A DNA stretch of 64,000 nt, taken from positions 6,793,501 to 6,857,500 of the forward strand of contig NZ_CP112880.1 of assembly GCF_028747205.1 (NCBI RefSeq). The letters are read 5' to 3'. This DNA comes from Streptomyces sp. CA-278952 (GTDB taxonomy: Bacteria > Actinomycetota > Actinomycetes > Streptomycetales > Streptomycetaceae). Below, piece after piece: positions 1 to 64,000 of the stretch. Each line of letters begins with the position of its first letter. Positions within the stretch are counted from its first letter, which is position 1. The position numbers and the translations under genes are program-made. A model generated the notes under the pieces. The model was not told the DNA's origin, made no database searches, and was given only the letters and a program-made list of their open reading frames with translations.

Positions 1-1220
1 GGGACGCCCACGAGGTGACGCTGTACGAGGCGGACGACCGCGTCGGAGGCCACGCCCACACGCATGACCTGACCGCGTCCGACGGCCGGGTGCACCGCGT
101 CGACTCCGGGTTCATCGTGCACAACCGCCGGACCTACCCCCACCTGCTGCGGCTCTTCGACGAACTGGGCGTCGCCACCCAGGAGTCCGAGATGTCGATG
201 TCCGTACGGTGCGAGGGGTGCGGCCTCGAATACGCCGGGGCGCGCGGACCGGCCGGGCTGCTCGCACAGCCGCGCTCCGCCGTGCGCGGCCCTTATCTGC
301 GGATGCTCGCCGAGGTGCCGCGCTTCCACCGCGCGGCCCGGGCCCTCCTGGAACTGCCGGACAGTGGGACGGGCGCGACGGGTGGGGCGAGCGGGATGAC
401 GCTGGGGGAGTTCGCCCGGCGCGGGCGCTTCTCGCCCTACTTCCACGCCCACTTCCTCACGCCCATGGTCTCCGCCGTCTGGTCCTGCGACCCGGTCACC
501 GCCCTGCGCTACCCGGCCCGCTATCTCTTCCGCTTCCTCGCCCACCACGGCATGCTCACCCTCGGTGACTCCCCGGTCTGGCGCACCGTCACCGGCGGGT
601 CGCGCGGTTACGTCGACCTCCTCGTCAAGCAGCTCACCGCCGTGCACACCTCGACCCCGGTACGCGCGATCACCCGGCACGCGGACGGCGTCGACGTCAC
701 CACCGAGGACGGCACGAGAACCCCGTACGACTCCGTCGTCATCGCCACCCACCCCGACCAGGCGCTGCGGCTGCTCATCGACCCGACCGACGCCGAGCGC
801 GGCACGCTCGGCGCGTTCCGGTACTCCCGCAACCCGACCCTGCTGCACACGGACACCACGCTGCTGCCGCGCGCCCGGCGGGCCAGGGCCTCCTGGAACT
901 ACCTGATGCCCTCGTGCGCCGCCGACGCCGACCACGTCACCGTCAGCTACGACATGAGCCGGCTCCAGCGGCTCGACGCGCCCGAGACCTTCGTGGTCAC
1001 GCTGAACGGCTCCGACCGCGTCGACCCCGCCTCCGTACGCGCCCGCATGGTCTACGAGCACCCCGTCTACACACCCGAGTCCGTCGATGCCCAGGCCGGG
1101 CTGCCCGCCCTCTCCGGTCCCGTCACCGCCTACGCGGGGGCGTACCACGGCTGGGGGTTCCACGAGGACGGCTGCCGTTCGGGGGTCGAGGCCGCGGCGG
1201 CCCTGGGGGTGAGGTGGTGA
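1..1220 (+). CDS. NAD(P)/FAD-dependent oxidoreductase (amine-oxidase-like), 5' truncated
   Basis: The reading frame is already open at the window edge (codons from base 3) and begins inside the Rossmann FAD fold: the residues EVTLYEADDRVGGHA are the second beta strand, the acidic ribose-binding position and the GG turn of the amine oxidase/protoporphyrinogen oxidase superfamily, so the GxGxxG strand lies upstream of the window. About 405 residues remain. It ends in GTGA overlap with the DUF1365 gene and is the first visible gene of a five-gene coupled operon. Relatives with the same neighbours (Rv0449c in M. tuberculosis; the RpoE-ChrR regulon of Rhodobacter) act on membrane fatty acids, probably as desaturase-like or oxidative enzymes; that role is inferred from context. 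The substrate cannot be read from sequence. Confidence 0.85.
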   Translation, partial: DAHEVTLYEADDRVGGHAHTHDLTASDGRVHRVDSGFIVHNRRTYPHLLRLFDELGVATQESEMSMSVRCEGCGLEYAGARGPAGLLAQPRSAVRGPYLRMLAEVPRFHRAARALLELPDSGTGATGGASGMTLGEFARRGRFSPYFHAHFLTPMVSAVWSCDPVTALRYPARYLFRFLAHHGMLTLGDSPVWRTVTGGSRGYVDLLVKQLTAVHTSTPVRAITRHADGVDVTTEDGTRTPYDSVVIATHPDQALRLLIDPTDAERGTLGAFRYSRNPTLLHTDTTLLPRARRARASWNYLMPSCAADADHVTVSYDMSRLQRLDAPETFVVTLNGSDRVDPASVRARMVYEHPVYTPESVDAQAGLPALSGPVTAYAGAYHGWGFHEDGCRSGVEAAAALGVRW

Positions 1221-1939
1221 ACGCCCTCTATCCGTGCACCATCACGCACGTACGGAACCGGCCGACGAGATACGCGTTCCGGCACCGTACGTACCTGTGG
1301 CTCATCGACCCCGACCGGCCGCCCCGGCTGCCACGCCTCCTGCGGCCGCTGGCCCGGTTCGACCCCCGCGACCACTTCGGCGGCACCGCCCCCACCATCC
1401 GGGCCGGCCTGGAGGGCTTCCTGCGGGCCCGGGGCGTCGAACTCGGCGACGGCACCGTCACCATGCTCACCCAGGCCCGGGTGTTCGGACACGTCTTCAA
1501 CCCGATCACCGTCTACTGGTGCCACCGCGCCGACGGGGGCCCCCTCTGCGTCGTCGCCGAGGTGCACAACACCTACGGCGGACGGCACGGCTACCTCCTG
1601 CGCCCCGACAGGAACGACCGGGCCGTGGCCGACAAGGAGTTCTACGTCTCGCCGTTCTTCCCCGTGGACGGCGGCTACCGGATGCGGCTGCCCGAGCCCG
1701 GGCCACGGCTCGACCTGAGCATCCACCTGGAGCGCGACGGGGCCCGCCCGTTCACCGCCACCGTCCGGGGCGACCGGCGGCCCGCCGGCCCCCGGGAGCT
1801 GGTGCGGCTCGCCCTGCGCCACCCCCTCTCCACCGTCCTCGTCTCCGCCGCGATCCGCCTGCACGGCATCCGGCTCTACCTGCGCGGCCTCCCCGTGCAA
1901 CCCCGTCCCCCGCACCGCCCACAGGAAGGCATGCAGTGA
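1217..1939 (+). CDS. DUF1365 family protein
   Basis: This 240-residue protein is a full-length DUF1365 member: it opens with LYPCTITHVRNRPTRYAF, then carries FGHVFNPITVYWCH, EVHNTYGGRHGYLL and DKEFYVSPFFPVDGGY, which are the conserved blocks of the family. The start is taken at the GTG that overlaps the upstream TGA by four bases; a GTG one codon earlier is also possible. DUF1365 genes almost always sit between an FAD oxidoreductase and a CFA-type methyltransferase, as here. The biochemical role is not established in general; involvement in modification of unsaturated or methylated fatty acyl chains is inferred from gene neighbourhood. Confidence 0.88.
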   Translation: MNALYPCTITHVRNRPTRYAFRHRTYLWLIDPDRPPRLPRLLRPLARFDPRDHFGGTAPTIRAGLEGFLRARGVELGDGTVTMLTQARVFGHVFNPITVYWCHRADGGPLCVVAEVHNTYGGRHGYLLRPDRNDRAVADKEFYVSPFFPVDGGYRMRLPEPGPRLDLSIHLERDGARPFTATVRGDRRPAGPRELVRLALRHPLSTVLVSAAIRLHGIRLYLRGLPVQPRPPHRPQEGMQ

Positions 1940-3201
1940 CCGCGCCCACCTCCGCGCCGCCGGCAGAGCACACCCCCGGGACCGACCCGCAACGCTGGCC
2001 CGACATCATCGAGCAGCCCCGAGCCTCCCGCGCCCGGACCGCCGTCGCCGAGCGCATCGTCCGCCGCGCCCTCGGCCGGCTCCCCCTGCGCGCCCGGCTC
2101 GCGGGCGGGGACGACATAGGCCTCGGCGGGCCGCTCATGGACATCCGCGACCCCGACGCCTTCTTCCGGCGGATCGGCGCGAGCGGACTCATCGGCTTCG
2201 GCGAGTCCTACATGGCGGGGGAGTGGGACGCGCCCGACCTGGTCGGCGTGCTGACCGTGCTGGCCGACAACGTGGCCGGCCTCGTCCCCCGGCCGCTGCA
2301 ACGCCTGCGCGGTGTCTGGGCGCTGCGCAGGCCCGCCGCTCAGCTGAACACCCCCGAAGGCTCCCGGGACAACATCAGCCACCACTACGACCTGTCCAAC
2401 GAGCTGTTCGCCCTCTTCCTCGACGAGACGCTCTCCTACTCCTCCGCCGTCTTCCGCGGCTTCCCCGCCGAACACGACCTGCTGCCCGCCGCCCAGCACC
2501 GCAAGATCGACCGGCTGCTGGACGCCGCCGGGGTCACCGAGGGCACCCGCCTCCTGGAGATCGGCACCGGCTGGGGCGAGCTGGCCGTCCGCGCGGCCGC
2601 CCGCGGCGCCCGGGTCGTCACCGTCACCCTCTCCGCCGAGCAGCGCGAACTGGCCCGCGCCCGGATCCGCGAGGCCGGGTACGCGGACCGCGTCGAGGTG
2701 CGGCTGAGCGACTACCGCCACGTCACCGGCGACTACGACGCCATCGTCAGCGTCGAGATGGTCGAGGCGGTCGGCGAGGAGTTCTGGCCGGTCTACTTCG
2801 AGACCCTGGACCGGCTGCTCGCCCCCGGCGGCCGGATCGCCCTCCAGGCCATCACCATGCCCGACGACCGGCTGCGCGCCAGCCGCTCCACGTACACCTG
2901 GATCCACAAGTACATCTTCCCCGGCGGGCTCCTGCCCTCCACCGAGGCCGTGGAGCGGATCACCACCGGCCACACCCGCCTGCGCACCACGCAGCGCATC
3001 CGCTTCGGCGCGCACTACGCCGAGACGCTCCGGCTCTGGCGGGAGAGGTTCACCGAGCGGGCGGCCGAGGTCGACGCCCTCGGCTTCGACGCCGTCTTCC
3101 GCCGGATGTGGACCTTCTACCTCGCCTACTCCGAAGCGGGCTTCCGCTCCGGCTACCTCGATGTGCAGCAGCTGCTTCTGACCCGCGAGGAGACCGCGTG
3201 A
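1936..3201 (+). CDS. SAM-dependent fatty-acid methyltransferase, CFA synthase family (UfaA1-like)
   Basis: 421 residues; GTG start in GTGA overlap with the preceding gene and an AGGAAGG ribosome site. The acyl-binding block NISHHYDLSNELF is at about 146-158 and SAM motif I LLEIGTGWGE at about 206-215. Where true cyclopropane synthases have YSC, with the Cys that holds the active-site bicarbonate, this protein has YSS (Ser170), and the usual EHVG is EAVG at 277-280. Its neighbour encoded downstream keeps both canonical residues. The protein is therefore more likely a methyltransferase of the UfaA1/furan-fatty-acid type, methylating a double bond without ring closure, than a cyclopropane synthase. 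That functional distinction is inference from residues and synteny. Confidence 0.85.
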   Translation: MTAPTSAPPAEHTPGTDPQRWPDIIEQPRASRARTAVAERIVRRALGRLPLRARLAGGDDIGLGGPLMDIRDPDAFFRRIGASGLIGFGESYMAGEWDAPDLVGVLTVLADNVAGLVPRPLQRLRGVWALRRPAAQLNTPEGSRDNISHHYDLSNELFALFLDETLSYSSAVFRGFPAEHDLLPAAQHRKIDRLLDAAGVTEGTRLLEIGTGWGELAVRAAARGARVVTVTLSAEQRELARARIREAGYADRVEVRLSDYRHVTGDYDAIVSVEMVEAVGEEFWPVYFETLDRLLAPGGRIALQAITMPDDRLRASRSTYTWIHKYIFPGGLLPSTEAVERITTGHTRLRTTQRIRFGAHYAETLRLWRERFTERAAEVDALGFDAVFRRMWTFYLAYSEAGFRSGYLDVQQLLLTREETA

Positions 3202-4550
3202 CCACGACCGCACCCAAGCCCTCCGCCCGGCGCACCCCGACCGGGGCCGCCCAGCGCGTCGAACCGCTGATCGAGCGGTTCCTCGGCGGCCCGCCGCCGG
3301 TCCGGGTGCGGATGTGGGACGGCAGCGAGACCGGGCCCACGGACGCCCCCACCGTCCATGTGCGGACCCGCAGAGCGCTGCGCCGCCTGCTGTGGCAGCC
3401 GGGCGAACTCGGCCTCGCCGAGGCTTACATCACCGGCGACATCGACCTCGACACCGATCTCGGCGACGGGCTGCGCGCCATGCGCCGCGCCGCGCGCGAC
3501 CGCGGCCTCACCCCGCCCGCGCCCGCCCTCGCCGACCGGCTCAGGGCGGCGGGCCTCGCCCTGCGCCTCGGCGCGGTCGGCCCCCGGCCGCCGGTCCCCG
3601 CCGCCCGCGCCGGACTGAGCGGGACCCTGCACAGCAAGGCCCGGGACCGGGCGGCGATCAGCCACCACTACGACCTGTCCAACGCCTTCTACACGCTGCT
3701 CCTCGACGAGACGATGGCGTACTCCTGCGGCTACTGGACCAGCGACGCACCCGACTACGGCCCGGCCGACGCACAGCGCGACAAGCTGGAGCTGATCTGC
3801 CGCAAGCTCGGACTGCGGCCCGGCGCACGGCTGCTGGACATCGGCTGCGGCTGGGGTTCGCTGACCCTGTACGCGGCCGAGCGCCACGGTGTCCGCGTCA
3901 CCGCCGTCACCCTCGCCGCCGAGCAGGCCGCGTACGTACGGGAGCAGGTCACCGCACGCGGCCTCGACGATCGCGTCGAGGTGCTGAACATCGACTACCG
4001 GGACATCGCGGGGCGGCCGGAGACCCGGGGCGCGTACGACGCCGTGTCCACCATCGAGATGGGCGAGCACGTCGGGGACGCCGAGTACCCCGCGTTCACC
4101 GCGATCCTGCACGACGCGCTGCGGCCGAAGGGCCGGGCCCTGGTCCAGCAGATGTCCCGGGGGACGACCGCGCCGGGCGGCGGCGCGTTCATCGAGTCGT
4201 ACATCGCCCCCGACATGCACATGCGGCCGCTCGGCGAGACCGTCGCCCTGCTGGAGGGCGCCGGGCTCGAGGTGCGTGACGTCGAATCGCTGCGCGAGCA
4301 CTACGTGTGGACGGTGGAGGCCTGGCGGCGCACCCTGGAGGAGCGCTGGGCCCAGTTCGTCGCGCTGGTGGGGGAGGAGACCGCGCGGGTGTGGCGGCTC
4401 TACCTCGTCGGCGGCGCGCTCGCGTTCGAGGAACGCCGGATGGGCGTCGACCAGATCCTCTCCGTACGGCCCGACCCGGTCGGCTCCGCGGCGATGCCCG
4501 CCACCCGGCGCGACTGGTACGCGCCGGGCGCCCCGGAGGTGAGCCCGTGA
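3198..4550 (+). CDS. Cyclopropane-fatty-acyl-phospholipid synthase family protein
   Basis: 450 residues, GTG start overlapping the previous stop (GTGA). The N-terminal third contains the lipid-handling domain (LRRLLWQPGELGLAEAYITG near 61-80), followed by AISHHYDLSNAFY at about 153-165, the bicarbonate Cys in YSCGYW at 175-180, SAM motif I LLDIGCGWGSL from 212, and TIEMGEHVG. All landmarks of catalytically complete CFA synthases are present, so it should transfer a methylene group from SAM to unsaturated phospholipid acyl chains. It is the second of two CFA-type genes in the same operon; the first lacks the Cys and His, which suggests division of labour rather than simple duplication. Confidence 0.88.
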   Translation: MTTTAPKPSARRTPTGAAQRVEPLIERFLGGPPPVRVRMWDGSETGPTDAPTVHVRTRRALRRLLWQPGELGLAEAYITGDIDLDTDLGDGLRAMRRAARDRGLTPPAPALADRLRAAGLALRLGAVGPRPPVPAARAGLSGTLHSKARDRAAISHHYDLSNAFYTLLLDETMAYSCGYWTSDAPDYGPADAQRDKLELICRKLGLRPGARLLDIGCGWGSLTLYAAERHGVRVTAVTLAAEQAAYVREQVTARGLDDRVEVLNIDYRDIAGRPETRGAYDAVSTIEMGEHVGDAEYPAFTAILHDALRPKGRALVQQMSRGTTAPGGGAFIESYIAPDMHMRPLGETVALLEGAGLEVRDVESLREHYVWTVEAWRRTLEERWAQFVALVGEETARVWRLYLVGGALAFEERRMGVDQILSVRPDPVGSAAMPATRRDWYAPGAPEVSP

Positions 4551-5350
4551 GCGGCTTCGTCTGGTCCGCGTTCGCGAGCGGGCTCGCGGGCGCGGCCGTC
4601 GCCGCGCTCGGCGTCATGCTCGTCACCTTCGCCGTCGCCGTGAAGAAGGGCGTGCACCGGATCGTCGACGTCGCCTGGGGCATCGGGTTCGCCGCCGTCG
4701 CCCTGGTCTCCTACGGCCTGTCGGCGGGCGACGGCGACGACGGCCGCCGGCTCCTGGTCACCGCGCTGACCGTGATCTGGGGGCTGCGCCTCGCCCTCCA
4801 CATCGGCCGGCGCGGAAGGGGCCACGGGGAGGACCCGCGTTACGCGAAGATGCTGGCCAAGGCCCCCGGCAACCCGAACCTGTACGCCCTGCGCAAGGTG
4901 TATCTCCTCCAGGGGGCGCTGGTCTGGCTGGTCTCGCTCCCGGTGCAGGCCGCGCAGTACCTCACCGCGCCGCTCGCCTGGTGGGCCTGGGCGGGGGCGC
5001 TCCTGTGGGCGGTCGGCCTCGCCTTCGAGGCGATCGGCGACGCGCAGCTCGCCCGGTTCAAGGCCGACCCCGCCAACAAGGGGAAGATCATGGACCGGGG
5101 GCTCTGGTCCTGGACCCGCCATCCGAACTACTTCGGCGACTTCTGCGTCTGGTGGGGCCTCTTCCTCTTCGTCTGCCAGGCCCCCGCCGCCGCTGCCGCC
5201 ACCGTCGTCGCCCCGCTGGTGATGAGCTTCCTGCTGACCAAGGGCAGCGGCGCGGCCCTGCTGGAGCGCCATATGGCCGACCGCCCCGGATTCGACGCGT
5301 ACGTGGCGCGGACGAGCGGCTTCTTCCCCCGGCCGCCGCGCCGGGTCTGA
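4547..5350 (+). CDS. DUF1295 family integral membrane protein
   Basis: 267 residues, GTG start overlapping the upstream TGA. It has about six hydrophobic segments, beginning with AALGVMLVTFAVAVKKG, and the C-terminal signature GLWSWTRHPNYFGDFCVWWG that DUF1295 proteins share with steroid 5-alpha-reductases and isoprenylcysteine methyltransferases (RHPNY motif). It is the last gene of the operon and is followed by a strong bidirectional terminator. The same family sits beside ufaA1 and sigK in mycobacteria (Rv0446c). A reductase or methyltransferase-like activity on a lipid substrate inside the membrane is plausible but unproven. Confidence 0.88.
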   Translation: MSGFVWSAFASGLAGAAVAALGVMLVTFAVAVKKGVHRIVDVAWGIGFAAVALVSYGLSAGDGDDGRRLLVTALTVIWGLRLALHIGRRGRGHGEDPRYAKMLAKAPGNPNLYALRKVYLLQGALVWLVSLPVQAAQYLTAPLAWWAWAGALLWAVGLAFEAIGDAQLARFKADPANKGKIMDRGLWSWTRHPNYFGDFCVWWGLFLFVCQAPAAAAATVVAPLVMSFLLTKGSGAALLERHMADRPGFDAYVARTSGFFPRPPRRV

Positions 5351-5353
5351 CAG

Positions 5354-5397
5354 GCGAAGAGGCCCGTACCGCGTCTCCGCGGGACGGGCCTCTTCGC
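5354..5397. terminator. Bidirectional terminator between convergent operons
   Basis: A perfect 14-bp inverted repeat (GCGAAGAGGCCCGT at 5354-5367 and its complement at 5384-5397) lies four bases after the DUF1295 stop and 19 bases before the photolyase stop. It can serve both converging transcripts. Confidence 0.85.
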
Positions 5398-5415
5398 GTC
5401 GGGGCCGTCGTCCGG

Positions 5416-6783
5416 TCAGTCCAGGCCGCGGGCGCGTTCGAAGCGGGCGCGGGCCTCGGCCAGGTCCACCACCGGGTCCGGGTAGTCCAGACCAGCCCGG
5501 TCCAGGCCCTGGAGCTTCCAGGGTTCGTGGATCGCGGCCCCCTCCAGCTGCGCCAGCTCCGGCACCCAGCGCCGTACGTAGGCACCGCGCGGATCGAAGC
5601 GCTTGCCCTGGATCACCGGGTTGAGCACCCGGTTGGGCCGGGTGTCCGTGCCGGTGCCCGCCACCCACTGCCAGTTGAGCTGGTTGTTCGCCAGGTCGCC
5701 GTCGACCAGCAGGTCCAGGAAGTGCCGGGCGCCCACCCGCCAGTCCACGTACAGCGTCTTGGTGAGGAAGCTCGCGGCCAGCATCCGGCCCCGGTTGTGC
5801 ATCCAGCCCTCGTGCGCGAGCTGCCGCATCGCCGCGTCCACCAGCGGATAGCCCGTACGCCCGGACTTCCAGGCGTCGATCTCGTCCTCGTCGGAGCGCC
5901 AGCGGTCCTGGCGCGGCCGGTAGTCGGACCAAGAGGCGTCCGGCCGGTCCGCGAGGACCTGGTGGTGGAAGTCGCGCCAGGCCAGTTGCCGCACGAACGC
6001 CTCGCCGCCGGGCCCGCCCTTCTCCCGGGCACGGTGGACCAGCTCGGCGGCGGAGACCGTACCGAAGTGCAGATGCGGGGAGAGCCGGGACGTCGCGTCG
6101 CCGGCCAGGTCGTCGTGGCCGTCCTCGTAGTCGGCCATCGGCCCGTTCAGCCAGGTCGTCACCAGCTTGCGGCCCGCCTCCTCGCCGCCCCGGGCGAGGC
6201 GGGGGGAGATGTTCTCCACGCTGTCCCGGTCCGGGAGCGGGTCGCTCGCCACGCCGTCCGGCACCCGCACCGTGCGGGGAGCGGTCAGTGTGCCCCGTAC
6301 TCCCTCCGCCTCCCAACGGCGGAAGTACGGGGTGAACACCGCGAAGTGGCCCTTGCCGCCCGTCGGGACCACCCGGCCCGGAGCGAGCGCGGTGACCACC
6401 GCGTCATGGACGCGCAGCTCGCCGCCGGTGCCCGCGAGGGCCTCCCGGATCCGTTGCTCGCGCCGCGTCGCGTACCGGCTGACGCCGGCGGCGACGTGCA
6501 CGGAGGCCGCCCCGGTCTCCTCGGTCACCCGCCTTACCGCCTCGGCCACCTCGCCCCGGCGGACGACCAGTCGGCCGCCCCGGTGCCGGAGTCCGGCGTC
6601 CAGGGCGGTCAGGCAGTCGGCGAGGAAGGCCAGCCGGTTGGGCGCGTCGAATCCGGCGCGGTGGACGGCGTCGTCCCGGACGAACAACGGGACGACCTCG
6701 TCCGCGTCCCGCAGGGCGGCACGCAGCACCGGGTTGTCGTGCAGCCGCAGATCGGAGGTGAACAGCACCACCGCGACACTCAT
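5416..6783 (-). CDS. phr: Deoxyribodipyrimidine photolyase (cryptochrome/photolyase family)
   Basis: 455 residues. The N-terminal photolyase antenna domain (VVLFTSDLRLHDNPVL) is followed by the FAD/DNA-binding alpha-helical domain with SRLSPHLHFG, QLAWRDFHH, EGWMHNRGRM, LTKTLYVDWR and NQLNWQWVAGTGTD, all hallmark blocks of class I CPD photolyases. It should repair UV-induced cyclobutane dimers using blue light. An upstream in-frame ATG at 6804 exists, but the ATG at 6783 has a better placed GGGAG site and begins directly at the SVAVVLF strand. The gene follows the sigma/anti-sigma pair with 50 bases between, so it probably belongs to their transcript and regulon, as photolyase genes do in other light or singlet-oxygen responses. 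Confidence 0.93.
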   Translation of the reverse strand: MSVAVVLFTSDLRLHDNPVLRAALRDADEVVPLFVRDDAVHRAGFDAPNRLAFLADCLTALDAGLRHRGGRLVVRRGEVAEAVRRVTEETGAASVHVAAGVSRYATRREQRIREALAGTGGELRVHDAVVTALAPGRVVPTGGKGHFAVFTPYFRRWEAEGVRGTLTAPRTVRVPDGVASDPLPDRDSVENISPRLARGGEEAGRKLVTTWLNGPMADYEDGHDDLAGDATSRLSPHLHFGTVSAAELVHRAREKGGPGGEAFVRQLAWRDFHHQVLADRPDASWSDYRPRQDRWRSDEDEIDAWKSGRTGYPLVDAAMRQLAHEGWMHNRGRMLAASFLTKTLYVDWRVGARHFLDLLVDGDLANNQLNWQWVAGTGTDTRPNRVLNPVIQGKRFDPRGAYVRRWVPELAQLEGAAIHEPWKLQGLDRAGLDYPDPVVDLAEARARFERARGLD

Positions 6784-6833
6784 GGAACGGACGCTCCCTT
6801 GCATGGTTCGTGGGTGAGTGGGCAGGTGAGCGG

Positions 6834-7586
6834 TCAGGCGGTCGGGAAGTCCATCAGCGCCACCGGGGACGAGGTCGGTTCGTCGGAGCCTCCGGCGGGT
6901 TCGACCGTGATGCCCATCCCGGACGCCCGGTCCACCGGCCCGTCCAGCAGGACCGCGTCGTCGCTCGCCTTCGGGTCCATCAGACCGGCCGAACGCATCG
7001 TGCCCTCGTCGTTGAACCAGAGCTGGTAGACCTTGCCGCTCGGCGGTCGGTCCATCCCCGAGGCCAGGAACACCGCACGGTTCTGGCTCTGCGAGACGAC
7101 GACGGTTCCGCGCGCGCTGCCGGTCAGCTCACTCGACGTGCTCTTCGCGTCCGGGGCCGAGAGCACCTGGGCCAGCTGCTCGTTCTGCTGCTGCGCCTGG
7201 TTCGCCTCCTGCCGCGCGTCCTGCGCCACCTGGTTCTGCCAGACCGCGACCCCGCCGAACGCGGCTGCCGCGGCGACGCAGGCGGCGAGCGCGTAGGCGT
7301 ACCACCGGCCGGTGCCTCCGCCCCCGCCGGTCCGTGCCCGTCTGCCGTGCGCCGGAGCCTCCTGGCGTACGGTCGTGATCTCCCGCAGCACCCTCTGGCG
7401 CAGCTCGCGCGGCGGGGTCTCGGCGACGGCGAGGCCGAGCCGGGCGGCGGTGGCCGACAGTTCCCGCACCTCCTGGGTGCAGGCCTCGCAGTCCTCCAGG
7501 TGCCGCTCGAACGCCTGCCGTTCGGAGTCCGGCAGCGCGTGCAGGGCATAGGCACCGGTCAGCGTGTGCAGTTCGGCCGTGCTCAT
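6834..7586 (-). CDS. rskA: Anti-sigma-K factor RskA-type, zinc-finger membrane protein
   Basis: 250 residues. The N-terminus holds an anti-sigma zinc-binding motif (H-x3-C-x2-C in ERHLEDCEACTQEV, residues about 28-41), then a variable segment, a single transmembrane helix (WYAYALAACVAAAAAFGGVAVW), a coiled QNQV/QQQNEQ stretch, and a C-terminal RskA-like extracytoplasmic domain ending in GSDEPTSSPVALMDFPTA. It should bind and silence the sigma factor encoded immediately upstream, with which it overlaps by an ATGA, and release it by regulated proteolysis or redox change; the signal is not visible. The topology and neighbour match RskA of mycobacteria. Confidence 0.9.
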   Translation of the reverse strand: MSTAELHTLTGAYALHALPDSERQAFERHLEDCEACTQEVRELSATAARLGLAVAETPPRELRQRVLREITTVRQEAPAHGRRARTGGGGGTGRWYAYALAACVAAAAAFGGVAVWQNQVAQDARQEANQAQQQNEQLAQVLSAPDAKSTSSELTGSARGTVVVSQSQNRAVFLASGMDRPPSGKVYQLWFNDEGTMRSAGLMDPKASDDAVLLDGPVDRASGMGITVEPAGGSDEPTSSPVALMDFPTA

Positions 7587-8167
7587 GCGCTCACCCCCAG
7601 GCAGTCGCGCAGGCGGATGAGGCCGTCGCGGAGTCGTGTCTTGATGGTGCCCAGCGGCACGGCGAGCAGCTCGGAGACCTCACGGTAGGTCAGGCCCCGG
7701 TAGTAGGCCAGGGTCACCGACTCCCGTTGCAGCTCGGACAGGGTGCGCATACAACGCCGTACCTGTTCTCTCTCCAGCCGGGTCTCGACCTGTTCGGACA
7801 CCTCGTCGAAGGCGGGCGTCCGGTCCAGCAGCGCCGCCTTGTGCTCCCGGGCGGCAGCGGCCTCGGCCGAGCGGACCCGGTCGACGGCCCGGTGGTGGGC
7901 CACCGTCAGCACCCAGTTCATCGCGCTGCCCCGGGAGGCCCGGAAACGGGGCGCGGTGCGCCACACCTCCACCAGCACCTCCTGCGCCACCTCCTCCGAC
8001 TGGGCCGGATCGCGGAGCACGCTGCGCACCAGACCGAGCACGGGCCCGCTCACCGCGTCGTACACCGCGGCGAACGCGTCCTGGTCGCCCCGCGCGACCC
8101 GCACCAGGAGTTCCTGGAGGTCGGGGCCGGGCGAGGGCACCCCACTGATGTGTACGGCTTCCTTCAC
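7583..8167 (-). CDS. sigK: ECF RNA polymerase sigma factor, SigK-like
   Basis: 194 residues with region 2 (YDAVSGPVLGLVRSVLRDPAQSEEVAQEV and the -10-binding WRTAPRF / ARAM-type NWVLTVAHHRAVDRVR helix) and region 4 (LSELQRESVTLAYYRGLTYREVSELL and the helix GTIKTRLRDGL). The frame stays open upstream to 8434, but the GTG at 8167 has an excellent GGAGG eight bases before it and matches the family length. It is coupled to the anti-sigma gene by ATGA. Mycobacterial SigK controls its neighbouring ufaA1 operon, so the five lipid genes on the opposite side of the photolyase are the obvious candidate targets. Confidence 0.9.
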   Translation of the reverse strand: MKEAVHISGVPSPGPDLQELLVRVARGDQDAFAAVYDAVSGPVLGLVRSVLRDPAQSEEVAQEVLVEVWRTAPRFRASRGSAMNWVLTVAHHRAVDRVRSAEAAAAREHKAALLDRTPAFDEVSEQVETRLEREQVRRCMRTLSELQRESVTLAYYRGLTYREVSELLAVPLGTIKTRLRDGLIRLRDCLGVSA

Positions 8168-8280
8168 GCGGGTTTCCTCCCGGGACGATCGTCGCTTCCG
8201 GCAGTGATTCGGAGCCGACGACCGTACGGATTGGTCGGACGCCCGCGATCTTCGCAGACCGGGCCCCGGGAGGACGCGAC

Positions 8281-8718
8281 TCAGCCGGTGAGCGTTTCGC
8301 GCCGTCGCAGGCGGACGGCGCGGACGGCGAGGAATATCACCAGCCCGAACGGCGACAGCAGGATCGTCAGGACCAGCAGCGGCCCCATCAGCAGCGGCGA
8401 CAGCCCCAGCTTCCGGCTCTGGAGGTACATCCACTGCCCGAGCAGCAGGTCCCAGGCGATCACCTGCGCCCAGATGGCCCCCGCGCCGCCGGCCAGCGCC
8501 GTCAGATCACGGAACGCGTCGAGGTCCGGGCTGCTCACCGCCGCCCAGAGCTCCGGGAACACCGGCACGGCCATGACGACGTAGACGGCGAGCACGGGCA
8601 GCACGGTCAGCGGCGAGGCGATGACGCGGGCGGTACCGGACCAGGTGGGGGCGAAGATCATCAGCAGCCAGAACGGGGCGGCCAGATAGAACGTGATCTC
8701 GAACAGTGCGCCGGTCAT
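8281..8718 (-). CDS. ABA4-like (DUF4281) membrane protein
   Basis: 145 residues with four hydrophobic helices and the DUF4281 signature: FYLAAPFWLLMIFAPTW near the start, then AQVIAWDLLLGQWMYLQSR, then SPLLMGPLLVLTILLSPFGLVIFL. The plant member ABA4 is required for neoxanthin formation from violaxanthin; bacterial members have no settled function. The start ATG overlaps the stop of the upstream membrane gene (ATGA), so the two are translated together. A pigment or photoprotection role would fit the nearby photolyase and sigma factor but is inference. Confidence 0.82.
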   Translation of the reverse strand: MTGALFEITFYLAAPFWLLMIFAPTWSGTARVIASPLTVLPVLAVYVVMAVPVFPELWAAVSSPDLDAFRDLTALAGGAGAIWAQVIAWDLLLGQWMYLQSRKLGLSPLLMGPLLVLTILLSPFGLVIFLAVRAVRLRRRETLTG

Positions 8719-9683
8719 GCCACGGGTTCCTTGTCGTCGGCGGTGCGGGAGGACGGGCGGGCAGGGGCGGCCGTGCGCAGCGCGCTCCACGTACCGCACG
8801 CCACCGCCGCGAGGAGGAGTCCGGCGGCGGCCAGCGTGGCCCCGTCCGGGTGGATCAGCGGCTGGCCCCGGAGCGCCTGCCAGGTGATGAGCGCGACGAG
8901 CGCCGCGTAGCCGGCCACGGCGACCCGCAGGAGACGCAGCCGCACTCCGGCGTCGCGCAGCGGGGCGAAGCGGGGTGCGAGGAGCACCAGGACGATCACG
9001 AGGAGCGGCAGCAGTTGGAGGGCGTGCATGCCCACGAAGTGCGGGGCCCGCAGATCGCCGCCGGTCGTCGACCAGCCGGTCAGCGGCATGGCCGGGCCGC
9101 CGTCCGGTACGCCCACGGAGTGCGCGCCGACGATGTCGGCGGTGTCGAGGTTCCCCGCCGCCCGCTGGCTCTCGCTCGGCAGCGGCATCAGGAAACCGAG
9201 GGCCGCACCGGCCAGGGCGATCAGCAGCCCGCCCCGGACGGCCAGGGCCGTCGCCCGGTCGGCGAGGCGGGCGCGCAGCAGCAGGACGGCTATCACCAGG
9301 GTGGCCGCCCACAGGACGACGATGGTCACCCCCATCGCGTCCCACAGCACCGCGTCGAACGTGGTCGCGAAGTTGAAGTGGCTGCGTCGCCCTCGGACGA
9401 CCTGCACCGTGATCAGCACCATCTCGGTCAGGCTCGTCAGCACGACGACGTGCCCCGCCCACCGACCGGTCCGCCGCCCCCGGGTGAGATGGGCCAGCAT
9501 CCAGGCCAGGGTCAGGCCGTACGCGGCGAAGGACACGGCGAACTTGAACGGCTTCGCCCAGATCGGCGCCCCCACCAGGACCCGGTCGTCGACCACGAGG
9601 CCGACGGCGGAAACGAGGGCCATAACGGCCATCGCGGCGGAGAAGACGACTAAGGGGCGATGCCAGGAACGCCATGACGACAT
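8715..9683 (-). CDS. Conserved integral membrane protein of unknown function
   Basis: 322 residues with eight or nine predicted transmembrane helices. Conserved-looking polar motifs include KPFKFAVSF, RRSHFNFATTFD, LPSESQRAAGN, and PHFVGMHALQLLPLL, with several His residues in or near helices that could bind a metal or haem; this is a visual impression only. The ATG at 9683 has an AGGGGG site. It is the first gene of a two-gene unit with the ABA4-like gene, divergent from a merR gene across a 116-bp region full of inverted repeats. I do not recognise a characterised family. Confidence 0.75.
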   Translation of the reverse strand: MSSWRSWHRPLVVFSAAMAVMALVSAVGLVVDDRVLVGAPIWAKPFKFAVSFAAYGLTLAWMLAHLTRGRRTGRWAGHVVVLTSLTEMVLITVQVVRGRRSHFNFATTFDAVLWDAMGVTIVVLWAATLVIAVLLLRARLADRATALAVRGGLLIALAGAALGFLMPLPSESQRAAGNLDTADIVGAHSVGVPDGGPAMPLTGWSTTGGDLRAPHFVGMHALQLLPLLVIVLVLLAPRFAPLRDAGVRLRLLRVAVAGYAALVALITWQALRGQPLIHPDGATLAAAGLLLAAVACGTWSALRTAAPARPSSRTADDKEPVA

Positions 9684-9706
9684 GAGAGACCCCCTGTGTT
9701 GATGTG

Positions 9707-9754
9707 ACTAATAGTGGATAGCTGTACTGTCTGCTATCCGATAGAGGGACTATC
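9707..9754. promoter_or_regulatory. Operator cluster in the merR/membrane-gene divergent region
   Basis: Three adjacent inverted repeats fill this segment: ACTA-A-TAGT (9707-9715), GGATAGC-N10-GCTATCC (9716-9739) and GATAG-N5-CTATC (9740-9754). The repeated half-site is GATAG/CTATC. MerR-family proteins bind such dyads between divergent promoters, so this is the likely target of the product of the gene starting at 9800. Confidence 0.65.
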
Positions 9755-9799
9755 TATGATGAGGGCGGTTTCTGGCAAGGGCGAAAGGGCGAACACGCG

Positions 9800-10540
9800 G
9801 TGCGCATCGGTGAGTTGAGTCGCAGGTCCGGGGTCCCGGTGCCGACGATCAAGTACTACCTACGGGAAGGGCTGCTGCCCGCAGGGGAGCTGACCAGCCC
9901 GAATCAGGCCCACTACGGTGCCGGGCACGAGCGCCGACTGCGGCTGATCCGGGCGCTGCTGGATGTCGGCGGCCTCTCGCTCGCCAGCATCGGTGAGGTC
10001 CTGGAGGTCATGGACGACCCCGAACAGCCGGTGCACAAGGTGCTCGGCATCGCGGCGGACGGCGTCACCCCGGCGGGCGGGGAGGAGGCGGGGCCGGAGC
10101 TGGAGGAGGCGCGGGAGGAGGTGGCCGAGCTGCTGCTGCGGCGGGGCTGGCACGCCGACGAGCGGGGTTCCGCCGCCGAATCCCTGGCAGGGGTGCTGGC
10201 CGCGCTGCGCAGGGCCGGGCACAGCGGATACATCGCCCTGCTGGACGTCTACGCGGATGCCGCCGAGCCGCTCGCCCGCGCCGACCTCGACTACGTACAG
10301 CGGCGGGTGGCCCGCGAGGACCTGGTCGAGAGCGTCGTCGTGGGCACCGTCCTCGGCGAGGCGATGTTCGGCGCGCTGCGGAGGCTGGCGCACATCGATG
10401 TGTCCTACCGGCGCTTCGAGTCCCCGCAGAACCTCTCGGGGCCGGTCGATCCGGAAGGCCCGCACGCCATGGAGGAGGGCGCGGGCGGCGGAGGGGCGGG
10501 GGATGCCGGGGCTGGTGGCGGGGTGGAAGCGGGTGGCTGA
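9800..10540 (+). CDS. MerR family transcriptional regulator
   Basis: 246 residues with a GTG start. The N-terminal winged helix-turn-helix is clear (RIGELSRRSGVPVPTIKYYLREGLLPAGE), followed by a dimerisation coiled coil and a C-terminal alpha-helical effector region (SGYIALLDVYADAAEPLA, VESVVVGTVLGEAMFGALRRLA) resembling the ligand domains of TetR-like proteins. The last 25 residues are Gly/Ala-rich and probably disordered. It is divergent from the two membrane-protein genes and likely regulates both them and itself through the dyads at 9707-9754. No vitamin B12-binding domain is seen, so it is not a LitR/CarH photoreceptor. Confidence 0.88.
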   Translation: MRIGELSRRSGVPVPTIKYYLREGLLPAGELTSPNQAHYGAGHERRLRLIRALLDVGGLSLASIGEVLEVMDDPEQPVHKVLGIAADGVTPAGGEEAGPELEEAREEVAELLLRRGWHADERGSAAESLAGVLAALRRAGHSGYIALLDVYADAAEPLARADLDYVQRRVAREDLVESVVVGTVLGEAMFGALRRLAHIDVSYRRFESPQNLSGPVDPEGPHAMEEGAGGGGAGDAGAGGGVEAGG

Positions 10541-10705
10541 GGCGAGCCCTCCGGGCGCCTGAAGCCGCGGGCGGCCCCGGCGGACTGACCCGCGGACTGC
10601 CCCGGTGGACGGCCCGGGGGGCGGGCCGGTGGGCGGGTCCGGCGGCCCCGGCCCGGCGGGCCCACCCGCCGCACCCCGACACGGCGGACCCCGCACCCCC
10701 GAACA

Positions 10706-10749
10706 CACCGGACCCCGCCCGCCACGAGTGCGGCGAACGGGGTCCGGTG
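10706..10749. terminator. Hairpin, likely bidirectional terminator
   Basis: A perfect 12-bp inverted repeat (CACCGGACCCCG, 10706-10717, with its complement at 10738-10749) with a 20-base loop lies between two convergent genes. There is no T tract, as is usual in high-GC actinobacteria. Confidence 0.6.
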
Positions 10750-10842
10750 GTCAGCGTGCCGGGCGACCCGGGCGACCCGGGTCGGAACCCGGGGTGCGGC
10801 CGGCGGACGGCTGCGGCCCGGCGGAGGGCTCCGGGCGGGGCC

Positions 10843-10920
10843 GATGCCGGCGTCTACGCGCCCCGCCCGGATGCCGACGCCGGCATCTACACGCCCCGCC
10901 TGGATGCCGGCGTCGGCATC
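10843..10920. repeat. Imperfect direct repeat, 27-bp unit
   Basis: GATGCCGGCGTCTACGCGCC and following bases (10843-10869) recur with a few changes at 10876-10902, and the first 18 bases appear a third time at 10903-10920. The units are also near-palindromic (GATGCCGGCGTC / GACGCCGGCATC). No function is evident. Confidence 0.6.
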
Positions 10921-10941
10921 GAGGCGCCGTCCAGCGGCACC

Positions 10942-11793
10942 CTAGGCGGCGGTCGTGCCGCTCTCCTGCTCGCGCTCCACCTGCTCGTTCCACTCGCGCT
11001 TGACGGCGCGCCAGGCGTCGTCGTTCTGGCCGAGACGCCAGTAACCCGAGATCGAGAGCCGCGCCAGCGGGATCTGCCGCTCCACGCGCAGATACCGGCG
11101 GATCTCCTTCACGAAGCCCGCCTCCCCATGCACGAAGGCCTGGATCTCGCCCTCCGGGAAGTCCAGCCCCTTCACGGCGGCGGTCAGCAGCTCGCCGACG
11201 GGCCGGTCGCCACGGTGCAGCCAGGTCACGGACACGCCGTCGGGCGTAACGATCTTCTGCTCCTCGGAGGCGTCCGACACCTCCACGAAGGCGTGCACCA
11301 GGGCACCCGACGGCATCTGCTCCAGCGCCGCCGCGATCGCCGGCAGCGCGCTCTCGTCGCCGACCAGCAGGTGCCAGTCCGCCGACGCCTCGGGACCGTA
11401 ACCGCCGCCGGGGCCGAGGAAGGTCACCTGCTCGCCCACCCGGGCCCGCTGCGCCCACGGTCCCGCGAGGCCCGCGTCGCCGTGCACGACGAAGTCGACG
11501 GCCATCTCCCGGGCGACCGGGTCCCACGAGCGCACCGTGTACGTACGGGTGGTGGGCCACAGCTCGCGCGGGTACCGCTCCCGGATCGCGGCCATGTCGA
11601 ACGGGTGCGCGTAGTCCGCGCCCTCGGGTGCGAAGCACAGCTTGATGTAGTGGTCGGTGAAGCCGGAGAGGGTGAAGTCCGCGAGCCCTTCGCCGCCGAG
11701 GACCACCCGGACCATGTGCGGGGTGATCTGCTCGGTGCGCACGACCTGCGCCCCCTGAGCCGTGGGTGCCTGCCGGGCCGGCCGCTCTGCCAC
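10942..11793 (-). CDS. Siderophore-interacting protein (FAD-binding ferric-siderophore reductase)
   Basis: 283 residues. The N-terminal FAD-binding domain shows HYIKLCFAPEGADY, RTYTVRSWDPVAREMAVDFVVHGDAGLAGPWA and GEQVTFLGPGGGYGP; the C-terminal SIP/NAD(P)H-like domain follows (DWHLLVGDESALPAIAAALEQ, GEAGFVKEIRRYL, SGYWRLGQNDDAW). This family reduces ferric siderophores in the cytoplasm to release iron. The start codon is preceded within 50 bases by a good iron box, so expression should rise under iron starvation. It stands alone, with no siderophore synthesis genes nearby in this window. Confidence 0.93.
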   Translation of the reverse strand: MAERPARQAPTAQGAQVVRTEQITPHMVRVVLGGEGLADFTLSGFTDHYIKLCFAPEGADYAHPFDMAAIRERYPRELWPTTRTYTVRSWDPVAREMAVDFVVHGDAGLAGPWAQRARVGEQVTFLGPGGGYGPEASADWHLLVGDESALPAIAAALEQMPSGALVHAFVEVSDASEEQKIVTPDGVSVTWLHRGDRPVGELLTAAVKGLDFPEGEIQAFVHGEAGFVKEIRRYLRVERQIPLARLSISGYWRLGQNDDAWRAVKREWNEQVEREQESGTTAA

Positions 11794-11822
11794 GAGGTAC
11801 TCCCTGGTTCGAAAACTTGAGC

Positions 11823-11841
11823 TTAGGTATGCCTAAGTTAA
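11823..11841 (-). promoter_or_regulatory. Iron box (DmdR/IdeR operator)
   Basis: The 19-mer TTAACTTAGGCATACCTAA on the minus strand matches the actinobacterial iron box TTAGGTTAGGCTAACCTAA at 15 of 19 positions and lies about 30-48 bases upstream of the siderophore-interacting protein start. Repression by an Fe(II)-loaded DmdR/IdeR protein is expected. Confidence 0.8.
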
Positions 11842-11845
11842 CACC

Positions 11846-12769
11846 TCAGTGCTGAAGGGTGGTCAGGAGCCGCTGAAGCGCTCCGCCCAGCCCCCACTGC
11901 TCCGCCAGCGCCTCCAGGGCGGCCGGGTCGCGAGGCTCCCGGGGCAGCGCCGGGTCGAAGTCGGGAAGGGGGACGTCCCCGGCCACCCGGACCACCTTCG
12001 GCGCGACGGCGACATAGGCGCGCGACTCGTCCAGCCGCTTGCGCTGCGAGGGCGTCAGCTTCGCCTTCGGGTCGTCCACCGCCGCCATGATCCCGTCGAG
12101 GTCGCCGTACGCGTCCAGCAGCTTCGCCGCCGTCTTCTCGCCGATGCCGGGGACGCCCGGGAGCCCGTCGCTCGGGTCGCCGCGGAGCAGTGCCAGATCG
12201 ACGTAGCCCGCGCCGTCCACGCCGTACTTCTCGCGGAGCCAGGCCTCGTCGGTCACCTGGAGGGTGCCGACGCCCTTGAGCGGGTAGAGCACGCGCACCT
12301 GACGGGCGTCGTCGACCAACTGATACAGATCGCGGTCGCCGGTGACGATGTCCACCGGCCCGGTCGCCCGCCCCGTGAGGGTGCCGATGACGTCGTCCGC
12401 CTCGTACGGCGTGACGCCGACCCGGGCGATCCCGAGCGCCGCCAGCACGTCCTCGATGATCGGGACCTGCGGGGACAGCGTGTCGGGGATCTCCTCCTCG
12501 TCCGTCTGTCCGGCGGGCGTCTCCTCGGCGACCCGGTGCGCCTTGTACGTCGGGATCAGGTCGACCCGCCACTGCGGTCGCCAGTCGTTGTCCCAGCAGG
12601 CGACCAGATCGTCCGGCCGGTGGTCCTGCACCAGGCGGCCGATGAAGTCGAGGAGTCCACGCACGGCGTTCACGGGCGTGCCGTCCGGCGCGCGCACCGA
12701 ATCGGGCACCCCGAAGTAGGCGCGGAAGTAGAGGGAGGCGGTGTCGAGGAGCATCAGGCGTCGCGTCAC
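11846..12769 (-). CDS. 5'-3' exonuclease (FEN-like, PolI N-terminal domain family)
   Basis: 307 residues from the GTG at 12769 (VTRRLMLLD), though an upstream ATG at 12793 is possible. The metal-binding acidic blocks of the FEN/PolI 5' nuclease fold are present: LLDTASLYFRAYFG, ACWDNDW, YEADDVIGTL, IVTGDRDLYQLV and [14 protein letters not shown], followed by the helix-hairpin-helix GVPGIGEKTAAKLL. It should remove RNA primers or flaps during replication and repair. It is a stand-alone nuclease without a polymerase domain, as is common in actinobacteria. It is divergent from the betaine transporter operon. Confidence 0.9.
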   Translation of the reverse strand: MTRRLMLLDTASLYFRAYFGVPDSVRAPDGTPVNAVRGLLDFIGRLVQDHRPDDLVACWDNDWRPQWRVDLIPTYKAHRVAEETPAGQTDEEEIPDTLSPQVPIIEDVLAALGIARVGVTPYEADDVIGTLTGRATGPVDIVTGDRDLYQLVDDARQVRVLYPLKGVGTLQVTDEAWLREKYGVDGAGYVDLALLRGDPSDGLPGVPGIGEKTAAKLLDAYGDLDGIMAAVDDPKAKLTPSQRKRLDESRAYVAVAPKVVRVAGDVPLPDFDPALPREPRDPAALEALAEQWGLGGALQRLLTTLQH

Positions 12770-12838
12770 AGACCCGATGATGCCCCACCGCACCGACAGT
12801 CGCTCCGGGTAACCGCTTACTTCCGCTCCGTCGCAGGT

Positions 12839-12856
12839 CAGTGACCTGGGTCACTG
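12839..12856. promoter_or_regulatory. 18-bp palindrome upstream of the betaine transporter
   Basis: CAGTGACC-TG-GGTCACTG is a perfect inverted repeat in the divergent region between the exonuclease and the betaine ABC operon, about 160 bases before the ATPase start. It has the form of a dimeric regulator operator. The binding protein is unknown. Confidence 0.55.
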
Positions 12857-12960
12857 TTGTGTTTGGGCTGTGTAAGTGAGGGCAGGCGCGCCACCGGAGC
12901 GAACCACGTCGCATTTTCAACTAGTGCATGTGCCACGCGGACAGAGCCCGCACCGCTCCA

Positions 12961-12992
12961 CGGTCTGCCGGAGGGGGTGGCAGACCGTTTTT
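12961..12992 (+). terminator. Intrinsic terminator in the betaine-operon leader
   Basis: CGGTCTGCC (12961-12969), a nine-base loop, GGCAGACCG (12979-12987) and an immediate run of five T residues form a textbook intrinsic terminator. It points along the + strand and ends about 25 bases before the transporter start codon, so it sits inside the 5' leader rather than after a gene. This suggests transcription attenuation, or insulation from an upstream transcript. Confidence 0.75.
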
Positions 12993-13014
12993 CGGTTCAA
13001 CGCGTGAGGTGTAT

Positions 13015-14151
13015 GTGTCCAGGCTGCAAGCCGAACACTTGTACAAAGTCTTCGGAAGACGACCCGATGAGGCCGTGCGGAAGCTCCAGAGCGGCTCCGG
13101 CCGCGACGAGTTGCGCGCCGAGGGAACGACCGCAGCGGTGATCGACGCCTCGTTCACCGTGGAGCCGGGGCAGATCTTCGTCGTCATGGGGTTGTCCGGC
13201 TCGGGCAAGTCCACCCTGCTGCGGATGCTCAACGGTCTGCTCGACCCCACCGCGGGCCGGGTGCTCTTCGACGGCCAGGACCTGACCGCCCTGAGCCCCC
13301 GCGACCTGCGGCACGTCCGCTCCACCAAGATCAGCATGGTGTTCCAGCACTTCGCGCTCTTCCCCCACCGGAGCGTCCTGGAGAACGCCGCGTACGGCCT
13401 GGAGGTCCAGGGCGTGCCGCGCGAGGAGCGCGAGGTGCGGGCCACCGAGGCGCTGCGGATGACCGGCCTCGAAGGCTGGGAGAAGTCCTGGCCCGACGAG
13501 CTGTCCGGCGGTATGCAGCAGCGCGTGGGCCTCGCCCGCGCGTTGGCCACCGACGCCGACCTGCTGCTCATGGACGAGTCCTTCAGCGCGCTCGACCCGC
13601 TGATCCGCCGTGACATGCAGGACCAGCTGCTGGAGCTCCAGAAGCGCCTGAAGAAGACCATCGTCTTCATCACTCACGACCTCAACGAGGCCATGCGCCT
13701 GGGCGACCGGATCGCCGTCATGCGCGACGGGGAGATCGTCCAGCTCGGCACCGCCGAGGACATCCTCGTCACCCCGGCCAACGACTACGTCGCCTCCTTC
13801 ACCCAGGACGTCGACCGCTCCCGGGTGCTCACCGCGGGCGCGATCATGGCCGAGGCGCACACCGTGATGGGCACCAGGGCGGCGGACGGCAAGGAACTGC
13901 GCACCCCGCAGGACGTGCTGGCCGCGGCCCCCGCCACGGTCCCGGAGTCCACGCCGATCATCGACCTGTTCACGCCCTGCTCGCAGAGCTCGAACCCGGT
14001 CGCCGTGACCGACGCCAAGGGCAAGCTCGTCGGCGTCGTCCCCAGCTCCCGGCTGCTCGCCGTCCTCGGTGAGCCGATGACCCCGGCAGAGGCCCCCCGC
14101 GACACCGAAACCGCGGCAGCGGACGGCGCGAAGAAGGTGGCCAGTGTTTAG
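13015..14151 (+). CDS. Glycine betaine/L-proline ABC transporter ATP-binding protein
   Basis: 378 residues from GTG 13015 (VSRLQAEHLYKVFG), with GAGG a few bases upstream. It has Walker A GLSGSGKST at about 59-67, the Q-loop FQHFALFPHRSVLENAAYGLEVQG, the signature LSGGMQQR at about 163-170, Walker B LLLMDES, and H-loop FITHDLNEAMRLGDRI. A C-terminal regulatory segment (about 270-360) resembles a single degenerate CBS domain (PIIDLFTPCS, PVAVTDAKGKLVGVV), the type of domain that senses ionic strength in OpuA/ProV. It powers uptake of osmoprotectants through the fused permease encoded downstream, with which it overlaps by eight bases. Confidence 0.92.
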   Translation: MSRLQAEHLYKVFGRRPDEAVRKLQSGSGRDELRAEGTTAAVIDASFTVEPGQIFVVMGLSGSGKSTLLRMLNGLLDPTAGRVLFDGQDLTALSPRDLRHVRSTKISMVFQHFALFPHRSVLENAAYGLEVQGVPREEREVRATEALRMTGLEGWEKSWPDELSGGMQQRVGLARALATDADLLLMDESFSALDPLIRRDMQDQLLELQKRLKKTIVFITHDLNEAMRLGDRIAVMRDGEIVQLGTAEDILVTPANDYVASFTQDVDRSRVLTAGAIMAEAHTVMGTRAADGKELRTPQDVLAAAPATVPESTPIIDLFTPCSQSSNPVAVTDAKGKLVGVVPSSRLLAVLGEPMTPAEAPRDTETAAADGAKKVASV

Positions 14152-16765
14152 GCTCCCCCTCGGCGAATGGGTCGACTCCGCGGTCGACTGGCTGCAGACC
14201 CACCTCGCCTGGCTCTTCGACGCCATCAGCTCCATCGTCAGCGGCATGTTCGACGGCATAGCCGCCGTCCTGTCCGCCCCCGCACCGCTGCTGTTCGCGG
14301 GCATCGTCGCCGTCATCGCCTGGTGGCTGCGCGGCCTGCCTGCGGCACTGCTCACCTTCGTCGGGTTCGCCCTCATCGACGCCGTCGAACTGTGGGACGA
14401 AGCGATGGACACCCTCACCCTGGTGCTCGTCGCGACACTCGTCACCCTGGTCATCGCCGTGCCGCTGGGCATCTGGGCCTCCCGGTCCAGGACGGTCAGC
14501 GCGATCACCCGGCCGGTCCTGGACTTCATGCAGACCATGCCCGCCATGGTCTACCTGATCCCCGGCGTCATCTTCTTCGGCGTCGGCGTGGTCCCCGGCA
14601 TCATCGCCACCATCATCTTCGCCCTGCCCCCGGGCGTCCGGATGACCGAACTCGGCATCCGCCAGGTCGACGGCGAACTCGTCGAGGCGGCCGAGGCCTT
14701 CGGCACCACCTCGCGCAACACGCTGCTGCGCGTCCAGCTGCCGCTCGCCCTGCCCACGATCATGGCCGGGATCAACCAGGTCATCATGCTCGGCCTGTCC
14801 ATGGTCGTCATCGCGGGCATGGTCGGCGGCGGCGGCCTCGGCGGCTCCGTCTACCGCGCCATCGGCAACGTCGACGTCGGTCTCGGTTTCGAGGCGGGCA
14901 TCTCCATCGTCATCCTCGCCATGTACCTGGACCGGATGACCGGTGCGCTGGGCACCGAGGTCTCCCCGCTGGGCCGCCGCGCGGTCGCCAAGGCCCAGGC
15001 CATGGCCGAGGGCTGGAAGATCTGGACCTACCGCCCGCAGCCCCGCATCGCGGCCGTCGGCATCGTCGTCCTCGCGCTCGTCGCGGGCGGCATGAGCGTC
15101 TTCGGCGGCTCCAAGGACGACACCGCCGGCCAGGCCGCGCGGATCGGCGACGGCAAGAAGGTCAGCATCGGCTACATCCCGTGGGACGAGGGCATCGCCT
15201 CCACGTTCCTCTGGAAGGAGATGCTGGAGCAGCGCGGCTTCGAGGTCGACGTCAAGCAGTACGAGGCCGGCGCGCTGTACACCGGTATGGCCAACGGGCA
15301 GATCGACTTCCAGACCGACTCCTGGCTCCCGACCACCCACGCCAGCTACTGGGCGAAGTACAAGGACCGCCTGGAGGACCTCGGCGCGTGGTACGCCCCG
15401 ACCTCGTTGGAGCTCGCCGTCCCCGCGTACATGAAGGACGTCCAGACGATGGACGACCTCAAGGGCCGGGCGTCCGAGTTCAAGGGCCGCATCGTCGGCA
15501 TCGAGCCGAGCGCCGGCGAGATGGGCCTGCTCAAGGACAAGCTGCTGCCGGGCTACGGCCTGGACAAGGAGTACAAGCTCATCGACGGCTCGACGCCGTC
15601 CATGCTGGCCGAGCTGAAGCGCGCGTACGCCAAGAAGGAGCCGATCGTGGTTCCGCTCTGGTCGCCGCACTGGGCGTACAACGAGTACGACCTCACCAAG
15701 CTCAAGGACCCCAAGGGCCTCTGGGGCGAGGGCGACGGCGTCCACACCCTGGCGCGCAAGGGTTTCTCCGCCGAGAACCCCGTGGTCAGCAAGTGGCTCA
15801 AGGACTTCAAGATGAGCGAGAAGCAGCTCACCAGCCTTGAGGCCCAGATCCAGAAGTCCGGCTCCGGCAAGGAGCAGGAAGCCGTCCGCACCTGGCTGAA
15901 GGACAACCCGGGCGTCGCCGGCAAGTGGTCCCCGGTCCCGAAGGACGCCAAGGCCGACGGCGGCAAGGACGAGCGTGACCGTGCCGTCGAGGTCGCCTGG
16001 TTCCCCTGGGAGGAGGACATCGCCGCCACGTACCTGTGGAAGGCGGTCCTGGAGGAGCGCGGCTACAAGATCAACCTCAAGCAGTTCGAGGTCGGTCCGA
16101 TGTACGCCGCGATGTCACGCGGCCAGATCGACGTGCAGTTCGACGGCTGGCTGCCGTACACCCAGAAGAATTACTGGGACAAGTACGGCGACAAGCTGAC
16201 CGACCTCGGCTCCTGGTACGGGCCGACCTCCATCGAGGTCGCCGTCCCCGACTACGTCAAGGACGTCAAGACTCTCGACGACCTCAAGGGCAAGGGCTCC
16301 GACTTCAAGGGCCGGATCATCGGCATCGAGCCCGGCACGGCCACCATGGAGAACCTCAAGAAGAACGTCCTGCCGAGTTACGGCCTGGACAAGGAGTACG
16401 AGGTCCTCGACTCCTCCACGCCCGGCATGCTGTCGGAGCTGAAGCGCGCGTACGCCAAGAAGGAGCCCGTCGCGGTCCTGCTGTGGACCCCGCACTGGGC
16501 GTACAACGAGTACGGCATGACCAAGCTGAAGGACCCGAAGAAGGCGTTCGGTGAGGGCGACCGGCTGCACACCATCGCCTCCAAGGAGTTCCCGAAGCAG
16601 TACCCGCAGCTGACGGAGTGGTTCAAGGACTTCAAGCTCACCGAGAAGCAGCTCGGCGGCCTGGAGAACGAGATCCAGAAGCGCGGCGTGGGTCACGAGG
16701 AGGAAGCCGTGAAGGCCTGGATGGACGACAACCCGGGCATCGCGGACACCATGGCGCCCCAGTAA
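14144..16765 (+). CDS. Glycine betaine ABC permease fused to two tandem substrate-binding domains
   Basis: 873 residues. Residues 45-315 form the permease, with several membrane helices and the ATPase-contacting EAA loop (EAAEAFGTTSRNTLLRVQLPL near 181). After a last helix at about 300-318 come two OpuAC-type binding domains, about 339-595 and 614-870. Each has the aromatic cage elements (IPWDEG and WSPHWAYNEY in the first; FPWEEDI and WTPHWAYNEY in the second) and they are clearly homologous to each other. Single-domain fusions are known from OpuA; a covalent pair is unusual. The GTG start overlaps the ATPase stop by eight bases. A strong terminator follows. Both domains look intact, so both probably bind ligand. 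Confidence 0.92.
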   Translation: MFRLPLGEWVDSAVDWLQTHLAWLFDAISSIVSGMFDGIAAVLSAPAPLLFAGIVAVIAWWLRGLPAALLTFVGFALIDAVELWDEAMDTLTLVLVATLVTLVIAVPLGIWASRSRTVSAITRPVLDFMQTMPAMVYLIPGVIFFGVGVVPGIIATIIFALPPGVRMTELGIRQVDGELVEAAEAFGTTSRNTLLRVQLPLALPTIMAGINQVIMLGLSMVVIAGMVGGGGLGGSVYRAIGNVDVGLGFEAGISIVILAMYLDRMTGALGTEVSPLGRRAVAKAQAMAEGWKIWTYRPQPRIAAVGIVVLALVAGGMSVFGGSKDDTAGQAARIGDGKKVSIGYIPWDEGIASTFLWKEMLEQRGFEVDVKQYEAGALYTGMANGQIDFQTDSWLPTTHASYWAKYKDRLEDLGAWYAPTSLELAVPAYMKDVQTMDDLKGRASEFKGRIVGIEPSAGEMGLLKDKLLPGYGLDKEYKLIDGSTPSMLAELKRAYAKKEPIVVPLWSPHWAYNEYDLTKLKDPKGLWGEGDGVHTLARKGFSAENPVVSKWLKDFKMSEKQLTSLEAQIQKSGSGKEQEAVRTWLKDNPGVAGKWSPVPKDAKADGGKDERDRAVEVAWFPWEEDIAATYLWKAVLEERGYKINLKQFEVGPMYAAMSRGQIDVQFDGWLPYTQKNYWDKYGDKLTDLGSWYGPTSIEVAVPDYVKDVKTLDDLKGKGSDFKGRIIGIEPGTATMENLKKNVLPSYGLDKEYEVLDSSTPGMLSELKRAYAKKEPVAVLLWTPHWAYNEYGMTKLKDPKKAFGEGDRLHTIASKEFPKQYPQLTEWFKDFKLTEKQLGGLENEIQKRGVGHEEEAVKAWMDDNPGIADTMAPQ

Positions 16766-16797
16766 GGGCCCACGGGCACGGAAGCAGCAGGTCATGA

Positions 16798-16832
16798 GGG
16801 GTGGCCCCCGCCTTCGGGCGGGGCCACCCCTT
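16798..16832 (+). terminator. Terminator after the betaine transporter operon
   Basis: A GC-rich stem of about 14 bp (GGGGTGGCCCC... with GGCGGGGCCACCCC) closed by a TTCG tetraloop lies 33 bases after the stop codon and ends with TT. One base is bulged in the left arm. Confidence 0.85.
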
Positions 16833-16929
16833 CCGGCTGCCCGGGGGGCGTTTACCGGACGTCGTGCGCAACCATGTGCGTAAGGTGCTGGCAACCGGGA
16901 GGATGGCGGAGGCGGGAGGGAGCCGGGAC

Positions 16930-17475
16930 ATGGACGACAAGGACACACCGCGGGTGGGCGCCGCCGTCCGCCGACGGCGCAGAACCCTGGGACTCACGCT
17001 GGCCGCGGTCGCCTCGCGCAGCGGCCTCTCCGTGCCCTTCCTCAGCCAGATCGAGAACGAGCGCGCCCGCCCCAGCGCCCGTTCCCTCGACCGGGTCGCC
17101 GAAGCGCTGGAGACCACCACCGGGCGTCTGCGGGCCGCCGCCGACTCCGCGCGCGCGGTCGACGTCGTCCGGGCCGAGGGGGGCGAGGGCGTACGCCGCC
17201 TGGTGCGCGGCCGGCATCAGCTCAGCGCCCTGGAGTTCACCGGCGAACCGGACCTCGGCCGCGAGTTCCAGCACCGCAACGACGAACTGATGTACGTCGT
17301 CGAGGGCGCCGTCGACGTCGAGGCGGAGGGCCAGGTCCACCGCCTGGAGCACGGCGACACCCTGTTCCTCTCCGGCGGGGTCCGCCACCGCTGGCGCGCC
17401 ACCGTGCCCGGCACCCGGCTCCTGGTCGTCGCGGTGGCCGAACACATCGACGCCACGTTCGACTCGCGCCGCTGA
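16930..17475 (+). CDS. XRE-family regulator with cupin sensor domain
   Basis: 181 residues. The N-terminal Cro/C1 helix-turn-helix (VGAAVRRRRRTLGLTLAAVASRSGLSVPFLSQIENERARPS) is followed by a C-terminal cupin-2 domain (ELMYVVEGAVDVEAEG, HRLEHGDTLFLSGGVRHRW). This two-domain layout is typical of small-molecule-responsive regulators such as PuuR/SutR types. The ATG at 16930 is chosen because it starts just before the HTH and has GGAGG/GGGAGGGAG upstream. It lies between the betaine operon and the metal receptor; the ligand and targets are unknown. Confidence 0.88.
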   Translation: MDDKDTPRVGAAVRRRRRTLGLTLAAVASRSGLSVPFLSQIENERARPSARSLDRVAEALETTTGRLRAAADSARAVDVVRAEGGEGVRRLVRGRHQLSALEFTGEPDLGREFQHRNDELMYVVEGAVDVEAEGQVHRLEHGDTLFLSGGVRHRWRATVPGTRLLVVAVAEHIDATFDSRR

Positions 17476-17575
17476 CCCCGTACGCCTGCGTTTCGTACGG
17501 TGCCGAGCCCGTACGGGGTGCCGAGTCCGTACGGTGGCGGACCCGCCTCTCCCTCCACCCGCGAAAGGCCCGTCC

Positions 17576-18286
17576 GTGCGCGTCGTCTCCCTGGTCCCCT
17601 CGCTCACCGAGGCCGTCGCCCACACCGCACCCGGGCTGCTCACCGGGGTCACCGACTGGTGCACGCACCCCGCGGATCTCACCGCCGCCCGCGTCGGCGG
17701 CACGAAGAATCCGGACGTGGCCGCGATCGCCGCCCTCGCCCCCGACCTCGTGATCGCCAACGAGGAGGAGAACCGGGCCCCCGACCTCGAAGCGCTCCGG
17801 GCGGCCGGGCTCGACGTCCTGGTCACCGAGGTCCGCACCCTGGAGCAGGCGCTCGCCGAACTGCACCGCGTCCTCGTCGACGGCTGCGGGCTGGCCCGGC
17901 CCCGCTGGCTGGACGCCGCCGAGGCCGCCTGGGCCGTGCTGCCCGCGCCCTCCGGGAGCCCGCGCCCCGCCGTCGTACCGATCTGGCGGAGGCCCTGGAT
18001 AGTGCTGGGCCACGACACCTTCGCCGGCGACCTCCTCGCCCGCCTCGGCATCCGCAACGTGTACGCCGACCACGCCGAGCGCTACCCGCGCATCCCGCTC
18101 GACGAGCTGAACGCCTCCGGGGCCGAGCTGGTGGTGCTGCCCGACGAGCCCTACCGCTTCACCGCGGACGACGGACCCGAGGCCTTCCCCGCCCTGCCCG
18201 CCGCACTCGTCGACGGGCGGCTGCTCACGTGGTACGGGCCGTCGCTGGCCGAGGCGGCACGGGCGCTGCCGTCAGCGCTCCGCTGA
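17576..18286 (+). CDS. Helical-backbone metal receptor (BtuF/TroA-fold) protein
   Basis: 236 residues from a GTG (VRVVSLVPSLTEAV), with a GAAAGG site. The fold is that of cobalamin/iron-siderophore binding proteins: VPSLTEAV, VGGTKNPDVAAIAALAPDLVIANEEENR, LVTEVRTLEQAL and the long backbone helix, then PIWRRPWIVLGHDTFAGDLLARLG. No signal peptide or lipobox is visible, so unlike BtuF it appears cytoplasmic. No permease or ATPase gene is next to it. The ligand cannot be decided. Its 3' end overlaps the convergent TDT transporter gene by 62 bases. Confidence 0.85.
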   Translation: MRVVSLVPSLTEAVAHTAPGLLTGVTDWCTHPADLTAARVGGTKNPDVAAIAALAPDLVIANEEENRAPDLEALRAAGLDVLVTEVRTLEQALAELHRVLVDGCGLARPRWLDAAEAAWAVLPAPSGSPRPAVVPIWRRPWIVLGHDTFAGDLLARLGIRNVYADHAERYPRIPLDELNASGAELVVLPDEPYRFTADDGPEAFPALPAALVDGRLLTWYGPSLAEAARALPSALR

Positions 18287-19412
18287 GCACCCCGAGCGCC
18301 GTCCGCGTCCCGGCCGCCGCCCAGGCCGCCACCAGGAGGACGTACAGCGCCACCGCCAGCCAGGTCAGCGCGTCGAGCCCGGTGTGCCGCGCCAGACCGG
18401 CCGCGCCCGTCACACACGTACCGACGGGGAAGGTGAACGCCCACCACGTCATCGCGAAGCCCATACCGTTCCGGGCGGCCCGCACCACCATCGCGGTCGC
18501 CAGGGCCAGCCAGAGCAGCGCGAAGCCCATCACCGGCACCCCGTACAGCACGGCGAACGCGCCGAAAGCGGAGGCGTAGGGGACCCCGACCGCCCCCGGG
18601 GCGACGTCGGCCAACTGGTTGACGGCGGTCGTCGACTGCCCGAGCGGACCCAGCACCAGAAAGAGCGTCGGGGTCAGCGCGAGCGGCAGCGGACCGTGGT
18701 GGACCAGCCGGGAGAAGACCAACGGCAGCACGACCAGCGTGGCCAGCAGCGACAGGCCGAACATCGCGTAGCAGGCCAGCAGCAGCGCCTCGCGCCCCTG
18801 TCCGGCGGCGACGTGGGGCACCAGCAGCGCGCCCTGCGAGGCCGACACCATCGGGGCGACCAGCGGCAGCAGCCACACCGGCGACGCGGTCCCGGGCGCG
18901 GGACGGTGGCGTACGACCATCAGATACGGCACCGCGACAGCGGCCACCAGACCGATCGCGGTACCCGCCACGAACAGCACCACGTCCACCGCGAGCGCAG
19001 CCCGCGCGCCCACCACGTCCTGGCCCACCGTCAGCGTGGCCCCGCCGACGGCCAGCAACGCCATGGACAGACAGCCGTAGAACGGGGCGACGGCCGGGTC
19101 CAGCAGATGGGCCCGCGCCTGGTCGCGGTGGCAGAGCCAGTGCCCCGTACGGGCGGCGAGGACGGCCAGCAGCAGCACGGCCGACAGCGCCCACACCACG
19201 GTGCACGCGGCCCGCAGCCCGGGAACGTCCCCCGGAAGCATCGCGCCGGCGCTCGCGACGATCGCGGTGCCCATGACGCTCGCGTACCAGTTGGGGCCGA
19301 TGTGCCGCAGGGACGGCAGTCGCGTCGCGCCGCCGGGCGCCTCGGCCGGGCGGGTCACGAGCGCGGCGGGAGGCGACGGAGCGGCGGTCCGGGTCACCGG
19401 AAAGATGGTCAT
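18225..19412 (-). CDS. TDT family exporter (TehA/Mae1/Ssu1-like)
   Basis: 395 residues with ten hydrophobic helices after a 40-residue cytoplasmic N-terminus; LRHIGPNWYASVMGTAIVASAG is the typical first-helix motif of the tellurite-resistance/dicarboxylate transporter family, and NGMGFAMTWWAFTFPVGTCVTG matches the conserved ninth-helix region. Family members export sulfite, C4-dicarboxylates or similar anions. The ATG at 19412 is used; the frame is open much further upstream but reads across the divergent lysR gene. The divergent LysR regulator across a 70-bp region probably controls it. Confidence 0.88.
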   Translation of the reverse strand: MTIFPVTRTAAPSPPAALVTRPAEAPGGATRLPSLRHIGPNWYASVMGTAIVASAGAMLPGDVPGLRAACTVVWALSAVLLLAVLAARTGHWLCHRDQARAHLLDPAVAPFYGCLSMALLAVGGATLTVGQDVVGARAALAVDVVLFVAGTAIGLVAAVAVPYLMVVRHRPAPGTASPVWLLPLVAPMVSASQGALLVPHVAAGQGREALLLACYAMFGLSLLATLVVLPLVFSRLVHHGPLPLALTPTLFLVLGPLGQSTTAVNQLADVAPGAVGVPYASAFGAFAVLYGVPVMGFALLWLALATAMVVRAARNGMGFAMTWWAFTFPVGTCVTGAAGLARHTGLDALTWLAVALYVLLVAAWAAAGTRTALGVLSGALTAAPVPPRPATARTT

Positions 19413-19460
19413 GCCACGATTCTTCGCGGCCGGGCCCCCGCCCACCAGGGACCCCGTACC

Positions 19461-19488
19461 TATGAGGTCATAAGCTGGCTTTATGACC
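19461..19488. promoter_or_regulatory. LysR operator overlapping the lysR start codon
   Basis: Two overlapping dyads occur: TATGA-GG-TCATA (19461-19472) and GGTCATAA-N7-TTATGACC (19466-19488). The second covers the ATG of the lysR gene at 19483. This fits the T-N11-A architecture of LysR sites and suggests autorepression plus control of the divergent TDT gene. Confidence 0.7.
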
Positions 19489-20418
19489 GGCGACGACGCA
19501 CACGCACCCCACGTTTCCCTCTCCCACCGGGTCCCCGACCTCGGGGCGCTGGAACTCCTGCTCGCCGTCGCCCGGCACGGCAGCCTCGGGCGGGCCGCCC
19601 GGGACGTCGGCATCACCCAGCCCGCCGCCTCCAGCCGCGTCCGGTCCATGGAGCGCCAGCTCGGCGTCGCCCTCCTGGACCGCTCCCCGCGCGGCTCCCG
19701 GCTCACCGACGCGGGCGCGCTGGTCACCGACTGGGCGCGCCGGGTCGTCGAGGCGGCGGAGGCCTTCGACGCCGGCGCCCAGGCGCTGCGCGACCGCCGC
19801 GACTCCCGGCTGCGGGTCGCCGCCAGCATGACGATCGCCGAGTACCTGCTGCCGGGCTGGCTGATCGCGCTGCGCGGCGAGCGGCCGGACACCGCGGTCT
19901 CGCTCCTCGTCGGCAACTCCGCGGCCGTCGCCCGCCGCCTGGTCACCGGCGAGGCCGACCTCGGCTTCGTCGAGGGCCTGTCGATACCGGAGGGCCTCGA
20001 CGGCACCGTCATCGCCCACGACCGCCTCGTCGTCGTGGTCGCCCCCAGCCACCCCTGGGCCCGGCGCCGCACCCCGCTGCTGCCCGGTGAACTCGCCGCC
20101 ACCCCGCTGATCCTGCGCGAACACGGCTCCGGCACCCGCCAGGTCCTGGACGCGGCGCTCGCCGTGCACGGCGGACTGGCCCAGCCCCTGCTGGAGCTCT
20201 CCTCGACCACGGCGGTCAAGGGCGCGGCGGAGAGCGGCGCGGGCCCCTGCGTCCTGAGCGAACTGGCCCTCGGCGAGGAGTTGTCGTCACGCCGCCTCGT
20301 CAAGGTCCCCATCGCGGGCGTACGGCTGCGCCGCCAACTGCGCGCGGTCTGGCCCGGGGGCCACCGCCCCACCGGCCCCGCCCGCGATCTGCTGTCCCTG
20401 ACCGGCCGCGACGCCTGA
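19483..20418 (+). CDS. LysR family transcriptional regulator
   Basis: 311 residues: an N-terminal winged HTH (LELLLAVARHGSLGRAARDVGITQPAASSRVRSMERQLGVALLDRS) followed by a periplasmic-binding-like effector domain (RLRVAASMTIAEYLLPGWL, DLGFVEGLSIPEGL, LILREHGSGTRQVLDAAL). It is divergent from the TDT exporter gene and most likely activates or represses it in response to the exported anion. Such CysB/YbeF-like neighbours are common for TDT sulfite exporters, but the ligand is not evident. Confidence 0.9.
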   Translation: MTGDDAHAPHVSLSHRVPDLGALELLLAVARHGSLGRAARDVGITQPAASSRVRSMERQLGVALLDRSPRGSRLTDAGALVTDWARRVVEAAEAFDAGAQALRDRRDSRLRVAASMTIAEYLLPGWLIALRGERPDTAVSLLVGNSAAVARRLVTGEADLGFVEGLSIPEGLDGTVIAHDRLVVVVAPSHPWARRRTPLLPGELAATPLILREHGSGTRQVLDAALAVHGGLAQPLLELSSTTAVKGAAESGAGPCVLSELALGEELSSRRLVKVPIAGVRLRRQLRAVWPGGHRPTGPARDLLSLTGRDA

Positions 20419-20475
20419 CCCCGCTCCCCTCCGAACCCCGGCCGCCGTGTCGGAGCCGGATCCTAGAGTGGGGGC

Positions 20476-21438
20476 ATGAGCTACGCGACGCCGCCCGGCT
20501 GGTACCCGGACACGGGCGCACCCGGCCTGGAGCGCTGGTGGGACGGCACGGCCTGGACCGTGCACACCCGCACGCCCGCCGCCGCCCACGCCGCGCCGGA
20601 ACAGCCGCCCGCACCCGCGGCGTTCGGCCCGCCGTCGCTTCCGCTCCCGCACCGGCGCGGCCCCCGGGGCGAGGCCGGCGGCGACAGCCGGACGAAGCTC
20701 CTGGCGATCACGCTCTCCGGGGTGCTGGTCCTGGGCGCGGCCGTCGCCGGGGCCGTGCTGCTCGGCCGTGACGAGGGCGGTACGCCCGCGGCTCCGACGA
20801 CGACCGCCTCGCCCCCGGCCCCCGCCACCGCCCCCACGCCCCCCGCCTCCTCCGTCGAGCCCGCCCCGGACGAGGATCCCGCCGTCCTCGTCGACCAGCT
20901 CAACGCGGTCACCCTGCCGGTGCCCGAGGGCTGGGAGAAGCCGGAGAGCACCTCCGACGACGCCCCCACCATCCGCACCGAGCAGTCCTACGACTGCCCC
21001 GGAGGCGCGGCGTTCTGCTACCACGGCACGGTCGCCACCCGCACCGCCCGGGGCGGTGAGACCGATGTCAGAACCCCGGCCGAGGCCGACATCGTCACCG
21101 CGGCCGACAAGGCCTACGAGGAGGACAGCCTCGGCCGGCGCACCCACGGCGGCATCACGTCCCACAAGGTGCTCAGGGCCCAGGAGCTGACCGTCGCCGG
21201 CCGCACCGGCTACCTGGTGCGCTGGCAGGTCACCACCGGCGAGGGGCCCGGCGGGTACGTGCAGTCCCTGGTCTTCCCCTCCTCGGTGGGCGCCGGGACA
21301 CCGGTGATCGTCCGGTTCGCCTTCGACGCCGGGGCGCCCGGCCTGCCGCTGTCCCTGATGGACACCATCACCCGGGGCATCCGCCCGCTCGGCGACAGCG
21401 CGACGAGCGGGGGAGTGGGCGCGTCCATCGGCCCGTGA
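20476..21438 (+). CDS. DUF2510 domain membrane-anchored protein
   Basis: 320 residues. The first 30 residues are a DUF2510 motif (PPGWYPDTGAPGLERWWDGTAWT), a short WW-like module that tethers actinobacterial membrane proteins. A Pro/Ala-rich spacer, one transmembrane helix (ITLSGVLVLGAAVAGAVLL) and an extracellular domain of about 190 residues follow (VTLPVPEGWEKPE, GYLVRWQVTTGEGPGGYVQSLVFPS). The extracellular part resembles photosystem-II PsbP/lipoprotein-like folds found in many such proteins, a weak impression. TAGAGT ends six bases before the ATG, so the transcript may be leaderless. Function unknown. Confidence 0.8.
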   Translation: MSYATPPGWYPDTGAPGLERWWDGTAWTVHTRTPAAAHAAPEQPPAPAAFGPPSLPLPHRRGPRGEAGGDSRTKLLAITLSGVLVLGAAVAGAVLLGRDEGGTPAAPTTTASPPAPATAPTPPASSVEPAPDEDPAVLVDQLNAVTLPVPEGWEKPESTSDDAPTIRTEQSYDCPGGAAFCYHGTVATRTARGGETDVRTPAEADIVTAADKAYEEDSLGRRTHGGITSHKVLRAQELTVAGRTGYLVRWQVTTGEGPGGYVQSLVFPSSVGAGTPVIVRFAFDAGAPGLPLSLMDTITRGIRPLGDSATSGGVGASIGP

Positions 21439-21521
21439 AGCCCGTATCGCGCGTGAAGCCCGTATCGCCCGCGGGCCGGAGGCCAGCCTGCGGGCCCGAG
21501 GTCAGCCTGCGGGCCCGAGGT
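21434..21521. repeat. Two short tandem duplications
   Basis: CGTGAAGCCCGTATCGC occurs at 21434-21450 and 21452-21468, and CAGCCTGCGGGCCCGAGGT at 21484-21502 and 21503-21521. The first begins in the stop region of the DUF2510 gene and the second runs into the stop codon of the convergent gene. Confidence 0.75.
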
Positions 21522-22723
21522 CAGAGGAAGGTCTGCCCCTCGCCCCGGTAGGTGGGAACGCTCGCCGTGACCCGGTCGCCCTCGATCAGATGCAGCGCGT
21601 CGAACCGCTCGCACAGCTCCCCGGCCTTGGCGTGCCGGAACCACACCTTGTCGCCGATCAGCAGGTCGTCGGCGGGGGAGCCCCGCAGCGGCGTCTGCAC
21701 CTCGCCCGCGCCCTCCTGCGCGTCGTAGCGCAGCCCCTCCGGCAGATACGGCACCGGCGAGCGGTCGGCGCCGGCCGGGCCGGACGCCGGATAGCCGCCC
21801 CCGAGCACCGTCACCACGCCCACGCCCGGCCGGCGCACCACGGGCTGTGCGAACAGGGCCGCCGGCCGGCCGGTGAACGACGTGTAGTTGTCGAACAGCC
21901 GGGGCACGTACAGCCCCGAACCGGCCGCGATCTCCGTCACCGCGGCCTCGGCCGCCGTGTGCTGCACACTGCCGGTCCCGCCGCCGTTGACGAACTCCAG
22001 CTCCGGCGCGACCGCCCGGACCGCCCGCACCACCTCGGCCCGGCGCACCGCCAGCTCCTTGCGGGCGGCCGACTGCATCAGCCGGATCGCCCGGGACAGC
22101 AGCGGCCGCCCCGCCAGCGCGTCGCCGACCCCGGCGACATGCCCCTCGTACGCCATCAGCCCCACCAGCCGGAAGCCCGGCCTGCGGGCCACCGAGCGGG
22201 CCAGTTCGGCGAGGTGCGCGGGGGAGCGCAGGGGTGAGCGCAGCGCCCCGATCCGGACCCGGCCGCCCAGCATCCGCAGCGAGGTGTCCAGCTCCAAACA
22301 GACCCGGATCTCCTCCCGGCCGCCCGCCCGGGAGGCGTCGATCAGCTCCAGCTGGGTGTGGTCGTCGACCATCACGGTCACGGCCCCGGCGAGCTTGGGA
22401 TCGGCCGCCAGCTCGGCGAAGGCGGACCGGTCGGCCGACGGGTAGGCCAGCAGGACGTCGTCGAACCCGGCCCGCGCCAGCCACAGCGACTCCGCCAGCG
22501 TGTACGACATGATCCCGGCGAACCCGGGACGCGCGAGGACCCGCTCCAGCAGGGCCCGGCACCGCACCGACTTGCTCGCCACCCGGACCGGCTTCCCGGC
22601 CGCCCGCCGCACCAGATCGTCCGCGTTGGCGTCGAACGCCTCAAGATCGACGATCGCGATCGGGGCGTCGAGATGGGCGGTGGCCCGGTTGTAGCGGGTC
22701 CGGTCAGCGGCGCGGGCAGTCAT
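21521..22723 (-). CDS. Alanine-racemase-fold PLP enzyme (amino acid deaminase/aldolase, D-threonine aldolase-like)
   Basis: 400 residues with the fold-III PLP barrel first (APIAIVDLEAFDANADDLVRRA; the PLP lysine in VRVASKSVR at about residue 51) and the metal-dependent D-threonine aldolase/D-serine dehydratase C-terminal domain after it (DLLIGDKVWFRHAKAGELCERFD, with His and Cys candidates for the metal). Family members deaminate D-serine or cleave D-threonine-type beta-hydroxy amino acids. It is transcribed alone. A tandem 19-bp duplication lies directly at its stop codon. The substrate is not resolved from sequence. Confidence 0.85.
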   Translation of the reverse strand: MTARAADRTRYNRATAHLDAPIAIVDLEAFDANADDLVRRAAGKPVRVASKSVRCRALLERVLARPGFAGIMSYTLAESLWLARAGFDDVLLAYPSADRSAFAELAADPKLAGAVTVMVDDHTQLELIDASRAGGREEIRVCLELDTSLRMLGGRVRIGALRSPLRSPAHLAELARSVARRPGFRLVGLMAYEGHVAGVGDALAGRPLLSRAIRLMQSAARKELAVRRAEVVRAVRAVAPELEFVNGGGTGSVQHTAAEAAVTEIAAGSGLYVPRLFDNYTSFTGRPAALFAQPVVRRPGVGVVTVLGGGYPASGPAGADRSPVPYLPEGLRYDAQEGAGEVQTPLRGSPADDLLIGDKVWFRHAKAGELCERFDALHLIEGDRVTASVPTYRGEGQTFL

Positions 22724-22912
22724 GGCCGCAGCTTGCCAGAGAGCCGCTACGGCTGGGTAGGGGGACGATCAGGACAGATCGTCCGCCGACCGGGGCGTCC
22801 CGTTCCCTGCCGCCCGACCGCAGCCCGTAGAGTGACGTGCACGCGAGCACCAACGGGCCTGTCAGCGGCGGTGATCCGTGGTCGGTACGAGGACGTGTAT
22901 GCGGGGGGCCGG

Positions 22913-24787
22913 ATGAGTACCGAAGCGCAGCGCGCCCCTGTGCCGCCCCGCCCGACCACCCCTCCCACGGCCCATGCTCCCGCGCCCACCCCCACGCCCG
23001 CGGCCCCCGCTTCCACGGCCCCGCCCGCCTCACGGACCGCGCCGCCTCAGCAGGCTCGGCCGGCGGTCACTCCGCAGACGGCTCAGACCGCACCGGCCCG
23101 CCCGCCGGCTTCGGCCCCGCAGGAAGCGTCTGCGGCTCCGGCTCAGCAGCTTTCCTCGCCTCGCCCGTCGGCTTCGGCCCCTCACGCACAGGAAGCGTCT
23201 GGGGCCCCGGCTCAGCAGCCCTCCCCGCCTCGCCCGGTCACACCGGCCCCGCCCACCCCGCCGATGCGCTCGGCCCCGCCTGCCGCACCGGCCCCGCCGA
23301 TGCGCTCGGCCGCGCCTGCTGCACCCGCCCCGCCTGCCGCACCGGCCTCGCCCACCCCGCCGATGCGCTCGGCCCCGCCCGCCGCACCGCCCCCGCTGGA
23401 CCCGAAGGCCCCGCCGACCCGCTTCACCCTGGCGGCCCGGGCCGTCCCACCAGTCCGTCCGGCCCCGTCGGCAGCACCCGCTCCGGCCCCTTCCGCCCGG
23501 GTGATCCCTCAGGCCGCACCGGACCCGCAGTCCCGACCTGGGACTCCGGCCGCCTCGCCGGCAGCCCCCGCCTCGCAGACCCGACCGGCCCCTCAGGCCG
23601 CACCGGACCCGCAGTCCCGACCTGGGACTCCGGCCGCCTCGCCGGCAGCCCCCGCCTCGCAGACCCGACCGGCCCGGCAGGCCCCACCGGCAGCTGGCAT
23701 CCCGCAGGCCGCACAGGCCCCTTCCGCCTCACCGGCCCAGCGGCCCACGTCCCCTAAGCCCACGTCCCCCACGGCGTCCGCGCCCGCGCCGCCCTCCACG
23801 AGCCCCGCCCCCCTGCACCCGGCCCCGCCCCCCGCGGGTTTCGCGAGCCCGACGCCTCCCGGCCCGCCCGTCGGCCCGCAGCCCGTCCCTCGGCGCAGGC
23901 CCGTCGGCGCCGTCGATCTGACGCCCGCGCCGGGAGCCGTTCCGCCGCCCCCCGGCGGCTACCGGACGCCGGTCCGCTACGGCTACCCGGAGACACCCGC
24001 GGAGACCACCACCCGGCTGCGGCCGGTCCGCCCCCGGCAGCGATGGCGTACCGCGGCGGCCGCCGCCTGCGTCGTGCTCGGCCTCGGGCTGATCGGCGGG
24101 GCGGTCACCGGGGCCTGGCTGACCGGCGACTCCTCGGCCGAGACCACCGGGAGCCCGTACACCACCGCACGCGGCGCCTGGCACAGCGTCCCCGTCGACA
24201 CGCTGTTCCCGCGCTCCCTCCAGGGCAAGGGCGCGGGCCCCGGCGGCACCCACCGCACCTGGACCCGGGTCGCCGTCGCCGCCGACAGCACCTGCGAGAG
24301 CGGGCTCGACCCGCTGCTCCTGACCACGCTCCGCTCCGTCGGGTGCGAACGGCTGGTGCGCGCCACCTACACCGACGCCACCCGCTCCGCCGTCACCACC
24401 GTCGGCCTGGTCTTCACCGAGGCCGACGCCCCGGGCATGCGGGCCCTGCACACCCGGTTCACCGAGCAGAAGCTCGGCGCGCGCAAGGACCTCATGCCCC
24501 GTACGTACGCTCCCGAGGGCACGCCGGCGGCCTCCTTCGGCGACGGGCAGCGCGCCAGCTGGACGGTCAACCCGCTCACCGAGATCCCGGTCGTCGTCCT
24601 CGCCGTCTCCGGGTTCGCGGACGGCCGCACCGTCGCCGACCCGCAGCCCGCGCCCGCCGCCATGGCCCCGGGTGCCACGACGGACATCGCCCAGGCCGGG
24701 CTCGGCCACGAGGCGAAGGGCCTCGCGGACCGGGTGGAGCGCGGGCTGCGCACGCACGTCGCCGAACTCACGGAGCAGCCCGGATGA
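22913..24787 (+). CDS. Large proline-rich single-pass membrane protein
   Basis: 624 residues. Residues 1-375 are almost entirely Pro, Ala, Ser, Thr and Gln, including a perfect 84-bp (28-residue) tandem duplication; this portion should be cytoplasmic and disordered. A transmembrane helix follows at about 378-404 (AAAAACVVLGLGLIGGAVTGAWL), then a 220-residue extracytoplasmic domain (VDTLFPRSLQGKGAGPGG, CESGLDPLLLTTLRSVGCERLVRATYTD). The gene overlaps the mycosin-like protease gene by ATGA, so the two products are probably made together. The ATG at 22913 is the first after a TAGAGT-type -10 region upstream. No known family is recognised. Confidence 0.78.
   Translation: MSTEAQRAPVPPRPTTPPTAHAPAPTPTPAAPASTAPPASRTAPPQQARPAVTPQTAQTAPARPPASAPQEASAAPAQQLSSPRPSASAPHAQEASGAPAQQPSPPRPVTPAPPTPPMRSAPPAAPAPPMRSAAPAAPAPPAAPASPTPPMRSAPPAAPPPLDPKAPPTRFTLAARAVPPVRPAPSAAPAPAPSARVIPQAAPDPQSRPGTPAASPAAPASQTRPAPQAAPDPQSRPGTPAASPAAPASQTRPARQAPPAAGIPQAAQAPSASPAQRPTSPKPTSPTASAPAPPSTSPAPLHPAPPPAGFASPTPPGPPVGPQPVPRRRPVGAVDLTPAPGAVPPPPGGYRTPVRYGYPETPAETTTRLRPVRPRQRWRTAAAAACVVLGLGLIGGAVTGAWLTGDSSAETTGSPYTTARGAWHSVPVDTLFPRSLQGKGAGPGGTHRTWTRVAVAADSTCESGLDPLLLTTLRSVGCERLVRATYTDATRSAVTTVGLVFTEADAPGMRALHTRFTEQKLGARKDLMPRTYAPEGTPAASFGDGQRASWTVNPLTEIPVVVLAVSGFADGRTVADPQPAPAAMAPGATTDIAQAGLGHEAKGLADRVERGLRTHVAELTEQPG
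23507..23674 (+). repeat. Perfect 84-bp tandem duplication inside the proline-rich gene
   Basis: The 84 bases from 23507 (CCTCAGGCCGCACCGGACCC) repeat without change from 23591 to 23674, adding 28 residues to the proline-rich region. The exact identity implies a recent duplication or continuing slippage. Confidence 0.85.
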
Positions 24788-25965
24788 CCCGACGACCCCA
24801 CCGCGCCCTCGCCGCGGTCTGCGCCGCCGCCGTCCTCGCGCTCACCCCCGCCGCGCCCGCCCACGCGGACGCCATCCGGGACCAGCAGTGGGCCCTGGAG
24901 GCCCTGCACACCGACCGGGCCTGGGAGACCACCCGGGGCCAGGGCGTCACCGTCGCCGTCCTGGACACCGGGGTCGACGACGCCCACCCCGACCTGACGG
25001 GCCAGGTGCTCCCCGGCAAGGACCTCGTCGGCTTCGGCGCCGCCCGCGGCGACTCGTCCTGGGCCCTGCACGGCACCGCGATGGCCGGCATCATCGCCGG
25101 ACGCGGCAACGGCCCCGGGCGCTCCGACGGCATCCTCGGCATAGCCCCCGAGGCCCGGATCCTGCCGGTCCGGGTCATTCTGGAGTCCAAGGACCCCGCC
25201 CGGGCCAAGGCCCGCAAGTCCCGCGGCACCGCCCTCGCCGACGGCATCCGCTGGGCCGCGGACAACGGCGCCGACGTCATCAACCTCTCCCTGGGCGACG
25301 ACAGCAAGTCCGCCCACCCCGACCCCGGAGAGGACGCGGCCATCCAGTACGCCCTGTCCAAGGGCGTCCCCGTCGTCGCGTCAGCGGGCAACGGCGGCGA
25401 GAAGGGGGACCGGATCTCCTACCCCGCCGCCTACCCCGGGGTGATCGCGGTCGCCGCGGTCGACGAGTACGGCACACACGCCTCGTTCTCCACCCGCCGC
25501 TGGTACGCCACCGTCAGCGCCCCCGGCGTCGACATCGTGGTGGCCAACCCGGACGGGCACTACTACATCGAGTGGGGCACATCGGCCGCCGCCGCGTTCG
25601 TCTCCGGCGCGGTCGCCCTGGTCCGGGCCGCCCACCCCGGCCTGGACCCGGCCCAGATCAAGAAGCTCCTGGCCGACACCGCCCGCGACGCCCCCGCCGA
25701 GGGCCGTGACGACGCCCGGGGCTACGGCATCGTCGACCCGGCGGAGGCCATCGAGGCGGGCTCCCGGCTGCGTCCGGCCGACCTGGACGCCAAGGCCGCC
25801 CCGGCGGGACACCGGGGGCGGTACTTCGGCGATGGCCCGGCCCCGGCCCGTACCGCCGACGCGATGGCCAACTGGGCCGCCCCGCTCGCCGGCGGCCTCG
25901 GCGCGGCGCTGCTGGCCGCGGCCGTCGTCCTGTGGCGCGGCCGGAACGCCCCCGGCCGCCGCTGA
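24784..25965 (+). CDS. Mycosin-like S8 subtilase, membrane-anchored
   Basis: 393 residues: a signal peptide (ALAAVCAAAVLALTPAAPAHA), the subtilisin domain with the catalytic Asp61 (VLDTGVDD), His96 (LHGTAMAG), oxyanion Asn203 (SAGNGG) and Ser267 (EWGTSAAAAF), and a C-terminal transmembrane helix (ALLAAAVVLWRGR). This is the MycP layout of type VII secretion systems, with an active site facing outside the membrane. No EccC, EsxA or other ESX gene occurs in the window, so it is better viewed as an orphan mycosin. The ATGA overlap with the proline-rich protein gene suggests that protein is its partner or substrate. Confidence 0.9.
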   Translation: MTRRPHRALAAVCAAAVLALTPAAPAHADAIRDQQWALEALHTDRAWETTRGQGVTVAVLDTGVDDAHPDLTGQVLPGKDLVGFGAARGDSSWALHGTAMAGIIAGRGNGPGRSDGILGIAPEARILPVRVILESKDPARAKARKSRGTALADGIRWAADNGADVINLSLGDDSKSAHPDPGEDAAIQYALSKGVPVVASAGNGGEKGDRISYPAAYPGVIAVAAVDEYGTHASFSTRRWYATVSAPGVDIVVANPDGHYYIEWGTSAAAAFVSGAVALVRAAHPGLDPAQIKKLLADTARDAPAEGRDDARGYGIVDPAEAIEAGSRLRPADLDAKAAPAGHRGRYFGDGPAPARTADAMANWAAPLAGGLGAALLAAAVVLWRGRNAPGRR

Positions 25966-25996
25966 GCGCACCGCGCCCGGACCGGCCCGCGTCGAT

Positions 25997-26947
25997 TCAC
26001 CGGCTCGCCCCGGACACCGCGTCCGACCGGTCGCGCGCGGCCGGATCCCGAGCCTGATCAGCGGTGTGCCCGTCGCCGCGCGGGGCGGCCCCGCGGTGCA
26101 CCACGACCACCGCCACCAGCCCCAGCGCCAGACCGAGCACGGTCCGGGGGCCGAACGGCTCCCCGAACATCAGGGCTCCCCACACCGCCGTGACCGGGGC
26201 CATCAGGAACATGAGCGTGTTGACCGCCGTGACGCCCGAGCGCCTCAGGATCAGCCAGTACAGCCCGTACCCGCCGAAGGTGGACAGCACCACCAGCCAG
26301 CCGACCGCGCCCCAGAACGCGGGCTCGGCGGGCGGCAGCGCGGTCCCCGTGCCGACGGCGAGCGCGGTGAAGACCACGGTGCTGGCGGCACAGTGGACGG
26401 TCAGTGACACCGACGGGGCCACCCGGGTGGCGGAACGGCTCTCCAGGAAGGTGGCCGCCACCAGCGACAGCATGCCGGCGAACGGCAGGGCGTAGGCCCA
26501 CCCGGCCACCCCGGCGGCGGCCGAGGCGTCGGCCGTCGTCACCACGACGACCCCGGCCACCCCCAGGCACAGGCCGAGCCACTGCCGGGCGGTCACGTAA
26601 CTCCGCAGCAGCGGTCCGGCCAGCGCCCCCGCCACCAGGGGCTGGACGCCGTCGATCAGGGCCGTGGTGCCCGTGGAGACCCCGAGCTGGATCGCGTAAT
26701 AGACGGTCAGCAGATAGCCGCTCTGCGACAACGCGCCGATCACCGCCTGCCGGGCCATGTCCCGGGCGCCGAGGCCCCGCCAGGAGGCGCGCGCGACGGT
26801 CACCGCGACCAGGGCCAGCACGACCGTCAGCGGCAGGAACCGCCACATCAGGATCGTGAGGGCGGAGGCGCTGCCGGCGCCGAGCTTGGCCCCGATGAAC
26901 CCGGAGCTCCAGCACAGCACGAAGGCGACCGGGAGCAGGACGTTCAT
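25997..26947 (-). CDS. EamA/DMT family transporter
   Basis: 316 residues with ten predicted helices in two EamA repeats (LLPVAFVLCWSSGFIGAKLG; GWAYALPFAGMLSLVAATFLESRSATR; YGLYWLILRRSGVTAVNTLMFLMAPVTAVWGALMFGE). Such drug/metabolite transporters export amino acids or small metabolites. The ATG at 26947 begins the first helix; an in-frame ATG at 27049 would read through the TetR operators and is rejected. It is divergent from a tetR gene and probably repressed by it through two identical operators. Confidence 0.9.
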   Translation of the reverse strand: MNVLLPVAFVLCWSSGFIGAKLGAGSASALTILMWRFLPLTVVLALVAVTVARASWRGLGARDMARQAVIGALSQSGYLLTVYYAIQLGVSTGTTALIDGVQPLVAGALAGPLLRSYVTARQWLGLCLGVAGVVVVTTADASAAAGVAGWAYALPFAGMLSLVAATFLESRSATRVAPSVSLTVHCAASTVVFTALAVGTGTALPPAEPAFWGAVGWLVVLSTFGGYGLYWLILRRSGVTAVNTLMFLMAPVTAVWGALMFGEPFGPRTVLGLALGLVAVVVVHRGAAPRGDGHTADQARDPAARDRSDAVSGASR

Positions 26948-26958
26948 GACGCACCTCG

Positions 26959-27006
26959 CTATACAGATCGGTATACCTACGCTCTCGACTATACAGATCG
27001 GTATAC
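26959..27006. promoter_or_regulatory. Duplicated TetR operators
   Basis: The 18-mer CTATACAGATCGGTATAC occurs twice exactly (26959-26976 and 26989-27006), 30 bp apart. Each copy contains the dyad TATAC-N6-GTATA. They lie between the divergent EamA and TetR start codons, the second only eight bases before the tetR ATG. Confidence 0.85.
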
Positions 27007-27014
27007 TCGTTGCC

Positions 27015-27620
27015 ATGGGTACTTCCGAGGAACTGCGCCGCATCACCATGACGCCCGCCGCGCGACGGGCCCTCGTGGCCGCCGAGCGGCTCTTCTACGA
27101 CCGGGGCATCCATGCCGTCGGAGTGGACCTGATCGCCGCCGAGGCCGGGGTGACCAAGAAGACCCTCTACGACCGCTTCGGCTCCAAGGAGCAGATCGTC
27201 GTGGAGTACCTCGCCGACCGCGACGAACGCTGGCGCGCCTTCCTCGCCGAGCGCCTCGACGCCGCGCCCCCCGTGCCGCGCGCCCGGATCCTGGCCGTCT
27301 TCGACGCCTCGCGCGCCTGGATGGCGGAGAACGGCTCCAAGGGGTGCAGCATGGTCAACGCCCATGCGGAGATCAGCGACCCGTCCCACCCGGCGCACGC
27401 GGTCATCACCGGCCAGAAGCAGTGGATGCTGGACCTGTTCACCCGGCTCGCCCGGGACGTCGAGGGCCTCGGCCCCGAGGCCGCCGACCGGCTGGGCCGG
27501 ACGCTCATGCTGCTGCACGAAGGGGCCCTGGTCGCCCACGGACTGCAGGTCTTCCCGGACCCCGTCGCCCACGCCCGCGAGGAGGCGGCCGCCCTGCTGG
27601 CCGGGGCGACGGACCGCTGA
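27015..27620 (+). CDS. TetR/AcrR family transcriptional regulator
   Basis: 201 residues. The HTH is RALVAAERLFYDRGIHAVGVDLIAAEAGVTKKTLYDRFGSKEQIVVEYLADRD; the C-terminal ligand domain includes GCSMVNAHAEISDPSHPAHAVITGQKQWMLDLFTRLARD. The ATG at 27015 is preceded closely by the second operator copy, suggesting strong autoregulation. It is divergent from the EamA exporter and is the likely repressor of it, relieved by an exported compound. Confidence 0.92.
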   Translation: MGTSEELRRITMTPAARRALVAAERLFYDRGIHAVGVDLIAAEAGVTKKTLYDRFGSKEQIVVEYLADRDERWRAFLAERLDAAPPVPRARILAVFDASRAWMAENGSKGCSMVNAHAEISDPSHPAHAVITGQKQWMLDLFTRLARDVEGLGPEAADRLGRTLMLLHEGALVAHGLQVFPDPVAHAREEAAALLAGATDR

Positions 27621-27679
27621 GCCCTGCGCCCGCCCCACCTGCGGGCAGGCGGCCGGACGCCAGGCACTACCCTCGTCCC

Positions 27680-28408
27680 GTGGAGCTCAAGAACATCCCG
27701 GACCCCGGTTTCTCCGACGACGACGGCTCGGCGTCCCCCGCCCTGACCAGGGCTCTGGACGCCTGGTCCCGCGACCGGAGCGCCGTCGGCCCGGTCCTCA
27801 CCGCGCTGCGTGACGCCCGGCTCCTGGTCCCCGTCGTCGCCGTGCTCGGTGAGGTCGAGGAGGACGGGAAGGGGCTCCGGCGCGAGAAGACCAGCGACAT
27901 GGCCGTGCCCACCCTCCGGGCCGGCGACCGGCGCGCGCTCCCCGCCTTCACCTCGACCGCGTCACTGGCGCTCTGGGACCCGGAGGCGCGCCCCGTGGCC
28001 GTACCGCTGCACCAGGCGCTCCAGGCCGCCGCCCACGAGCAGGCCGACACCGTCGTGCTGGACCTTGCCGGGCCCGTCGCCTTCGAGCTGAGCGGGCAGG
28101 CGCTCCTGGCCCTCGCCGAGAACCGCACCAGCACCGACCCGCTCCAGGACCCCGCCGTCATCGCGGCCGTACGGGAGACCGTGGCCGCCGACCCCGCCGT
28201 GGTCCGCGCCCACCTCGGCCCCGGCAGCGCGGACGGCACCCTCGCCCTCGTCCTCGCCCCCGACGCCGTGCCCGCCGAGGCGGCCCGCCGCATCGCGCAG
28301 GCGCTGGCGGCCAGCGAGGCGCTGCGGGCCCGGCTGGTGAGCGGCCTGGATCTGGCCGTTCTCCCCGCCGGCACGCCCACACCGGGGGAGCCCCTCTTCG
28401 CCCGCTGA
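27680..28408 (+). CDS. SseB-like family protein
   Basis: 242 residues with the SseB N-terminal fold: ALTRALDAWSRDRSAVGPVLTALRDARLLVPVVAVLGE, then EKTSDMAVPTLRAGDRRALPAFTSTASLALWDPEARPVAVP, and a C-terminal SseB-like extension (ALAASEALRARLVSGLDLAVLP). The name comes from a Salmonella/E. coli serine-sensitivity gene; function in actinobacteria is unclear. TACCCT ends exactly six bases before the GTG, so translation is probably from a leaderless mRNA. In related actinobacteria it is a frequent neighbour of infC; here the aquaporin and DUF1844 genes lie between. Confidence 0.85.
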   Translation: MELKNIPDPGFSDDDGSASPALTRALDAWSRDRSAVGPVLTALRDARLLVPVVAVLGEVEEDGKGLRREKTSDMAVPTLRAGDRRALPAFTSTASLALWDPEARPVAVPLHQALQAAAHEQADTVVLDLAGPVAFELSGQALLALAENRTSTDPLQDPAVIAAVRETVAADPAVVRAHLGPGSADGTLALVLAPDAVPAEAARRIAQALAASEALRARLVSGLDLAVLPAGTPTPGEPLFAR

Positions 28409-28523
28409 CGTGCCGGGCCGAACCGGGACGACCCGTTCGACGCGCGCCACGTGCCCGCCGCCGTGAGAATTGTCGGGAATGCGGAGAAATCCGACCGGCC
28501 GATCAAGCTCGCGAGGTGGTTCC

Positions 28524-29237
28524 ATGCAGAAGCGGATCGTGGCGTCAGAGTTCCTCGGCACCGTGCTGCTGGTGTTCTTCGCCGTGGGGTCCGCGGTGGT
28601 CGCCGTCGAGTACCTCGGCACGGTGGGCATCGCCCTCACCTTCGGCTTCACCCTCCTCGCGCTGGCCTACGCGCTCGGCCCGATCTCCGGCTGCCATGTC
28701 AATCCCGCGGTGACGCTGGGCATGTATATGGCGGGCCGGATCGGCATCCGTACGGCCGTCGAGCGCTGGGCGGCCCAGTTCCTCGGCGCGGTCGTCGGCG
28801 CGGCCCTGCTGTTCCTGCTGGCGAAGCAGATCCCGGGCCTGGAGACCAGCGGCGAGTTCGGCACCAACGGCTACGACGACCGGTCGGCCGTCGGCATCAG
28901 CATCGGCGGCGCGTTCCTCGCCGAGGTGGTCCTGACGTTCCTGCTCGTCTACGTGGTCCTCGCGGTGACCCACAAGGTGGCGGTCACCGGCTTCGACGGG
29001 CTGCCCATCGGCCTGGCGCTCGCCGCGGTCCACCTCGTGGGCATCCCGCTGACCGGCACGTCGGTCAACCCGGCGCGCAGCTTCGGCCCGGCGCTCTTCG
29101 CGGGCGGCGCGGCCCTCTCCCAGCTCTGGCTGTTCATCCTCGCGCCCCTGGTCGGCGGCGCGATCGCCGCCTACGCCCACCGGCTCACCCACCCCTGCCC
29201 CAACGTCCTGCCCACGGAGACCGAGGACGCCATCTGA
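28524..29237 (+). CDS. aqpZ: Aquaporin Z-type water channel
   Basis: 237 residues with six helices and both half-helix signatures, HVNPAVT and SVNPARS. The His and Thr before the second NPA (VHLVGIPLTGTSVNPARS) and its Arg are the aromatic/arginine filter residues of water-selective AqpZ rather than the GlpF pattern. The ATG at 28524 with GAGGTGG is used. It should equilibrate water across the membrane; an osmotic role fits the betaine transporter elsewhere in the window. A terminator follows. Confidence 0.93.
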   Translation: MQKRIVASEFLGTVLLVFFAVGSAVVAVEYLGTVGIALTFGFTLLALAYALGPISGCHVNPAVTLGMYMAGRIGIRTAVERWAAQFLGAVVGAALLFLLAKQIPGLETSGEFGTNGYDDRSAVGISIGGAFLAEVVLTFLLVYVVLAVTHKVAVTGFDGLPIGLALAAVHLVGIPLTGTSVNPARSFGPALFAGGAALSQLWLFILAPLVGGAIAAYAHRLTHPCPNVLPTETEDAI

Positions 29238-29266
29238 GGAACGATCCCGGCCGGCCGCACGTACGC

Positions 29267-29304
29267 GGAAGCCCGCCGCCCCACGGGGGGACGGCGGGCT
29301 TTCC
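29267..29304. terminator. Terminator between aqpZ and the DUF1844 gene
   Basis: AAGCCCGCCG (29269-29278) pairs with CGGCGGGCTT (29292-29301), flanked by GG/TCC that can extend the stem. It lies between convergent genes and can serve both. Confidence 0.75.
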
Positions 29305-29323
29305 GGCGTAAGGGGAAGGGAGG

Positions 29324-29686
29324 CTAGCCGTAGACGGGACCGGTGTACTTCTCGCCCGGGCCGTGGCCGGGCTCGTCCGGCACCAGCGAGGCCTCGCGGA
29401 AGGCGAGCTGGAGGGACTTCAGGCCGTCGCGCAGCGGGGAGGCGTGGAAGGTGCTGATCTCCGTGGCGCTCGCGTCCAGCAGTCCGGCCAGCGCCTGGAC
29501 CAGCTTGCGGGCCTCGTCGAGGTCCTTGTGCTCCTCGCCCTCCTCGGTGAGGCCGAGCTTCACGGCGGCTGCGCTCATCAGGTTGACGGCGACCGTCACG
29601 ATCACCTCGACCGCGGGGACCTCCGCGATGTCGCGGGCCATGTCGTCGAAGCCGGGGTTCTCACTGCTGGGGGTCGCGTCACTCAT
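29324..29686 (-). CDS. DUF1844 domain protein
   Basis: 120 residues, mostly a DUF1844 helical domain ([41 protein letters not shown]) with an acidic, disordered tail. The frame is open to 29779, but the ATG at 29686 is preceded by TATCGT with exactly six bases between, the usual leaderless arrangement. The family is conserved next to infC in actinobacteria; function unknown. Confidence 0.88.
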
Positions 29687-29807
29687 GCCCACACGATAAG
29701 GCCAGGCCACCGCCCTCCCGCGCGCGGGAGCCGCTTCGGGACCGCCGGGGCGGACATGGGGGCGACGGCGGGGGGACACAGGATTAGCGCCCCCGGAGCC
29801 GGGCTGC

Positions 29808-30112
29808 TAACCTTGTGTAACGACCGGCCGGACACCTATGTGCCCGGCCCACAAGTGGAGGCTCCGATCTCCCACCTGACCGTCCTCACCGGACGGCGGG
29901 TCACCGGTCAAGCGGTCCCCATCGTTCCGTACGGACGATGGAGCCGCTCGATGCGCCCCGTGGTTGACCACGGCGGTGCTCCGGTATTTCCAGGAGCCCC
30001 GCCTGTGTCCCGTCCGGGGCGTTTTTGTTGTTCCGGAGCGGTTGGTCTTGACGTTATAAGACGTTACGCGGCTGTCCGCCAGGCGGTCGCGTGGTGCTAC
30101 CGAGGAGGATCC
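29808..30112 (+). promoter_or_regulatory. Structured leader of the infC-rpmI-rplT operon
   Basis: A likely -10 (TAACCT at about 29807-29812) opens a 300-base region that contains no convincing gene but several stable hairpins: AGCGG...CCATCGT / ACGATGG...CCGCT (29911-29948), CCGTGGT/ACCACGG (29958-29973) and an intrinsic terminator (29996-30026). The arrangement resembles attenuated leaders of ribosomal protein operons, such as the L20-controlled infC leader of Bacillus. Whether L20 or another ligand controls it is inference. Confidence 0.65.
29996..30026 (+). terminator. Intrinsic terminator within the infC leader
   Basis: GCCCCG (29996-30001) pairs with CGGGGC (30015-30020), followed by G and five T residues. 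It lies 87 bases before the infC start and therefore could attenuate transcription into the operon. Confidence 0.72.
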
Positions 30113-30772
30113 ATCAGCGCCGAGCCCCGCATCAACGACCGGATTCGCGTTCCCGAGGTCCGACTTGTCGGCCCCAGTGGCGAGCAGGTCGGGATTGTTC
30201 CGCTTGCCAAGGCCCTGGAGCTCGCACAGGAGTACGACCTCGACCTGGTCGAGGTGGCGGCGACAGCCCGTCCGCCCGTGTGCAAGCTCATGGACTACGG
30301 GAAGTTCAAGTACGAGTCGGCCATGAAGGCCCGTGAGGCGCGCAAGAACCAGGCGCACACGGTCATCAAGGAGATGAAGCTCCGGCCGAAGATCGACCCG
30401 CACGACTATGACACCAAGAAGGGTCACGTCGTCCGGTTCCTCAAGCAGGGCGACAAGGTCAAGATCACGATCATGTTCCGTGGTCGTGAGCAGTCCCGCC
30501 CCGAGCTGGGTTTCCGACTGCTCCAGCGTCTCGCTTCGGACGTGGAGGACCTGGGCTTCATCGAGTCCAACCCGAAGCAGGACGGCCGGAACATGATCAT
30601 GGTTCTGGGCCCGCACAAGAAGAAGACCGAAGCCATGGCCGAGGCCCGTGAGGCCCAGGCCGCCCGCAAGGCGGAGCGTCAGGGCACGACCGATGCACCG
30701 TCCGAGGGCGACACCGCCGAGGCTCCGGCCGAAGCGGCCGAGGCTCCGGCCGAGACACCTTCCGAGGCGTGA
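30113..30772 (+). CDS. infC: Translation initiation factor IF-3 (ATC start)
   Basis: 219 residues. The conserved N-domain begins at once with [29 protein letters not shown]; the linker and C-domain follow ([55 protein letters not shown]). A Glu/Ala/Pro-rich tail of about 35 residues ends the protein. No ATG, GTG or TTG lies in frame near the conserved start; the codon after AGGAGGATCC is ATC (30113). Rare AUU/AUC starts are a known autoregulatory device of infC because IF-3 rejects them. The in-frame ATG at 29951 would add 54 residues read through the terminator and is not believed. IF-3 dissociates 70S ribosomes and proofreads start codons. Confidence 0.93.
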
Positions 30773-30830
30773 CCTCCGGGGGCTGCCATCCAGGCGCCCC
30801 CGGGTCCCCCGGAATCCCATAGAGATCTGA

Positions 30831-30867
30831 CGCCCCTGCAGTCCGGTGCCCCGCACCGTGAGGGGCG
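30831..30867 (+). ncRNA. Nested stem-loop upstream of rpmI
   Basis: CGCCCCT (30831-30837) pairs with AGGGGCG (30861-30867), enclosing an inner stem CGGTGC (30844-30849) with GCACCG (30853-30858). It ends about ten bases before the rpmI ribosome site. It may be an operator for feedback by L20 or L35, or an RNase site that adjusts IF-3 to ribosomal protein ratio. Only the structure is seen; the role is inference. Confidence 0.5.
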
Positions 30868-30892
30868 CCACTGACGAGGAGAGAACGGCGCG

Positions 30893-31087
30893 ATGCCGAA
30901 GAACAAGACGCACAGCGGTGCCAGCAAGCGCTTCAAGATCACCGGCTCCGGCAAGGTGCTCCGCGAGAGGGCCGGCAAGCGCCACCTTCTCGAGCACAAG
31001 TCGTCCAAGAAGACCCGCTCGCTGACCGGCACGGTCGTCGTGGCTCCGGCCGACGCCAAGAAGATCAAGAAGCTTCTCGGCAAGTGA
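30893..31087 (+). CDS. rpmI: 50S ribosomal protein L35
   Basis: 64 residues, full length: [20 protein letters not shown] at the start and [14 protein letters not shown] in the middle are diagnostic of bL35. GAGGAGAG precedes the ATG. It is the second gene of the conserved infC-rpmI-rplT operon; L35 sits near the exit-tunnel side of the 50S subunit. Confidence 0.98.
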
Positions 31088-31194
31088 GGCTCGGCCTCCG
31101 GCTCGCCCCGGAGGCACGACCTCGATCACACCGGGACCAATTCGTTTCCGGGCCGTGTGAGGACACCCACGGCCCCGCTACAAGGAGTTAACAA

Positions 31195-31578
31195 GTGGCA
31201 CGCGTCAAGCGGGCAGTCAACGCCCACAAGAAGCGCCGGGCAATCCTCGAGGCGGCCAAGGGCTACCGCGGGCAGCGCTCGCGCCTGTACCGCAAGGCCA
31301 AGGAGCAGGTCACCCACTCCCTGGTCTACAACTACAACGACCGCAAGAAGCGCAAGGGCGACTTCCGTCAGCTGTGGATCCAGCGCATCAACGCCGCTGC
31401 CCGCCAGAACGGTATGACGTACAACCGCCTCATCCAGGGTCTGAAGGCCGCCAACATCGAGGTGGACCGCAAGATCCTGGCCGAGCTCGCGGTCAACGAC
31501 GCCAACGCGTTCGCCGCCCTTGTCGAGGTCGCTCAGAAGGCCCTCCCGAGCGACGTCAACGCCCCGAAGGCCGCCTGA
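31195..31578 (+). CDS. rplT: 50S ribosomal protein L20
   Basis: 127 residues with a GTG start and AAGGAG site. [54 protein letters not shown] and [17 protein letters not shown] are the bL20 landmarks. L20 binds 23S rRNA early in 50S assembly and in several bacteria represses its own operon by binding leader RNA. A strong terminator follows. Confidence 0.98.
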
Positions 31579-31604
31579 TCCAGGCACCCCCTTCCAGGTA
31601 GCGA

Positions 31605-31641
31605 ACCGGACCCGCAGGCGCACGCCGCCTGCGGGTCCGGT
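31605..31641 (+). terminator. Terminator after rplT
   Basis: A perfect 16-bp stem (ACCGGACCCGCAGGCG at 31605-31620 with its complement at 31626-31641) and a five-base loop lie 26 bases after the rplT stop. Confidence 0.88.
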
Positions 31642-31716
31642 GCGTTGACCCGCCGACCCACCCCGCCCGACACCCCACACCGCCACAGCCGTACGCAGAG
31701 AGGCTCGCCGCCGATC

Positions 31717-32562
31717 ATGGGCACCCCCGAATTGATCTCCCCGCGTTCCCCCCGTGTCGCCGCCGCCCGCCGGCTGGCCCGCCGCACCTTCCGCGGCAAG
31801 GAGCGCAGGTTCATCGCCGAGGGGCCCCAGGCCGTACGCGAGGCCGCCGCCCACCGGGGCGGCGACGGCGAGCCGACGCTCATCGAGCTGTTCGCCACGC
31901 CCGAGGCCGCCGACCGGTACGCCGACATCGTCGAGGCCGCCCACACCGCGGGCGCCCGGGTTCACCTGGCCGACGACGACGTCCTCGCCGACGTCTCGCA
32001 GACCGTGACCCCGCAGGGCCTCATCGGCGTCTGCCGCTTCCTGGACACCCCGTTTCAGGAGATCCTCGCCGCGAAGCCCACCCTGGTGGCCGTTCTGGCC
32101 AACGTACGGGACCCCGGGAACGCCGGGACGGTACTGCGCTGCGCCGACGCGGCCGGCGCGGACGCGGTGATCCTGACCGACGCCTCGGTCGACCTCTACA
32201 ACCCCAAGTCCGTACGGGCCTCGGCCGGTTCGCTCTACCACCTGCCCGTCGCCGTCGGCGTCCCCGTCGAACGGGCCGTGCAGGGCCTCAGGGACGCCGG
32301 GGTGCGCATCCTCGCCGCCGACGGGGCCGGGGCCGACGACCTGGACGACGAGCTGGACGCGGGCACCATGGGCACCCCCACCGCCTGGGTCTTCGGCAAC
32401 GAGGCCTGGGGGCTCCCCGAGGAGACCCGCGCGCTCGCCGACGCCGTCGTCCGCGTCCCCATCCACGGCAAGGCGGAGAGCCTCAACCTCGCCACCGCCG
32501 CCGCCGTCTGCCTGTACGCCTCCGCCCGCGCGCAGCGTCCCCGGCGCACCCCCGACGCGTAA
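31717..32562 (+). CDS. TrmH/SpoU family RNA 2'-O-methyltransferase
   Basis: 281 residues from the ATG at 31717. The N-terminal substrate-binding domain (RRLARRTFRGKERRFIAEGPQAVREA) is followed by the SpoU knot fold: VLANVRDPGNAGTVLRCADAAGADAV (motif 1), WVFGNEAWGLPEE (motif 2) and VPIHGKAESLNLATAAAVCLY (motif 3). It methylates a ribose in 23S rRNA or tRNA using SAM. Its position after rplT and before pheST is conserved in actinobacteria. The exact target nucleotide is not deducible; thiostrepton-resistance-type methyltransferases are related. Confidence 0.9.
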   Translation: MGTPELISPRSPRVAAARRLARRTFRGKERRFIAEGPQAVREAAAHRGGDGEPTLIELFATPEAADRYADIVEAAHTAGARVHLADDDVLADVSQTVTPQGLIGVCRFLDTPFQEILAAKPTLVAVLANVRDPGNAGTVLRCADAAGADAVILTDASVDLYNPKSVRASAGSLYHLPVAVGVPVERAVQGLRDAGVRILAADGAGADDLDDELDAGTMGTPTAWVFGNEAWGLPEETRALADAVVRVPIHGKAESLNLATAAAVCLYASARAQRPRRTPDA

Positions 32563-32734
32563 CGCAGCGCAGCGCCGACGGCCCGTCAGCACACGATCCC
32601 AGCCATTCCCGCGCCCCTCCCACCGGCGCACTCCTCTCCGCGCCCCCACAGGGTGTCGCCGGTTCACCACCGCCTAGTAGGGTGACGAACTCGGGGGCCC
32701 ACTGCACCGGTTCGAGAGGTGGGGATACGGGAAG

Positions 32735-33913
32735 ATGGCTGTCGGCATGAGCTCGCCACGACCGGCGCACACCACCGCGGCACGCGCTGCGGAAGAGGAG
32801 CCGGACGGGTCGGCGGCCGGTCCGGACGGCCTCGGCGCCGGCCTCGGCCAGGACGCTCCCGGCATCGACCCGGACGACCTTCCCGACGGTCTCGTCGTCG
32901 CCGACGCCAGCGGGCGCGTCGTCTGCTTCAACGCCGCCGCCGCCCGCATCACCGCCACCCCCCGCGCCGACGCCATCGGACGCCCCCTGGACGTCGCCCT
33001 CCCGCTGGAGGACCTCAAGGGGAAGCGCTGGTGGGAGCTGACCGACCCGTACGGCGGTCTCACCACCCGCAGGGCCCAGCCCGAGCGCAACCTGCTGCTG
33101 CCCGGCGGCCGTGAGGTGCTGGTCTCCGCCCGTTACGTACGCGAGCGCCCGCTCGGCCCGGTGCGACGGGTCGTGGTCTCGCTGCGCGGCACCGAGGCCC
33201 GCCGGCGTACCGAACGCAGCCACGCCGAGCTGATCGCCACCGTCGCCCACGAACTGCGCTCCCCGCTGACCTCCGTCAAGGGTTTCACCGCCACGCTGCT
33301 CGCCAAGTGGGAACGTTTCACCGACGACCAGAAGCGGCTGATGCTGGAGACCGTCGACGCGGACGCCGGCCGGGTCACCCGGCTCATCGCCGAGTTGCTC
33401 GACATCTCCCGCATCGACTCCGGCCGGCTGGAGCTGCGCCGCCAGCCCGTCGACGTCTCCGCCGCCGTGGCCCGGCACATCCAGGCGCTCATCACGGGCG
33501 GCCAGGCACCCGACCGCTTCCGGGTCCGGGCCCGGGGGCCCCTGCCCGCCCTGTGGGCCGATCCCGACAAGGTCGACCAGGTCCTCGGCAACCTCCTGGA
33601 AAACGCGGTGCGCCACGGCGAGGGAACCGTCACCATTGAGATCGCCCCGGCACCCGCGCCGGGGGCGGACGACGAGACGGGAACGGCTGTCACCGTGAGC
33701 GACGAAGGCCCCGGCATCCCCGAGGAGTCGATGGGCCGTGTCTTCACCCGCTTCTGGCGGGGGAGCAAGCGCGGCGGCACGGGCCTGGGCCTCTACATCG
33801 TCAAGGGCATCGTCGAGGCCCACGGCGGCACCATCACCGTCGACCGGGGACCCGGCGGCGGAGCCGAGTTCCGATTTATTCTGCCCGTGAGCATGCCCGC
33901 CTATCTGAAGTAG
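32735..33913 (+). CDS. PAS-domain sensor histidine kinase
   Basis: 392 residues, no transmembrane helix. A PAS domain (about 45-150: DLPDGLVVADASGRVVCFNAAAARI) is followed by HisKA with the phospho-acceptor His172 in TVAHELRSPL, and the HATPase domain with NLLENAVRHGEG (N box), SDEGPGIPEE (G1) and GGTGLGLYIVKGIVEAHGG (G2). It should be a cytoplasmic sensor, redox, ligand or light being possible PAS inputs. No response regulator gene is adjacent, so it is an orphan kinase. The position between the RNA methyltransferase and pheS is the usual one in Streptomyces. Confidence 0.92.
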   Translation: MAVGMSSPRPAHTTAARAAEEEPDGSAAGPDGLGAGLGQDAPGIDPDDLPDGLVVADASGRVVCFNAAAARITATPRADAIGRPLDVALPLEDLKGKRWWELTDPYGGLTTRRAQPERNLLLPGGREVLVSARYVRERPLGPVRRVVVSLRGTEARRRTERSHAELIATVAHELRSPLTSVKGFTATLLAKWERFTDDQKRLMLETVDADAGRVTRLIAELLDISRIDSGRLELRRQPVDVSAAVARHIQALITGGQAPDRFRVRARGPLPALWADPDKVDQVLGNLLENAVRHGEGTVTIEIAPAPAPGADDETGTAVTVSDEGPGIPEESMGRVFTRFWRGSKRGGTGLGLYIVKGIVEAHGGTITVDRGPGGGAEFRFILPVSMPAYLK

Positions 33914-33927
33914 AGGGGTTTGCGTAG

Positions 33928-35219
<1,292 letters not shown>

Positions 35220-35220
<1 letters not shown>

Positions 35221-37733
35221 TGCGCGTCCCGCTTTCCTGGCTGCGGGAGTACGTCGACCTGCCGGCGACGGAGACCGGCCGTGACGTACAGGCCAAGCTC
35301 GTCTCCGTCGGGCTCGAGGTCGAGACCGTCGAGCAGATCGGCGCGGGCCTCAAGGGCCCCCTGGTCGTCGGCAAGGTCCTGACCATCGAGGAGCTGGAGG
35401 GCTTCAAGAAGCCCATCCGCTTCTGCACGGTCGACGTCGGCACCGCCAACGGCACCGGCGAACCGCAGGAGATCGTCTGCGGCGCCCGTAACTTCTCGGT
35501 CGGCGACAAGGTCGTCGTGGTCCTCCCGGGCGCGGTCCTGCCCGGCGACTTCGCGATCGCCGCCCGCAAGACGTACGGCAAGACCTCGCACGGCATGATC
35601 TGCTCCACCGACGAGCTCGGCATGGGCGACGACGGAACGCACGGCATCATCGTGCTGCCGCCGGAGCACGAGGTCGGCACCGACGCGATCGAGCTGCTCC
35701 AGCTCGTCGACGAGGTCCTCGACATCGCCGTCACCCCGGACCGCGGCTACTGCCTCTCGATGCGCGGTGTCGCCCGGGAGACGGCCATCGCGTACGGGCT
35801 GCCGCTGCGCGACCCGGCGCTGCTGGACGTGCCCGCGCCGAACGCGTACGGCTACCCGGTCAAGATCAGTGACCCGATCGGCTGCGACCGCTTCACCGCG
35901 CGCACCGTCACCGGTCTCCAGCCCGAGGCCCGCTCCCCGATCTGGATGCGGCGCCGCCTCCAGAAGGCCGGGATGCGGCCCATCTCGCTGGCCGTCGACA
36001 TCACCAACTACGTGATGCTGGAGCTCGGCCAGCCGCTGCACGCCTACGACCGCACCCGGGTCGAGGGGCCGATCGGTGTGCGCCGCGCCGCGCAGGGCGA
36101 GAAGCTCACCACACTGGACGGCACCGTGCGCGTACTGGACGCCGAGGACCTCGTCATCACCGACGACCGCGGGCCGATCGGCCTCGCGGGCGTCATGGGC
36201 GGGGCCAACACCGAGATCGCCGACGCGGACGGCGAACACGCCCTCACCACCGAGGTCGTCATCGAGGCCGCGCACTTCGACGCGATCTCGATCGCCCGCA
36301 CCGCGCGCCGCCACAAGCTGTCCTCCGAGGCGTCCAAGCGCTTCGAGCGCGGCGTCGACCCGCAGGCCGCCGCCGCTGCCGCGCAGCGAACGGTCGACCT
36401 GCTGGTCCTGCTGGCGGGCGGCACCGCCGAGGCCGGGGTCACCGAGATCACCGCCCCGTCCGCGCCGCGCTCCATCGCGATGCCCGCCGACCACCCGGAC
36501 CGGGTCGCCGGTGTGGGCTACGGCCGCGAGACCGTCGTCCGCCGCCTCCAGGAGGTCGGCTGCGACGTCTACGGGCAGGACGAGCTGATCGTCACGGTCC
36601 CGTCCTGGCGGCCCGACCTGAACGAGCCGAACGACCTGGCCGAAGAGGTCATCCGTCTTGAGGGTTACGAGAACCTGCCCTCCACCCTGCCGACGCCCCC
36701 CTCCGGGCGTGGTCTCACCGACCGCCAGCGGCTGCACCGCCGCATCGGCCGGGTGCTGGCCGGAGCCGGTTACGTCGAGGCGCTGAGCTACCCGTTCATC
36801 GGCGACGCGGTCCTGGACCAGCTCGGCCTGGAGGCGGACGACGCCCGTCGCCGCACGGTCAAGCTCGTCAACCCGATCTCCGACGAGGAGCCGGCGCTGC
36901 GCACCACGCTGCTGCCCGGTCTCCTCGGCGCCCTGCGGCGCAACGACGGTCGCGGCAGCCACGACCTGGCGCTCTTCGAGACCGGCCTGGTCTTCAGGCC
37001 GACGGGCCAGGAGACGCAGGCGGTCCGGCTGCCCGTCGACCGCCGGCCCACCGACGAGGAGATCGCCTCTCTGGACGCGGCCCTGCCGCGTCAGCCGCGC
37101 CGCGCCGCCGTCGTCCTCGCGGGCGCCCGCGAGCAGTCCGGCTGGTGGGGCAAGGGCACCCCGGCGACCTGGGCGGACGCGGTCGAGGCCGCCCGGTCCA
37201 TCGCCGCGGAGGCCGGGGTGGAGGTCATCGTCCGCGCCGACCAGCACGCCCCGTGGCACCCGGGCCGCTGCGCCGCGCTGTACGTCACCGTGAACGGCGA
37301 GGAGACCCTCTTCGGACACGCGGGCGAACTGCACCCGCGCGTCATCAAGGCGCTCCACCTGCCCGAGCGGACCTGCGCCGCCGAGGTCGAGCTGGACGTC
37401 CTGGAGCAGGCCGTCGACGGAGCGCTCCAGGCGCCCCGGATCTCCACCTTCCCGGTGGCGACCCAGGACGTCGCGCTCGTCGTCGCCGGGGACGTACCGG
37501 CCGCCGACGTGGAGCGGGCCCTGCGCGAGGGCGCGGGTGAACTCCTCGAGTCGCTGCGGCTGTTCGACGTCTTCACCGGTGAACAGATCGGCGGGGGCAA
37601 CAAGTCCCTGGCGTACGCGCTGCGCTTCCGCGCCGCCGACCGCACCCTGACCGTCGAGGAGGCGTCGGCCGCCCGCGACAGCGCGGTGGCCCTGGCCGCC
37701 GAGCGCACGGGCGCGGTGCTGCGCGGCGCGTAG
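35220..37733 (+). CDS. pheT: Phenylalanine-tRNA ligase beta subunit
   Basis: 837 residues, starting on the last base of the pheS stop (TGATG). It contains the N-terminal OB/EMAP-like tRNA-binding domain ([49 protein letters not shown]), the B3/B4 editing domain ([21 protein letters not shown]), B5 ([20 protein letters not shown]) and the C-terminal ferredoxin-fold anticodon domain ([28 protein letters not shown]). It forms the (alpha-beta)2 enzyme with PheS and clears mischarged Tyr-tRNA(Phe). Confidence 0.97.
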
Positions 37734-37749
37734 CCCGTGCAGCGGCGTT

Positions 37750-37788
37750 GAGAAGGGGCGTATCCGGCCACCGGATACGCCCCTTCTC
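37750..37788 (+). terminator. Terminator after pheT
   Basis: A perfect 18-bp stem (GAGAAGGGGCGTATCCGG with its complement) and a three-base loop lie 16 bases after the pheT stop. Confidence 0.9.
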
Positions 37789-38150
37789 CATCCCGCCGAG
37801 CGACGGAGGGACCACACGCCGGAGCCGGAGCCGGAACCGGGAGGAACGCGGTTCCGACGTCCGTTCCGCAGCCACCCTCCTTCGTCGTCGGTCAGTGGGC
37901 CGTGCGGTCCGGGCGCCGTCCGCGCTGCCTCGGAGTGTCGGGCAGGTCAGCAGCGCGGACGGCGCGGGTGCGGGTCGTAGGCCGTTACGAGGGGGAGCCG
38001 ACGACCCGGCCGCCTCTTGCGAGGGAGCTCATTCAACCGAGCCCGGGACCCGCGCGGCAGAGCGCACAGCGGGAGGGTTCGGGCATTCCTTTCACACCCC
38101 GTGTGAATCGTGCTCCACTAGGCTCATTGCGACACGCACCTGGGGGGACG
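37789..38150. other. 362-bp intergenic region upstream of the TPR regulator
   Basis: No gene is supported here. Near the end there is a perfect dyad TTCACAC-CCC-GTGTGAA (38091-38107) and a -10-like TAGGCT (38119-38124) ahead of the gene at 38151. The rest shows only short GC-rich repeats such as GGAGCCGGAGCCGGAACCGG. Confidence 0.6.
38091..38107. promoter_or_regulatory. 17-bp operator-like dyad
   Basis: TTCACAC-CCC-GTGTGAA is a perfect inverted repeat placed over the presumed -35 region of the TPR regulator gene, eleven bases before TAGGCT. It is a candidate repressor site, possibly for the gene's own product. Confidence 0.55.
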
Positions 38151-39503
38151 ATGGAGCCCAATGTCCTGCTCGAAGCCCTGATCGAGGAGGCCGGTGTGTC
38201 CCGGGCGGGCCTCGCCGGTCACGTCAACCGGGCGGGCCTGAGCCGTGGGCTGAGCCTGCGGTACGAACACACGGCGGTCTCCCGCTGGCTCAAGGGCCAG
38301 CGCCCGCGGGGGCAGGTGCCCGACCTGATCTGCGAGGTGCTGGCCGGCCGGCTGGGGCGGCCCGTCGGGCTCGACGACGTCGGGATGGGCGCCTCGGCCG
38401 CTTCCGCCGGGATCGACGCCGGCGACGGGAGCGGCTCCCTCTGCGGGTTCGTCGAACGGGCCACCGCCCTGTGGCGCTCCGACGAACAGCGGCGCCCGCA
38501 CCTGGCCACCGTGCCCGCCGTCACCGGCACGCCGGCGGTGATGCCGGTCTGGGAGTGGGAGAACCCCCCGGAGGACACCGACGTCTCGCGGCCGGGACCG
38601 GGCCGGGTCAGCGCGGCCGACATAGCGATGCTCAAGTCGGCCCGTGACCACTACGAGCAGATGTACCGCAAGACGGGCGGCCTCGCGACCAGGTCCCGGA
38701 TCGTCCGCTTCCTCAACGCGGAGGCCGCGCCGCTGCTGCGCGGCGGCTACAGCGACGCCCTGGGCCGGCGCCTGCACCGGGCGACGGCGGGACTCGTGGC
38801 GGTGGCGGGCATCTGCGCCTACGACTCCGACGCCCACGGACTCGCCCAGCGCTACTTCCACCAGGCGCTGCGGCTCGCCAAGTCCAGCGGGGACCGGGGG
38901 CTGGGCGGCTATGTGATCGCGCTGCTGGTCACCCAGTCGCTGTTCCTCGGTGACTACCGCCGCTCCATCGCCTTCGCCGAGGCCGCGCTGCGGGCCGCCG
39001 GCGGTCATATCACCCCCGCCCTCGCCGCCGATCTGCACGCCATGCAGGCCAAGGCGTACGCCCGGCTGGGCGACGCGGCGAACGCCCGGGCCTGCATCGG
39101 GCGGGCCGAGGCGCAGGCGGGCCGGATCCACACCGGCCGGGAGCCGGACGAGACCGGGTACGTCCAGCCGGGCCTGGTCGACGTCCAGGTGGCGGAGGCG
39201 CTGCTCGGTCTCGGGGACCTGCCCGCCGCCCGGGAGCACGCGGCCTCCGCCGTGCGCGCCCCGGCGCACGACCGGGGGCGCGTGCACCGTCTCGCGATGC
39301 TGAGTCATATCGAGCTGCTTCAGGGCGAGGCCGACCGCGCGGCCGGTACAGCTGCCGAAATGGCGATGAGGGCCCGGGGGATGGAGTCCCAGCGGCTGCG
39401 CGACCGGCTGCGGCAGGTCCGGAGCGAACTGGCCGCGAGCGGCTGCTCCGAGGCGGCGGGGACCACCGACCTCATCGACGAGGCGCTCCGCGTGCCTCTG
39501 TGA
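38151..39503 (+). CDS. NsdA/NsdB-like regulator with HTH-like N-terminus and TPR repeats
   Basis: 450 residues. The N-terminus (LLEALIEEAGVSRAGLAGHVNRAG, then HTAVSRWLKGQRPRGQVPDLICEVLAGRLGRPV) has the form of the HTH-like domain in NsdA-type antibiotic-production regulators. The rest is alpha-helical with TPR-like repeats (GLAQRYFHQALRLAKSSGDRGLGGYVIALLV; RRSIAFAEAALRAAGG; ADLHAMQAKAYARLGDAANARACIGRAEAQ; AALLGLGDLPAAREHAASAV-like). Proteins of this type modulate development and antibiotic production in Streptomyces. The NUDIX gene after it, separated by a dyad, is its usual neighbour. The ligand is unknown. Confidence 0.82.
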   Translation: MEPNVLLEALIEEAGVSRAGLAGHVNRAGLSRGLSLRYEHTAVSRWLKGQRPRGQVPDLICEVLAGRLGRPVGLDDVGMGASAASAGIDAGDGSGSLCGFVERATALWRSDEQRRPHLATVPAVTGTPAVMPVWEWENPPEDTDVSRPGPGRVSAADIAMLKSARDHYEQMYRKTGGLATRSRIVRFLNAEAAPLLRGGYSDALGRRLHRATAGLVAVAGICAYDSDAHGLAQRYFHQALRLAKSSGDRGLGGYVIALLVTQSLFLGDYRRSIAFAEAALRAAGGHITPALAADLHAMQAKAYARLGDAANARACIGRAEAQAGRIHTGREPDETGYVQPGLVDVQVAEALLGLGDLPAAREHAASAVRAPAHDRGRVHRLAMLSHIELLQGEADRAAGTAAEMAMRARGMESQRLRDRLRQVRSELAASGCSEAAGTTDLIDEALRVPL

Positions 39504-39551
39504 GCTCTGCCGACGCCCCGTCGTTCGCTCCCCCTGACAGCCGAGCCTGCT

Positions 39552-39573
39552 GACATGTTGACCCCAACATGTC
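39552..39573. promoter_or_regulatory. 22-bp dyad upstream of the NUDIX gene
   Basis: GACATGTTG-ACCC-CAACATGTC is a perfect 9-bp inverted repeat directly before the NUDIX hydrolase start at 39590. It is a strong candidate operator; the adjacent TPR regulator is one possible binder. Confidence 0.65.
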
Positions 39574-39589
39574 GAAAGGCGGCAGAACC

Positions 39590-40120
39590 GTGCAGTGGAC
39601 GAATTTAAGCGAACAGAATGTGTATCAGAACCCGTGGTTCCGGGTGAATCTGGCGGACGTCCAGCTCCCCGACGGCAGCCACCTCGACCACTTCGTCATC
39701 CGGCTGCGACCCGTCGCGGCCGCCACCGTCGTCAACGAGGCGAACGAGGTGCTGCTCCTCTGGCGGCACCGGTTCATCACCGACAGCTGGGGGTGGGAAC
39801 TGGCCGCGGGCGTCGTAGAGGACGGCGAGGACATCGCGCTGGCGGCGGCCCGTGAGATGGAGGAGGAGACCGGCTGGCGCCCCGGCGAGCTGCGCCCGCT
39901 GCTCACCGTGGAACCGTCGAACGGCCTCACCGACGCCCGACACCACCTCTTCTGGTCCGACGAGGCCCACTGGACCGGGCCCCCGCAGGACGCCTTCGAG
40001 TCCTCGCGCCGCGAGTGGATACCGCTCAAGGTGGTCCCGGACATGATCGCCCGGGGCGAGGTGCCCGCCGCGAACATGGCGGCCGCCCTGCTGATGCTGC
40101 ACCACCTGAGACTGGGCTGA
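39590..40120 (+). CDS. NUDIX hydrolase
   Basis: 176 residues from the GTG at 39590, with GAAAGG upstream; an ATG at 39569 lies inside the operator and has no ribosome site. The complete Nudix box is present: G-x5-E-x7-REMEEETGW (residues about 79-101). The surrounding sequence (VNEANEVLLLWRHRFITDSWGWELAAGVVE, FESSRREWIPLKVVPDMIARGEV) is closest to ADP-ribose/nucleoside-diphosphate-sugar pyrophosphatase types. It hydrolyses a nucleoside diphosphate linked to another moiety; the substrate is not defined. A hairpin terminator follows. Confidence 0.9.
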   Translation: MQWTNLSEQNVYQNPWFRVNLADVQLPDGSHLDHFVIRLRPVAAATVVNEANEVLLLWRHRFITDSWGWELAAGVVEDGEDIALAAAREMEEETGWRPGELRPLLTVEPSNGLTDARHHLFWSDEAHWTGPPQDAFESSRREWIPLKVVPDMIARGEVPAANMAAALLMLHHLRLG

Positions 40121-40152
40121 CCCGGCCGCGTACGAGCGCCCCGCACACGTGA

Positions 40153-40184
40153 GGAGCCGGCCCCGGGTGACCGGGACCGGCTCC
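40153..40184 (+). terminator. Terminator after the NUDIX gene
   Basis: GGAGCCGG and CCGG on the left pair with CCGG and CCGGCTCC on the right around a GTGA loop, giving a near-perfect 14-bp stem with one mismatch, 33 bases after the stop. Confidence 0.78.
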
Positions 40185-40279
40185 CTGACACATACAGCGG
40201 CTCCGCGGCCCCATGGAAGCCCCGGGCGGGGGCGACAGCTGCCCTTGCCGGTGCGGCGGAGCTGCCGAGTAGCCAGTCA

Positions 40280-40414
40280 ATGCAGGAACTGCTGGACTAT
40301 GGGTCCGACGAGTTCACGAGGTCAGGTACGGGTCCTGACGGGGAACCGAATCGACGCGGTCACCTTGTGGAGGACTTGATCGATGTCTTCAACGACCTGC
40401 TGCCTGAAGAGTAG
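40280..40414 (+). pseudogene. Short orphan reading frame, probable gene remnant
   Basis: A 44-residue frame (MQELLDYGSDEFTRSG at the start, HLVEDLIDVFNDLLPEE at the end) has non-random amino acid composition and a natural acidic terminus, but codon third positions are far less GC-rich than neighbouring genes (TAT, TCA, GGT, CTT, TTG, GAT, GAA). It looks like the C-terminal end of a lost or decayed gene that entered by transfer, at the start of a low-GC patch. No family is recognised. Confidence 0.4.
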
Positions 40415-40510
40415 GGGCCAGGAGCCCGGCCATGGAGATGGTCGGGCGCATCGAGACCGGTCAGCGTTCTGCCCCGGTGACGGAATGTCGACCTGGCTGA
40501 GGCGCAACGT

Positions 40511-40972
40511 ATGACCGACGGCAGTTCCTACGCGAGTAACCCGGAGTATCTTCCGAGCTTCATGAACGACCCCCACGACGATGACGGTAGCCAGGTCGTG
40601 AAGTTGAATCTCGCTGAGAACGACGAACTGACCGCAGCAGGCCTGAGCAGGTTCCCGGCCGGCACCGGCGACGTGATCGACTTCACCACCATTCGGTACG
40701 AAGAGCGCCTCTGGTGGGACGACGAGGAGCATGGGGTGAGGATGGCGGTGGAGCTGCTTTCCTCGTACGTGCAGAGAGACGAGCGGGTCGCCATCATCTG
40801 GGGAAACTACGCGATGCCGACCGTGGTCATGCCTGCGGAGGTCGCAGTCCGGCATGCGCGGGACATCCTGGACGCCGGTCCGCACTTCTGGATCCATCCG
40901 CTCGGGGGTCCGGCGCTCATCGAATGCCTGATGGATGGCCAGGTGACGATCGTGACGATCCCGTCGGGCTGA
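40511..40972 (+). CDS. Hypothetical protein, possible immunity-type small protein
   Basis: 153 residues, acidic, with no signal or membrane segment. The middle is beta-rich (DVIDFTTIRYEERLWWDDEE; ERVAIIWGNYAMPTVVMP), and the end reads HFWIHPLGGPALIECLMDGQVTIV. GC is only about 55-62% in the lines I counted, against over 70% around it. Small, acidic, orphan proteins in such patches are often immunity proteins of polymorphic toxins, but no toxin gene is present and I recognise no family. A start at the internal ATG 40562 is possible. Confidence 0.55.
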   Translation: MTDGSSYASNPEYLPSFMNDPHDDDGSQVVKLNLAENDELTAAGLSRFPAGTGDVIDFTTIRYEERLWWDDEEHGVRMAVELLSSYVQRDERVAIIWGNYAMPTVVMPAEVAVRHARDILDAGPHFWIHPLGGPALIECLMDGQVTIVTIPSG

Positions 40973-41196
40973 GCACGTGAACGTGAGAAAGCCCCGCTCG
41001 AAAAAGGTGCAGAGGACGGCGTGGTGAGCCGGCTGCCGCGCAGCGCCGGAGAGGCACATCGACCGCTTGTGCCGGCGGTCTCCGACCCTGGCCCGCGTGT
41101 GGTCGAAGTGCTGTCCAAGGCCTTCCCCGAGGCCTACGTCAGCGGGCAGCTGAAGGCGTATCACGTGCCCGGCAACGGCATGAGTGGAATGAGTTC

Positions 41197-41679
41197 ATGG
41201 CTGAAGTGATCGCAATGCTGGAAGCGCTCAGGGACATCACCCCGCTGACCGCCGAGGCTGCGGCGGCGCGGTTCTTGGGTCAGGAGTGGACGCCCGCGGG
41301 CAAGGTCCGTGACGGTGTGGAGACGTCGTGGGACAAGGGCGGCGTCGGGGGCTGGATCCAGACGTTCGGCGGTGGGGCGGTCAGCGTCTCGTTCTTCGTC
41401 TGGATCCGCGACGTCGACGAGTCGGGCTACTTCGACGACCTGGATGCCGTCTACGAGCAGGGGGAGCAGGTGCTGGCCGACTTCCTCCCCGAGATCGAGG
41501 CTTCCCCGCTTGTCGGCCACCTCATCGAGGCCGAGGCGACGGAGGCGGACAGGGACGAGTTCGTCAAGCTGAAGAAGTGGACCCTCGACAGCCGGATTCT
41601 GACCGCCGGTGTGATCCAGCATGACACCGACCTTCCGGTGATGGTCGTGGTGGTGCTGGAGGAGCCCTGCGCTGCCTGA
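41197..41679 (+). CDS. Hypothetical acidic protein
   Basis: 160 residues, strongly acidic, alpha/beta in appearance: LEALRDITPLTAEAAAARFLGQEW, then GGWIQTFGGGAVSVSFFVWIRDVDESGYFDDLDAVYEQGEQVLADFLPEIEAS, and a final strand LPVMVVVVLEEP. No signal peptide or helix through a membrane. Just upstream another frame (41060-41209) also reads protein-like (VVEVLSKAFPEAYVSGQLKA) and overlaps its start, suggesting rearranged gene pieces. It lies at the end of the low-GC patch; a role in a toxin/immunity or contact system is only a guess. Confidence 0.6.
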   Translation: MAEVIAMLEALRDITPLTAEAAAARFLGQEWTPAGKVRDGVETSWDKGGVGGWIQTFGGGAVSVSFFVWIRDVDESGYFDDLDAVYEQGEQVLADFLPEIEASPLVGHLIEAEATEADRDEFVKLKKWTLDSRILTAGVIQHDTDLPVMVVVVLEEPCAA

Positions 41680-41886
41680 CTGAGCCCGTATGCGCAATGC
41701 GGAGGTCCTGGGTCGGAGTCGCCAGGGACTCGGGTCCGTGCATCCGCGCCGTCGCTCCGCAGCGCTCCGGCGCGGCGTGGGGTCGGCCGTGGGGTACGAG
41801 GCTCTGCGGGCCGCACACGGTCCTGACCATGGGAAACGTGCCCCGGCGGGCCCGGCCGCATGAGCGCCGACCCCGCCGGTAGCCGG

Positions 41887-42756
41887 TCAGTACGGGTAGA
41901 AGCCCGACCCCGTCTTGCGGCCGAGCCGGCCCGCGTCGACCATCCGCTGGAGCAGCGGGGGAGCGGCGTACAGCGGCTCCTTGTACTCGGCGTACATCGA
42001 GTCCGCGACCGAGGCCACGGTGTCCAGGCCGATCAGATCGGCCAGCTTGAGCGGACCCATCGGGTGGGCGCAGCCCATCTCCATGCCGTTGTCGATGTCC
42101 TCGCGGCTGGCGATGCCCGACTCGAACATCCGGATCGCGGAGAGGAGGTACGGGATCAGCAGGGCGTTCACGACGAAGCCGGACCGGTCCTGGGCGCGGA
42201 TCGGATGCTTGCCGAGCACGTCCTGCACGACGGCCTCGGCGCGGGCGATCGTCTCGTCCGAGGTGGTCAGCGCCGGGATCAGCTCGACGAGCTTCTGCAC
42301 TGGGGCCGGGTTGAAGAAGTGGATGCCGATGACCCGGTCCGGGCGCGAGGTGGCGACGGCCAGCTTCACCAGCGGGATCGAGGAGGTGTTGGAGGCCAGA
42401 ATCGCGTCCTGCCGGGTCACCACCTGGTCGAGCACCTGGAAGATCTCGGTCTTGACCTGCTCGTTCTCCACGACGGCCTCGATGACGAGATCGCGGTCGG
42501 CGAACTCCCCGAGGTCGGTCGTGAAGCTCAGTCGGCCGAGGGTCTCGTCCCGCTCCTCCGCGCTGATCTTGCCGCGCTCGGCGGCCTTCGCGAGGGAGTT
42601 GTGCAGACGGGTGCGGCCGATCTCCAGCGCTTCGCCGGTGGTCTCGGCGACCTTTACTTCGAGGCCGCTGCGCGCGCACACCTCCGCGATACCCGCGCCC
42701 ATCTGGCCACAGCCCACCACTCCGACGCGTGCAATGTCGGCCATAGAGTCCGTCAC
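41887..42756 (-). CDS. 3-hydroxybutyryl-CoA dehydrogenase family protein
   Basis: 289 residues from the GTG at 42756; an ATG four codons later also has a ribosome site. The NAD-binding motif is VGVVGCGQMGAGIAEVCARSG near the N-terminus; the catalytic region has SNTSSIPLVKLA, GIHFFNPAPVQKLVELI (catalytic His), and the C-terminal domain has SGFVVNALLIPYLLSAIRMFESG and MGCAHPMGPLKLADLIGLD. It oxidises 3-hydroxyacyl-CoA to acetoacyl-CoA, or the reverse, in beta-oxidation, butyrate or polyketide-precursor metabolism. It is transcribed alone. Confidence 0.93.
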   Translation of the reverse strand: MTDSMADIARVGVVGCGQMGAGIAEVCARSGLEVKVAETTGEALEIGRTRLHNSLAKAAERGKISAEERDETLGRLSFTTDLGEFADRDLVIEAVVENEQVKTEIFQVLDQVVTRQDAILASNTSSIPLVKLAVATSRPDRVIGIHFFNPAPVQKLVELIPALTTSDETIARAEAVVQDVLGKHPIRAQDRSGFVVNALLIPYLLSAIRMFESGIASREDIDNGMEMGCAHPMGPLKLADLIGLDTVASVADSMYAEYKEPLYAAPPLLQRMVDAGRLGRKTGSGFYPY

Positions 42757-42944
42757 CTCGTGCCTTTCGCTGTTCTCCGTATCGCAGGGTCCCGTGTGAT
42801 TCCGGTGCCCGCCCCGACCCCACGACGTTACTCCGCATGCTGACGCGGACGTCCCGCGGGTCATGACGGCCACGGATGGGAAACATGCGGTTACGTAGAG
42901 CTATCGGAGTCGGAGTGGGACGTGACAAAGAGAGGTGGGCCAGG

Positions 42945-44249
42945 ATGCGGGGAACGGGAGTGGCGAGAAGGGCGTTCGTGCTGGGTGCGGCCGGACTGCT
43001 GGCGGCGATGACGTCGGCCGGTGACGCGGTCGCCTTTCCGGCGGGGAGGAGCAGGGGCGGCGGGCGGTTCGCGGAGCCGGGTCAGGTGCGCGGCATGTGG
43101 ATCGCCACGGTCGCCAACATCGACTGGCCGTCCAAGCCGGGGCTCACGGCGGCGCGGCAGGAGGCCGAGCTGCTCGCGTATCTGGACCGGGCGGTCGAGC
43201 TGCGGCTCAACACGGTGGTGTTCCAGGTCCGGCCGACCGCCGACGCCCTGTGGCCCTCGCCGCACGAGCCGTGGGCCGCCTGCCTCACCGGGACCCAGGG
43301 GAAGGACCCGGGCTGGGACCCGCTCGGCACGGCGGTGCGCGCGGCGCACGACCGGAGCCTGGAACTGCACGCCTGGTTCAACCCCTACCGGGTGGCGAAC
43401 CACACCGACCCCACCCGCCTCATCGCCTCCCACCCGGCCCGGCGGAACCCGAGCTGGGTCGTGCCGTACGGCGGGAAGCTCTACTACAACCCCGGGCTGC
43501 CGGAGGTCCGCCGCTTCGTCCAGGACGCGATGCTGCACGCCGTGCGGCGCTACGACATCGACGCGGTGCACTGGGACGACTACTTCTACCCGTACCCGGT
43601 GGCCGGTCAGGCCTTCGACGACGACGCGGAGTTCGAGCGGTACGGTGGCGGCTTCGCCGGCCGGGCGGCCTGGCGGCGCGACAACATCGACCGGCTCGTG
43701 CGCGAGACGGGGGAGCGGATCCGGCAGATCAAACCCCACGTCCGCTTCGGCGTCAGCCCCTTCGCGGTCTGGCGCAACGCTGCGACCGACCCGCTGGGTT
43801 CGGACACCCGGGCGGGCGTGCAGACCTACGACGATCTGTACGCCGACACCCGCAAGTGGGTCAAGGAGGGATGGATCGACTACATCTGCCCGCAGATCTA
43901 CTGGCACATCGGCCAGGCCGCCGCCGACTACGCGAAGGTCCTCGCCTGGTGGAGCCGGACCGTCCGGGGCACGGGCGTCGATCTGTACGTGGGTGAGGCG
44001 CTGTACAAGGCGGGTGACCCCGCCCAGGCGGAGGCCTGGCAGGACCCTGCGGAGCTCTCCCGGCACCTCACCCTCGCCCGGGACCACGCGGAGGTGGGCG
44101 GCCATGTCTTCTTCTCGGGGAAGAGCGTGATGGCGGACCGGATCGGCGCGATGCGACGCGTGGTGGCCGACCACTACACGGACCGGGCCCGGCTCTATCC
44201 GGACCGGGGCCGCACGTATCCGCACCGCGGTCGCCCTTCGGCGAGGTGA
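42945..44249 (+). CDS. Secreted GHL10-type glycoside hydrolase (YddW/DUF187 family)
   Basis: 434 residues from the ATG at 42945 with AGAGGTGG. The signal peptide has a twin Arg followed by AFVLGAAGLLAAMTSAGDAVA, compatible with Tat export. The hydrolase-like domain has the family blocks VRGMWIATVANIDWPS, LNTVVFQVRPTADALWPS, HAWFNPYRVANHTDPT, PEVRRFVQDAMLHAVRRYDIDAVHWDDYFYPYP, RFGVSPFAVWRN and IDYICPQIYWHIG. These TIM-barrel enzymes are related to peptidoglycan-acting hydrolases such as YddW/DigH, so cleavage of denuded glycan strands is a reasonable guess. The C-terminus has a short repeated RLYPDRGR/RTYPHRGR motif. Confidence 0.88.
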   Translation: MRGTGVARRAFVLGAAGLLAAMTSAGDAVAFPAGRSRGGGRFAEPGQVRGMWIATVANIDWPSKPGLTAARQEAELLAYLDRAVELRLNTVVFQVRPTADALWPSPHEPWAACLTGTQGKDPGWDPLGTAVRAAHDRSLELHAWFNPYRVANHTDPTRLIASHPARRNPSWVVPYGGKLYYNPGLPEVRRFVQDAMLHAVRRYDIDAVHWDDYFYPYPVAGQAFDDDAEFERYGGGFAGRAAWRRDNIDRLVRETGERIRQIKPHVRFGVSPFAVWRNAATDPLGSDTRAGVQTYDDLYADTRKWVKEGWIDYICPQIYWHIGQAAADYAKVLAWWSRTVRGTGVDLYVGEALYKAGDPAQAEAWQDPAELSRHLTLARDHAEVGGHVFFSGKSVMADRIGAMRRVVADHYTDRARLYPDRGRTYPHRGRPSAR

Positions 44250-44393
44250 TCAGCGTTACGGGTCCCGGGTCCCGGGACCGGTCTCCGGCGGGGCGCGCGG
44301 TAGTCGGGTCGGCCCGCGGGCCGGGGCACGGCTGAAGAGCGCGCAGTAGCCGGGCTTCGGTGTGCGAGCCCCGGCCGCGCGCGCCTCCTGCCG

Positions 44394-44597
44394 CTACCGC
44401 TCGTCCGTCGGCGCCTCCCTGTGCTGGACGACGCTGTCGGGGCCCGGTGACATCAGGTGTTCACGGCCGTCCTCGAAGCGGAGCCGGTACGGGGGAGCGC
44501 CCCCGTCGCCGAGCACCTCGATGATCTCGGCGACCCGGTCGTGCTGTCCCACGGTCCTGCCGTGCATCAGCAGCCGGTCGCCCGTGTGTGCCTCCAT
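44394..44597 (-). CDS. DUF1918 domain protein
   Basis: 67 residues: MEAHTGDRLLMHGRTVGQHDRVAEIIEVLG, PYRLRFEDGREHLMSPGPDSVVQH. This is the complete DUF1918 SH3-like module found throughout actinobacteria. GAGGAGG lies nine bases before the ATG. It sits 47 bases beyond the stop of the EamA gene on the same strand. Function unknown. Confidence 0.9.
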   Translation of the reverse strand: MEAHTGDRLLMHGRTVGQHDRVAEIIEVLGDGGAPPYRLRFEDGREHLMSPGPDSVVQHREAPTDER

Positions 44598-44644
44598 CGG
44601 GAGCGACCTCCTCACAGGGGGAGATGGTGTCTGTGTCGACAAGT

Positions 44645-45685
44645 CTATGACCGTACGCGCCGGGATTCCCCCGCTGCGCCGCGGCCGGCCCGCTGGGTGG
44701 CGGCGATGCAGACGAGCACGGCCACCGCCGCGACCGGAGCCGCGGCGGACATCTCCTCGCCGAGCAGGAGGAAGGACCACACGAGCGTCAGCAGCGGCTG
44801 GGCGAGCTGGAGCTGACTGGCCCGGGCGACACCGATCGCCGCCATGCCCCGGTACCAGACGTACAGTCCGAGGAAGGTCGACCCGGCGGCGACCCACACC
44901 AGGCCGAGGACGCCGTGGGCGTTCAGGTGCACGGGTTCGAGGGGCAGGGCCACCAGGGTGCCCGCCACCGCGAGCGGCAGGCACAGGACCAGGGCCCAGC
45001 CGATCACGTGCCATCCCGGCATCAGCCGGGCCAGCCGGCCGCCCTCGGTGTACCCGGCCGCACACACGAGCAGCGCGCCGAACAGGTACAGGTCGCCGGG
45101 GGCGAGAGCCCCGCCGCTCTGCTGCACGGTGAAGGCGATCACCACGGCGGCCCCGGCGAGAGCCGCGGTCCAGAACGTGCGCGAGGGGCGTTCCCCGGTG
45201 CGCAGGGACCCCAGCACCGCCGTGGTCAGCGGCAGCAGGCCCACGACCACGGCCGCGTGCGAGGTGGTGGAGGTCTGCAGCGCCAGCGTCGTCAGCAGCG
45301 GGAAGCCCACCACCACCCCGCCCCCGACGACCGCGAGCCCGGCCCAGTGCCGGCGTTCGGGCAGCGGGACGCGCGCGGCCAGCAGCACACTGCCCGCGAT
45401 CAGGGCGGCGAGCACGCTGCGCAGAGCGACCAGGGACCAGGGGCCGAAACTCTCCAGACCCCAGGCCGTGGCCGGGAAGGTGAGCGAGAACGCCACCACG
45501 CCGAGCCCGGCGAGCACGGTGCCGCTCCGGCCGGCCGAGGGCCCCGGCGCGGGACTGCTTCCCGACCCGTCCGCAGCCGAGGCAACGGCCGCTTCCGACG
45601 GGATCGCCGTAGCGGTCCGAGGGGTGCCGGCCGGCTCGGTAACCGCTATCGATGAAGGCGGGGTAGCGCTATTATCTGCTCTCAT
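44645..45685 (-). CDS. EamA/DMT family transporter
   Basis: 346 residues from the ATG at 45685, of which the first 55 are a low-complexity Ala/Ser/Pro stretch; ten helices in two EamA repeats follow (VLAGLGVVAFSLTFPATAWGLESFGPWSLVALRSVLAAL; WVAAGSTFLGLYVWYRGMAAIGVARASQLQLAQPLLTLVWSFLLLGE). A GTG at 45517 with GGAG upstream would give a 290-residue protein of normal DMT length and is a real alternative. Its start codon overlaps that of the divergent MocR gene on the opposite strand. MocR-type regulators often control such exporters. Confidence 0.88.
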   Translation of the reverse strand: MRADNSATPPSSIAVTEPAGTPRTATAIPSEAAVASAADGSGSSPAPGPSAGRSGTVLAGLGVVAFSLTFPATAWGLESFGPWSLVALRSVLAALIAGSVLLAARVPLPERRHWAGLAVVGGGVVVGFPLLTTLALQTSTTSHAAVVVGLLPLTTAVLGSLRTGERPSRTFWTAALAGAAVVIAFTVQQSGGALAPGDLYLFGALLVCAAGYTEGGRLARLMPGWHVIGWALVLCLPLAVAGTLVALPLEPVHLNAHGVLGLVWVAAGSTFLGLYVWYRGMAAIGVARASQLQLAQPLLTLVWSFLLLGEEMSAAAPVAAVAVLVCIAATQRAGRGAAGESRRVRS

Positions 45686-47138
45686 GAAAGAGCGTAGCAG
45701 CGTCGCCGAGCTGGTTACTTCCCTGAGAGTCGACCTCAACCGCTACTCTCCCGGTGGAAAGCTGCCGTCCAGTCGTGCACTCGTCGAGCGGTTCCGGGTC
45801 AGCCCCGTCACCGTCTCCCGCGCCATCGCCCAGCTCGCCGCCGAGGGGCTCGTCGTCACCCGCCCCGGCTCCGGCGCCTTCCGAGCGCATCCCCGCGTCG
45901 CCCTCCCCGCGCCGGGCGACACGTCCTGGCAGGAGGTGTCGCTGAGCGGCGACGGTGGACCCGAGGTGGTGCCGCGCACCGTGGACGCCTCCGGCGTGCT
46001 GGTCACCCTCGCCGCACCGCCGCCCGGCGTCATCGAGTTCAACGGCGGCTACCTCCACGCCTCCCTCCAGCCCGAGCGTGCGCTCTCCGCGGCCCTGGCC
46101 CGCGCGGGCCGCAGACCCGGCGCCTGGGGCCGCCCCCCGACGGACGGACTGCCCGAACTGCGTTCCTGGTTCGCCCGCGAGATCGGCCCCGCCGTCTCCG
46201 GCACCGACGTCCTGATCACCGCGGGTGGCCAGAGCGCCCTGGCCACCGCGCTGCGCGCGCTCGCCCCGCCCGGCGCCCCGGTCCTCGTGGAGTCGCCCAC
46301 CTACCCCGGGATGCTCGCCGCCGCCCGCGCCACCGGGCTGCGCCCCGTCCCCGTGCCGATGGACGCCGACGGGGTACGCCCCGAACTGCTCGCCGACGCC
46401 TTCCGGGCCACCGGCGCCCGGGTCTTCGTCAGCCAGCCGCTCTTCCACAACCCCACCGGGGCCACCCTCGCACCCGCCCGCCGCCCCGAGATCCTGGCCA
46501 TCGCCCGCGCGGCCGGGGCGTTCGTGGTCGAGGACGATTTCGCCCGCCGGCTCGTCCACGACGACGCCGGACCGCTTCCGGCGCCGCTGGCCGCCGACGA
46601 TCCCGACGGCGTCGTCGTCCACGTCTGCTCGCTCACCAAGGTCACCTCGCCCAGCCTGCGGGTCGGGGCCCTGGCCGCCCGCGGGCCGGTGCTGGAGCGC
46701 CTGCGGGCCATCCAGGTCGTCGACAGCTTCTTCGTACCCCGGCCGCTCCAGGAAGCCGCGCTGGAACTCGTCGGCTCCCCGTCCTGGGGCCGCCACCTCG
46801 CCGCCGTCGCCACCGAGCTGAGGCACCGCCGTACGGTCATGGCGGCGGCTCTCGGCGGCGAGCTGCCGGAACTCGCGCTGCCGCATCTCCCGGCGGGCGG
46901 CGGCAGCCTCTGGCTCCGGCTCCCGGGTGGCGGCGCGGGAACGGCCACCGACGAGCCGGCCGTCGTCTCGGCCGCCCTGCGCGCCTCCGTCGCCATCGCC
47001 CCCGGGCGGCCCTATTTCTGCGCCGAACCCCCGGCCGGCCACGTCCGTCTGAGCTTCGCCGCGGTCTCCGGGGCGGCCGAGATCGCGGAGGGCGTCCGCC
47101 GCCTCCGTACCGCCTTCGACGGGCTCCTGGGCGGCTGA
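45684..47138 (+). CDS. MocR-type regulator (GntR HTH plus aminotransferase domain)
   Basis: 484 residues. The GntR winged helix (VAELVTSLRVDLNRYSPGGKLPSSRALVERFRVSPVTVSRAIAQLAAEGLVVTRPGSGAF) is joined to a fold-I aminotransferase-like domain (LITAGGQSALATALRALAPPGAPVLVESPTYPGMLAAAR; FHNPTGATL; VEDDFARRL; HVCSLTKVTSPSLRVGAL, with the PLP lysine in LTKVTSP). Such proteins sense PLP or PLP adducts. The -10-like TATTAT (45670-45675) is eight bases before the ATG, suggesting a leaderless mRNA, and direct GCTAT repeats nearby may be its operator. Confidence 0.92.
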   Translation: MKERSSVAELVTSLRVDLNRYSPGGKLPSSRALVERFRVSPVTVSRAIAQLAAEGLVVTRPGSGAFRAHPRVALPAPGDTSWQEVSLSGDGGPEVVPRTVDASGVLVTLAAPPPGVIEFNGGYLHASLQPERALSAALARAGRRPGAWGRPPTDGLPELRSWFAREIGPAVSGTDVLITAGGQSALATALRALAPPGAPVLVESPTYPGMLAAARATGLRPVPVPMDADGVRPELLADAFRATGARVFVSQPLFHNPTGATLAPARRPEILAIARAAGAFVVEDDFARRLVHDDAGPLPAPLAADDPDGVVVHVCSLTKVTSPSLRVGALAARGPVLERLRAIQVVDSFFVPRPLQEAALELVGSPSWGRHLAAVATELRHRRTVMAAALGGELPELALPHLPAGGGSLWLRLPGGGAGTATDEPAVVSAALRASVAIAPGRPYFCAEPPAGHVRLSFAAVSGAAEIAEGVRRLRTAFDGLLGG

Positions 47139-47201
47139 CGCGGCGCGCCCCGACGTGCGCGCCCTCTTGACCAAACAGGCGTTCGGCCCCACGATCCCGC
47201 C

Positions 47202-47780
47202 ATGACGCTTCGGGTCTCCCTGGTCGCAGCGGCGCGCAGCTCCTCCCGGCTGGCCGAACGCTTCGACGACGACCGGCCGCTCGACCAGGCCGGCTGGCAC
47301 GAGGTGCAGCTCGTCGCCCACACGCTCGTGCCGCTCGGCGCCGCCGCCGAGCTGCGCTACTGCTCGCCCACTCCGCGCAGCCGTGCCACCGGGGACGCCC
47401 TCGGATTCGCGCCGATGGCGCAACCGGCCCTGCGCGACTGGGACATGGGCCGCTGGCGTGGGCTGACGCTGGGCGAGGTCACCGCCCGGGAACCGGCCGC
47501 CGTGGACCACTGGCTGGCGGACCCGCGCAGCGCGCCGCACGGCGGCGAGTCGATGCTCGGCTTCATCGGGCGGGTCGGCGGCTGGCTGGACACCCGCCCC
47601 GCCGCCGACGGCCTCGTCGTCGCGGTCGCCGAACCCGCCGTGGTCCGGGCCGCCCTCGTCTACGCCCTGAACGCCCCGCCCTCCGCGTACTGGAACGTCG
47701 ACGTCCGTCCGCTGTCCACCATCACGCTGACCGGCCTGCCGGGCCGCTGGAGCCTGAGCCTGGAAGCGGGTATCCGCTGA
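47202..47780 (+). CDS. Histidine-phosphatase-fold protein lacking catalytic residues
   Basis: 192 residues with the overall phosphoglycerate-mutase-like pattern: LVAAARSSSRLAERFDDDRPLDQAGWHEVQLVAHTL, LRYCSPTPRSRATGDAL, LRDWDMGRWRGLTLGEV, HGGESMLGFIGRVGGWL and VVAVAEPAVVRAALVYAL. The signature RHG, which carries the phospho-accepting His, is replaced by AAA (residues 9-11), and the second catalytic His (SHGG-type) by EPA. The fold is intact and the change is not a frameshift, so this is probably a pseudo-phosphatase with a binding or regulatory role. It lies 63 bases after the MocR gene on the same strand. Confidence 0.82.
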   Translation: MTLRVSLVAAARSSSRLAERFDDDRPLDQAGWHEVQLVAHTLVPLGAAAELRYCSPTPRSRATGDALGFAPMAQPALRDWDMGRWRGLTLGEVTAREPAAVDHWLADPRSAPHGGESMLGFIGRVGGWLDTRPAADGLVVAVAEPAVVRAALVYALNAPPSAYWNVDVRPLSTITLTGLPGRWSLSLEAGIR

Positions 47781-48113
47781 CCGGGGCGGGACCGGGGAAG
47801 CCCAGAGGCCCCGGGGTGCTGCCCCTTCCCGCTGGTCCGACCAGTCGGTATGTCGCCGGGTCATCCGGTTCCGCCGCCGGACCCGCGCCCGCGACGAGGG
47901 AAGCCCCCGTGCCGCAGCTCCACGGTCACCGCGACGACCGGTACACAACCGGACGGGCTCCCGGCTCGCCGACGACCCGCGCAAGACGGCCCTGGTGGAC
48001 GCCGTCTACGCGGCCCACGGGGAGACCACCGGGAGGTGGGCGGAACAGGGCGTCCCACGCGCCGACCCAACCCGGGTTTCACCTGCGGTTGCCAGGAATG
48101 TGAGGATGTCACC
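47781..48113 (+). other. 333-bp region before the cyclophilin gene
   Basis: No gene is firmly supported. One frame ending in a TGA at 48115-48117 reads protein-like ([22 protein letters not shown], about 47959-48024) but lacks a good start and ribosome site; the earliest GTG in frame is 47995. It may be a remnant of a small gene. No clear promoter was identified. Confidence 0.35.
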
Positions 48114-48611
48114 ATGACAACCAAGGTTTACTTCGACATCACCATCGACGACGCGCCCGCAGGGCGGATCACGTTCGACCTGTTCGACGACGTCGTCCCC
48201 AAGACGGCGGAGAACTTCCGCGCGCTCGCCACCGGCGAGAAGGGCTTCGGCTACGCCGGCTCGTCCTTCCACCGCGTCATCACGGACTTCATGCTCCAGG
48301 GCGGCGACTTCACCCGCGGTGACGGCACCGGCGGCAAGAGCATCTACGGCGAGAAGTTCGCCGACGAGAACTTCACGCTCAAGCACGACCGTGTGGGCCT
48401 GCTCTCGATGGCCAACGCCGGGAAGAACACCAACGGTTCGCAGTTCTTCATCACCACGGTGCTCACCCCGTGGCTGGACGGCAAGCACGTGGTCTTCGGT
48501 AAGGTCGCCGACGACGACAGCATGGCCCTGGTCCGCAAGATCGAGGCGCTCGGCTCCTCCAGCGGCAAGACCCGCGCCAAGGTCACCATCGACAAGTCCG
48601 GCGTTCTCTGA
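48114..48611 (+). CDS. Peptidyl-prolyl cis-trans isomerase, cyclophilin type
   Basis: 165 residues, the length of a single-domain cyclophilin. [59 protein letters not shown] (catalytic Arg in FHR), [20 protein letters not shown] and [14 protein letters not shown] are the family blocks. There is no signal peptide, so it acts in the cytoplasm on proline isomerisation during folding. GAGG lies at proper distance from the ATG; a GTG two codons earlier is possible. Confidence 0.96.
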
Positions 48612-48809
48612 CCGGTCCGATAACCCGATGGGCCCGTGGCGGGGCCGTCCCACCGACGTACGCGTCGCGGGGCGGAACCCGGCCGCGGGCCCGTGGCGTG
48701 CCGCTGGCGGTTTCCCGGCAACCGGCCGAGACGATCCACCGTGCGGTGGACCTGGGCCAGCTCCCTCAGGGACGGGGCTGTCGGCCCTGACACCAGGCGC
48801 GTTCGACCG

Positions 48810-48884
48810 CCGGGCTGCTGATGCCCGGGCTGCTGATGCCCTGATTACTGATACCCGGGTTACTGATGACCGGGTTACTCCTGG
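48810..48884. repeat. 15-bp tandem repeat, five copies
   Basis: Five units of 15 bp (CCGGGCTGCTGATGC, the same again, CCTGATTACTGATAC, CCGGGTTACTGATGA, CCGGGTTACTCCTGG) run head to tail. The last unit contains the stop codon of the DUF5997 gene on the minus strand, so copy-number change could alter the 3' end of its mRNA but not the protein. Confidence 0.85.
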
Positions 48885-49273
48885 CCGGACTGCGCGGCCC
48901 GCTCGGCGTTGCGCTCCTTGATCCGGGCGGTCTCCTTGCGCACCTCGGCCTGTGTGGCGCGCTCCTTCTGGAGCCACTCGGGCATCTCGTCCTTCAGCGC
49001 GTCGATCTGCTCGGTGGTGAGCGCCTCGGCGATCCCGCCGCGGGCGAGCCCCGCGATGGAGATGCCGAGCTTCGCGGCGACGACCGGGCGGGGGTGCGGG
49101 CCGGTGCGGCGCAGCTCCACCAGCCAGGCGGGCGGGTCGGTCTGGAGGGCGTTGAGCTCGGTGCGCGAGACGGCACCCTCCTGGAACTCGGCGGGGGTGG
49201 CCTGGAGGTACACACCCAGCTTCTTCGCCGCCGTGGCGGGCTTCATGGTCTGGGCGGTCTTGTGCGACGTCAT
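48875..49273 (-). CDS. DUF5997 family protein
   Basis: 132 residues: MTSHKTAQTMKPATAAKKLGVYLQATPAEFQEG at the start, then PPAWLVELRRTGPHPRPVVAAKLGISIAGLARGG, and a charged helical tail (EWLQKERATQAEVRKETARIKERNAERAAQ). This is a conserved actinobacterial family of unknown function. The ATG at 49273 is used; the frame is open to 49348. It is divergent from the LysR-like substrate-domain gene, 58 bases away, a pairing that is common in Streptomyces. It ends inside a 15-bp tandem repeat array. Confidence 0.87.
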   Translation of the reverse strand: MTSHKTAQTMKPATAAKKLGVYLQATPAEFQEGAVSRTELNALQTDPPAWLVELRRTGPHPRPVVAAKLGISIAGLARGGIAEALTTEQIDALKDEMPEWLQKERATQAEVRKETARIKERNAERAAQSGQE

Positions 49274-49331
49274 GGGTCCAGGGTATCGACCATGGGACAT
49301 ACCTCCGACCACCTGCCGGTAGCCTGGTTCC

Positions 49332-50132
49332 GTGACAGGCTCGGACATCCCCTCATCCTTCAGGCTCGCCTACGTTCCCGGCGTGACGCCCACCAAGTGG
49401 GTGAGGGTCTGGCACGAGCGGCTGCCCCACACCTCGCTGGAACTCGTCCAGGCCACCGCGGCCGAGGCACCCGAGCTGCTGGCGGACGGCGGCGCCGACG
49501 CCGGTCTCGTACGGCTCCCGGTCGACCGGGACGTCCTGAGCGCGATCCCCCTCTACACCGAGACGACCGTCGTCGTGATCCCCAAGGACCACGTCGCGAC
49601 CGCCGCGGAGGAGGTGTCGCTCGCCGAGCTGTCCGACGAGATCGTGCTGCACCCGCTGGACGACCTCCTCGCCTGGGAGACCCTGCCCGGACGCCCCGCC
49701 GTCGAGCGCCCGGCGACCACGGCGGACGCGATCGAGCTGGTGGCGGCGGGCGTGGGGGTCCTCCTCGTCCCGCAGTCCCTGGCCCGCCTCCACCACCGCA
49801 AGGACCTCACCTACCGTCCGGTCCCGGAAGCCCCCGAGTCACGCGTCGCCCTGTCATGGCCCGAGGCGGAGACCACCCCCGACCTGGTGGAGGAGTTCAT
49901 CGGGATCGTCCGGGGGCGCACCGTCAACAGCACCCGTGGCCGCGCGGCCGCCCCGCCGCGTCCGGCGAAGGACAAGGCCAAGGACAAAGCCAAGGACAAC
50001 AAGGGCAAGCGGGCGGGGGAGCGCGGCGGCGCCGGAGGCGCCCGGAACAGGTCCGCGGCGGGCAGGAAGCCCCAGTCGGGCGGCCGGACCGGCGGCCAGG
50101 GCGGCAAGCGCGGAAAGCCGCGGGGCCGTTAG
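49332..50132 (+). CDS. LysR-type substrate-binding domain protein without HTH, basic C-terminal tail
   Basis: 266 residues. Residues 8-200 form a LysR effector fold (FRLAYVPGVTPTKWVRVWHERLP, ADAGLVRLPVDRDVLSAIPLYTETTVVVIPKDH, IELVAAGVGVLLVPQSLARLHHRKDLTYRPVPEAPESRVALSW), but there is no helix-turn-helix. After residue 205 comes a 60-residue Lys/Arg/Gly-rich tail with DKAKDKAKDNKGK and GGRTGGQGGKRGK, likely disordered and able to bind nucleic acid. TAGCCT ends exactly six bases before the GTG, so the mRNA is probably leaderless. It is divergent from DUF5997. It may regulate through the tail or act as a small-molecule-binding partner. Confidence 0.85.
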   Translation: MTGSDIPSSFRLAYVPGVTPTKWVRVWHERLPHTSLELVQATAAEAPELLADGGADAGLVRLPVDRDVLSAIPLYTETTVVVIPKDHVATAAEEVSLAELSDEIVLHPLDDLLAWETLPGRPAVERPATTADAIELVAAGVGVLLVPQSLARLHHRKDLTYRPVPEAPESRVALSWPEAETTPDLVEEFIGIVRGRTVNSTRGRAAAPPRPAKDKAKDKAKDNKGKRAGERGGAGGARNRSAAGRKPQSGGRTGGQGGKRGKPRGR

Positions 50133-50188
50133 GGCCTCTCGTTCGGATCATGTCGGGCTCGCGGGGCCCCGGCACGCGACCACGCTCC

Positions 50189-50222
50189 CTGATCCGACCT
50201 GATCCCTGATCCGACCTGATCC
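50189..50222. repeat. 17-bp perfect tandem duplication
   Basis: CTGATCCGACCTGATCC is present twice in direct succession (50189-50205, 50206-50222), upstream of the membrane protein gene at 50312. Each unit itself contains two TGATCC half-repeats. Confidence 0.8.
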
Positions 50223-50311
50223 AAACGGAAGCCCCTGGCCCGCGTGGCATCCGGATTCGCCCCGTGAACGCCACCACACGCCGGTTGTCTCGTTGATGGA
50301 ACAACCGCCGT

Positions 50312-51715
50312 ATGCAGGGGAGCGTCCGTCCGATGCCGAACATCCGCAGACCGATGCCGTACATCCGCAGGTGGTCGCCGACCGTGCGCGGGCCGTTGCC
50401 GAGCACCCGCGGAACCCAGCGCCTCGGCCTCGTCGGGATGCTGCTCATCGCCGTGGCCTTCGCCGGGTTCCAGCTGACAGCGGTCACCGGACGGGCATCG
50501 CCCGACACGAAGAACTACCTCTCCTACGCCCTGAGCCTCAGCGGCGCGGACCGCCAGGAGGCGGGCCGGCTGGCCATCGGCTACTCCTGTGCCAGCGGGC
50601 AGCACGCACCGGACCTCATCCCCTGGACCAGCAGGAAGGCCGCGGGAGAGTCGGAGGAGAGTTGCGTGCGCCGGTTGAACGACTCGGTCGCGTACTGGTC
50701 GGACCACGGCAACACATCGGGGATGACCGCACCGTTCGCCAACCAGCGCTTCATGGCCATCTTCGAGGCCAGGCCCGGCTATCCACTGTTCCTGGTCCCC
50801 TTCGTGGCCGCTTTCGGAGCCACCTGGGGTCTCTGGCTCGCCGGGCTCGTCGTCGCGCTGGCCGGAAGTGTCTGCGTCCTGCTCACCCTCCGGGCCGCGG
50901 GGGCTTCCCGGCGCGCCGGGCTGGCCGGGCAGGCCCTGTACCTCGCCCTGCCCACCGGCACCGTCGCCATGAACCCCCTGAGCGACGGGCTCTCCCTGGC
51001 GCTCGGCACGGCGGTCGTCCTCGGCTGCGTCCTGCTGCTGCGGGCCCGGCCCCGTACGGGCGCGGCGCTCGTCGCGGGCGGCTTCGCCCTGATGTTCCTC
51101 GTCCGCTACTCGCAGGCCCTGCTGCTGGCGGCCGCTCTCGCGGGCGGCTTCCTGGCCCGGGCCGGGTGGCTCCGGCTGAAGCGGCGGGCGCTCGCCCCCG
51201 TACTCCGGGCGGCCGGACTCTGCGGTGCGCTGGCGGTGACCGTCTACGCCGGGGCGCACCTCCTGTCCTGGCCGATGGGCGAGGACAGCGCCCAGGACCT
51301 GCTGACCCACCACTACCAGCGCCCCGACCGGCCCGACCCCTGGCCCGAGTTCTTCGTCCAGGAGCGGGTCTTCTGGTCGGCGTGGCTCCGGCGCCAGGCC
51401 ACCTACCCGGTCCTCCCCGTCCTGCTCGCGCTCTCGGCCTGGGCGCTGCTGAGACGGCGCTCCGTGGTGCTGCCCGTCGCCCTGGCGGCAGGGGCGGCGG
51501 GCCTCCTCAACCAGGCGGGCCATCCGAACCTCGACCAACTGCTCGGACACCGCCTCATCGTGTTCGTCTGGCTGCTGCCCGTCCTGGCGATTCCGCTGCT
51601 CCTGGACCGGCCGCCGACCGGCTCCCCGCCCCACGACGACACCACGCCACACGCCGCACCGGTCCCCGTGGGCGACATCCCGGGCGAGGTCCGTCACCCC
51701 ACGTCGCGCAGCTGA
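50312..51715 (+). CDS. Polytopic membrane protein, GT-C glycosyltransferase-like
   Basis: 467 residues with a basic N-terminus, a first helix (LGLVGMLLIAVAFAGFQL), a large first outer loop with Asp-Thr-Lys-Asn-Tyr (SPDTKNYLSYALSL) and at least eight further helices. The layout (first helix followed by an acidic extracellular loop, then many helices with FANQRFMAIFEARPGYPLFLVPFVAAFG) resembles membrane glycosyltransferases of the GT-C fold that use polyprenyl-linked sugars, but no specific family is certain. Starts at 50312 or 50333 are possible. Its end overlaps the convergent MerR-HEAT gene by 22 bases. Confidence 0.72.
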   Translation: MQGSVRPMPNIRRPMPYIRRWSPTVRGPLPSTRGTQRLGLVGMLLIAVAFAGFQLTAVTGRASPDTKNYLSYALSLSGADRQEAGRLAIGYSCASGQHAPDLIPWTSRKAAGESEESCVRRLNDSVAYWSDHGNTSGMTAPFANQRFMAIFEARPGYPLFLVPFVAAFGATWGLWLAGLVVALAGSVCVLLTLRAAGASRRAGLAGQALYLALPTGTVAMNPLSDGLSLALGTAVVLGCVLLLRARPRTGAALVAGGFALMFLVRYSQALLLAAALAGGFLARAGWLRLKRRALAPVLRAAGLCGALAVTVYAGAHLLSWPMGEDSAQDLLTHHYQRPDRPDPWPEFFVQERVFWSAWLRRQATYPVLPVLLALSAWALLRRRSVVLPVALAAGAAGLLNQAGHPNLDQLLGHRLIVFVWLLPVLAIPLLLDRPPTGSPPHDDTTPHAAPVPVGDIPGEVRHPTSRS

Positions 51716-52692
51716 AGAAGGTACGCCGCGGTCAGCGCGACGGCGCGGTCGTCGTCGTGCAGCAGCTCCCGGAGGGCACGTGAGGAAGCCGCCCCCGGTA
51801 CGCCCGCCAGCGCCTGGGTCAGCCGCCCGCGCGCCGGCGCGCCGGTGGTGTCGCGGGAGAGGCGGTCGACGAGCGCGGCCGCGATCCGGTCCGCCGCCGT
51901 GCCGTCGCCCGCCAGCAGGCTCAGCGCGTCGGCCGCATCGGTGTCGTTCGTCCCTGCCACGACCAGGTCGACGAGCGCCGGGACCGCATCTGCCTCCCCG
52001 CGCGACCCGAGGGCCAGGGCGGCGTAGCCGCGGACCACGGCATCGGGGCTCGCCAGGGAATCCCGCAGCAGCGCGGTGGCCTCTCCGCCGGGCATCTCGG
52101 CGAGGGACCGTACGGCGCGTTCCCGCACCGCGGCCTCCGGTGTGCCGAGCCCCTCCGCCAGCAGCGCCGGGGCGCCGCCGCCCGATCGCGCCAGGGCCCA
52201 TCGAAGGGCCCCGGCCACATGCGGGTCGCCCTCGCCGAGCGTCGCCTCGACCAGGGCCTCCACCGGAACCTCGTCGACCGAGGCGAGGGCGGCGCGCTGG
52301 CGGGCGTCGGCGCTCTTGGACCCCAACGCCCCCAGGAGCGTGACGACCTGGAGGACGTCCTCCCAGCCGGCCGGATCCGTGGCGTGGACCCGGTGCAGCC
52401 GGGTGAGCAACTCGGTCTCCACCGCGATGCGTTCGCGCGTCCGACGGATCAGGTCGTCGACGAGTGCCGAGGGTGTGAAGCCGGGATCGTCGAGGGCGCG
52501 CCCGATCTCGCGCAGCGACAGCCCCACCGCCCGCAGGCTCTCGACATGGAAGATCCGCTGGATGTCCTCCCCGGAGTACTCCCGGTAACCGGACCCGGTG
52601 CGGCCCGACGGCCGCACCAGACCGAGCGACTCGTAGTGCCGGAGCATGCGGGCACTTACTCCCGACCGTCGCGCGACTTCACCGATCAACAC
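51694..52692 (-). CDS. MerR regulator fused to HEAT-repeat domain
   Basis: 332 residues with a GTG start. The first 110 residues are a MerR DNA-binding domain and coiled coil (LIGEVARRSGVSARMLRHYESLGLVRPSGRTGSGYREYSGEDIQRIFHVESLRAVGLSLREIGRALD). From about residue 125 come HEAT-like helical repeats (VAGALRWALARSGGGAPALLAEGL; AAVRERAVRSLAEMPGGEATALLRDSL; AVVRGYAALALGSRGEADAVPALVDLV). HEAT repeats in place of a ligand-binding domain suggest control by a protein or peptide partner. It starts three bases after the stop of another HEAT-repeat gene, its likely partner. Confidence 0.88.
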   Translation of the reverse strand: MLIGEVARRSGVSARMLRHYESLGLVRPSGRTGSGYREYSGEDIQRIFHVESLRAVGLSLREIGRALDDPGFTPSALVDDLIRRTRERIAVETELLTRLHRVHATDPAGWEDVLQVVTLLGALGSKSADARQRAALASVDEVPVEALVEATLGEGDPHVAGALRWALARSGGGAPALLAEGLGTPEAAVRERAVRSLAEMPGGEATALLRDSLASPDAVVRGYAALALGSRGEADAVPALVDLVVAGTNDTDAADALSLLAGDGTAADRIAAALVDRLSRDTTGAPARGRLTQALAGVPGAASSRALRELLHDDDRAVALTAAYLLQLRDVG

Positions 52693-52695
52693 GCC

Positions 52696-53466
52696 CTATG
52701 GACCTTCCTCACAGGAGCCACCGGAGCCATCGGAGCCGTGGGAGCCGTGGGAGCCACCGGCGTCACCGGCGTCACCGGCGTCACGGGCGTCACCGGCGTC
52801 ACCGGAGGCGCCCTGGCCGCCGAGGGCCACGACGCGCTTCGCCTCCTCCACGGCGAGCGTGAACCCGGCGTCCGGGTCGCGCAGCAGCCGTTGGGTGGCG
52901 AGCGCGTGCGCGTGGACGAGCGGGTCGTGGCTCCTCGTCGCGGCGGCCAGAGCCGGCGCCATCGCGTCCCCCAGGGCGACCAGCGCCTGGCTGAGACTCA
53001 GCCGGGTCTCCCGCCCGCCGCGCCCGAGCTGCGTCGCCAGCAGTACCGCCAACGCGGCCTCCTCCCCATCCGGTACGAGCACCACCGCCGCCCGCCAGGC
53101 GCTCCGCGCCACCTCGTCGTCGGCGTCGGTCAGCAGCGCCCGGGTGATCGCCGGCCACGCCCGCCGGTCCCCGATCTTGGACAGCGTGTGCAGCGCCTGG
53201 CTCCGCGCCCGCGTCCGCTCGGAGCGGAGTTCGCGGAGCAGCGGGGGAAGGGTGACGGACACCGGGTGACGGGTGAGCGCCCAGGTCAGCATGTCGCGTA
53301 CGAAGAACTCGGGCTCGACCGCGCACCGTTCGACGAGCGTGCCGACGAAGCGCGGGTCCGGGGTCGAGCCGACCGCCAGAGCGGCGCGCAGCCGCACCGA
53401 CGCACGGTCGTCATCCAGCCCCCGCAGCGCTCGTACCGTGTCCGTGCCGTGTCCCGTGACCGTCAT
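52696..53466 (-). CDS. HEAT-repeat protein with variable glycine-rich tail
   Basis: 256 residues from the ATG at 53466, which has GAGGAGG eight bases upstream. HEAT/PBS-lyase-like repeats cover residues 10-210 (VRALRGLDDDRASVRLRAALAVGSTPDPRFVGTLVERC; RARSQALHTLSKIGDRRAWPAITRALL; DEVARSAWRAAVVLV; LSLSQALVALGDAMAPALAAATRSHDPLVHAHALATQRLL). The last 35 residues (GDAGDARDAGDAGD, GSHGSHGSDGSGGS) are coded by ten 9-bp tandem repeats. It forms an operon with the MerR-HEAT fusion and may interact with it through the matching repeats. Confidence 0.85.
   Translation of the reverse strand: MTVTGHGTDTVRALRGLDDDRASVRLRAALAVGSTPDPRFVGTLVERCAVEPEFFVRDMLTWALTRHPVSVTLPPLLRELRSERTRARSQALHTLSKIGDRRAWPAITRALLTDADDEVARSAWRAAVVLVPDGEEAALAVLLATQLGRGGRETRLSLSQALVALGDAMAPALAAATRSHDPLVHAHALATQRLLRDPDAGFTLAVEEAKRVVALGGQGASGDAGDARDAGDAGDAGGSHGSHGSDGSGGSCEEGP
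52714..52803. repeat. 9-bp tandem repeat array, ten units
   Basis: Ten consecutive 9-bp units, five of the form GGAGCCNNN and five GGCGTCACC/G, encode (on the minus strand) the Gly/Asp/Ala and Gly/Ser/His tail of the HEAT protein. All unit changes stay in frame, so strains could vary the tail length. Confidence 0.9.
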
Positions 53467-53550
53467 CGAGACCACCTCCTCGGCAAGCAGTGAAGAGCTT
53501 GTCACCGTGTCAAGGTCAACCCTGCCGTGCGCCTCGGCCGGGGGACCGGC

Positions 53551-54159
53551 TCAGGGGCCGCGCCAGACGTTGGCGAAAGCCGTGTTCTCGATGGTCCGTC
53601 GCTGGCGTACGGCCTCCAGCTCCATCACCGCTTCGTGGACCGTGGCGACCACGGTCGTCACCGTCTCGTCGTCGAGGCGCGGTTCGTCGTCACCGGGCCG
53701 TCCGCCGTCGATGCCCACGGCCGACGCGAGGGCGGCCAGGACGGGCTCGGCCTCCTCCCAGCGGTCGGCGGCCCGGCGGCGGGCGGGTGTATCGACCAGC
53801 TCCACGCGTTTGGGGCCGAAGGGCAACCGGCCGCTCCTCTTCTGCGTGAGCTCGCCGTCCTCCTCCAGCGCGTCCTGGTAGGTGGCCGAAAGGTCGCGGC
53901 CTTGCCGCCACAGCCAGTCCTCGATCCGCTCGTAGGGCGGTTGCCGGGTGATCCGTGCGGCGGCCTCGCCGAGCAGCCGGTCGTCCGGCACCGACGCCCC
54001 GCCCGGCACGATGAGGTCGCCGTCCACGGTGACGGTTCCCGCCCCGATGAGATCGAGGAGTTCGGCTCCCGCGAGCGCGAGCGACAGGTCGCCCTGCCCC
54101 ACGGTGTGCTCCGGCTCCGGATCCATGGCGATGATGAACAGGTCTTTCGCCGTGGTCAT
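53551..54159 (-). CDS. GPP34/GOLPH3-family phosphoprotein
   Basis: 202 residues: DLFIIAMDPEPEHTVGQGDLSLALAGAELLDLIGAGTVTVDGDLIVPGGASVPDDRLLGEAAARITRQPPYERIEDWLWRQGRDL is the start of the GPP34 domain, whose eukaryotic members bind PI4P and glycosyltransferase tails at the Golgi. In Streptomyces these proteins are numerous and of unknown role, perhaps binding acidic phospholipids. The family region continues to the C-terminus (EAVRQRRTIENTAFANVWRG). GAGGGGAG precedes the ATG. Confidence 0.88.
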   Translation of the reverse strand: MTTAKDLFIIAMDPEPEHTVGQGDLSLALAGAELLDLIGAGTVTVDGDLIVPGGASVPDDRLLGEAAARITRQPPYERIEDWLWRQGRDLSATYQDALEEDGELTQKRSGRLPFGPKRVELVDTPARRRAADRWEEAEPVLAALASAVGIDGGRPGDDEPRLDDETVTTVVATVHEAVMELEAVRQRRTIENTAFANVWRGP

Positions 54160-54307
54160 GAACGGCTCCCCTCAGAGGCATCGGCAAGGCGGGCCCCGCC
54201 GGCCGCCCCGGCCAGGAGCCGGTTCGGCGGCGGGGCGACTGCTGCGACCAGTATCGCCCCCACCCGGACCATCCGGCCCTGGACCGGGGCCGGCTCCGAA
54301 GAAGTCG

Positions 54308-54670
54308 ATGGCCGTCTCCTGGCGTGATCCCGGGGCCGAGCCGGTGAGCCATGGGAAAACCTCGTACGTCTGCCTCCCCTGCCGGGTCTCCTTCAAGCAG
54401 CCCCACGACCGGGCAAGGCAGCGGAACTGTCCGCGCTGTGCGGAGCCGATGATCCCCGTGGGCTCGGCGTTCGCGGCGCCGAGGAGGCGGGACGACGGGG
54501 CCTGGCGGGCCCTCGCTGTGCTGCTGAACGCGGGCGTGGGGTTCCACAAGAGCTGCTGCGGGCCCGGATTCCGTCCACGGACGCCGCGTGAGGTGCGGGA
54601 GCGGCTGACGTACGCGCGATGCAGCGGCACCCCGGCCGCCCAGGCGTTCGTCCGGTTCAACGTGCCGTAG
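54308..54670 (+). CDS. Zinc-ribbon protein of unknown function
   Basis: 120 residues from the ATG at 54308, or 108 from a GTG at 54344. Two CxxC pairs (CLPC, CPRC) separated by about 20 residues make a zinc ribbon; FAAPRRRDDGAWRALAVLLNAGVGFHKSCCGPGFRPRTPREVRERL follows, a block common in small Streptomyces proteins. The ribbon may bind nucleic acid or serve as a structural metal site. It is transcribed opposite the GPP34 gene and is not in an operon. Confidence 0.78.
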   Translation: MAVSWRDPGAEPVSHGKTSYVCLPCRVSFKQPHDRARQRNCPRCAEPMIPVGSAFAAPRRRDDGAWRALAVLLNAGVGFHKSCCGPGFRPRTPREVRERLTYARCSGTPAAQAFVRFNVP

Positions 54671-55010
54671 GGCGTGATGGCCGTGGCTCGGACGCGGTCG
54701 GGCGGGCGGCCGTGTCCCCGGGGCCCCGTGATCCCCGGGGAGGACGCCCGGAGGGCCGGGCGCGGTTCTCCGCCGGGCGTCGCCGCACGTGGTGTGCCCC
54801 TGCTCGCCGAGCTCCACGGCCGGCTCTGGATCATGAATCGTCGCTTTGTGTGTCACCATATGTGCGCAGTGTCACGACGCTGTCGCCTCGGTGACCGTGC
54901 GTCGGCGTGCCTGCGGAAACACGTTTCCCCGCCTGGCTCCACCCGCGACCGGCCCTGCCCGCCGGGAAGAGGGCCACGGCAACAGCCCTATCACCAGAAG
55001 GATTTCACCC
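54671..55010. other. 340-bp gene-free region upstream of the secreted protein
   Basis: All reading frames here look like chance GC-frame openings. The only structure noticed is a GTCAC...GTGAC dyad (about 54870-54894) near the repeated TGTCAC, possibly part of the promoter region for the secreted protein gene. Confidence 0.5.
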
Positions 55011-55355
55011 ATGCGCTTCCGCTCCACCTTTGCCGCCGTTCTCGGCGCCGCTCTGCTGCTCGCCGCCGTTCCCTCCTCCGCCTCGGCCGCCGAGGGGCAG
55101 TTCCGCTACGACTACGTGACTGTCGAGGGGTATGAGGCGACCGGCTTCCTGAACAGCCCGCCCAGCGGCGAGTGCGTCAACCTCCCGGGCGTCGGCCTGG
55201 AGAACCCCGAGCCCGGGCACTCCCCGAAGAACCGCACGGACGCCTGGGCGGAGGTCTTCACGGACGTCGCCTGCGAGGGTGCTTCCTTCCCCCTCCGCCC
55301 GCACACCGGCGGGGCCTCGGAGCGGCTGAAGGTGCGTTCGGTCGTCTTCCACTGA
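55011..55355 (+). CDS. Small secreted protein
   Basis: 114 residues. A typical Sec signal peptide (MRFRSTFAAVLGAALLLAAVPSSASAAEG, cleavage after ASA/A) precedes a mature domain of about 85 residues: FRYDYVTVEGYEATGFLNSPPSGECVNLPGVG, NRTDAWAEVFTDVACEGASFPLRP. Two Cys residues could form one disulfide. AGAAGGA precedes the ATG. The GECVNLPG and VACEG pattern resembles small beta-rich inhibitor-like secreted proteins of Streptomyces, but no family is certain. A hairpin follows. Confidence 0.82.
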   Translation: MRFRSTFAAVLGAALLLAAVPSSASAAEGQFRYDYVTVEGYEATGFLNSPPSGECVNLPGVGLENPEPGHSPKNRTDAWAEVFTDVACEGASFPLRPHTGGASERLKVRSVVFH

Positions 55356-55411
55356 CGCGCTGACGCATACCGAGCCGTCGCACACCCCTGAATCCACCGC
55401 TGCACACGCCG

Positions 55412-55445
55412 CCGCCCGTGAGCCCCTTAAAGGAGCCACGGGCGG
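55412..55445 (+). terminator. Hairpin terminator after the secreted protein gene
   Basis: CCGCCCGTG (55412-55420) pairs with CACGGGCGG (55437-55445); the 16-base loop can form an extra short stem. Confidence 0.7.
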
Positions 55446-55551
55446 CCGGACGTGCTGGGGGCATCATCCTGCGTCAGGTCCCCGAACCGCACCAGGGGCA
55501 GGCCCGGGGCGGCAGCCCGGCGCCTCCGCCCGCACGGCTGCCCGGCCCTGC

Positions 55552-55905
55552 TCAGCTCTTCCGCTCACCCAGGACGCAGAATTCGTTGCCTTCCGGGTCG
55601 AGGAGGGTCACCCAGTGCTGCCCGCCCTGCACGGTGTCGGCGCGCCGGGCGCCGAGGGAGAGCAGCCGGGCGACCTCGGCCTCCTGGTCGTCGGGGCGGA
55701 AGTCGGGGTGGAGCCGGTTCTTCGACGTCTTGCCCTCGGGGACGGGAACGAAGAGCAGCCCCGGCATCCGGTCCGGCTCGGGCCGGATCTCGATGATCTC
55801 CTCGGATGCGTCTACCACTACCCAGCCGAGAGCCTCGGCCCACCAGCGCCCGAGGGCGATGGGGTCGGCGGAGTCGACGATGATCTGTTCCCATGCGAGT
55901 GCCAT
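55552..55905 (-). CDS. VOC (glyoxalase/bleomycin-resistance fold) family protein
   Basis: 117 residues from the ATG at 55905 (MALAWEQIIVDSADP). The vicinal-oxygen-chelate halves are IIVDSADPIALGRWWAEALGW...IIEIRPEPDRMPGLLFVPVPEGKTSKNRLHPDF and ARLLSLGARRADTVQGGQHWVTLLDPEGNEFCVL. HPDF with the terminal Glu matches the metal-ligand pattern of the fold. TATGCT lies seven bases before the ATG, so the mRNA is probably leaderless; an ATG at 55917 overlaps that hexamer. The substrate is unknown. Confidence 0.9.
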   Translation of the reverse strand: MALAWEQIIVDSADPIALGRWWAEALGWVVVDASEEIIEIRPEPDRMPGLLFVPVPEGKTSKNRLHPDFRPDDQEAEVARLLSLGARRADTVQGGQHWVTLLDPEGNEFCVLGERKS

Positions 55906-56089
55906 GGGCGTGAGCATAAACAGGGCCGGCCGGCTGCCGGGGCCGGGGCTGGGGTGGCTGCCGTCGACCGCCGTGCCCACCCAGGAGGAGCAGCCGCTGC
56001 CCCGGGCCGACTCAAGCGCGTGTGGACAACTACAACTACAACACTCATCGTGACGACGGCGCAGTGTCGTGCGTCCAGGGTGCTCGGTG

Positions 56090-56791
56090 TCAGACGTTCG
56101 TGGATGGCTGGTGTGCGGTGAGCTCTGCGGTGAGCTCCGCCTTCTGCAGCCAGTCGATGTACCAGCGGGCGAAGGTGACCGGCTTCCCGGCCTGGTCGAG
56201 GAGCGGGACGAGGTCGGTGTCATCTGCCCGGCAGTCGGACCAGATGGTGCCGCGGTGGGTGCCGCTGATGATCAACCACTCCCTCTGGGCGCAGCCGAGG
56301 TGAGAGATCACGATGGCGCCGGCGGTGCGCTCGGGGGCGAACATCAGGAGGCCCCAGCGTTCGTCCCACGCCTCGAAGGCGTCGTCGAAGTCCTCGATCT
56401 CCTCGAACTCCTCTTCCTCCGGGCGCACTGCGAGAAGTGCCGCGAGGTCTGCGGGATCCGGGCCGTGGTCGGGAAACGGCCGGGCGAGCATGGTCGGATC
56501 GGCGAGGTCGGCGCCATCTCCTTCCCAGCGCCAGCGGCCCTGTACGCGGCGGACGGGGAAGAGGCCGTATGCGGGACCCGCGCCGCCCGCTCCCACGGAG
56601 GTGAGGAAATTGCGGTAGTCATCCGGCAACCGCACACCTATCTGCTCCTCGAGTTCGGCCGGCCCGTCCTCGGCCAGCGGGTCTTCCAGGGCCCACTTGT
56701 GCCCGAGCGAGCCGAACACCTTGCTGCTCGCCGGTTGGGCACCCAACGCCACCACGCGCTGACGTATACCGTTCCACTGCTGATCAACCAT
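56090..56791 (-). CDS. SMI1/KNR4 family protein
   Basis: 233 residues from the ATG at 56791 (MVDQQWNGIRQRVVALG). The SUKH core is AELEEQIGVRLPDDYRNFLTSVGAGGAGPAYGLFPV and the second half ends with REWLIISGTHRGTIWSDCRADDTDLVPLLDQAGKPVTFARWYIDWLQKA. SUKH proteins are often immunity proteins for contact-dependent toxins, but many serve other functions; no toxin is adjacent. The frame is open to 57013, but TACCGT ends six bases before the 56791 ATG, suggesting a leaderless start. Its start codon overlaps that of a gene fragment on the other strand. Confidence 0.88.
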   Translation of the reverse strand: MVDQQWNGIRQRVVALGAQPASSKVFGSLGHKWALEDPLAEDGPAELEEQIGVRLPDDYRNFLTSVGAGGAGPAYGLFPVRRVQGRWRWEGDGADLADPTMLARPFPDHGPDPADLAALLAVRPEEEEFEEIEDFDDAFEAWDERWGLLMFAPERTAGAIVISHLGCAQREWLIISGTHRGTIWSDCRADDTDLVPLLDQAGKPVTFARWYIDWLQKAELTAELTAHQPSTNV

Positions 56792-56960
56792 GCGTAGACG
56801 GTACGGGGGACCACTGACGGCGGAAGCTCTTGGGGACCGCCGCTGTGCCGTCGAGCTGGAGGCCCCGGGTCTGGACGCTCGGGTCAGCGAGGTCGTCGCC
56901 TGGATCGGGGACGGACACCTCGCCCCGTTCCTGGAAGGGCTCGCCGCCGACTGCCAGTGA
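56790..56960 (+). pseudogene. Truncated DUF6228-like fragment
   Basis: A 56-residue frame begins at ATG 56790, overlapping the SMI1 start codon on the opposite strand, and contains CAVELEAPGLDARVSEVVAW and IGDGHLAPFLEGLAADC, which match my memory of the central part of DUF6228 proteins (ELRAPGL...ARV.EVVAWIWD..L..FLEGLAAD[FY]RGW). Both the N-terminal 30-40 residues and the whole C-terminal half are missing, and a stop follows DCQ. It is therefore a decayed remnant. The assignment is from recall of the family and should be treated with care. Confidence 0.5.
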
Positions 56961-57014
56961 CCACCTGGACCCTGGGGGTGCACGGTAACGGACCGCTGTC
57001 GCAGCCGGTACACC

Positions 57015-59246
<2,232 letters not shown>

Positions 59247-59250
<4 letters not shown>

Positions 59251-60224
59251 CCACCGCGCGGAAGCACACCGCACTCCCGAAGGCGCAGATCCTCATCGAG
59301 GCGCTGCCCTGGCTGACCCGGCACCACGGCAAGACCGTCGTCATCAAGTTCGGCGGCAACGCCATGATCGACGAGGAGCTGAAGGCCGCCTTCGCCCAGG
59401 ACGTCGTCTTCCTGCGGCACGCCGGCCTCAAGCCCGTCGTCGTGCACGGCGGCGGCCCGCAGATCAGCGCCCAGCTCGACAAGCAGGGCCTGGTCAGCGA
59501 GTTCAAGGCCGGGCTGCGCGTCACCACCCCCGAGGCGATGGACGTCGTCCGGATGGTGCTCGCCGGACAGGTCCAGCGCGAGCTGGTCGGCCTCCTCAAC
59601 CAGCACGGCCCCCTCGCCGTCGGCATGACCGGCGAGGACGCCCACACCATCACCGCCACCCAGCACCGGCCCACCATCGACGGCGAGCTCGTCGACATCG
59701 GCCGGGTCGGCGAGATCACCGCCATCGACACCGGGGCCATCCAGGCGCTGCTGGACGACGGCCGCATCCCGGTCATCTCCTCGATCGCCCGCTCCGCCGA
59801 CGACCACCACGTCTACAACGTCAACGCCGACACCGCGGCCGCCGCGCTCGCCGCCGCGCTGAACGCCGAGACGCTGATGGTCCTCACCGACGTCGAGGGC
59901 CTGTACGAGGACTGGCCCAACAGCGACGACGTCATCAGCCGGCTCACCGCGAGCCAGCTGGAGAAGCTGCTGCCCGAGCTGTCCAGCGGCATGGTCCCCA
60001 AGATGCAGGGCTGTCTGCACGCCGTGCGCAACGGCGTGGAGACCGCCCGCGTCATCGACGGCCGCGTCCAGCACTCGATCCTGCTGGAGATTTTCACCGA
60101 CGAGGGCATCGGCACGATGGTCGTCCCCGACGCCCCCATCGACGTACACGGAACAGCCATACACGGAACAGCCGTACACGGAACACCGGCAACGCACGGA
60201 CATCAGCAGCGGGGGGAATCATGA
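59247..60224 (+). CDS. argB: Acetylglutamate kinase with repetitive C-terminal tail
   Basis: 325 residues. The amino-acid kinase fold is intact: [56 protein letters not shown] and [15 protein letters not shown]. It phosphorylates N-acetylglutamate and, in arginine-sensitive forms, is the feedback-inhibited enzyme. The usual protein ends soon after TMVVPDAP; here a 28-residue tail rich in His, Gly and Thr is coded by three copies of a 15-bp repeat. The stop overlaps the argD ATG. Confidence 0.96.
60144..60188 (+). repeat. 15-bp in-frame tandem repeat in argB
   Basis: GTACACGGAACAGCC, ATACACGGAACAGCC and GTACACGGAACACCG follow one another without gaps, encoding [10 protein letters not shown] and VHGTP at the C-terminus of ArgB. 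Confidence 0.9.
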
Positions 60225-61420
60225 CCGGCGCCGAAGAACTCACCCAGCGGTGGCAGGGCGCGCTGATGGACAACTACGGCACGCCCCGGCTGCCGCTCGT
60301 CCGCGGCGCGGGCGCCTACGTCTGGGACGAGGAAGACACCCGCTACCTCGACTTCGTCGGCGGTATCGCGGTCAACGCCCTCGGCCACGCCCACCCCGCC
60401 GTCGTCGAGGCCGTCTCCACCCAGATCGCCTCCCTCGGACACGTGTCGAACCTGTTCATCGCCGAGCCGCCCGTCGCGCTCGCCGAGCGGCTGCTCCAGC
60501 TCTTCGGCCGTCGGGGGCGGGTCTTCTTCGCCAACTCCGGCGCGGAGGCCAACGAGGCCGCCTTCAAGATCGGCCGCCTCACCGGACGCACCCACATGGT
60601 CGCCACCGACGGCGGCTTCCACGGCCGGACCATGGGCGCGCTCGCCCTCACCGGCCAGCCCGGGAAGCAGGAGCCGTTCCGCCCGCTGCCCGGTGACGTC
60701 ACCCACGTTCCGTACGGGGACGCCGCCGCGCTGAAGGCCGCGGTGACCACCGACACCGCGCTGGTCATCATCGAGCCCATGCAGGGCGAGAACGGCGTGG
60801 TCGTCCCCCCCAAGGGCTATCTGGAGGCCGCCCGGGAGATCACCCGGGCGACCGGCACCCTGCTCGTCCTGGACGAGGTCCAGACCGGCGTCGGCCGCTG
60901 CGGCCAGTGGTTCGAGCACCAGGCCCACCAGGGCGTCGAGCCGGACATCGTCACCCTCGCCAAGGGCCTCGGCGGCGGACTGCCTATCGGCGCGACGGTC
61001 GCCTTCGGACCGGCGGCCGACCTGCTGAAGCCGGGGCACCACGGCACGACGTTCGGCGGCAACCCGGTCGCCTGCGCCGCCGGACTCGCCGTCATCGACA
61101 CCCTCGCGGCCGACGGCGTGCTCGACGACGTGAAGCGGCTCGGGGAGAAGATCCGCGACGGCGTGGAGGCGCTGGGACACCCACTGGTCTCCCACGTCCG
61201 CGGCGCGGGCCTGCTGCTGGGTATCGTGCTCACCGGACCCCTCGCACCGCAGGTGCAGCAGGCGGCCCAGGGAGCCGGCCTCCTGGTGAACGCGCCCGCC
61301 CCCGATGTCGTACGGCTCATGCCGCCGCTGATCATCGGTGACGCGGAGGTGGACGCGTTCCTGGAGATCCTGCCGAGCGCTCTCGACGCGGCATACGGGG
61401 ACGGACGATCCGGAGCATGA
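60221..61420 (+). CDS. argD: Acetylornithine aminotransferase
   Basis: 399 residues, ATG in ATGA overlap with argB. Class III aminotransferase blocks: [67 protein letters not shown] and the PLP lysine in [14 protein letters not shown], then [16 protein letters not shown]. It converts N-acetylglutamate semialdehyde and glutamate to N-acetylornithine. It is separated from argR by only 25 bases. Confidence 0.97.
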
Positions 61421-61445
61421 CCTTCCGGAGAATGAGGCGACGACG

Positions 61446-61982
61446 ATGACCGAGGCGCAGGAATCCGAGCACGGCGGGCCGTCCGTGCCGCAGACCCGCA
61501 CCGCCCGCCACCGCCGGATCGTGGACATCCTGAACCGGCAGCCGGTCCGCTCGCAGAGCCAGCTGGCCAAGCTCCTCGCCGACGACGGGCTGAGCGTCAC
61601 CCAGGCGACGCTCTCCCGGGACCTCGACGAGCTGGGCGCGGTGAAGATCCGCAACACCGGCGGCGAGCTGATCTACGCGGTGCCGAGCGAGGGCGGATTC
61701 CGCACCCCGCAGGCCCCGCTGGGCGGCTCGGCCAAGGAGGAGCGGATGCGCCGGCTCTCCGCCGAACTGCTCATCTCGGCGGAGGCCTCGGCCAACCTCG
61801 TGGTGCTGCGCACCCCGCCGGGCGCGGCCCAGTTCCTCGCCTCGGCCATCGACCAGGCCGAACTGCACGACATCCTCGGCACCATCGCGGGCGACGATAC
61901 GCTGATGCTCATCAGCCGGGACCCGAACGGCGGCCAGGCGCTCGCCGACCACCTGCTGAGGCTCGCTCAGAACGACCGCTGA
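61446..61982 (+). CDS. argR: Arginine repressor
   Basis: 178 residues. The winged HTH is [52 protein letters not shown]; the C-terminal oligomerisation and arginine-binding domain has [15 protein letters not shown] and [16 protein letters not shown], with the GTIAGDDT motif that contacts arginine. GAGG precedes the ATG. The hexameric repressor should bind the ARG boxes at 57015-57050 and 63534-63551, giving negative feedback on its own operon and on argG. Confidence 0.97.
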
Positions 61983-61992
61983 TCCTCCCTGT

Positions 61993-62700
61993 TCAGTAGC
62001 GCGTGATCGCGGTCGGGCCCGAGGAGGTGCCGATCGCGATGTGCGGGTCGCGCTCCGGGTCCGCCCAGGCGAGGATCTCCGCCATGGCGTCGGCCGGGAC
62101 CGAGACGCACCCGGCCGTCGCCCCGCCCCCGTTCACGTGCAGGAAGATGCCCGCGCCCCTGCCCCGTACCGGACGGTCGTAGTTGAAGCCGATCACCAGG
62201 GCGCGGGCGTACTGCGTGCCGTAGGAGACCAGGTGCTCGGCCTCCGCCGCCCGGCAGTGGCCGGGGCGCGGTTCCACCCAGCGGTTGTACGCGCGCGAGT
62301 CGTTGTCCTGGCACCACCAGGAGTCCTCGTTGACCTCGCGGTAGGGGTACGTCGTGCCGGCCGGGGCGTCCTCGGTGCCGAAGGCGTACGGCAGGTCGTA
62401 CAGGCCGGTGGGCGTGGTACTGGTGCCCTGCTCCCGGGTCGCCCCCTCGGCCAGGCCGCCTCCCCCGAACCGCGCGGGCGCCGACCCGGCCTCCGTCCAG
62501 CTGCCCCCGCGACGCTCCCACCAGGTCACGGTCCCCGTCGTGGAGCCGGTGCCGGGGGCCTCGGCGGTGATCAACTGGGAGCCGCCGCCCGTGTCCGCCA
62601 GCCGGTACGGCAGGGGAGGGGCATCGGTCCGGCCGGGCCCGGCCCCGAGGGAGCCGGTCAGGGCGAGGAGTACGGCGGCGGTCACCAGTGATCTGCGCAT
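61993..62700 (-). CDS. Secreted L,D-transpeptidase (YkuD-like)
   Basis: 235 residues from the ATG at 62700: signal peptide MRRSLVTAAVLLALTGSLGAGP, then a domain with GTSTTPTGLYDLPYAFG, NRWVEPRPGHCRAAEAEHLV and the catalytic block IFLHVNGGGATAGCVSVP, in which the Cys is the nucleophile and the His completes the dyad (H-x-N-G-G-G...A-G-C-V/I-S). It is the murein L,D-transpeptidase variant common in actinobacteria. TACGGT lies seven bases before the ATG, so the mRNA may be leaderless. It ends only ten bases from the convergent argR stop. Confidence 0.9.
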   Translation of the reverse strand: MRRSLVTAAVLLALTGSLGAGPGRTDAPPLPYRLADTGGGSQLITAEAPGTGSTTGTVTWWERRGGSWTEAGSAPARFGGGGLAEGATREQGTSTTPTGLYDLPYAFGTEDAPAGTTYPYREVNEDSWWCQDNDSRAYNRWVEPRPGHCRAAEAEHLVSYGTQYARALVIGFNYDRPVRGRGAGIFLHVNGGGATAGCVSVPADAMAEILAWADPERDPHIAIGTSSGPTAITRY

Positions 62701-62784
62701 GCTCCGGACCGTACGGCGGCCGGCGGGCACGCCCCACCGGACCTGCTCCGTACGGCCCAGCGGTTCACTGCGGACGGCACGGGC

Positions 62785-63384
62785 TCACTCCGGGAGCGCG
62801 GCCGGCAGGGGCGGCAGCGGGAGCGGCAGGCCCGGCAGCCCGTCGATGCTCGTCGCGATGTCCTCCTTCTTCGCGAAGTAGGCGCTGAGGCTCTCGTCGT
62901 CGTCGCGCCGGAACCGGTCCGCGTGCAGCGTGCGGTCCTCGTCGTAGCTCAGGAACGGCACGCCGAACCCACAGGTGTCGCGGATGAGTTCGGCGGTCAC
63001 CACGATGATCGCGCGCAGCCCGTGCGGGGCCGGGTCGACACCGGGGAAGCGGGCGAGAAGCCCGGGGAACCGGGGGTCGTCACGGAAGACCGGCTCACCC
63101 CGGCCGTGCACGCGCACGATGTTCGGCGGCCCCTGGAAGGCGCACCACATCAGGGTGATGCGCCCGTTCTCCCGGAGGTGGGCGACGGTCTCGGCGTTGC
63201 TCCCGGCGAAGTCCAGGTAGGCGACGGTCCGCTCGTCGAGGACGGCGAAGGAGCCGGTGACGCCCTTGGGCGAGAGGTTCACCGTGCCGTCGGAGTCCAG
63301 CGGGGCGGTGGCCGTGAAGAAGATGTGCTGTTCCTCGATGAAGGTTCTGAGCCGTCCGTCGATGCGGTCGTGCGTTTTTCCCAT
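62785..63384 (-). CDS. Pyridoxamine 5'-phosphate oxidase-like flavin/F420 fold protein
   Basis: 199 residues from the ATG at 63384 (MGKTHDRIDGRLRTFIEEQHIFFTATAPLD). The split-barrel fold shows TVNLSPKGVTGSFAVLDERTVAYLDFAGSNAETVAHLRENGRITLMWCAFQGPPNIVRVHGRGEPVF. Relatives bind FMN or F420 and reduce or oxidise small substrates. The frame is open upstream to 63927 as a shadow of argG. GATAAT lies six bases before the ATG, a good leaderless arrangement. It is divergent from argG. Confidence 0.88.
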   Translation of the reverse strand: MGKTHDRIDGRLRTFIEEQHIFFTATAPLDSDGTVNLSPKGVTGSFAVLDERTVAYLDFAGSNAETVAHLRENGRITLMWCAFQGPPNIVRVHGRGEPVFRDDPRFPGLLARFPGVDPAPHGLRAIIVVTAELIRDTCGFGVPFLSYDEDRTLHADRFRRDDDESLSAYFAKKEDIATSIDGLPGLPLPLPPLPAALPE

Positions 63385-63514
63385 GAGGTGATTATCGGAC
63401 CCCGATCTGGGCGGTGGGCAGGGCATTTCAGCATCCGGACCTCGGGTGCGACCCCGCTCCGCTCGCCGCCTCCGCGCACCCGTGCGGCCGATCGCACTGC
63501 GTTGGCCTGCTCTT

Positions 63515-63551
63515 TTGACAAACAATACGGTGGACTGCATAGTTATGCCCA
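63515..63551 (+). promoter_or_regulatory. argG promoter with ARG box
   Basis: TTGACA (63515-63520) and CATAGT (63538-63543), 17 bases apart, form a strong promoter. The 18-bp ARG-box-like site ACTGCATAGTTATGCCCA (63534-63551) covers the -10. ArgR from the gene at 61446 is the expected repressor. Confidence 0.82.
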
Positions 63552-63579
63552 TCAGTGATTGCACCGTAAGGAGAAACCC

Positions 63580-64000
63580 GTGACCGAGCGCGTCGTTCTC
63601 GCCTACTCGGGCGGCCTGGACACCTCCGTCGCCATCGGCTGGATCGCCGAGGAGACGGGCGCCGAGGTCATCGCCGTCGCCGTGGACGTCGGCCAGGGCG
63701 GCGAGGACCTGGACGTCATCCGCAAGCGCGCGCTCGCCTGCGGTGCCGTCGAAGCCGAGGTCGCGGACGCCAAGGACGAGTTCGCCGAGGAGTACTGCCT
63801 CCCGGCGATCAAGGCCAACGCCCTCTACATGGACCGCTACCCGCTGGTCTCGGCCCTCTCCCGGCCGGCCATCGTCAAGCACCTCGTCGCCGCCGCCCAC
63901 AAGCACAACGCCCAGATCGTCGCCCACGGCTGCACCGGCAAGGGCAACGACCAGGTCCGCTTCGAGGCCGGTATCTCCGCGCTCGGCCCCGACCTGAAGT
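63580..64000 (+). CDS. argG: Argininosuccinate synthase, 3' truncated by window end
   Basis: 140 residues are visible. The GTG at 63580 has AAGGAG upstream. [20 protein letters not shown] carries the PP-loop SGGLDTS that binds ATP, followed by [16 protein letters not shown] and [16 protein letters not shown], which bind citrulline and aspartate. It joins citrulline and aspartate to argininosuccinate. It stands 1.6 kb beyond argR, with two minus-strand genes between, and has its own ARG-box promoter. Confidence 0.96.

What the first reader, a model, noticed from the sequence alone, without database searches (positions are those of the whole stretch)
1..8167. A light/singlet-oxygen-type lipid modification module with SigK-RskA and photolyase
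The window shows FAD oxidoreductase, DUF1365, two CFA-family methyltransferases and DUF1295 facing sigma factor, anti-sigma factor and photolyase. The same families in nearly this order form the M. tuberculosis Rv0449c-Rv0444c locus (ufaA1, sigK, rskA), and the oxidoreductase/DUF1365/methyltransferase set with photolyase is a core of the Rhodobacter RpoE-ChrR singlet-oxygen regulon that makes furan fatty acids. Convergence on one sigma factor suggests an undescribed Streptomyces pathway that methylates and oxidises unsaturated acyl chains under photo-oxidative stress.
Basis: partly seen in the sequence, partly recalled or inferred. Interest (0 to 1): 0.72.

Follow-up and report, generated by a model that had tools for sequence, protein, structure and literature searches.

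The report
A SigK-controlled furan fatty acid regulon
In a soil actinobacterium, one stress-response switch (SigK-RskA) appears to run a set of genes that should turn membrane fats into oxygen-quenching furan fats, next to a light-driven DNA repair enzyme and a fasciclin surface protein, which points to light-generated reactive oxygen as the unknown trigger of this switch.

Summary
GACCAATCC-N16-CGAA lies upstream of sigK (window 8208-8236) and upstream of the five-gene operon (138-166 bases before base 1). A third copy faces a divergent fasciclin gene, a family that includes the mycobacterial SigK targets MPT70/MPT83. In the 55 loci of 53 same-genus genomes, the site (at most 1 mismatch in 11 core bases) lies before the operon in 46 of 55 and before sigK in 34 of 36 testable, each with the 16-base spacer.

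The operon encodes counterparts of the tested furan-fatty-acid enzymes UfaD (flavoprotein), UfaO (DUF1365) and UfaM (first methyltransferase). Both methyltransferases have Gln in place of the cyclopropane-synthase bicarbonate ligand His266. The second is not an orthologue of FufM.

The gene set (UfaM, UfaD, UfaO, fasciclin, sometimes photolyase) matches the Rhodobacter sphaeroides RpoE-ChrR singlet-oxygen regulon and overlaps Chlamydomonas singlet-oxygen genes, but is run here by SigK-RskA. Best reading: a photo-oxidative-stress regulon making methylated furan fatty acids. Regulon membership is well supported by sequence; the product is likely; the trigger is inferred. The parts are known separately; their union, MT2 and a testable SigK signal are new.

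The parts
1..1220 (+). FAD-dependent oxidoreductase, UfaD counterpart (starts 73 bases before base 1; full length 430 aa)
   Evidence: PF01593 85 bits; 37.5% over 429 aa to UfaD of the R. palustris group; 37 columns invariant over 43 rows
1217..1939 (+). DUF1365 protein, UfaO counterpart
   Evidence: PF07103 227 bits; 36% over 251 aa to UfaO; 9 columns invariant over 46 rows
1936..3201 (+). CFA-like methyltransferase MT1, UfaM counterpart
   Evidence: PF02353 281 bits; in one clade with UfaM, support 100/97, without Cfa, FufM or MT2; S-E-Q-I-Y signature
3198..4550 (+). CFA-like methyltransferase MT2, Cfa-derived, bicarbonate-ligand His266 replaced by Gln; optional second methylase
   Evidence: 47% over 434 aa to the genome's own Cfa-like protein; separate clade; C-E-Q-M-Y
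4547..5350 (+). DUF1295 membrane protein, last gene of the operon
   Evidence: PF06966 244 bits; present in 50 of 55 loci
5354..5397 (.). hairpin between the convergent operons, likely two-way terminator
   Evidence: RNA fold of 5340-5420: -54.4 kcal/mol, z -4.98; no T-tailed terminator called
5416..6783 (-). DNA photolyase (FAD_binding_7 and DNA_photolyase domains), third gene behind sigK-rskA
   Evidence: PF03441 and PF00875; photolyase in 19 of 55 loci
6834..7586 (-). anti-sigma factor RskA, with zinc-finger-like HxxxCxxC
   Evidence: PF10099 113.6 bits; HLEDCEAC at residue 29
7583..8167 (-). ECF sigma factor SigK
   Evidence: NF007228 293.9 bits; best solved relative 4nqw SigK, both Cys aligned
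8208..8236 (-). SigK-type promoter GACCAATCC-N16-CGAA of sigK-rskA-photolyase
   Evidence: such a site in 34 of 36 testable same-genus loci

Best explanation
The locus is a SigK-RskA regulon for envelope photo-oxidative stress. RskA holds SigK at the membrane until an oxidative signal releases it. SigK then transcribes from GACCAATCC-N16-CGAA (i) itself, RskA and a photolyase, (ii) a five-gene lipid operon and (iii) a secreted fasciclin protein, plus unlinked genes. In the lipid operon MT1 (UfaM) methylates a cis-unsaturated phospholipid chain with double-bond shift, the flavoprotein (UfaD) adds a second double bond, and the DUF1365 protein (UfaO) inserts O2-derived oxygen to close a furan ring. 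The furan chain then scavenges singlet oxygen in the membrane. MT2 probably adds a second methyl group or acts on another chain; DUF1295 is an auxiliary reductase- or desaturase-like membrane step. Shown by sequence: enzyme orthology, residue signature, promoter, conserved linkage. Inferred: product, role of MT2 and DUF1295, and the trigger.
For: Promoter: three copies at the locus, six genome-wide with spacers 13-17 allowed, all six N16, reversed-pattern control 0. In 55 same-genus loci the site (at most 1 mismatch in 11 core bases) precedes the operon in 46 of 55 and sigK in 34 of 36 with enough flank, each time N16, against 17 of 1100 and 6 of 720 letter shuffles; a recount of every spacer from 12 to 20 without preference gives 46 and 34 sites at N16, and 7 and 1 at all other spacers together. 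Across 150 same-genus genomes 99 hold the full motif, control 0 in every row; genomes with three or more sites: 15 of 53 with the module, 2 of 97 without. Targets move with their promoter: the molybdopterin oxidoreductase that stands at the locus in 25 of 55 loci (divergent SigK-type site shown in L043, L068, L072) sits elsewhere in the window's genome with its own motif. Enzymes: UfaD 37.5%, UfaO 36%, UfaM 41% to R. palustris-group proteins, MT1 nearer UfaM than Cfa; tree 100/97; Gln266 in 74 of 74 MT1/UfaM rows, His in 10 of 10 other non-MT2 CMAS rows. The R. sphaeroides RpoE regulon holds ufaM, ufaD, ufaO, phrA and a fasciclin (PMC7074977 table). Chlamydomonas SAK1-dependent singlet-oxygen genes include CFA1, CFA2, DUF1365, DUF1295 and a fasciclin (PMC4067076). 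R. capsulatus' singlet-oxygen-induced sigma/anti-sigma pair is closer to SigK-RskA than to R. sphaeroides RpoE-ChrR. Light raises the M. kansasii fasciclins mpk83 and mpk70 6- and 3-fold (PMC9861118).
Against: No expression, lipid or phenotype data for this organism. In M. kansasii dipZ, with its own putative SigK site, was not light-regulated, and the 14 light-induced genes tabulated include neither sigK nor its lipid operon. R. capsulatus, whose singlet-oxygen-induced pair is SigK-like, has no homologue of ufaD, ufaO or the fasciclin in the same table, so a SigK-like pair can serve that stress without this pathway. Photolyase is near only 19 of 55 loci, so light is not a constant partner. 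97 of 150 same-genus genomes gave no DUF1365 match at E 1e-20, yet 56 of those 97 still carry the motif, and 10 of the 53 with the module lack the full motif. With one mismatch allowed the motif is only twice its control (61 against 33 sites). Some SigK loci keep DUF1365 without the FAD and methyltransferase genes (L046, L047). One of six full-motif sites and one of two extra core sites in the genome have no convincing target.
Confidence: 0.7

Rival explanations
1. The operon makes 10-methyl-branched (tuberculostearic-type) fatty acids, as proposed for mycobacterial UfaA1: MT1/MT2 methylenate oleoyl chains and the flavoprotein reduces them.
For: Pairing of a CFA-like methyltransferase with a flavoprotein resembles BfaB/BfaA; the yeast paper says earlier reports ascribed 10-methylstearate to ufaA1 (PMC7791843, passages).
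Against: That paper chose its methylases for conserved Cfa bicarbonate sites and calls them distinct from ufaA1; MT1 and MT2 have lost His266. The flavoprotein is of the amine-oxidase family and matches UfaD. The operons of that route are described with two genes, without DUF1365.
Confidence: 0.1
2. The methyltransferases are ordinary cyclopropane synthases and the operon makes cyclopropane lipids under general envelope stress.
For: Both are CMAS-family proteins; MT2 is 47% identical to the genome's Cfa-like protein. A Halomonas UfaM expressed in E. coli gave the methyl acid, but cyclic acids were also seen in that strain, whose host has its own Cfa (PMC12089945, passages).
Against: Q replaces bicarbonate ligand H266 in 74 of 74 MT1/UfaM rows and 32 of 32 MT2 rows; MT1 groups with UfaM; a separate Cfa-like gene with intact C-E-H-I-Y lies elsewhere.
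Confidence: 0.08
3. The regulon is real and makes furan lipids, but the signal is disulfide, reductive, peroxide or envelope stress, not light or singlet oxygen.
For: Both SigK cysteines linked to redox sensitivity are conserved (PMC7509140 passages); RskA is a membrane anti-sigma (family knowledge); photolyase linkage is patchy.
Against: Gene set matches the singlet-oxygen regulon of R. sphaeroides and overlaps that of Chlamydomonas; photolyase joins the locus in several different arrangements.
Confidence: 0.3
4. The shared motif is a conserved site of another sigma factor and SigK is not the regulator.
For: No binding data; 56 of 97 same-genus genomes without DUF1365 still have the motif, and whether they have SigK was not tested.
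Against: The site precedes sigK itself in 34 of 36 loci; PMC7509140 says SigK sites are highly conserved in Actinobacteria and SigK orthologues read the mpt70 promoter; in the operon-type locus of Tsukamurella, where sigK is the fifth gene, a related site is before the first gene.
Confidence: 0.05

Closest known systems
Rhodobacter sphaeroides RpoE-ChrR (ECF11) singlet-oxygen regulon
   Same: Targets: ufaM (RSP2144), ufaD (RSP1091), ufaO (RSP1090), photolyase phrA, a fasciclin (RSP1409), and the sigma/anti-sigma pair (PMC7074977 table).
   Different: Sigma is SigK and anti-sigma is RskA, not ChrR; promoter is GACCAATCC-N16-CGAA; no TGATC-N17-19-CGTA site in 17 kb of the locus.
Mycobacterial SigK-RskA regulon (Rv0449c-Rv0444c, mpt70, mpt83, dipZ)
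   Same: SigK and RskA families, fasciclin targets, autoregulation; in M. tuberculosis sigK is said to be autoregulated via Rv0449cp (PMC7509140 passages).
   Different: Here sigK-rskA face the lipid operon with their own promoter, a photolyase follows rskA, and a second methyltransferase (MT2) is present. The family labels of Rv0449c-Rv0446c are recalled, not from a call.
UfaM-UfaD-UfaO furan fatty acid pathway (R. sphaeroides, R. palustris)
   Same: Orthologous enzymes; in the R. palustris group and here the genes are adjacent.
   Different: Actinobacterial; extra MT2 and DUF1295 in the operon; no FufM orthologue at this locus.
Chlamydomonas SAK1-dependent singlet-oxygen genes
   Same: CFA1, CFA2, DUF1365, DUF1295, fasciclin FAS2, and a methionine sulfoxide reductase (PMC4067076 Table 5).
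   Different: Eukaryote, different regulator; the passages seen do not show that these genes make furan acids.

Membership tests
Furan fatty acid pathway | UfaM-type SAM methyltransferase | tested here: met
   Clade with UfaM 100/97; x-E-Q-I-Y signature in 74 of 74 MT1/UfaM rows
Furan fatty acid pathway | UfaD flavoprotein | tested here: met
   37.5% over 429 aa; 37 invariant columns shared
Furan fatty acid pathway | UfaO (DUF1365) | tested here: met
   36% over 251 aa; PF07103
Furan fatty acid pathway | the three genes next to each other | tested here: met
   FAD in 55 and MT1 in 53 of 55 same-genus DUF1365 loci (L185 and L198, the two without MT1, are short fetched pieces); all three in 16 of 18 other loci
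Furan fatty acid pathway | methyl-diene and furan acids in phospholipids | not testable with these tools
   needs GC-MS
Dimethyl furan acid step (FufM) | FufM orthologue | tested here: not met
   MT2 groups with a Cfa-like protein, not with FufM-like proteins
Cyclopropane fatty acid synthase | bicarbonate ligands E239, H266, Y317 | tested here: not met
   H266 is Q in MT1 and MT2, E239 and Y317 are kept; ligands named in PMC11387697
SigK-RskA | SigK family score | tested here: met
   NF007228 293.9 bits, cut-off 226
SigK-RskA | RskA C-terminal domain in the adjacent anti-sigma | tested here: met
   PF10099 113.6 bits
SigK-RskA | two conserved SigK cysteines | tested here: met
   C139, C189 align with Cys of 4nqw
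SigK-RskA | fasciclin gene with a SigK-type promoter | tested here: met
   Two of three fasciclin genes of the genome
SigK-RskA | proteolytic release of SigK | not testable with these tools
   needs experiment
RpoE-ChrR regulon | ChrR-type anti-sigma | tested here: not met
   RskA domains, no ChrR-named match at E 0.001
RpoE-ChrR regulon | TGATC-N18-CGTA promoter | tested here: not met
   0 in 17 kb with N17-19; motif from PMC5241685
RpoE-ChrR regulon | target set ufaM, ufaD, ufaO, photolyase, fasciclin | tested here: met
   against the R. sphaeroides column of the table
RpoE-ChrR regulon | induction by singlet oxygen | not testable with these tools
   needs experiment
10-methyl branched acid (BfaAB) | methylase with conserved bicarbonate site next to its FAD oxidoreductase | tested here: not met
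   H266Q; flavoprotein is amine-oxidase family; criterion from PMC7791843

The most novel reading that the evidence does not exclude
SigK-RskA is the actinobacterial singlet-oxygen (photo-oxidative) response. The same effector set (furan-lipid enzymes, photolyase, fasciclin) was wired to two different sigma/anti-sigma systems, and the furan lipid or its oxidation product feeds back on RskA as furan-lipid genes are reported to do on ChrR. MT2 is a second methylase that lost the bicarbonate His independently and yields a dimethyl or otherwise new furan lipid.
Probability: 0.35. Interest if true: 0.82.

Novelty: new variant of a known kind. Interest (0 to 1): 0.64.

Why it matters
The signal for SigK-RskA, which controls known mycobacterial antigens, is called obscure in PMC9861118. 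This locus joins SigK to a pathway whose known product quenches singlet oxygen, so both the signal and the role of the lipid operon become testable in a harmless Streptomyces. It would also add furan fatty acids to the lipids of a major antibiotic-producing genus, and offers MT2, a Cfa-derived enzyme with a changed active site, as a new fatty-acid methylase to assay.

Tried and rejected
A FufM role for MT2 by orthology was rejected: it groups with a Cfa-like protein. Ordinary cyclopropane synthesis was rejected on residue 266. RpoE-type promoters were sought and not found. Single-sequence structure prediction of DUF1365 failed (mean pLDDT 35.6), so no fold search was made; no solved relative of DUF1365 was found by sequence up to E 1. 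A sigma-70 and terminator scan of the operon junction gave nothing. With 2 mismatches allowed the window itself holds only the sigK site while 1.07 would be expected by chance, so the loose motif means nothing alone; the weight is on exact copies, spacing and conservation. Sites C1:7305344 (full motif) and C1:119855 (core only) have no convincing target. Near the third fasciclin gene (C1:663771) a looser pattern found nothing in the fetched locus. In one search ties were settled in favour of spacer 16, and charged other spacers half a mismatch; one search recounted without preference. Tree cautions: midpoint root, some long branches, UfaM rows of unusual composition; it covers the loci fetched, not those. 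Loci from one genus are related, so counts are not independent trials.
Full report
Observation. The window is bases 6793501-6857500 of an 8.21 Mb single-contig genome. Its genus is not named by the tools; the best plasmid match of the flavoprotein is a Streptomyces (73%). The FAD gene starts 73 bases before base 1. All four junctions of the lipid operon overlap by four bases, so it is probably read as one unit. The photolyase follows rskA after 50 bases on the same strand, so sigK-rskA-phr is probably one transcript. A strong hairpin lies between the two converging units.

Upstream of the window. Divergent from the operon is a secreted-type fasciclin protein (C1:6792476-6793123; PF02469). Reading the gap by eye showed the same string three times: GACCAATCC, 16 bases, CGAA, before the fasciclin gene (C1:6793266-6793294, -), before the operon (C1:6793335-6793363, +) and before sigK (window 8208-8236, -). 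Genome-wide, with spacers of 13-17 allowed, there are six matches, all with 16, and none for the reversed control pattern. Besides the three, one precedes a second fasciclin gene, one a membrane molybdopterin oxidoreductase (PF00174), and one has no clear target. The looser core CCAATCC-N16-CGAA adds two exact sites, one before a secreted-type protein with a CHRD match below the curated cut-off, the other without clear target. With one mismatch allowed the core is not specific: 61 sites against 33 for the control.

Conservation of the promoter. DUF1365 is found in 53 of 150 same-genus genomes, the window's included, at E 1e-20. I fetched all 55 of their loci. With at most one mismatch in the 11-base core and spacers 14-18 allowed, the operon promoter is found in 46 of 55 loci and the sigK promoter in 34 of 36 with enough flank (38 have SigK); letter shuffles reach this in 17 of 1100 and 6 of 720. 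That script settled ties in favour of 16; listing every hit for spacers 12-20 gives 46 of 53 hits before FAD and 34 of 35 before sigK at 16. Of the nine misses before the FAD gene, two have a fasciclin gene directly upstream on the same strand (L178, L184), four have a two-mismatch variant with spacer 17 next to a divergent photolyase (L080, L194, L195, L196), and L079, L193 and L198 remain. The two misses before sigK (L171, L182) have two mismatches. In five loci outside the genus where sigK reads in the same direction as DUF1365 (L046, L047, L049, L052, L140), sigK has no such site of its own; in L052 and Tsukamurella (L140) the first gene has CACCCATCC- or CCCCCATCC-N16-CGAAT, L049 has none convincing, and L046 and L047 lack the FAD gene. 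The full motif is in 99 of 150 same-genus genomes, control 0. Genomes with three or more sites are 15 of 53 with DUF1365 and 2 of 97 without; 43 of 53 and 56 of 97 have at least one, so the motif's regulon is wider than the lipid module.

Targets travel with their promoter. The molybdopterin oxidoreductase found elsewhere in the window's genome has a homologue (60-76% identity) at the locus in 25 of 55 loci. In L043 and L068 the divergent promoter is followed by it and then by the fasciclin gene; in L072 by it, the fasciclin gene not being seen. In the window's genome the oxidoreductase is 5.6 Mb away and has its own copy of the site. This argues for a regulon rather than for chance neighbours.

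Enzymes. To compare with tested proteins I reached five Rhodopseudomonas genomes through an antenna peptide, then found their CMAS and DUF1365 genes. Each has one CMAS gene next to DUF1365 (the UfaM position, RPA2569-2571 in CGA009); all five have a divergent short CMAS (taken as FufM-like; Lemke 2020 gives RPA0924 26% to UfaM), and four a third (RPA3082-like). Assignment to CGA009 gene numbers is by neighbourhood and similarity, since CGA009 itself was not in hand. The window's FAD protein is 37.5% identical to UfaD over 429 aa, DUF1365 36% to UfaO, MT1 41% to UfaM, against 38-39% to the RPA3082-like protein (lower score, 182 against 263 bits) and 34% to E. coli Cfa. In a tree of 75 rows, the MT1 proteins of the loci fetched by then, UfaM and an Azospirillum homologue form one clade (100/97) without Cfa, FufM-like proteins and MT2. 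MT2 forms its own clade (100/97) beside the genome's other Cfa-like protein (94/85).

Residues. In E. coli cyclopropane synthase the catalytic bicarbonate is held by Glu239, His266 and Tyr317 (PMC11387697, passages). Position 266 is Gln in all 74 MT1/UfaM rows and all 32 MT2 rows (two MT2 rows are from outside the genus), and His in the 10 other rows, including E. coli Cfa, FufM-like and RPA3082-like proteins. Since MT1 and MT2 lie in different clades, the change seems to have happened twice. I infer that both make methyl products rather than rings, UfaM being reported to do so (PMC7380195, first part of the text and passages). MT2 is in 32 of 55 loci, so it is an optional step; loci without DUF1365 were not searched for it.

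Regulator. SigK is best matched by the solved SigK 4nqw with both cysteines in register. RskA carries HxxxCxxC and the RskA C-terminal domain.

Functional inference. In R. sphaeroides, RpoE-ChrR controls ufaM, ufaD, ufaO, photolyase phrA and a fasciclin; in R. capsulatus the singlet-oxygen-induced pair called RpoE-ChrR is nearer to SigK-RskA, but that species lacks homologues of ufaD, ufaO and the fasciclin (PMC7074977, passages and table). In R. sphaeroides the furan-lipid genes are needed for ChrR turnover under singlet oxygen (PMC6852236, passages). In Chlamydomonas, SAK1-dependent singlet-oxygen genes include two CFA genes, DUF1365, DUF1295, a fasciclin and a methionine sulfoxide reductase (PMC4067076, passages). 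In M. kansasii light raises two fasciclins with putative SigK sites, though not dipZ; sigK and its lipid operon are not among the 14 genes listed (PMC9861118, passages). UV lowers RskA in a Nesterenkonia (PMC8965627, passages). An Azospirillum plasmid shows ChrR and its sigma gene divergent from FAD-DUF1365-CFA, and a Tsukamurella plasmid shows FAD-DUF1365-methyltransferase-lipocalin-SigK-anti-sigma: the same module under either regulator. Photolyase stands near 19 of 55 loci: 8 between DUF1295 and rskA, 4 beyond sigK, 4 divergent from the FAD gene, 2 ahead of it on the same strand, 1 divergent from sigK, which suggests repeated association. The genome has five genes of two fatty acid desaturase families, so unsaturated substrate is plausible; which of them act on fatty acids was not tested.

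What is known and what is new. SigK regulons, RpoE-ChrR regulons and furan fatty acid enzymes are in print. Furan fatty acids have been isolated from actinomycetes (Agrococcus, a 12-carbon one, PMC9323897, whose authors failed to find a UfaO-like enzyme, passages; mumiamicin from Mumia, seen only as a reference title). My literature searches covered an open-access library only; in their listings and the passages I read I saw no paper that links the actinobacterial SigK lipid operon to furan fatty acids. Veyrier 2008, a paper on SigK regulon evolution, was not held and may describe part of the gene order. A paper on Rhodococcus and light (PMC9416670) appeared in the last listing with 10 uses of 'cyclopropane'; I did not read it, the paper cap being reached.

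Verdict. Promoter-defined regulon: about 0.9. Furan fatty acid product: about 0.7. Singlet oxygen or light as the trigger: about 0.5. MT2 as a second furan-lipid methylase: about 0.35.

Noticed in passing
window 8281-8718 (-): ABA4-like membrane protein (PF14108) upstream of sigK; found near 10 of 55 same-genus loci. The SigK promoter lies between it and sigK, so it is probably not in the operon.
   Followed up: partly
L054 9957 region: An actinobacterial locus outside the genus carries a FufM-like methyltransferase (100/100 with FufM-like proteins, C-E-H-F-Y) beside FAD-DUF1365-MT1: a candidate dimethyl furan fatty acid maker.
   Followed up: partly
L046, L047: Loci of another family keep DUF1365 with sigK-rskA but without the FAD and methyltransferase genes, as if the pathway had decayed.
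   Followed up: partly
G000:C1:7305344-7305372: A motif match whose spacer holds the palindrome TTCCGTAACGGAA recurs unchanged or nearly so in several same-genus genomes; possibly another regulator's site.
   Followed up: no
L141: S. clavuligerus plasmid pSCL4 has a distant FAD homologue with AMP-binding, methyltransferase and acyl-ACP desaturase genes: a different fatty acid cluster.
   Followed up: no
L004 2-1492 (-): Membrane molybdopterin oxidoreductase with a SigK-type site 8 bases before its likely start: possibly a leaderless transcript, and perhaps a sulfoxide-repair enzyme.
   Followed up: partly
L064: A second SigK-like hit next to sigK (88% identity) in one same-genus locus; duplication or frame break not examined.
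   Followed up: no
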